Origin: a virus
DNA: 23,844 nt
IMG/VR virus record: IMGVR_UViG_3300046000_005319
Location: 1-23,844 of that record
Strand: one strand, 5' to 3'
How positions within the stretch are numbered: the stretch's first letter is position 1; the number at the start of each line of letters is the position of its first letter. The notes below the pieces were generated by a model, which saw nothing but the letters and a program-made list of their open reading frames with translations, ran no database searches and was not told the origin of the DNA. Positions 1-23,844 of this stretch are shown here, piece after piece. The translations under genes were made by a program, and so were the position numbers.

Positions 1-1107
1 GGTGGTGGCATTAATTCAACTCTTTTTTACAAAAGAGAGAATAGTGGAGCTGTTACTGCAATACAAGGACCTCTACCTTATAACGCAAATGCAGCGTATA
101 CTAAAAGTTTATTAACTATTTCTGGAAATACTATAAGATTGTGGATGGATGGTTCACAGGTAGCTTTATCAACATTTGCAAATCCAAGTTTATTAAAATA
201 CCTAACGTTGGGACAGAATTCAGGTAGTACATTAAGATTAAAACAATTAACAGGTTGGGACAGAACTTTATCTTTAGCTGAAGCACAGGCACTAACGTCT
301 TATAATTACCCATTATATGATGCTGGATATACTCCAATAAATTCTGAATTACAACAAATAATAAATAGAGCTTCATTTGAAGGGTTTACTATCCCAACAC
401 CAACACAATTAGGGTATTGTGATATATTAATCACAGAAATGAAGAATGACGGAGTATGGGGTGTAAGTGACGTGTATTTTAATTTTGCTTATAATGATGC
501 AACACTTACTGATTGGTCTAGAATTAATTGGAAAAATCCTTATGGTAGTCTAGGTATTGGTAGTTTTAACAATGGTTTAATTTATAACACAATGGGTATA
601 AAAGGGGATAATATTGATGATTTTTTTAATACTAATTTTAATCCGTCAGTATCTAACTATAATTACACATTGAATAATGCTGGCAGATTTTTTGTAGTTT
701 CAACACCAGCAACTGCTGGTACGTATTTTGAAGGCAGTGTTAGTGCTACACAAAATAATGCCATGAGAACTTCATTGGGTGGGGAAGTTACGGCTCATAG
801 AATAAATAGTACAAACTCTTTAAGTGCAGCTTTTAATACGAGTGGTGATGGTTTAAAATCAATTAATAGAGATGATTCAAATATTGTTAGAATTATGAAT
901 AAATCATCAACATTATCAGCTACACAAGCTTCTAATAGTATGCCTAATTTAAATCAATACATATTACAGGGAATTTCTACTGGTTACTGTGATGCTGGAA
1001 TAGCAAATTATTGGTTAGGCGCATCATTAAATAACACACAAGTTCAAAATTTCAGAAATTATTATAACACATACCTAGTATCAATAGGATTAACAGCTTA
1101 CGCATAA
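1..1107 (+). CDS. Tail fibre / adhesin, LamG-like (5' end outside window)
   Basis: The reading frame is open from base 1, so the true start lies upstream; the visible part is 368 codons. The first ~100 residues end like a LamG/concanavalin-type jelly roll: a G-N-T-I-R-L-W-M-D-G strand (the usual 'vDG' turn), a TLGQNSGS strand, then WDRTLSLAEAQAL, matching the 'NRaLSxxEi' close of such domains. A second module follows, with GYCD, INWKNP and a C-terminal YWLGASLNNTQVQNFRNYYN segment that again resembles the end of a jelly-roll domain. Such paired domains are typical of glycan-binding phage fibres, so a role in receptor binding at the cell surface is inferred. It sits upstream of a second fibre gene and the tail genes. 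The sugar bound cannot be told from sequence. Confidence 0.7.
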   Translation, partial: GGGINSTLFYKRENSGAVTAIQGPLPYNANAAYTKSLLTISGNTIRLWMDGSQVALSTFANPSLLKYLTLGQNSGSTLRLKQLTGWDRTLSLAEAQALTSYNYPLYDAGYTPINSELQQIINRASFEGFTIPTPTQLGYCDILITEMKNDGVWGVSDVYFNFAYNDATLTDWSRINWKNPYGSLGIGSFNNGLIYNTMGIKGDNIDDFFNTNFNPSVSNYNYTLNNAGRFFVVSTPATAGTYFEGSVSATQNNAMRTSLGGEVTAHRINSTNSLSAAFNTSGDGLKSINRDDSNIVRIMNKSSTLSATQASNSMPNLNQYILQGISTGYCDAGIANYWLGASLNNTQVQNFRNYYNTYLVSIGLTAYA

Positions 1108-1111
1108 TATT

Positions 1112-1399
1112 ATGGCAATATTTAGAAAATATGAATTTGATTCATACGAACATTACAGAACATTATATGAAGAAGCATCAACAACAAATTTTGATGGTCT
1201 TTTTGTTGAATTGGGAAATTTAAGAAGTGATAAATATTCAGTGGATGTACTGTGGAATTATTCGGTAAACGCAGATTGGAAACAATATGAAATATGGGAT
1301 ATTGTTGAAAATGGTTCACATACATTTTTAGGGACAGATTTTAATTCAGATGAACAAAACACATTAAATTATAAAACAAATACTTTAAAAAATATATAA
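1112..1399 (+). CDS. Small hypothetical protein next to fibre gene
   Basis: Encodes 95 residues, starting 4 bases after the fibre stop, so it is probably translated from the same mRNA. It is soluble and acidic, rich in Tyr, Trp and Asn, with no signal peptide or membrane segment. I do not recognise the family. Small proteins directly behind phage fibre genes are often fibre-assembly chaperones or minor fibre parts, but nothing in the sequence proves either. The frame is intact and the ATG follows an A/T leader like its neighbours, so the gene itself looks real. Confidence 0.6.
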   Translation: MAIFRKYEFDSYEHYRTLYEEASTTNFDGLFVELGNLRSDKYSVDVLWNYSVNADWKQYEIWDIVENGSHTFLGTDFNSDEQNTLNYKTNTLKNI

Positions 1400-1429
1400 A
1401 AATCAGTATATTAAATCAATTAAACAATT

Positions 1430-1819
1430 ATGAAAACAACAATTTATCAAGACTTTAAAAGAATGGTAGCATTACCATTAACTGACATTCCATTATTTTT
1501 TACAGCTAAATACTATAAAGAAAATTGGAACAAACATTTTAATAATAGCATTCTAATTATGATTCCTATTATGATACTATTAGTACTATTCACAGGAATT
1601 ACAGAAACTAATTTCTATTTTATGGGAACATTTTGGAATACATCACCTTTAGTAATGTGTTTTGTAGGGTACGGATTGGCATTTAGTGGAAATTACTTAA
1701 GAGAATGGTATTTATCTGTTGAAAAAGATGCTCCCTTCTCTTTTGAAGATTGTAGATATGGTGGGTATGCTGGAGCAATAGTAGCCATCCTACTTAAAAT
1801 CGTAACAGCATTTATATAA
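1430..1819 (+). CDS. Three-TM membrane protein, possible holin
   Basis: Encodes 129 residues with an N-terminal ~38-residue polar part and three hydrophobic segments at about 40-57, 71-90 and 110-129, the last running to the C-terminus. Between TM2 and TM3 lies LREWYLSVEKDAPFSFEDCR. This resembles the 'KEwyD..g.fdw.D' loop seen in small Bacteroidota phage and bacterial membrane proteins. Small size, three TM helices and a place near tail/fibre genes fit a class I holin, which would open the inner membrane at lysis, but no endolysin gene adjoins it. A structural or superinfection-exclusion membrane protein is an alternative. Topology is read by eye. Confidence 0.55.
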   Translation: MKTTIYQDFKRMVALPLTDIPLFFTAKYYKENWNKHFNNSILIMIPIMILLVLFTGITETNFYFMGTFWNTSPLVMCFVGYGLAFSGNYLREWYLSVEKDAPFSFEDCRYGGYAGAIVAILLKIVTAFI

Positions 1820-1852
1820 TAAGAAAAATAAACACTTAACTACTAAACTCTA

Positions 1853-1860
1853 ATATTTAT
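1853..1860 (+). promoter_or_regulatory. Candidate phage promoter element ATATTTAT
   Basis: Exact copy of the ATATTTAT box, 20 bases before the ATG of the SHAEG fibre. It is one of eight exact copies in gaps in front of structural genes. The promoter role is inferred from its repeated placement. Confidence 0.35.
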
Positions 1861-1880
1861 TATAAACATAATAATACAAA

Positions 1881-3362
1881 ATGGCTACAATAAGTACATC
1901 AGGGATTGCATCTGGACAAATAATTCGTTCAGAACATCTATTAAGAGTAATAAATGCTTTAAATGGGGTCACCCCAATAGATATAATTGTAACAGGATCT
2001 CTAGTAATTACAGGTTCAACTTCTTTAAAGGGATTACCTAATACTTCAAGAGCTAATGTAATAACATATGATCCTACTACAGGGCAATTATCATATCTAG
2101 CATCTGCTTCTTTAGGCGTGACTATGAGTGTATCTCAACCTGGAGGTTCAAATACACAAATACAATATAATAGTGGTAGTGTATTAGCAGCAACTTCTTC
2201 ATTTACTTTTAATTATCTTTCTTCAAGTTTGCAAAACGGGAATAGTGTAACATCAAGTGGTACTTATTCACATGCTGAAGGTAATCAAACTATAGCATCA
2301 GGACCATACTCACATGCTGAAGGAACTACTACTATATCTTCTGGAGAGAGTTCACATGCTGAAGGAATTGATGCCAAAGCTATAGGAGGCTATTCACACG
2401 CCGAAGGAAGATTAACATCAGCATCAGGAAATTTTTCACATGCTGAAGGCCATCAAACTATAGCATCAGGATCTTATTCACATGCTGAAGGTAATTCTAC
2501 ACGAGCTACAAATCAATATTCACATGCAGAAGGAAAAGAAACACAAGCAACCGGTGATGGTTCACATTCAGAAGGTAGGAATACAGTAGCATCAGGAGAG
2601 AGTGCCCATGCAGAAGGATTTGGAACTTTATCTTCAGGAAAATTTTCACATGCTGAAGGGTATGAGACAGTATCCTCTAATACTGGTTCTCACGCTGAGG
2701 GACGTCTTACTATATCATCAGGACCTTATTCACATGCTGAAGGTTCAGGTTCTCAATCCCCAGGATTATCCTCACATGCTGAAGGTATAAGTACCCAAGC
2801 AATAGGATCAGGATCACATGCAGAGGGATGTCTTACTATAGCATCAGGGTCTTATTCACATGCTGAAGGTTTTTTGACTCAAACTACAGGTTCATTCTCA
2901 CACGCCGAAGGTACAAACACTAGAGCAATAGGATTATCCTCACATGCTGAAGGGGGAGCAACAATGGCTATAGGATCTTATTCACATGCTGAAGGAGAAA
3001 ATACTCAAGCATCAGGATCTTACTCACATGCTGAGGGACTAGGTACTATAGCAAAGGGAAACAACCAACATGTACAGGGGCAATATAACATAACATCCTC
3101 AGTACAATCTGCTTTTATCCACGGAAATGGTACAGATGATAGTAATAGATCAAATCTGATTTATACTCATGATTCAACAGTTGAAATAACAGGATCACTA
3201 GAAGTATCTGGATCCTTAACATTGAACAATATATTACAATTAACAGTAAGAACAACAACCCCTTCCCCAGAAGTTGAAGGAATGATAATAGCATCAGGCT
3301 CAGCCGGGGCTAGTATATTATACTACTTTGATGGAACTATTTGGAAGGCATTATTCGAATAA
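1881..3362 (+). CDS. Tail fibre with SHAEG (YadA-head-like) repeat array
   Basis: Encodes 493 residues. The N-terminal ~30 residues (GIASGQIIRSEHLLRVINAL) look like a conserved attachment segment, followed by a Ser/Thr/Gly-rich region with an ITYDPTTGQLSY motif. Residues 130-400 are nineteen 14-residue units of the form SHAEG-x-x-T-x-A-S-G-x-Y, plus a degenerate last unit with QHVQG. This is the Hep_Hag/YadA-head type of repeat, which folds as a trimeric stacked beta-roll in bacterial adhesins. After it come AFIHGNGTDD, a GSLEVSGSL strand and a YYFDGTIWKALFE end that resembles other phage fibre tips. It is inferred to be a trimeric fibre or decoration that extends from the virion and contacts the host. 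The stop is followed by a small coiled-coil gene. Confidence 0.8.
   Translation: MATISTSGIASGQIIRSEHLLRVINALNGVTPIDIIVTGSLVITGSTSLKGLPNTSRANVITYDPTTGQLSYLASASLGVTMSVSQPGGSNTQIQYNSGSVLAATSSFTFNYLSSSLQNGNSVTSSGTYSHAEGNQTIASGPYSHAEGTTTISSGESSHAEGIDAKAIGGYSHAEGRLTSASGNFSHAEGHQTIASGSYSHAEGNSTRATNQYSHAEGKETQATGDGSHSEGRNTVASGESAHAEGFGTLSSGKFSHAEGYETVSSNTGSHAEGRLTISSGPYSHAEGSGSQSPGLSSHAEGISTQAIGSGSHAEGCLTIASGSYSHAEGFLTQTTGSFSHAEGTNTRAIGLSSHAEGGATMAIGSYSHAEGENTQASGSYSHAEGLGTIAKGNNQHVQGQYNITSSVQSAFIHGNGTDDSNRSNLIYTHDSTVEITGSLEVSGSLTLNNILQLTVRTTTPSPEVEGMIIASGSAGASILYYFDGTIWKALFE
2268..3080 (+). repeat. 42-bp in-frame tandem repeat encoding SHAEG units
   Basis: Nineteen units spaced exactly 42 bases apart from base 2268, with a twentieth degenerate QHVQG unit starting at 3066. 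Most copies carry tcacatgctgaagg or a near match. Units differ mainly in the x positions; unit 8 reads SHSEG and unit 9 AHAEG. All are in frame, so unit gain or loss keeps the protein open. Confidence 0.92.
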
Positions 3363-3382
3363 TATTAAATAAAAACAACGTT

Positions 3383-3634
3383 ATGATTAAATCAACAAAG
3401 TTACAAGAAATAGAATTACAAGAATTAAAAGATTTTCAAGCACAATCTGAAACCTTAATTGCTCAATTAGGGCAATTATCATTTAGAAAATTACAACTTG
3501 AAAAGGAAGAACAGCATTTGAAATCCCAATATGAACAATTAACTGCAATTGAAATAAATCTTAGTAAAAAATTAAAAGAAACTTATGGTGATGTTCAAAT
3601 AGATTTAAAAGAAGGAGATATAATATACCCCTAA
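3383..3634 (+). CDS. Small coiled-coil protein
   Basis: Encodes 83 residues, almost wholly charged and helical (Leu, Glu, Gln and Lys rich) with heptad-like spacing through residues 8-65, then a short TYGDVQIDLKEGDIIYP end. I start it at the ATG at 3383, behind the usual ...cgttATG context; an in-frame start at 3341 would overlap the fibre gene and adds residues unlike the rest. It follows the SHAEG fibre by 20 bases and precedes a weak terminator, so it is the last gene of that unit. It could be a fibre-assembly factor or minor structural protein; the family is not recognised. Confidence 0.7.
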   Translation: MIKSTKLQEIELQELKDFQAQSETLIAQLGQLSFRKLQLEKEEQHLKSQYEQLTAIEINLSKKLKETYGDVQIDLKEGDIIYP

Positions 3635-3639
3635 AATGT

Positions 3640-3658
3640 AGGTTTTGAGCCTTTTTTT
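3640..3658 (+). terminator. Weak intrinsic terminator after fibre unit
   Basis: A short hairpin (AGGTT paired with AGCCT through one G-U, loop of about 3) is followed by a run of T ending at 3658. It lies just after the stop of the coiled-coil gene and two bases before the ATATTTAT box. Confidence 0.5.
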
Positions 3659-3659
3659 A

Positions 3660-3667
3660 ATATTTAT
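3660..3667 (+). promoter_or_regulatory. Candidate phage promoter element ATATTTAT
   Basis: Exact ATATTTAT directly after a terminator-like hairpin, 39 bases before the tail-sheath ATG. The leader between them is almost pure A/T. Confidence 0.35.
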
Positions 3668-3706
3668 TATCAAATATAAACAAAATAATTTAAACATAAT
3701 TAAAAA

Positions 3707-5785
3707 ATGGCTGAAACTCTTTTATCTCCAGGTGTACTAACCAGAGAAAATGACCAATCACAAATTACACAAGGCCCTATAACTGCAGGCGCAGCTATTG
3801 TTGGGCCAACTGTAAAGGGTCCTGTTAGAATACCTACTTTAGTTACTTCTTATAGTGACTATTTAAATAAATTTGGTGGATCTTTTATTAGTGGAGGGAC
3901 ATCATATGAATATTTAACTTCAATTTCTACTTATAATTATTTTCAACAAGGTGGTACTACATTATTAGTAGATAGAGTAGTGAGCGGAACATTTGCCCCT
4001 GCAACTTCTAGTGCAAATAATAATATAGCTTTAGTAACAGGTTCTGTTGCTTCCGCATCATTTACTGTTTTAAACTCTAGTACAGCATCTTGGAATCAAA
4101 TCCAAATTAATGCTACTACTGCTGTAGGTAGTCTTAATTATGTAATTTACAACTATCCTTATGCTGCTACTGGATCTTATTTTGAAGGTTCTAATTTTAT
4201 TTACTTAGGTGTAGGTAATGGAACTAATGATGGTGCCAATGTTGTACCCTCAACAGGTAGTTGGGCTACTAACGTAGTAAATGCCGTTAACAATGGAACA
4301 AGTGGAGTATCTAGTTACTTCTCAGCTTCATTCACAGGAGGAATATTAACTTTCTTTACAGATGCTACAGGTACTTCACAAAATGCTTTTTCACTTACTA
4401 GTAGCTTTGGTGTAGGAACACCATTATCAGTAGCATTTACTGGAGGTACAAATGGTACTCCTAGTACAGTATTTACTCTAGAAACTTTATCTCAAGGATC
4501 TATTAATAATAGTTATAGTACAGAAGGAACTAACGGTACATTACCATCAGGATCTTCAGATAATGTAAGATTTGAAATAGTAAATGTTAGTACAGGAAGT
4601 GGTACATTTGATTTATTAGTTAGAAGAGGTGATGATAATAGTAATTCTAAAGTAATTTTAGAACAATGGATAGGTTTATCATTAGATCCTAATCAATCAA
4701 ATTATCTTGAAGCTGTAATTGGTAACCAATCTACAACTATTGATAACGGATATGTTCAAACTACTGGAGATTATACTAATAAATCAAGATATGTAAGAGT
4801 AAAATCTGTAGGTTATACTACTCCAAATTATTTTGATAATAATGGAAACCCAGTATCAGCTTACACTTCATCTTTACCTATTAATCAAAGTGGTTCATTT
4901 AGAGGAGCTTTAGGAACAAATTGTGATGTATATGGTTTAACTAATGGTGATTATACATCTTCAATCTCTCTATTAAACAATCAAGACGAATTTAAATTCA
5001 ATGTTATTACTACTCCAGGCATCACTGCTCCAACAGGAAATAGTGTAATTACATCATTAACTAACCTAGCTTCTGATAGAGGCGATTGTATTGCTATTGT
5101 TGATATGTCAGCTTTAGGAGACAATGTTGCTACTGTAATTAGTAATGCTACATCAGTAGATAATAGTTATGCTGCTGCATATTACCCATGGGTTCAAGTT
5201 AGTGCTCCTAATACAGGAAAATTAACATGGGTTCCACCTTCAACAATTATTCCAAGTGTATTTGCTTATAATGATAGAATTTCTGCTCCATGGTTCGCAC
5301 CTGCAGGATTTACAAGAGGTAGTTTAAGTGTAATTCAAGCTGAAAGAAAATTAGCTCCAACAGATAGAGATACATTATACGCTGGAAAAATCAACTCAAT
5401 TGCTACATTCCCTGGACAAGGTGTTGTTGCTTATGGTCAGAAAACATTACAGAAAAAAGCATCTGCTTTAGATAGAATTAATGTGAGAAGATTATTAATC
5501 GAGTTAAAATCATACATTGGTCAAGTTGCTAATAACTTAGTATTTGAACAAAATACGATCGCTACAAGAAATAGATTCTTAAGACAAGTGAATCCATATC
5601 TTGAATCAATTCAACAAAGACAAGGTTTATATGCTTACAAAGTAGTAATGGACGAAAGTAACAATACTGCAGATGTAATCGATAGAAATCAATTGCTAGG
5701 ACAGATTTTTATCCAACCTACAAGAACAGCCGAGTTTGTTATATTAGATTTCAACGTTACACCAACAGGTGCAACTTTTGAATAA
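3707..5785 (+). CDS. gp18: Tail sheath protein (gp18-like)
   Basis: Encodes 692 residues. The N-terminus (LLSPGVLTRENDQSQ, then GPITAGAAIVGPTVKGP and a YLNKFGG strand) is the typical start of contractile sheath proteins. The C-terminal ~130 residues carry the conserved sheath core: INSIATFPGQGVVAYGQKTL, then ALDRINVRRLLIELKSYI, FEQNTIATRNRFLRQVNPYL and a final strand with RTAEFVILDFNVTPTG. The Ser/Thr/Gly/Asn-rich middle (about 100-450) is the variable outer domain. The protein forms the contractile outer tail cylinder around the tube. The length is close to the 659 residues of T4 gp18. It is followed 39 bases later by the tube gene, the usual order. Confidence 0.95.
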   Translation: MAETLLSPGVLTRENDQSQITQGPITAGAAIVGPTVKGPVRIPTLVTSYSDYLNKFGGSFISGGTSYEYLTSISTYNYFQQGGTTLLVDRVVSGTFAPATSSANNNIALVTGSVASASFTVLNSSTASWNQIQINATTAVGSLNYVIYNYPYAATGSYFEGSNFIYLGVGNGTNDGANVVPSTGSWATNVVNAVNNGTSGVSSYFSASFTGGILTFFTDATGTSQNAFSLTSSFGVGTPLSVAFTGGTNGTPSTVFTLETLSQGSINNSYSTEGTNGTLPSGSSDNVRFEIVNVSTGSGTFDLLVRRGDDNSNSKVILEQWIGLSLDPNQSNYLEAVIGNQSTTIDNGYVQTTGDYTNKSRYVRVKSVGYTTPNYFDNNGNPVSAYTSSLPINQSGSFRGALGTNCDVYGLTNGDYTSSISLLNNQDEFKFNVITTPGITAPTGNSVITSLTNLASDRGDCIAIVDMSALGDNVATVISNATSVDNSYAAAYYPWVQVSAPNTGKLTWVPPSTIIPSVFAYNDRISAPWFAPAGFTRGSLSVIQAERKLAPTDRDTLYAGKINSIATFPGQGVVAYGQKTLQKKASALDRINVRRLLIELKSYIGQVANNLVFEQNTIATRNRFLRQVNPYLESIQQRQGLYAYKVVMDESNNTADVIDRNQLLGQIFIQPTRTAEFVILDFNVTPTGATFE

Positions 5786-5800
5786 GAATCAATTTATTTA

Positions 5801-5808
5801 ATATTTAT
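5801..5808 (+). promoter_or_regulatory. Candidate phage promoter element ATATTTAT
   Basis: Exact ATATTTAT between sheath and tube genes, 16 bases before the tube ATG. No terminator hairpin precedes it, so it could add transcription of the abundant tube protein on top of read-through. Confidence 0.35.
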
Positions 5809-5824
5809 AATAAAATAACACGAC

Positions 5825-6313
5825 ATGGCAGTATTAAACCCTAACGAAATAATGTTCACAGCATTCGAACCTAAAGTATCAAACAGGTTCATAATGTACA
5901 TAGAAGGAATTCCAGCTTATATGATTAAGAAAGCTTCGGCTCCTGGATTCGATGCTGGTGAAATCACACTTGATCACATCAATGTTTACCGTAAAATTAA
6001 AGGTAAAGTAAAATGGAATGACATTACATTGTCATTATACGATCCAATTGCTCCGGCAGGATCACAAGCCGTAATGGAATGGATGCGTCTATCTCACGAA
6101 TCTGTAACAGGTAGAGATGGATATTCAGATTTCTATAAAAAAGACATCACAATGAATGTTCTAGGTCCTGTAGGTGATGTAGTTGGTGAATGGATCATAA
6201 AAGGTGCATTCGTTAAAACCGCTACATTTGGTGATTATGACTGGTCACAAGGTGAAACAGCAGCAGAAATTACTTGTACACTTGCAATGGATTATTGTAT
6301 CTTGAACTTCTAA
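5825..6313 (+). CDS. gp19: Tail tube protein (gp19-like)
   Basis: Encodes 162 residues, almost the same length as T4 gp19 (163). The pattern fits the tube family: N-terminal FEPKVSNRFIMYIEGIPAYM, then IKKASAPGFDAGEI (the loop before the first sheet), VYRKIKGKVKWNDITLSLYD, and a C-terminal WSQGETAAEITCTLAMDYC strand. It stacks as rings to build the inner tail tube, which the sheath surrounds. A strong intrinsic terminator follows the stop. Codon use is slightly richer in C than neighbouring genes, as expected for a highly expressed protein. Confidence 0.93.
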   Translation: MAVLNPNEIMFTAFEPKVSNRFIMYIEGIPAYMIKKASAPGFDAGEITLDHINVYRKIKGKVKWNDITLSLYDPIAPAGSQAVMEWMRLSHESVTGRDGYSDFYKKDITMNVLGPVGDVVGEWIIKGAFVKTATFGDYDWSQGETAAEITCTLAMDYCILNF

Positions 6314-6338
6314 ACCATACAAAATATATTTCAAAATT

Positions 6339-6363
6339 AACCCACCATTTAGGTGGGTTTCTT
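6339..6363 (+). terminator. Intrinsic terminator after tail tube gene
   Basis: An 8-bp stem (AACCCACC with GGTGGGTT), loop ATTTA, then TCTTT. It lies 25 bases after the tube stop and shortly before an ATATTTAT box. Confidence 0.8.
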
Positions 6364-6373
6364 TATCTTCGCT

Positions 6374-6381
6374 ATATTTAT
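6374..6381 (+). promoter_or_regulatory. Candidate phage promoter element ATATTTAT
   Basis: Exact ATATTTAT after the tube terminator, 23 bases before the ATG of the gp26-like gene. Confidence 0.35.
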
Positions 6382-6404
6382 ATACACAAACATTAAAATA
6401 ATTT

Positions 6405-7151
6405 ATGGAAAATCAAGTTACAAAACCAAAATTCCCTACAGAAATTGTAGAATTACCTTCAAAAGGTCTACTTTACCCAAAAGACAATCCTTTATCAAGC
6501 GGTCAAATTGAAATGAAGTATATGACAGCTAGAGAAGAAGATATCTTAACTAATACTAATTATATTCAACAAGGTACAGTATTAGACAAATTACTAGAAT
6601 CATTAATTGTCTCTAAAGTAGATTTAAAAGATATTTTAATTGGAGATAAAAATGCAATTTTAATTGCTTCTCGTATTTTAGGATATGGTCAAGATTATGA
6701 GTTTGAACATAAAGGTCAAGTTCATAAAGTAGATTTAACTATTCTAAAAGATAAAGAATTACCTGAAGATGTAGATTATACTAAAGGTAATGAATTTTAC
6801 TTCACATTACCTGCTTCTAGAATTGAAATTGGTTTTAAATTACTAACTCATGGAGATGAAGCAGCAATTGAAGCCGAATTAAAAGGATTAAAAAAATTAT
6901 TCCCTAATGGTGGCTCACCTGAACTATCAACTAGATTAAAACATATAATCATCTCAATAAATGAGAATTCTGATAGAAAAACAGTAAGAGAATTTGTTGA
7001 CAATGAATTATTAGCAAGAGATTCAAGATCATTACGTCAAGAAATAAAAAGAATATCCCCAGATATTGATTTAACTATTAAAGGTGATGAAGGGGAGGAC
7101 ATCGCTGTACCAATCAGCCTTAACTTTTTTTGGCCTGACCTCAACCTATAG
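6405..7151 (+). CDS. gp26-like baseplate/tail assembly protein
   Basis: Encodes 248 residues. Recognisable parts are EIVELPSKGLLYPKDNPL near the N-terminus, YMTAREEDILTN, the helix LDKLLESLIVSKV, an ILIASRILGYGQDYEF segment and a late LLARDSRSLRQEIKRISPDID. These match the T4 gp26-type baseplate protein family found in many T4-like phages. It directly precedes the tape measure, where phages place their tail-assembly chaperones. The last codons (NFFWPDLNL-stop) overlap a second open frame, and a run of seven T at 7125-7131 lies inside the overlap. The product is therefore probably made both alone and as a longer frameshifted form. The role is assigned by pattern and position. Confidence 0.7.
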   Translation: MENQVTKPKFPTEIVELPSKGLLYPKDNPLSSGQIEMKYMTAREEDILTNTNYIQQGTVLDKLLESLIVSKVDLKDILIGDKNAILIASRILGYGQDYEFEHKGQVHKVDLTILKDKELPEDVDYTKGNEFYFTLPASRIEIGFKLLTHGDEAAIEAELKGLKKLFPNGGSPELSTRLKHIIISINENSDRKTVREFVDNELLARDSRSLRQEIKRISPDIDLTIKGDEGEDIAVPISLNFFWPDLNL

Positions 7152-7401
7152 AATAAATTTATTTTCCCAAATACATGAAATAGTATTTAATAGTAAGGGA
7201 GGATATGATTGGAATACTGTCTATGAAATGCCTATCTGGCTTCGAACATTTACTTTTAATAAATTAAAAGAACATTATGATAAAGAACAAGCACAAATAG
7301 ATGCTCAAAACAACCAGTTAACTAATAAAAATGTTAATGAAATAGCTAGACCTAATATACCCCAAGCTAATACATATAATGCAAATGTCCCTTCTAAATA
7401 G
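7087..7401 (+). CDS. gp51-like / frameshift extension of gp26-like protein
   Basis: The frame is +1 (equivalently -2) relative to the gp26-like gene and overlaps its last 65 bases. The part after the overlap reads TYRINLFSQIHEIVFNSKGG, then YDWNTVYEMPIWLRTFTFNKL, a pattern ('..eif...gGf.w..vyxMPxxlRxFy') that in other T4-like phages follows directly on the gp26-like domain or stands as a separate gp51-like protein. A GTG at 7084 and an ATG at 7087 could start it alone, but the residues they encode ahead of the overlap end (RTSLYQSALTF) look like out-of-frame sequence. I therefore think it is mainly made as a C-terminal extension by ribosomal frameshifting. The stop codon lies inside the following terminator hairpin. 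A one-base sequencing error in the T run would instead make one 330-residue gene. Confidence 0.6.
   Translation: MKGRTSLYQSALTFFGLTSTYRINLFSQIHEIVFNSKGGYDWNTVYEMPIWLRTFTFNKLKEHYDKEQAQIDAQNNQLTNKNVNEIARPNIPQANTYNANVPSK
7125..7131 (+). other. Candidate programmed frameshift site (T7 run)
   Basis: Seven T in a row read as TTT TTT Tgg in the gp26-like frame. Slipping +1 or -2 moves ribosomes into the downstream frame, open to 7401, 18 bases before the upstream stop codon. A homopolymer lets tRNA-Phe re-pair fully after a -2 slip. No clear stimulatory stem was seen just downstream. Confidence 0.5.
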
Positions 7402-7420
7402 AAGGGATTTTTTGTTTTTT
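7388..7420 (+). terminator. Intrinsic terminator before tape measure
   Basis: A perfect 8-bp stem (TCCCTTCT with AGAAGGGA), loop AAAT, followed by TTTTTTGTTTTTT. The stop codon of the upstream frame (7399-7401) lies at the loop/stem junction, so translating ribosomes would melt the hairpin until they leave. Confidence 0.85.
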
Positions 7421-7422
7421 AC

Positions 7423-7430
7423 ATATTTAT
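7423..7430 (+). promoter_or_regulatory. Candidate phage promoter element ATATTTAT
   Basis: Exact ATATTTAT, extended to ATATTTATATTATA, two bases after the terminator T-tract and 18 bases before the tape-measure ATG. Confidence 0.38.
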
Positions 7431-7448
7431 ATTATATACTAAGTTATT

Positions 7449-9773
7449 ATGGCAGACAATATAGATGATATTAACAAACAGATAGGTGATCTTAGAAAAC
7501 AACTAGGTCAAAATCCCTTATCCCTTTTCGATCAAAAAGATTTAGAAAAGGCAAAATTAGCTTTAAGTGGTTTAAGAAACGAACTTAGAGAGATGAATAG
7601 TGACTTAAACTATATAGCTCAAAGTTTTAAAGACAGTGTTGCTGAATTATCTAAACAAAATGCTCAATTAACTATAGCACGAAATTCTTTAAAGGGTATA
7701 TCTAATATTGCTCGTGATTTAGTAGATTATAGAAAAGGAGAAGTTGATTTATCTGAAAAACAATTAAAAAATCTTCAAAGGCAAGCTAAACTTAAATTTG
7801 AGGATCTACAATCTACCTTAAGAAGTGGTAAATTAACAGCAGCTCAAGCAGATGAGGTAAAAGATACTTTATCCCAACAAGAAACTTTTAATACTGTTTT
7901 AAACAGAACAATAGAACTTCAGGACCAAGTAAATAAGGAAATAGGGTTAATGGGGGTTGGGTTAGAAGGTGCTGGTAAATTCTTAGAAAAATTAGGATTT
8001 GTAGGTATATCTAAACCTATAACAGATGCTATTCAAGCTACTAAAAGAGCTAGATTTGAATATAAACTAAATCAAGATGCTATACAGGATATAGGGAAAG
8101 AAATGGCTGCCCTAAATAGAAGAAATTTATCTGATCTTCAAATAAGATATGGGTTTGGGGGAAAAGAACTTAAAAATCTATTAGCTCAAAAAGATGCTTT
8201 AATTGAACAAAATAAGGAATTAGATAAAAAAACATCTAAATACAGAAATATAGCAATAGCTTTAAAGGAACAATTTACTTTAGTAAATATGACCGATGCT
8301 ATTATAACTAAAGTTGTTCAAAGTTTCTTTAAACTGGATGAAGCTCAAACTAAATTTAAAAATTTAACAGGAGGTACTATTCCATTGTTAGATCAAATGA
8401 ATGGTAGATTAATATCTAGTGTTGACTACATTCAGACCGCAGCGTCTTTAACTGAACAAACTGGAATGAACGCCGCAGCTATATTCACTCCTGATACATT
8501 AGCATCAGCAGCTGAAATGGTTAAAGCTATGGGTATGACTCAAGATCAAGCTAATAGAGCAGCTATGATGTCCCAAGTTAATGGTCAATCTATTGACCAA
8601 ATGAATGCTTCTATTAAACAAGGAACTAAAGAACATAACGCTACAAATAGATCTGCTTTAGCTCAAGGAGTTATAATGAGAGAAGTATATAGTACTTCAA
8701 CTGCCCTTGCTGCGTCTTTAGGAAATAGTACTAAACGTATAACAGAAGCTGCTACTAGAGCTAAAGATTTAGGATTAAATCTAGCAGAAGTAGATGGAAT
8801 AGCAAATTCATTATTGAATGTTGAACAATCTATAGCATCAGAATTTGAATATGAAGTAATATCAGGTAAACAGATTAATTTAGAGGCCGCTAGATATTAT
8901 GCTTTAACCAATCAAACTGAAAAATTAACTAAAGAAATTGGTAAGAACCAAGCTATAGTAAATTCATTTGCCTCAGGAAATAGAATAGAACAAGAAGCCG
9001 CTGCTAAAGTATTAGGAGTATCTAGAGATAAGTTAGCTGAAATGTATATGGCGGATCAGAGAAGACTTGGTCTTACTGATGCTCAGATAGCTAAGAATAT
9101 GGATATGCAAGAAGGTGATATTAAAAGATTATCTCTTCAAGAAAGTATTAATACTTCTATTAATAAAATGACAGAACTATTAGCTGGTCCTTTAGAAATG
9201 ATGGCTCAATTAATAGATAATGCTTGGGTTTTATATGGAATAATGGGAGCTATTGGTACTATAGTATCTGTACAATTAGTAAAAGGATTTGTAGACTCTA
9301 TAAAATATGTAGGTCAGTTAATAGTCCCAGCTTTAAGACTATTAGGAATATATGTTGCTCAAGCTGCTGCTTGGGCTATAGCAAACCCTTTTAGTGCTCT
9401 TGCAGGTTTAGTAATAGCAGGAGGTGTAGGAGCTGTAGTTTACTCTCAAATGAAAGATGGAATAATTGACCCTCAAAAAGGGCCTGTAATGACTGGGGAG
9501 TTTGGGTCTGTTCAATTAGATCCTAATGATAAAGCTATGTATGGAGCTGATGGGAAGATAAAAGTTGGAACTAATTTAAATCCTAATTCTCCTCAATCTA
9601 ATCAAATAAAAACACAATCTGCTCAACAATCATCTCCAATAATTGATTATGAAAAATTAGGTGCTCATATAGCCCAAGCAGTATCTAAAGTACAAGTTCA
9701 AACTAATTTAGATGGAGTAGCTGTATCAAGGGGGTTACAAACCCCAATGGGAATAACTACACGTAAAATATAA
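7449..9773 (+). CDS. Tail tape measure protein
   Basis: Encodes 774 residues. The N-terminal ~270 residues are long charged helices with coiled-coil character. A central Ala/Gln-rich helical part follows, and two hydrophobic stretches lie at about residues 590-670 (YGIMGAIGTIVSVQLV and ANPFSALAGLVIAGGVGAVV). This layout is typical of tape measures, which fill the tail tube, set its length, and use hydrophobic segments when crossing the host membrane. Position after the tube and gp26-like chaperone supports it. The C-terminal ~90 residues are polar, ending in VAVSRGLQTPMGITTRKI. No hydrolase domain was seen. It is much larger than T4 gp29 (590), suggesting a longer tail if the usual length rule holds. 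Confidence 0.85.
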   Translation: MADNIDDINKQIGDLRKQLGQNPLSLFDQKDLEKAKLALSGLRNELREMNSDLNYIAQSFKDSVAELSKQNAQLTIARNSLKGISNIARDLVDYRKGEVDLSEKQLKNLQRQAKLKFEDLQSTLRSGKLTAAQADEVKDTLSQQETFNTVLNRTIELQDQVNKEIGLMGVGLEGAGKFLEKLGFVGISKPITDAIQATKRARFEYKLNQDAIQDIGKEMAALNRRNLSDLQIRYGFGGKELKNLLAQKDALIEQNKELDKKTSKYRNIAIALKEQFTLVNMTDAIITKVVQSFFKLDEAQTKFKNLTGGTIPLLDQMNGRLISSVDYIQTAASLTEQTGMNAAAIFTPDTLASAAEMVKAMGMTQDQANRAAMMSQVNGQSIDQMNASIKQGTKEHNATNRSALAQGVIMREVYSTSTALAASLGNSTKRITEAATRAKDLGLNLAEVDGIANSLLNVEQSIASEFEYEVISGKQINLEAARYYALTNQTEKLTKEIGKNQAIVNSFASGNRIEQEAAAKVLGVSRDKLAEMYMADQRRLGLTDAQIAKNMDMQEGDIKRLSLQESINTSINKMTELLAGPLEMMAQLIDNAWVLYGIMGAIGTIVSVQLVKGFVDSIKYVGQLIVPALRLLGIYVAQAAAWAIANPFSALAGLVIAGGVGAVVYSQMKDGIIDPQKGPVMTGEFGSVQLDPNDKAMYGADGKIKVGTNLNPNSPQSNQIKTQSAQQSSPIIDYEKLGAHIAQAVSKVQVQTNLDGVAVSRGLQTPMGITTRKI

Positions 9774-9781
9774 ACTTTTTA

Positions 9782-9789
9782 ATATTTAT
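9782..9789 (+). promoter_or_regulatory. Candidate phage promoter element ATATTTAT
   Basis: Exact ATATTTAT in the 40-base gap after the tape measure, 24 bases before the next ATG. There is no hairpin ahead of it, only a short T run. Confidence 0.35.
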
Positions 9790-9813
9790 TATAAACAATA
9801 AAAACATAACAAA

Positions 9814-10101
9814 ATGGGATTACTTAATTTATTAAATGCTGGAGTAAGCGATTATGGGTATAGTGGAGAGACCGTTCCTTCAACTATAAATAACAACCCT
9901 CCAGGATTCACACGTCATAATTTATTCTCTACTAATGGTACCCCTAACGTAAGTACTAATATTATAGTAGGTGGAGTAACTGGATTACAAGCACCTCCAG
10001 TAACTTATTTACCTTCAAATTTAGAAGAAAAAGATCCATTTAATACCGCTACTTACCGAAGCAATCCTGGACAAGGATACTTAGATAACTTACCTGGATA
10101 A
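9814..10101 (+). CDS. Small structural protein, hypothetical
   Basis: Encodes 95 residues, rich in Asn, Pro, Gly and Thr with no membrane segment: MGLLNLLNAGVSDYGYSG at the start, ending NPGQGYLDNLPG. It looks like an extended, loop-rich virion protein rather than an enzyme. It lies between the tape measure and a baseplate gene starting 6 bases after its stop, so it is probably a minor baseplate or tail-tip part. I do not recognise the family. Confidence 0.65.
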   Translation: MGLLNLLNAGVSDYGYSGETVPSTINNNPPGFTRHNLFSTNGTPNVSTNIIVGGVTGLQAPPVTYLPSNLEEKDPFNTATYRSNPGQGYLDNLPG

Positions 10102-10107
10102 AAACAA

Positions 10108-12036
10108 ATGGCTTTAATCTCTCTCCATACAAATCTTAAATCATTAAGGTTCGGGAATGATATTCAAGGAGGAGGCTCTAGTGGTCTTCCCTATATACAA
10201 CCTGGATTACCTGAGGATTCACCTGCGGGTGAATACCTTGCTGGTATCGCGAGAAACAGCGCAGATTGGCCATTAAGAGGTGGAACATACTCAACTATAG
10301 CATCTACTGAAGACTCTGTAAGAATATCACGTTTTTTAACTGATTTTCCTAAGGGTTCCATATTTACTGCTAAGCAAGTAGGATTACAAAAATCAAACCC
10401 AAGAATAGAAACAGGAGGTTTAACCTCTAGACTAAACACTCAAACCTATAATTTAAATGCTAATTTATTAGCGCAAGTATTTGAACAAGGTACAGGTATT
10501 CATATACCAAGAGCTGGGGCAAATGCTAATGAGCTAGGACCTGATAACCCTCAAGCAAAATATGAGTACATAGTATCTCATAAAGAGTCTAATGAAAATA
10601 GATTAGTTACTTTATTCAATTCTAAAATTCAATCTAATTCAACTGGGTTATCTTTAGATTCAAATATAGCTAAATTAGGAATATCACCTGATGATAATAT
10701 TCTATTTGATTATGAAATGGGGCCAGATTCATTATATGGGGATGGTAATACAACTATTTTTAGAACTACAAATACTACTACATCTTTTGAAAGATATATC
10801 TCAACAGGATTTATTAAAGCCGGGTATAATCCTATCTTTAAAACATTATCTTCAGATGCTCCTTATAATTCAAGTTATATAGCATCTCTATATAATAATA
10901 CTCAAACAGTAAATCTTATAAGAGATGAATTTAATTCTGAAGATAGTACAACTTACCAACAATACTCTCCAGATTATATCAGACCTGAATCTACCCCTAT
11001 AGGTACTTCCCCTATAAATTCCTTTAATAATACTATGGGGTATAGTGCTTTATTAGCTTCTAAAGGTAATGGTCTTGCAGTATTTGGAAAAACCCAAGAT
11101 TTTAGAGCTCAAACTAATGCTTCAGCTTTAGCTTCTACTGTTAGTTATACCACAGGGGGTCCTAACGGAGATGGATTTAAAATAGAATCTAGAATTGGGG
11201 TAGGAAATCCTGGAGCTAGACCTAGTGATAAAAGAGATAGTTTTTACGATGAGTATGAAGATGGGCAAGACAAAATTAATATGTCTCCAATATATAGAAG
11301 AAATATATCAGACCCAGTTGAACTAGATAGTCCTTCAGTTAGGGACTTAATTAAATTTTGTATAGAATCCATAGACAATAGTCACCCTGATGAAACTAGT
11401 AGAATGCACTTCAGAGCTTACATTACTAACTTTTCAGATAATATAGGAGCTGAATGGGATTCTAAAAGATATATGGGTAGAGGTGAAAATTTTTACACTT
11501 ATCAAGGATTTACAAGAGAAGTAGGATTTACTTTTATAGTAGCAGCTCAATCTGTTCAAGAAATGGAGAAAATTTACCAAAAAGTAAACTACTTAGCTTC
11601 TACTTTACTCCCCGATTATAATAGTCAGGGTTTTATGAGAGGTACCATCCATAAATTAACCATAGGAGAATATTTTTATAGAACTCCTGGTATTATTACT
11701 TCTATGAATATAAGGGTAGAGGATAATTATCCTTGGGAAATTAAAATGAGTCAACCTGAATTACGTAATACTTTTGGAACAGGAAGTAACACATTAGGAA
11801 ATTCTTTAGAAAAAGATGATAGAGGACAAATGGAAGTCCCACAAATATTGAAAATTCAAATGAACTTTAAACCTATAATGGATAAACTTCCACAAAAAGG
11901 TCTTAAAGAACCTATAATAGTTTCTGAAAAAGTAGCTAATGATTATCTATCTAGAAAAGACTTTGATTTTTCTTATAAATTTCCTAAACCATCTACTCCA
12001 CCTCCTCCAGCAATCCCAGAAGCTATTTCTTTATAA
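10108..12036 (+). CDS. Baseplate protein, tail-tube-initiator-like
   Basis: Encodes 642 residues. The start (TNLKSLRFGNDIQGGGSSGL, PYIQPGLP, then WPLRGGTYSTIASTEDSVRI) is a loop-rich region of a kind seen in large marine T4-like phages. The conserved core is at about 411-560: FRAYITNFSDNIGAEWD, YMGRGENFYTYQGFTREVGF, a helix QSVQEMEKIYQKVNYLASTL, then YFYRTPGIITSMNIRVEDNY-PWEI. This strand/helix/strand pattern, with a Y-x-G-x-x-R turn, resembles T4 gp48/gp54, which cap the baseplate and start tube growth. The C-terminus is Pro-rich. Position right after the tape measure fits. The general baseplate role is fairly safe; the exact gp48 or gp54 match is not. Confidence 0.6.
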   Translation: MALISLHTNLKSLRFGNDIQGGGSSGLPYIQPGLPEDSPAGEYLAGIARNSADWPLRGGTYSTIASTEDSVRISRFLTDFPKGSIFTAKQVGLQKSNPRIETGGLTSRLNTQTYNLNANLLAQVFEQGTGIHIPRAGANANELGPDNPQAKYEYIVSHKESNENRLVTLFNSKIQSNSTGLSLDSNIAKLGISPDDNILFDYEMGPDSLYGDGNTTIFRTTNTTTSFERYISTGFIKAGYNPIFKTLSSDAPYNSSYIASLYNNTQTVNLIRDEFNSEDSTTYQQYSPDYIRPESTPIGTSPINSFNNTMGYSALLASKGNGLAVFGKTQDFRAQTNASALASTVSYTTGGPNGDGFKIESRIGVGNPGARPSDKRDSFYDEYEDGQDKINMSPIYRRNISDPVELDSPSVRDLIKFCIESIDNSHPDETSRMHFRAYITNFSDNIGAEWDSKRYMGRGENFYTYQGFTREVGFTFIVAAQSVQEMEKIYQKVNYLASTLLPDYNSQGFMRGTIHKLTIGEYFYRTPGIITSMNIRVEDNYPWEIKMSQPELRNTFGTGSNTLGNSLEKDDRGQMEVPQILKIQMNFKPIMDKLPQKGLKEPIIVSEKVANDYLSRKDFDFSYKFPKPSTPPPPAIPEAISL

Positions 12037-12049
12037 TTAAATTGAATTT

Positions 12050-12072
12050 AGGCTCCATCAGGAGCCTTTTTT
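12050..12072 (+). terminator. Intrinsic terminator AGGCTCC/GGAGCCT
   Basis: A 7-bp stem with ATCA loop followed by six T, 14 bases after the stop of the baseplate gene. It shares its GGCTCC core with the terminator at 16931. Confidence 0.85.
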
Positions 12073-12079
12073 ATCTTAC

Positions 12080-12087
12080 ATATTTAT
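12080..12087 (+). promoter_or_regulatory. Candidate phage promoter element ATATTTAT
   Basis: Exact ATATTTAT (extended to ATATTTATATAAAA), eight bases after the terminator and 15 bases before the gp53-like ATG. Confidence 0.38.
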
Positions 12088-12102
12088 ATAAAAATGTAAA
12101 TT

Positions 12103-12423
12103 ATGCCAAGTAGATACCAAACTATATCCACAATGAAATCCGATACAGGTATTACTTCGACTTCGAATAAAACCATGTATAAACCAACATATTATCCTAA
12201 TATTGAGGCTCAAGTAGATGACGATTACATCTTAACAAGCACCACAGATAGATTAGATAATATAGCTTTTGATTTTTATGGGGACGCTACCTTATGGTGG
12301 GTTGTAGCTATGGTTAATAATCTCCCAGGAGATTCAATATATCCCCCACAAGGCTCATATTTAAGGATACCTAAAAACATATCCGATATTTTAATAAAAT
12401 ATAACCAATCAAACAATATATAA
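12103..12423 (+). CDS. gp53: Baseplate wedge protein, LysM-like (gp53-like)
   Basis: Encodes 106 residues. Residues ~47-95 read TTDRLDNIAFDFYGDATLWW then VVAMVNN and GSYLRIPKNI. This is the LysM-like pattern ('D.la..fYgd..lWW.ia..N......G..lriP') of T4 gp53 and related baseplate proteins. In T4, gp53 joins neighbouring wedges into the closed baseplate. T4 gp53 is longer (196 residues), so this is a short version, mainly the LysM core with a ~45-residue N-terminal arm. It opens a compact baseplate unit whose genes lie 2-6 bases apart. Confidence 0.78.
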   Translation: MPSRYQTISTMKSDTGITSTSNKTMYKPTYYPNIEAQVDDDYILTSTTDRLDNIAFDFYGDATLWWVVAMVNNLPGDSIYPPQGSYLRIPKNISDILIKYNQSNNI

Positions 12424-12429
12424 TAAGTT

Positions 12430-14586
12430 ATGGCTAATTTAGATTACACTAATATTGCTGGTTCTGCCTTTCAACCTTATGTAGCTACCCAAATAGAAAA
12501 ACGAAAAAAACTTGTTAATAGTAAAAATCGAAGTTCACAAGAATTACAATGGCTTACCAATAAAAGTGTTTGGATAAGAGTAAGTTCTGGAGCTAATGTT
12601 TTATATGGTAATAAAAGGTTTGGTGGATTAGAAGGTAATGCCTTATCTAAAAAATATATTCTACAAGCTGGTCTTATAGATCACACAGGAGGTCCTACTA
12701 GTTTTAGTTTACGTTCAGGGTTAAGTGATGATGGGGCTTATGGGATAGGAGGAAGTAGAAGTTTTGGTTTTAAACCAATGCCTGGTATAACTGGAATATC
12801 TATTAAAACTGGTGGTAAATTAGGTACTTTAAAAGAAACTACTATTGATTTTGTTTGCTACAATATGGAACAACTTAATATAATGGAAGCTCTTTATATG
12901 AAATTAGGATTTGGCCTTTTAGTAGAATGGGGTCATACTTTTTATATTGATAATGACACTGAAAAAATTGAAAATACTCCTTTACCAATAGGATTCTATG
13001 GTATCCATACTAAAGAAAAACTAATGGAAGAAATTACCGCTAATAGGATAAAACATAGTGGTAACTATGATGCTACTTGGGGCACAATAAAAAACTTTAC
13101 TTATTCATTAACTGACAATGGCTCATTTAAATGTCAAGTCCAATTAGTTGGAGCAGGAGATATTTTAGAATCATTAAAAATTAATTTATCAGGAGAATTT
13201 AAATCTAATGTTTCTTCAAGTTCTGAAATTACATCTTCAATATATCCTGTAGTAGCAGATCAAAATCAATCATTATTGAATTCTGCTTTATATAGTATTT
13301 ATTCTAAGGATGTAACAAGTGGGGAAAATATTAATTTTCAAATTGATACTACACCTGAATATTTAGCATCTATAGAACCCTTTCTTGGTAATTTAAATTA
13401 TTGGTTGGGAGAAAGTTTTTTTAATAATACTGAATTAGAACGTAAAGGGTATCATTATCGTTTAATAAATAAGCCTGGTATGAATGAAAATACTGGAGGT
13501 GATATAGATTCTGATGTTCCCCCAATTTTATATCCTTCTTTCTTTTTTGGAAGATTAGTCATGGGGTACGAAATTAATGGGGAAGCTTTAAATTCTAATG
13601 ATATATACTCTAAAGGTTTAGAACAGGTTTATATTACTTTAGGCCATTTACTTCTTTTAACCCTATCTAATGGAATGTTATTTCAAAGAAACGAAGGTGA
13701 AGATAAAACTAAACAACGCCCTTATATTTATATAGATGTGAATCCTGAAACTAATAGATGCTACACATTTCCTGGACACTGCTCTCTAGACCCTTCAATA
13801 TGTTTAATAGGATCAGAAAAGCTACCTTTTGGAATAACTTCACAAACTTTTGAAGATATAAAAACTAACTTTAATTGGTTTGATAATGATGGTACTGGAG
13901 GTAGATTTATGTACACTTTAGTAAACATAGATTGGGTAGCAAGTATACTAAAAAAATGGAGAACAGCTGATTCAAAAGGAAATGTTAACTTTGTAGATTT
14001 TATAAAAGATATCTTAGATGGGATTTCTAAAGCTACAGGGGGGTATAATGAATTTAGAATAGTACCTGATGATGATTCTAGGTGTGTAAGGATATTAGAT
14101 GATAGAAGAGTATCTAGTCCAACACAAACTGTACCTAATTATACTCAAATACCAATATTAGGTGTAAAAAGTTTAGCTTATAATTTTAATTATACCTCAA
14201 AAATTTCTCCAAATACTGCCGCTATGGTAGTTATAGCAGCTCAAGCACAACCTTATGGAGTGCAAGGAGCAGAAAATGCTTTGGCTTTTTCTCATTTAAA
14301 TAAAGGATTGTATAATAGATTAGATACTGTAGTAGTAGACTCTGCTACTGATAATAATGCCACTGCTAAAACTAATGATAGTTCTAATCAAAGATACATA
14401 GAATTAAGAGATTTTATAGAAAAGATATATGATGGAACTGGAGGAGTTAAAACTCAAGAAGAAATAGCAGCGTCTCAACCTTCAGCTCAAGCTGCATCTA
14501 CTAATGTTTCTCTACAAGCAGTAGGAGTTAGAGATGAAATTCGTAACTCAGATGGAACTGTAACCTTTACTGGACCTAGAATCTAA
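12430..14586 (+). CDS. Large baseplate / hub-like structural protein
   Basis: Encodes 718 residues, the largest gene of its unit. Recognisable stretches are FKPMPGITGISIKTGGKLGT, followed by LKETTIDFVCYNMEQLNIME and LYMKLGFGLLVEWGH, and a long domain at about 180-260 (NFTYSLTDNGSFKCQVQLVG). This 'PGItg...LkeatidF.c.n..QL...E.LymkpG...LvEWG' pattern is shared by large baseplate proteins of many marine T4-like phages. I read it as the hub or a large ring protein. The following gene seems to continue the same assembly, since both lie five bases apart and the second contains a DFSLEMDGLSGIIPHSAF motif that in some phages belongs to the same large protein. There is no enzymatic motif here. The precise T4 counterpart (gp27 is the best guess) is uncertain. 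Confidence 0.6.
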   Translation: MANLDYTNIAGSAFQPYVATQIEKRKKLVNSKNRSSQELQWLTNKSVWIRVSSGANVLYGNKRFGGLEGNALSKKYILQAGLIDHTGGPTSFSLRSGLSDDGAYGIGGSRSFGFKPMPGITGISIKTGGKLGTLKETTIDFVCYNMEQLNIMEALYMKLGFGLLVEWGHTFYIDNDTEKIENTPLPIGFYGIHTKEKLMEEITANRIKHSGNYDATWGTIKNFTYSLTDNGSFKCQVQLVGAGDILESLKINLSGEFKSNVSSSSEITSSIYPVVADQNQSLLNSALYSIYSKDVTSGENINFQIDTTPEYLASIEPFLGNLNYWLGESFFNNTELERKGYHYRLINKPGMNENTGGDIDSDVPPILYPSFFFGRLVMGYEINGEALNSNDIYSKGLEQVYITLGHLLLLTLSNGMLFQRNEGEDKTKQRPYIYIDVNPETNRCYTFPGHCSLDPSICLIGSEKLPFGITSQTFEDIKTNFNWFDNDGTGGRFMYTLVNIDWVASILKKWRTADSKGNVNFVDFIKDILDGISKATGGYNEFRIVPDDDSRCVRILDDRRVSSPTQTVPNYTQIPILGVKSLAYNFNYTSKISPNTAAMVVIAAQAQPYGVQGAENALAFSHLNKGLYNRLDTVVVDSATDNNATAKTNDSSNQRYIELRDFIEKIYDGTGGVKTQEEIAASQPSAQAASTNVSLQAVGVRDEIRNSDGTVTFTGPRI

Positions 14587-14591
14587 ATAAT

Positions 14592-15521
14592 ATGGCTTTA
14601 ATATTCAATACAGATAAATCAGACTCTTGTCTAAATACATACAGAGAAGTATTCTCTGACCCTCTTAAATCAGGAAACGATAATGCCTTCACTGGTGATG
14701 TCATATTACCTTTAGATTTCAGTTTAGAAATGGATGGGTTAAGTGGAATAATACCCCATTCTGCCTTTACAATACCTGAAGATTCATTACCTAACTCTTA
14801 TATAATACAAGATGGGTCAGATAAAGGGTTAACTAAAATTGCTTTTATTTTACATACAATAGACCAAAACTTTAATAATAATAAGTGGACAACTAAAATA
14901 ACAGGTCAAACTCTTAGTATTAGATTTGAACCTTTAACAGAAGCGGAGAAAAAAGCAATTAAAGATGCTCAAGATGCTCAAAATTCAATGACTAAATATC
15001 AAAATTATGGAGCTCCTAAAACAACATCATATCCTGAATTACCTTTTACTACTCCACCACCTCCAAGTAACATATTATCTTTTAAAGATGCTGTAAATTA
15101 TTTAAATAAAAAATATGGAAAATTATTAGGGAAAAGTATATTTGCTGTATTATTTGCAGAGGCTAGACATATTGGAGAGTCTTTTAAATCCGCAGGGGGA
15201 TATAATTATGCAGGGGTTCAAACAGATAGTGGTAGATGGGGGGCACCTGGAATTATAGGTCAATATAATAGAAAAGACAGTGGGGGTTCTAATAGAGCCT
15301 TTGCTATATTTGCTAGTAATGAATCCTTCTTAGATTTTATGGCTGATAGAATAAATAAAAAAGGAATAGTAGCTACAACATCTGATATTTGGACAACTAA
15401 TTATATAAACAAATGGTGGAGCCCTGCAGCTAAATTATCTTACATTAAAGGAACTCCAACATATTCCTCAAAAATAGCGATATATAATTCGGCATCTAAA
15501 AGATATGATAATTTAGTATAA
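14592..15521 (+). CDS. Baseplate hub protein with murein-hydrolase-like domain
   Basis: Encodes 309 residues in two parts. Residues 1-120 are structural: ILPLDFSLEMDGLSGIIPHS, then AFILHTIDQNFNNNKWTTKI-TGQTLSIRFEP. A Pro-rich linker (TTPPPPSN, about 154-161) leads to a helical domain: FAVLFAEARHIGESF, GGYNYAGVQTDSGRWGAPG, then RAFAIFASNESFLDFMADRI. The aEa...sf..ggyNYaGvqTDsGrWG pattern resembles glucosaminidase/lysozyme-like folds in phage tails; E190 is the best candidate catalytic acid and E196 a second. I infer a tail-associated enzyme that cuts peptidoglycan during DNA entry, in the role of T4 gp5. No lysis-type signal is present. The activity is assigned by pattern only. Confidence 0.65.
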   Translation: MALIFNTDKSDSCLNTYREVFSDPLKSGNDNAFTGDVILPLDFSLEMDGLSGIIPHSAFTIPEDSLPNSYIIQDGSDKGLTKIAFILHTIDQNFNNNKWTTKITGQTLSIRFEPLTEAEKKAIKDAQDAQNSMTKYQNYGAPKTTSYPELPFTTPPPPSNILSFKDAVNYLNKKYGKLLGKSIFAVLFAEARHIGESFKSAGGYNYAGVQTDSGRWGAPGIIGQYNRKDSGGSNRAFAIFASNESFLDFMADRINKKGIVATTSDIWTTNYINKWWSPAAKLSYIKGTPTYSSKIAIYNSASKRYDNLV

Positions 15522-15523
15522 AA

Positions 15524-16129
15524 ATGAAATACTTCCCTAAATCCCGAATTATTACAAACATAAAAGCTTTACCCGGTCAGTTCACTACACCTAATGGTAA
15601 AGATTATATTGGCCCTTATTATACCACTTTTGATGGTAAATCCTTTACAGGAATTAATCCTACTTCAGGTAGTTCTATCCCTTTAATTGAATCCCTTTTA
15701 ACTTTAGGGCAATCCAATGTTGTAGATAGTATTGGTACTTTTACTTATAAACAATTAAACCCTAGTTCAAATATTAGTTTAATAAATCCTACACCTTTTA
15801 CTCCTCGTCCAACAGATGAAGACTATAAAGTAGGGAAAATTACAAGGTATTTGGCAAGACAAAGAAGTGGAACTACCTTTAGAATAATGGAAATTGATAA
15901 AGCAACTTATGATGCTTTTCAAAATAATAATACTAAAGATAATTATTCATTATGGAAACCAATTTCAATATTTTGGCAAATCTCTGGCCCACTTCGTAAT
16001 GAAAAAGTAAACAATATAACAACACGAGCAGGAATAATAGATACAAACCAAAGAGTACTAAATAATGCTGAAAAGAATTTTATAGGTATAAAACAATACC
16101 TCAATAATTTAATTCAGTTTTCTAAATAG
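15524..16129 (+). CDS. Virion structural protein, baseplate unit
   Basis: Encodes 201 residues, beginning two bases after the previous stop. The N-terminus (MKYFPKSRIITNIKALPGQF, then GKDYIGPYYTTFDGKSFTGI) has the 'yfpKSqi..NlyT.g......Y.G.Yy...G..ftG' pattern common in structural proteins of T4-like phages from aquatic bacteria. The second half has YKVGKITRYLARQRSGTTFR, IMEIDKATYDAF and WKPISIFWQISGP. It is likely a small baseplate or fibre-attachment protein and is the last gene of the baseplate unit. Exact role unknown. Confidence 0.6.
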   Translation: MKYFPKSRIITNIKALPGQFTTPNGKDYIGPYYTTFDGKSFTGINPTSGSSIPLIESLLTLGQSNVVDSIGTFTYKQLNPSSNISLINPTPFTPRPTDEDYKVGKITRYLARQRSGTTFRIMEIDKATYDAFQNNNTKDNYSLWKPISIFWQISGPLRNEKVNNITTRAGIIDTNQRVLNNAEKNFIGIKQYLNNLIQFSK

Positions 16130-16134
16130 TTATA

Positions 16135-16142
16135 ATATTTAT
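16135..16142 (+). promoter_or_regulatory. Candidate phage promoter element ATATTTAT
   Basis: Exact ATATTTAT in the gap before the leader-bearing protein, 24 bases ahead of its ATG. No hairpin precedes it. Confidence 0.35.
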
Positions 16143-16166
16143 ATCAATAAAATAAAAAATATAAAA

Positions 16167-16910
16167 ATGAAAAACCCATATAGTCTAAAAAATATACTTC
16201 TAAGTGAAGGAGTAATTAAAAATAAAGCAACTAAAAAAGCTATCCAAGATATACTAAATGAAGATGTTCGTTTTAATTTCCAAAAAGGTGGAGGCGGAGG
16301 TAAAAGATTTATCCCTACTAATGGGATAGTACCAAGTAAATTATTTACAGCTTTACCTAACCATTTTAAAATGTTAGGAAACCAATTATTAATATCCCCA
16401 GAAGCTGTAATTGCTTTAACTTCAGTTGAAAGAGGTAGAGGTGGTGCTGTTAATTATAAAGAACTATATGGTAAACTTAGAGGGTATTTTGATATTAAAA
16501 AAGCAGATTCTAGTTCAGAATTTGGTCCTGCTCAAACATCATCTTTCTTATCTCAATTTAAACAAGGTTTAAAAGGTAGATTAGATTCTGTAGTATCAGG
16601 AGGTAAAGAATTTAAAGCATGGAATGGAGAAGGAAGCAAAAATGAAAAAGGAGATTTTACATTCCCTCTAGCTCAATTTAAAGCCGATTCATTACAAGAA
16701 AATGAAGAAGGTCTTAGATCACAACTACATTCCCTTGTTGGTAATGAAATGAGATTAGGAAAAAGAGCAAATATGACTGGAGCATCTCACCATATAGAAG
16801 AACATGAAAAAGCAGAAAAAGCAGTTGAAGATTTTCTTAGAAAAAATCCATCTATGGAGGAATATAGAGATGAAGTTGAAGATAATTTTACTAAATTGTT
16901 ATTTAAATAA
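16167..16910 (+). CDS. Unknown protein with capsid-targeting-like leader
   Basis: Encodes 247 residues. The N-terminus MKNPYSLKNILLSEG is a short amphipathic helix ending L-S-E at residues 12-14, like the T4 capsid-targeting leaders that gp21 protease cuts after (L/I)-x-E. After it come a Lys-rich stretch, a GGGGGKRF linker, a folded part with LFTALPNHFKMLGNQLLISP and VERGRGGAVNYKELYG, and a charged helical C-terminus with SHHIEEHEKAEKAVEDFLRK. There is no signal peptide or TM segment, and no enzyme motif I recognise. It lies alone in its own unit between baseplate and polymerase genes. I infer an internal capsid protein, possibly DNA-binding given the basic N-terminal third; this is uncertain. 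Confidence 0.6.
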   Translation: MKNPYSLKNILLSEGVIKNKATKKAIQDILNEDVRFNFQKGGGGGKRFIPTNGIVPSKLFTALPNHFKMLGNQLLISPEAVIALTSVERGRGGAVNYKELYGKLRGYFDIKKADSSSEFGPAQTSSFLSQFKQGLKGRLDSVVSGGKEFKAWNGEGSKNEKGDFTFPLAQFKADSLQENEEGLRSQLHSLVGNEMRLGKRANMTGASHHIEEHEKAEKAVEDFLRKNPSMEEYRDEVEDNFTKLLFK

Positions 16911-16930
16911 AATCTTAAAATAATAAATTT

Positions 16931-16952
16931 GGCTCCCATAGGGAGCCTTTTT
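16931..16952 (+). terminator. Intrinsic terminator GGCTCCC/GGGAGCC
   Basis: A perfect 7-bp stem with ATA loop and a run of five T, 20 bases after the stop. It shares its core with the terminator at 12050. Confidence 0.85.
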
Positions 16953-16960
16953 ATATTTAA
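16953..16960 (+). promoter_or_regulatory. Variant promoter element ATATTTAA before polymerase
   Basis: ATATTTAA, one change from the box seen before structural genes, begins right after the terminator T-tract and lies 21 bases before the polymerase ATG. Confidence 0.28.
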
Positions 16961-16981
16961 CCAAAATAAAAGTTATATTAA

Positions 16982-18313
16982 ATGTTTTATATAGTAGAAA
17001 CCCAAGATCAATTATCACAACTTCTTGTATCGGAAGAATGTTACATTAATGTAATACCATTAAGTAGTAATTATCATCCTTTATTAACAGAAGTATCCTT
17101 AATTTATTATAAACCAAAACATGGTAAGGGATTAATACTTACAATTAATCATAGTGAAGGATTTTATTTAAATTTTGAAAATGTAAAAGACTTTATATTA
17201 AAACATGAAAAAGTTTTTGTATTAGATAAAAAAGTAACAGCACAATTATTAGGGGAAGAATTTTTAGATAGTAAAGTAAAGGATTTACAATTATTATCAC
17301 TGTCCATGTCTACTACCCCTCCGTATATACACGATTTTGATACTCATATACACACTCATTTCAAACAACTTTATGGAGACAAACCTTATTTAAATTCAAT
17401 TATTCCAATTCCTAAACATTATGATACTCAAGAAGCTATATTTAGTGTTGTAAAGCATTTAATGGTTTACCCCGCATTAGACACGTATTATAACGATGAA
17501 TATGTTAAAGTGTACTATGGTATTGAAAAGCAAGGAATCGCGTTAGATATGCCACTTTTTAACGAGCATTTTAACCCGACTAACCCTAATTTCTCAATAA
17601 AGGATGAGAAAATTTATACTCAATATAATTTGTATAATTTTACTTCTCGTCCTACTAATGCTTTTAATAATATTAATTTCGCAGCATTAAATAAATCAAA
17701 CGGGTCTCGTGAGGCAATTATCTCTCAAAACAATATGTTATTTGAATTTGATTACGAGGCATACCATCCACGAATTTTAGGTAAATTAATTGGATACGAG
17801 TTTGATGAAGGATCTATTCATACCCATTTAGGTCAAATGTATTTCAAAACAGAAGTACTAACCCTAGAACAATATCAAGCCTCTAAAGAATTAACATTCA
17901 AACAACTATATGGAGGAGTCTTTAAACAATATGAAAATATTCCATTCTTTAAACAAGTAGCAGCTTATGTAGATGGTTTATGGGATGAGTTTAATTATGG
18001 AGGATATATTACATTAGTAGGAGGAAGACAATTATTTGCAAAAGATGTTATAAATCCTACACCACAAAAACTATTGAATTATTTAATACAGTCTGGAGAA
18101 ACTTTTTATAATGTTAATTCTATAAAAGGTGTGCAAGCCTATTTGGTTAATAGAAAAAGTAATATTATATTATACACATACGACTCGATATTAATAGATT
18201 ATCATAAAGATGATGGAAAGGAGGTATTAATAGAGATAAAAAGGTTATTAGAAGAACCGTTCGGGTTCAAAGTTTCTGTAAAATACGGAAAAAATTACAA
18301 TTCATTAAAATAA
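16982..18313 (+). CDS. Compact family-A DNA polymerase
   Basis: Encodes 443 residues. Family-A landmarks appear in order: TQYNLYNFTSRPTNAFNNIN (R223; the 'TGRlSs..PNlQN' motif); motif A FDYEAYHPRI with D257 (for DYSQIELR); O-helix K302-E-L-T-F306-x3-Y310-G311, keeping the exact K/F/YG spacing of E. coli Pol I K758/F762/Y766-G; motif C YDSILIDYH with D401 (for HDE). The third HDE acid is Ser here, and the usual O-helix Arg is Tyr298. Residues 1-~180 look like a degraded 3'-5' exonuclease fold; no D-x-E or other catalytic acids could be placed. Only ~35 residues lie between GIEKQGIALD and the R223 motif, so the thumb is very short. Probably the replicative polymerase working with gp32, helicase and exonuclease. 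T4 itself uses a family-B enzyme. Confidence 0.85.
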   Translation: MFYIVETQDQLSQLLVSEECYINVIPLSSNYHPLLTEVSLIYYKPKHGKGLILTINHSEGFYLNFENVKDFILKHEKVFVLDKKVTAQLLGEEFLDSKVKDLQLLSLSMSTTPPYIHDFDTHIHTHFKQLYGDKPYLNSIIPIPKHYDTQEAIFSVVKHLMVYPALDTYYNDEYVKVYYGIEKQGIALDMPLFNEHFNPTNPNFSIKDEKIYTQYNLYNFTSRPTNAFNNINFAALNKSNGSREAIISQNNMLFEFDYEAYHPRILGKLIGYEFDEGSIHTHLGQMYFKTEVLTLEQYQASKELTFKQLYGGVFKQYENIPFFKQVAAYVDGLWDEFNYGGYITLVGGRQLFAKDVINPTPQKLLNYLIQSGETFYNVNSIKGVQAYLVNRKSNIILYTYDSILIDYHKDDGKEVLIEIKRLLEEPFGFKVSVKYGKNYNSLK

Positions 18314-18316
18314 GTT

Positions 18317-18784
18317 ATGACAAATACACATTTACCTACTCTCTCACATATTTATTTGCAACAATCATATGAAAACGCATATGAATATTCAGATTATATG
18401 AACAAATTATTCTGTACTTTTTCTAGTAAAGAAGATCTAGAGAGTACACTAGCTGCTATACAAGGACAATATAAAATTTTATTTAACAAAATATTTGTTT
18501 TATATATTACATCTACCGAGGAATATGTTTGTACTTATAACATAGACCATATTAACATGTCTAATAACTTATTAGGAAATACTATTTTACTTCATAGAAA
18601 GAAGGAAAGCAATACACTTTACACTATAAATGCTTTAAATGATTTAATCAAATCATTAAATGGTGGAGTATTAGATAATACATTTGCTATTAATTGGGTT
18701 GATTATAAAAATTGTATTTTATTAACTCACGCTGGTGAATTAAGAAGATTAGATACTAAAATCTACAAAATTATTACTCTATGA
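18317..18784 (+). CDS. Hypothetical protein next to DNA polymerase
   Basis: Encodes 155 residues, starting three bases after the polymerase stop, behind ...aataagttATG. It is soluble and alpha/beta in character. The C-terminal half (LYTINALNDLIKSLNGGVLD, then FAINWVDYKNCILLTHAGEL-RRLDT) looks like a defined domain, but I cannot name it. Tight coupling to the polymerase suggests a replication accessory factor; that is inference from position only. Its stop overlaps the start of the kinase-like gene by four bases (ATGA), so the two are translationally coupled. Confidence 0.6.
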   Translation: MTNTHLPTLSHIYLQQSYENAYEYSDYMNKLFCTFSSKEDLESTLAAIQGQYKILFNKIFVLYITSTEEYVCTYNIDHINMSNNLLGNTILLHRKKESNTLYTINALNDLIKSLNGGVLDNTFAINWVDYKNCILLTHAGELRRLDTKIYKIITL

Positions 18785-18813
18785 TTAAATTATCAAATTT
18801 AATAAAAGAAATA
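18781..18813 (+). repeat. Leader-coding repeat, copy 1
   Basis: These 33 bases match 19392-19424 at 31 positions by eye and encode MIKLSNLIKEI; the rest of the two genes is unrelated. Confidence 0.8.
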
Positions 18814-19374
18814 TATAATAAAGATTTAATAGGGTATGAGTATGGTGAAGGAGGACAACATCAAATTTACACTTATGATGAAGACAAAGTAATTAAATTT
18901 AACCATGGTGGGGGAGAAATAGGATATAACTTAAAAATCTTTAGTAAACATCCCGAAATTTTCCCTAAAGTTTATGATATGGGAGAAGATTATGCTATCT
19001 TAGATAAATTAGATGATAATAAAGCATCTTCTGAAATATGGAAAATTAAACCTTATTTATTTGCTCAATCTTCAGAAGTCCCACCTAAAAATCCTTATAT
19101 TGCTAAATTAGTTCAAAGATCTCGGGTTACAGGGCCAAATTGGTATAATAATGAATTAACTCAATTATTATATAATAACTTAGAGGATAATGAATTAAAA
19201 TCTCAATTACAGAAAGAGCTTCCAAATAATTTATATAATTCTTTAATAAAAAATTATTACCCTTTACTTCAAAAAGTAAAAAATTTATCATGGGATTCAA
19301 AACATGAAAAAGACATAAATGATGAAAATTTTGGGTATGATTCTAAAGGGAATTTAAAAATGCTAGATATTTAA
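18781..19374 (+). CDS. Minimal kinase-like protein with leader peptide
   Basis: Encodes 197 residues. Residues 1-10, MIKLSNLIKE, form a leader ending I-K-E, matching a T4-type prohead-protease site. The rest has protein-kinase/APH-like landmarks: a Gly-rich loop GEGGQHQIY (22-30), VIKF with K39 (beta-3 lysine), a hinge-like YAILDKLDD, then a catalytic-loop-like D178-INDE-N183-FG and MLDI with D196 in place of DFG. The protein ends there, so no activation segment or C-lobe helices follow; short versions of this fold occur in phages. If active it would transfer phosphate from ATP to a host or phage target; with a leader it could be packaged and injected, as T4 Alt is. Catalysis is unproven. Overlaps the upstream gene by 4 bases. 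Confidence 0.6.
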   Translation: MIKLSNLIKEIYNKDLIGYEYGEGGQHQIYTYDEDKVIKFNHGGGEIGYNLKIFSKHPEIFPKVYDMGEDYAILDKLDDNKASSEIWKIKPYLFAQSSEVPPKNPYIAKLVQRSRVTGPNWYNNELTQLLYNNLEDNELKSQLQKELPNNLYNSLIKNYYPLLQKVKNLSWDSKHEKDINDENFGYDSKGNLKMLDI

Positions 19375-19391
19375 CAACAATATAATACATT

Positions 19392-19424
19392 ATGATTAAA
19401 CTATCAAATTTAATAAATGAAATA
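19392..19424 (+). repeat. Leader-coding repeat, copy 2
   Basis: Second copy of the 33-base leader sequence (31 of 33 the same as 18781-18813). The shared part stops abruptly at the leader's end. Confidence 0.8.
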
Positions 19425-19784
19425 AAAATTAATAAACCAGGAGGTTCTAGGGTTTATGTAAGTGAACCTTATGTAGAGTTATTTAAAGTAGAAAATTTCC
19501 CTATTATATATGATACAGAATATCTTAGTAAAGATATACATTTTTTCTTAAAAGATAAAGCAAATCCTGAATTTGGGCAAATAATAAATAAAATAATAAA
19601 TTATATACAAGGTTATGATGATCCTACTTTTAATTTTACAGGGAATTTTTCATCACGTAATGAAATAATTTATATTTATATTGATGGTGAGGAAAATTAT
19701 ACCATAGTAGATTCTTTAAACCAATTTGGTAGGGATTATGAAACTGAAGAAGGTTGGGGAGTAGAAAATTGGAAAATTATTTAA
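19392..19784 (+). CDS. Unknown protein with the same leader peptide
   Basis: Encodes 130 residues. The first 11, MIKLSNLINEI, are nearly identical to those of the kinase-like protein upstream and end I-N-E at residue 10, again like a prohead-protease cut site. The remainder is acidic and beta-rich: GSRVYVSEPYVELFKVENFP, a central helix IINKIINYIQGY, then IIYIYIDGEENYTIVDSLNQ and EEGWGVENWKII at the end. No enzyme motif was recognised. It is the last gene before a terminator. I infer a small internal virion protein delivered with the DNA; the leader is the only support. Confidence 0.6.
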   Translation: MIKLSNLINEIKINKPGGSRVYVSEPYVELFKVENFPIIYDTEYLSKDIHFFLKDKANPEFGQIINKIINYIQGYDDPTFNFTGNFSSRNEIIYIYIDGEENYTIVDSLNQFGRDYETEEGWGVENWKII

Positions 19785-19792
19785 AAACATTT

Positions 19793-19812
19793 GGCTTCTT
19801 AAGGAAGCCTTA
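19793..19812 (+). terminator. Intrinsic terminator GGCTTC/GAAGCC
   Basis: A 6-bp GC-rich stem with TTAAG loop, but only a broken T-tract (TTATTATATTT), so it may leak. It separates the leader-protein gene from the gp32 unit. Confidence 0.6.
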
Positions 19813-19814
19813 TT

Positions 19815-19822
19815 ATATTTAC
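19815..19822 (+). promoter_or_regulatory. Variant promoter element ATATTTAC before gp32
   Basis: ATATTTAC lies right after the terminator and 37 bases before the gp32-like ATG. The leader between is A/T-only apart from a few bases and has no stem, like the unstructured leader that T4 gp32 binds to control itself. Confidence 0.25.
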
Positions 19823-19859
19823 GATTACAAATTAGTTTTAACATTAAATTAAAAAAGTT

Positions 19860-20675
19860 ATGAATTTAGACTTGATCCAAAACAAGCTTAGTGAACTTTC
19901 GACTCCTAAATCTGGAGGCCAAAAAAACAACGATAAAGCTTTAAGCTTTTGGAAACCTACAGTTGGTAAAGCCTTAGTAAGGTTTGTCCCATCAAAAAAC
20001 AATCCTGAAAACCCATTTAAGGAATTATATTTCCACTATGGTATAGGAAAAAGAACAATTATTTCACCTTCAAACTTCGGTGAAAAAGATCCAATTATTG
20101 AATTTGCAAAAGAATTACGTAAAACCAAAGAACCTGAAAACTGGAAATTAGCTAAGAAATTAGAGCCCAAAATGAGAGTTTTCGCTCCTGTTATTATTAG
20201 AGGTGAAGAAGATAAAGGAGTACGTCTTTGGGAATTTGGTAAAGAAGTTTATCAATCATTACTATCACTTGCAGCTGATGAAGACATTGGAGATTTTACT
20301 GATATCATGGAAGGTAGAGACATGAAAGTTGAAACAGTAGGACCAGAAACTACAGGTACAGATTATAATAAATCTCGTATTATGCCTGCTCTTAAAACTA
20401 CACCATTATGTAATGATAATGATGAGTTAACTAAATGGTTAGAAACTCAACCTGATCCTACTTCATTTAGTAAAAAATACACTTTTGATGAGATTAAACA
20501 ATTCTTAACTGAATGGTTAAACCCAGAAGAAGCAGAAAAAACTGAAGAAGCTGGTGATCAGTTCTTAGCATTACCAAAAACTGAAAAATCAGTAGTACCT
20601 CAAGCTAATAAAGCATTTGCTTTAAAACCTAAAGAAACAATCGCCGAAGACGAATTCGAAGATTTATTTAACTAA
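19860..20675 (+). CDS. gp32: gp32-like ssDNA-binding protein, no zinc cysteines
   Basis: Encodes 271 residues (T4 gp32: 301). The core OB-fold signature is clear: LSFWKPTVGKALVRFVPSKN (29-48), NPFKELYFHYGIGKR (51-65), MRVFAPVIIRGEEDKGVRLW, and EFGKEVYQSLLSL. T4 gp32 holds zinc with His64, Cys77, Cys87 and Cys90; here the matching stretch (PSNFGEKDPIIEFAKELRKT, 70-89) has no Cys at all, and the only Cys is in TPLCNDND. The C-terminus is acidic and ends EDEFEDLFN, like the tails by which single-strand binding proteins contact partners. It coats ssDNA for the polymerase, UvsX and helicase encoded around it. UvsX follows three bases after its stop. Confidence 0.88.
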   Translation: MNLDLIQNKLSELSTPKSGGQKNNDKALSFWKPTVGKALVRFVPSKNNPENPFKELYFHYGIGKRTIISPSNFGEKDPIIEFAKELRKTKEPENWKLAKKLEPKMRVFAPVIIRGEEDKGVRLWEFGKEVYQSLLSLAADEDIGDFTDIMEGRDMKVETVGPETTGTDYNKSRIMPALKTTPLCNDNDELTKWLETQPDPTSFSKKYTFDEIKQFLTEWLNPEEAEKTEEAGDQFLALPKTEKSVVPQANKAFALKPKETIAEDEFEDLFN

Positions 20676-20678
20676 TTT

Positions 20679-21749
20679 ATGGCCAAACAAAAAACAGATA
20701 GCCTTTCCGGTAAAGTCGGAAAGGCCATTACTGGAACATTCTCCTTAGATAAGTTTAAAGCTGGGAAAAATCTAGGACAAAGTTCATCTAATTTTAAACC
20801 ACAAGCATGGATTAAATTTACTGAACCTGTTTCTGAAATGTTAGAGATGCCGGGTATTCCTAAAGGTCATATTACGTTAGTAAGAGGACATAGTAATACA
20901 GGTAAAACTACATTATTAATTGAAGCTGCTATTGAGGCTCAAAAAACAGGTGTATTACCAATTATTATCATTACTGAAATGAAACATAGTTGGGAACATT
21001 GGTCAGCGATGGGATTTGATTTAGGTGAAACAGTTGATGAAAATGGAGATAAAAATTATAAAGGTTTCTTTATTTATGCTGATAGAGAATCACTTCAATG
21101 TATTGAAGATGTAGCTGCTTTTATTGCAGATCTATTAGATGAGCAAAAGAAAGGTAATTTACCTTATGATCTATTATTCTTATGGGACTCAATTGGATCT
21201 ATTCCATGTAGAATGAGTATTGAGAAAAACTCTAACTCACCAATGTGGAATGCAGGAGCAATGTCTCAACAATTTGCTAATTTTATTAATCAGAGAGTAA
21301 TAATGTCTCGTAAAGAGTCTCAATCTTATACTAACACAATGCTTTGTGTAAATAAAGTATGGGTAGAACCAGCACTTATGCCGATGGCTCAGCCAAAATT
21401 ACGGAATAAAGGCGGTGATAGTATGTTTTTCGATGCCTCATTCATTATTACATTTGGTAACGTAACTAGTCCGGGTACTCAAAAAGTAAAGGCTACTAAG
21501 AATGGTAAAGAAATTGAATTTGCTTTAAAAACTAAAGTATCTTGTGATAAAAATCACGTTACTGGTGTAACAGCTAAAGGTACCATTGTAAGTACTGCTC
21601 ACGGATTTATTAAAAATTCACCTAATGAAATAAACAAATACAAAAAAGAACACTCTAAAGACTGGTCAGTTATTTTAGGAAGTGATGATTTTGATATTGT
21701 TGAAGAAGAAAACCCGGATTTTGTAGGAATAGACACATCAGAGATATAA
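20679..21749 (+). CDS. uvsX: UvsX / RecA-like recombinase
   Basis: Encodes 356 residues (T4 UvsX: 391). The Walker A loop is GHSNTGKTT (70-78), after PGIPKGHITLVRG; Walker B is LLFLWD with D170, followed by SIGSIPC as in RecA-type ATPases. Further on, NAGAMSQQFANFIN, the strand MLCVNKVWVEP, and KLRNKGGDSMFFDASFIITF match the L1/L2 DNA-binding region of UvsX/RecA. It is the ATP-driven strand exchange protein for recombination-dependent replication and repair, loading on gp32-coated DNA. It lies directly between gp32 and exonuclease genes. A strong hairpin sits 22 bases inside its coding region. The C-terminus is acidic (DDFDIVEEENPDFVGID). Confidence 0.93.
   Translation: MAKQKTDSLSGKVGKAITGTFSLDKFKAGKNLGQSSSNFKPQAWIKFTEPVSEMLEMPGIPKGHITLVRGHSNTGKTTLLIEAAIEAQKTGVLPIIIITEMKHSWEHWSAMGFDLGETVDENGDKNYKGFFIYADRESLQCIEDVAAFIADLLDEQKKGNLPYDLLFLWDSIGSIPCRMSIEKNSNSPMWNAGAMSQQFANFINQRVIMSRKESQSYTNTMLCVNKVWVEPALMPMAQPKLRNKGGDSMFFDASFIITFGNVTSPGTQKVKATKNGKEIEFALKTKVSCDKNHVTGVTAKGTIVSTAHGFIKNSPNEINKYKKEHSKDWSVILGSDDFDIVEEENPDFVGIDTSEI
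20701..20725 (+). promoter_or_regulatory. Strong hairpin inside start of uvsX
   Basis: A perfect 9-bp stem GCCTTTCCG / CGGAAAGGC, extended by a G-U pair, with a 5-base loop (TAAAG). It starts 22 bases after the uvsX ATG, has no T-tract, and is far more GC-rich than its surroundings. A role in translation control or mRNA processing is possible but not shown. Confidence 0.5.
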
Positions 21750-22778
21750 ATGGATTATAAAGATCTTTTAAACAATATAAAAGAAGATACTCAAACAGAG
21801 GCCCTGCATTTAAACAGCAGGGTTTTGTTAGTAGATTCAATGAACATGTTCTTGAGATCATTTGCTGTTATTAACAGTACAAATACTCAAGGTACTCACA
21901 TTGGTGGTATGGTAGGATTTTTAAGATCTCTAGCCTATACAGTTAATCTTGTACAACCTACAAGAATCATATGTGTATTTGACGGGCAGGGTAATACTAC
22001 AAATAGAAAACATTTGTATCCTGAATATAAAGCCAATCGTAAATTAAAACGTATTACAAATTGGAATTCATTTGATGATTTAGCTGATGAATCTGCTTCA
22101 TTATCTCAACAAATGTTAAGATTAATAGATTATCTCCAACAGCTCCCAGTATCTATCATTACTCTAGACAAATTAGAAGCAGACGACATGATAGGATACT
22201 TAGCTCCTAAATTTGATAATTCAATTATAGTATCAGCGGATCAAGATTTTTTACAGTTATGTAATAATAGAATTCAAGTATATTCTCCTATTAAGAAGAA
22301 ATTCTATGGCCCCAAAGAAGTATTTGATGAGATGGGACTTTGGCCTCAAAATTATATCAATTACAAAGTATTAATGGGCGATAAGTCAGATAATGTTCCT
22401 GGTATTAAAGGATTAGGTGATAAAAAACTTAATAAATTATACCCTGAAATTGCGGGAGATACAAAAGTTACATTAAAAGAAATTATCCAAAAAAGTTATG
22501 ATAAACATGAGGAACATGGTTTATATGGGGATGTTTATAATTTTAGAAAACAATTAGAAATCAATTTTAAATTGATGACTTTAGAAGAATTAAACATACC
22601 TGAATATGATAAAGTAGTATTAGATGAATTAATTGATACTGAACCTCATATTTTAAACAATGCCCGTTTCTTACAATTACATAAATCTGATTATTTAGAG
22701 AATCAAATTTCCCCTAACGTAGAGTTTTGGCTCTCAAATAATTTCTCATATATTCAGCAATATAAACATAAAAAATAA
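21750..22778 (+). CDS. 5'-3' exonuclease / flap nuclease (T4 RNase H-like)
   Basis: Encodes 342 residues (T4 RNase H: 305), starting on the base after the uvsX stop. FEN/PIN acids are in place: D29 in LLVDSMN, D78 in VFDGQG followed by YPEYKANRK, E143/D145/D146 in LEADDMIGYLAP, D164/D166 in SADQDFLQL, and D211/D214 in GDKSDNVPGIKGLGDKK, which is also the helix-hairpin-helix (H3TH) DNA grip. It removes RNA primers and 5' flaps during lagging-strand synthesis. The polymerase here lacks a recognisable nuclease domain, so this is the only clear nuclease of the replication set in the window. A hairpin with a T-tract lies 52 bases after its ATG. Confidence 0.92.
   Translation: MDYKDLLNNIKEDTQTEALHLNSRVLLVDSMNMFLRSFAVINSTNTQGTHIGGMVGFLRSLAYTVNLVQPTRIICVFDGQGNTTNRKHLYPEYKANRKLKRITNWNSFDDLADESASLSQQMLRLIDYLQQLPVSIITLDKLEADDMIGYLAPKFDNSIIVSADQDFLQLCNNRIQVYSPIKKKFYGPKEVFDEMGLWPQNYINYKVLMGDKSDNVPGIKGLGDKKLNKLYPEIAGDTKVTLKEIIQKSYDKHEEHGLYGDVYNFRKQLEINFKLMTLEELNIPEYDKVVLDELIDTEPHILNNARFLQLHKSDYLENQISPNVEFWLSNNFSYIQQYKHKK
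21801..21826 (+). promoter_or_regulatory. Terminator-like hairpin inside exonuclease gene
   Basis: Stem CCCTGC / GCAGGG (plus a G-T wobble), 9-base loop, followed directly by TTTTGTT. It lies 52 bases after the ATG within codons for ALHLNSRVLL. It has the form of an intrinsic terminator, so it could act as an attenuator before the exonuclease and helicase; it is normally covered by ribosomes. Confidence 0.4.
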
Positions 22779-22789
22779 AAGTTATATAA

Positions 22790-23844
22790 ATGGTTGCATT
22801 TCAAAGTTTAAAAGATTATGGTCCTACATTCCAGATCAAAGTAATAAGTTCTTTATTAAAAAATAAAGCTTTTTTACTTAATGTAAGAGATATTATAGAT
22901 GAATCACATTTTGAGCATCCTGGTATAAAATGGACATTAACTGAAACTATAAAATACTTTGATAAATACCATTGTTGTCCTACACTTGATACATTAAAAA
23001 TTGAAGTTAAAAAAATTGATAATGATGTATTACAAACAGCAGTAAAAGAACAATTAAAACTTATCTATACTACTCAATATGATGATCAAGAATATGTTGA
23101 AGAGGAATTTGCTAACTTTTGTAAAAACCAACTATTAAAAAATGCATTAATAGATTCAGTAGATTTACTAAAAAGTGGTCATTATGATGATATTCGAATT
23201 TTAATTGATAATGCTTTAAAGGCAGGTGCTGATAAGAATTTAGGTCATGAGTATGTGAAGGATATTGAATCTCGTTATAGAGAATCAAGTAGAAAAACTG
23301 TACCTACACCTTGGGATGTGTTAAATACTTTACTTCAAGGTGGATTAGGTGGTGGTGATTATGGTTTAATTTATGGTGGTCCTGGTGGAGGTAAATCTTG
23401 GGATTTAGTTGCTTTAGGAGCATTTGCTGGTAAGTTAGGTTATAAAGTTATACATTATACATTAGAATTAGGTGAAGATTATGTTGGTAAAAGATATGAT
23501 GCTTATTACACAGGAATAAATGTAGCCGAAATTCACAAATATCAAGATCAAATTAAAGAAATATTAAATGAATTTGATGATAATATCATAATAAAAGAAT
23601 ACCCAGCTAAAGGGGCATCATTAACTACTATTAAATCTCATTACCAAAAAACCGCAGATTTAGGTTTTAAAGCAGATTTAATTCTAATTGATTATGTCGA
23701 TTTATTAAAACCTCCTTCAAGACGTAAAGAACGAAAAGAAGAAATTGATGATTTACATTATGGAACTAAAGGATTAGCTAAAGAGTTAAACATTCCAATT
23801 TGGTCTGTTTCACAAGTGAATAGAGCAGGTGCTAAAGATGAAAT
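22790..23844 (+). CDS. gp41: Replicative DNA helicase, DnaB/gp41 family (3' end outside window)
   Basis: An uninterrupted frame from the ATG at 22790 to the window end (351 codons) that continues beyond. Residues 1-~160 are the helical N-terminal domain of DnaB-type helicases. The RecA-like motor starts near TPWDVLNTLLQGGLGGGDYG; Walker A is GGPGGGKS (196-203), followed by a TLELGEDYVGKRYDAY segment (the conserved 'E' strand), Walker B as LILIDYVDLL, and SVSQVNRAG near the cut end (motif H4). It is the ring helicase that unwinds the fork ahead of the polymerase. The start follows the usual ...agttatataaATG leader, 11 bases after the exonuclease stop. Whether a primase domain is fused cannot be seen. 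Confidence 0.93.
   Translation, partial: MVAFQSLKDYGPTFQIKVISSLLKNKAFLLNVRDIIDESHFEHPGIKWTLTETIKYFDKYHCCPTLDTLKIEVKKIDNDVLQTAVKEQLKLIYTTQYDDQEYVEEEFANFCKNQLLKNALIDSVDLLKSGHYDDIRILIDNALKAGADKNLGHEYVKDIESRYRESSRKTVPTPWDVLNTLLQGGLGGGDYGLIYGGPGGGKSWDLVALGAFAGKLGYKVIHYTLELGEDYVGKRYDAYYTGINVAEIHKYQDQIKEILNEFDDNIIIKEYPAKGASLTTIKSHYQKTADLGFKADLILIDYVDLLKPPSRRKERKEEIDDLHYGTKGLAKELNIPIWSVSQVNRAGAKDE

Follow-up and report, generated by a model that had tools for sequence, protein, structure and literature searches.

Several head proteins of phage T4, gp24 and the internal proteins among them, carry N-terminal propeptides of 10–20 residues that the prohead protease gp21 cuts off (PMC5694885). In the 10-residue capsid-targeting sequence (CTS) of the internal protein IPIII, targeting depends on positions 4 and 7 and processing on positions 8 and 10; D10 blocks processing with targeting kept, and the two functions are thus separable (PMC9026906). 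All three T4 internal proteins are inhibitors of GmrSD restriction enzymes (PMC12373910), and Alt, annotated as an ADP-ribosyltransferase, is likewise packaged in the head. In the giant phages phiKZ and SPN3US, head-protein propeptides are cut after x-x-E by a gp21-related protease (gp175/gp245), with redundant sites within one propeptide; the SPN3US propeptides are mostly longer than 100 residues, with A-x-E or S/A/G-x-E sites (PMC5694885), whereas the leaders described here are short and carry I/L/V-x-E. DarA and Hdf of phage P1 offer a further likeness, as they are associated with the head and contribute to defence against restriction; this rests on the literature only, without sequence or leader comparison. 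We found no description of the present leaders in the mostly open-access literature searched, which did yield the precedents in T4 and the giant phages.

The window analyzed here is a 23,844-nt (23.8-kb) fragment, a viral contig that encodes T4-like tail and replication functions and lacks the head region. The nearest isolate found is Flavobacterium phage immuto (MW353175, 160 kb), whose tail sheath is 47% identical to that of the window; the nearest large relative is the contig of locus L014, with an ssDNA-binding protein (SSB) 85% identical. A 493-aa window protein (1881-3362) has many SHAEG repeats matching the YadA head repeat and is a probable fibre or adhesin. At the baseplate-hub position, the ORFs 6405-7151 and 7084-7401 overlap out of frame by 68 bases, a possible programmed frameshift; locus L013 has the same kind of out-of-frame overlap (21-767/703-1017).

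The original prediction was that three window proteins, encoded at 16167, 18781 and 19392, begin with leaders ending in (I/L)-x-E that serve as capsid-targeting and cleavage tags. The three ORFs and their leaders are present at these positions. The tag holds in the T4 register for 18781 and 19392 but not for 16167, whose leader does not belong with these two. The two matching leaders are:

18781-18810, plus strand: class C leader, MIKLSNLIKE (10 codons); a capsid-targeting propeptide is proposed, with cleavage after E10; T4 CTS register, leader DNA common to 19392
19392-19421, plus strand: class C leader MIKLSNLINE; putative capsid-targeting propeptide; 31 of 33 bases as in the 18781 leader

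Both leaders have L4, L7, I8 and E10. They share this arrangement of hydrophobic residues at 4, 7 and 8 and E10 with the gp21-processed N-terminal leaders of T4 (IPII/IPIII, Alt, gp24) and come close to the start of gp24, MAKINELLRE. Within the window, a motif that fixes the register (M..h..hh.E, where h is hydrophobic) picks out 18781 and 19392 and no other ORF (0.04 expected). In T4 its sole matches are IPII, IPIII and gp24 (0.53 expected); immuto has four matching genes (0.54 expected) and crAss001 none. The relaxed motif M-x(4-12)-(I/L/V)-x-E was rejected as too loose: unrelated ORFs match it, and several more window ORFs fit. A signal peptide or lipoprotein leader was also rejected, as the leaders lack a hydrophobic core and have charged and polar residues all along; signal-like starts of the MKKLFLLL type in immuto cluster apart from them.

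At the DNA level, the 33 bases of the two leaders differ at 2 positions, as first noted, and the flanks are at background (37% identity over 30 bases upstream, 47% over 30 bases downstream). Over the 30 bases after the ATG, the pair has 28 matches; across all pairs of ORF starts in the window the mean is 9.4 (s.d. 2.9). The observation that these near-identical leaders precede unrelated bodies also holds, with no significant BLAST similarity between the two (best E about 0.07).

The third gene comprises:

16167-16262, plus strand: leader of ORF 16167, residues 1-32; candidate sites LSE14 and the conserved LNE32, from alignment with the L013 and L014 orthologues
16263-16910, plus strand: body of ORF 16167, 215 aa, of unknown function; kept between baseplate genes and polymerase in L013 and L014

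Judged from its sequence, this putative leader is the least certain and the weakest case of the three. It does not meet the M..h..hh.E register, and neither do the longer classes A and B described below. The window protein has a 32-residue start, the L014 orthologue a 12-residue start, MSHIKLQDLLNE, and the site they have in common is LNE32. In the alignment, the L014 start falls on residues 27-32 (QDILNE) of the window protein, which makes E32 the conserved candidate; the proposed cleavage site, first placed at residue 14, probably moves there. None of the three window bodies has a significant domain match, and AlphaFold models are of low confidence (mean pLDDT 48 for 18781 and 47 for 16167). 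A kinase-like identity of 18781 was discarded, as its motifs were found by eye only and have no library support.

Both class C genes lie in a variable slot beside the polymerase and SSB genes:

18317-18784, plus strand: 155-aa conserved gene, left flank of the slot; 74% identical in L014, 60% in immuto
18785-19859, plus strand: variable slot bounded by the 155-aa gene and the SSB gene; home of both cargo genes
18811-19374, plus strand: body (cargo) encoded by ORF 18781 downstream of its leader, 187 aa; unmatched in Pfam, PHROG and NCBIfam
19422-19784, plus strand: body (cargo) of ORF 19392, 120 aa, without known function; 58% identical to L004:8539-8919
19860-20675, plus strand: SSB gene, flanking the slot on the right; its product aligns with the immuto protein annotated as ssDNA-binding

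In relatives the slot is mostly empty (50-100 bp) and otherwise holds leader-bearing cargo, GIY-YIG ORFs or FkbM-methyltransferase-like ORFs. L004, a near-identical contig, is without gene 18781, and the junction falls within the shared leader. A distant relative, L422, has in the same slot a copy of the 18781 protein that is 74% identical, compared with only 34-54% for the neighboring proteins. Cargo therefore appears to move between phages here. In L109 and L110, the FkbM-type methyltransferase-like genes that fill the slot used by leader cargo in other phages have no leader. Upstream of the slot, the window encodes a short, 443-aa polymerase-like protein (16982-18313) whose immuto counterpart (L006:1-1326) is annotated as DNA polymerase family A; immuto has a second, longer family A polymerase (L006:37898-40231).

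Unsupervised comparison of N-termini in immuto revealed two large families of leaders on unrelated bodies, class A (MKKSxLxxIIKE) and class B (MENFDLKKFLVENKLT), and a pair, class D (MKKQILSEQFxRMQxLAGIITES), again on unrelated bodies. Applied to T4, the comparison recovered the IPII/IPIII pair as one of three pairs above threshold; in crAss001 it gave one weak pair. At least three leader classes occur in the relatives, on at least about 80, 80 and 29 unrelated bodies, where unrelatedness rests on BLAST clusters and remote homologues may be split. The patterns used to scan viral contigs fixed residues 1-12 for class A and 1-14 for class B, and the resulting figures apply to the matches listed. 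Among these, conservation in the 77 class A body clusters reaches about residue 20, with L18-x-E20, and in the 65 class B clusters about residue 24, with L22-x-E24; beyond these points it is at background level. An (I/L)-x-E site lies in this interval in 61/77 class A and 58/65 class B clusters among the matches listed, compared with about 7 in control intervals. Class C (MIKLxDLLKE) has E10 in 23 of 29 unrelated body clusters, with E not demanded by the search. About 20% of class A and class C members lack the exact site. Relatives thus carry leaders on many unrelated bodies, as had been anticipated, and these end at an (I/L)-x-E that the searches did not impose. Leader-only queries against Pfam and PHROG gave nothing significant, and a tblastn search that used the class A leader retrieved no isolate, perhaps owing to low-complexity filtering.

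Two or more leader classes occur in ten body clusters. The clearest swap is in an ART-like family, in which three leaders are joined to the body right after the E (MIKLLDILKEITE/GKQVGTLYHFT, MIKLIDILREINE/GKQVGDIYHYT and MKKSQLKQLIKEEILKALNE/GKQVGTLYHFT, the slash marking the junction); the common body, GKQVG(T/D)(L/I)YH(F/Y)T, begins after (I/L)-x-E. Swap junctions at E, the L004 junction inside the leader and near-identical DNA on unrelated bodies bear out the proposal that the leader is a movable module. These sequence comparisons support a portable leader, with bodies putatively added, removed and swapped at a few variable slots by recombination within the leader DNA.

Few of the 115 leader-bearing proteins scanned match Pfam; the matches are ART-like (Tox-ART-HYD1), NUDIX, NT5C nucleotidase, zeta-toxin-like kinase, serine hydrolase and HD. 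The NUDIX domain starts at residue 14 and the zeta-toxin-like kinase at residue 11, directly behind the leader, which is therefore an N-terminal extension. No T4 internal protein is named in the Pfam or PHROG results among the matches listed, and a leader pattern like that of the T4 internal proteins has no match among ORFs of the sampled loci. Since these comparisons show no body or leader homology to these proteins, we say that the cargo works like an internal protein, not that it is one. Immuto encodes a 7-deazaguanine pathway (QueC/D/E/F, FolE, DpdA; L006:18607-37015), so that possible injected anti-restriction proteins may exist alongside DNA modification.

If the leaders are cleaved in the head, a prohead protease should be encoded in these genomes, and a gp21-type S77 protease is indeed found in the nearest large relative and in almost all large leader-bearing contigs. 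The L014 contig has a T4-type head cluster in the order portal, gp68-position gene, gp21 (S77), a leader gene (MENFNFKKYLSESKLLKE), gp22 and gp23. Immuto encodes a gp21/S77 prohead protease together with T4-type head genes, and its gene at the gp67/68 position has a class A leader resembling those of cargo genes. Peptidase_S77 is present in 13/14 leader-bearing contigs of at least 93 kb; there is no base rate from large viral contigs without leaders. The contig of L003 (IMGVR_UViG_3300032237_001169, 108.8 kb) bears an exact class C leader, yet S77 could not be detected on it; it may be incomplete, and its Gp23 match covers only 60 positions and is interrupted by TGA. In the leader-bearing L430 (IMGVR_UViG_3300025087_000036), the S77 protease (958-2637) is split by an intein-like insertion of about 350 aa with Intein_splicing and LAGLIDADG_3 matches below cut-off, located right after GELDHPD, which may hold the catalytic His. 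An alignment of gp23 propeptides indicates that the site is kept (FLTE65 in T4 vs (I/L)V(S/A)E59 in these phages).

Leader genes cluster next to gp21 and upstream of terminase. In 80 gp21-centered loci they account for 67/215 ORFs in the first 2 kb after gp21 and 36/88 ORFs at 6-8 kb before it. Leader ORFs make up 12.5% of ORFs in gp21-centered loci vs 0.7% in SSB-centered loci, with orthologues counted repeatedly, so that a p-value for this contrast is not to be read at face value.

We propose that the leaders are T4-type capsid-targeting propeptides removed by gp21 that mark packaged, injected cargo, and put the probability of this reading at roughly 0.8. The T4 register, swap junctions at E, head-gene location and S77 support targeting and cleavage as originally suggested; packaging, cleavage and injection are inferred, and we found no virion proteomics on these proteins in the mostly open-access literature searched. 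Cargo would be made late in infection, and its amphipathic leader would bind the prohead scaffold core, a step shown for T4 and inferred here, so that cargo is built into the prohead. The S77/gp21 protease would then cut after (I/L/V)-x-E, remove the leader and free the body inside the head, to be injected together with the DNA. Like virion presence, an effector function of the bodies is an inference. Evident in the sequences themselves are the modular leaders, their ending at an (I/L)-x-E that no search imposed, the junctions of the swaps, the exchange of cargo and the association with head genes and S77.

An uncut leader that merely docks the protein to scaffold or capsid, with E as part of an amphipathic helix, would account for the helix-like pattern and for the separability of targeting from processing in T4, where D10 still targets (PMC9026906). 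However, in three classes of different length strong conservation ends at the E, preceded two residues earlier by I/L/V, and swaps join exactly behind it; we regard such docking as unlikely. A different partner altogether (phage or host RNA polymerase, membrane or tail), with the head neighborhood reflecting only shared late transcription, is more doubtful still. It could draw on the 16167 gene and the L014 kinase-like gene, which adjoin tail genes, and on the L003 contig without detectable S77, but leader genes occupy the position directly behind gp21 and are seldom found in SSB-centered loci, the gp68-position gene has a class A leader too, and the T4 register fits known gp21 substrates.

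The near-identical DNA of the window leaders and the recombination there in L004 could also mean that the shared start is selected as nucleic acid, a translation-initiation or recombination element, and some class B leader codons are indeed skewed and less varied than body codons. Yet the conserved leader positions mostly use several synonymous codons, many with entropy near that of body codons, and conservation tracks amino acids and stops at I/L-x-E, which makes this the least credible of the explanations.

Targeted propeptides of the kind we favor would make a system that acts like the T4 CTS on a larger scale, with several classes, and that is undescribed as far as we searched. As in T4, a leader common to unrelated bodies occurs at variable loci in phages with a gp21-type protease and a T4-type head cluster. 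Unlike T4, these phages have leaders of at least three classes, with lengths of 10, about 20 and about 24 residues, whose sequences differ from those in T4; they also have many more cargo families per phage group, and their hosts are probably Bacteroidota, as inferred from the isolate immuto. With only slight preference over the contrary, we suggest that widespread T4-related phages use several parallel, interchangeable capsid-address codes to shuttle a huge, fast-exchanging repertoire of enzymes and inhibitors (ART-like, zeta-toxin-like kinase, nucleotidase, NUDIX, unknown folds) into virions, with leader DNA as the site of recombination for cargo exchange. In a limited sample, at least about 185 body clusters bear leaders, most of them without a known domain. 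The leaders thus provide, for these phages with their probable Bacteroidota hosts, a ready catalogue of putative injected effectors and counter-defence proteins as well as a possible set of packaging tags. With a short, recognizable leader, finding out which phage proteins accompany the DNA into the cell would become a matter of sequence search.
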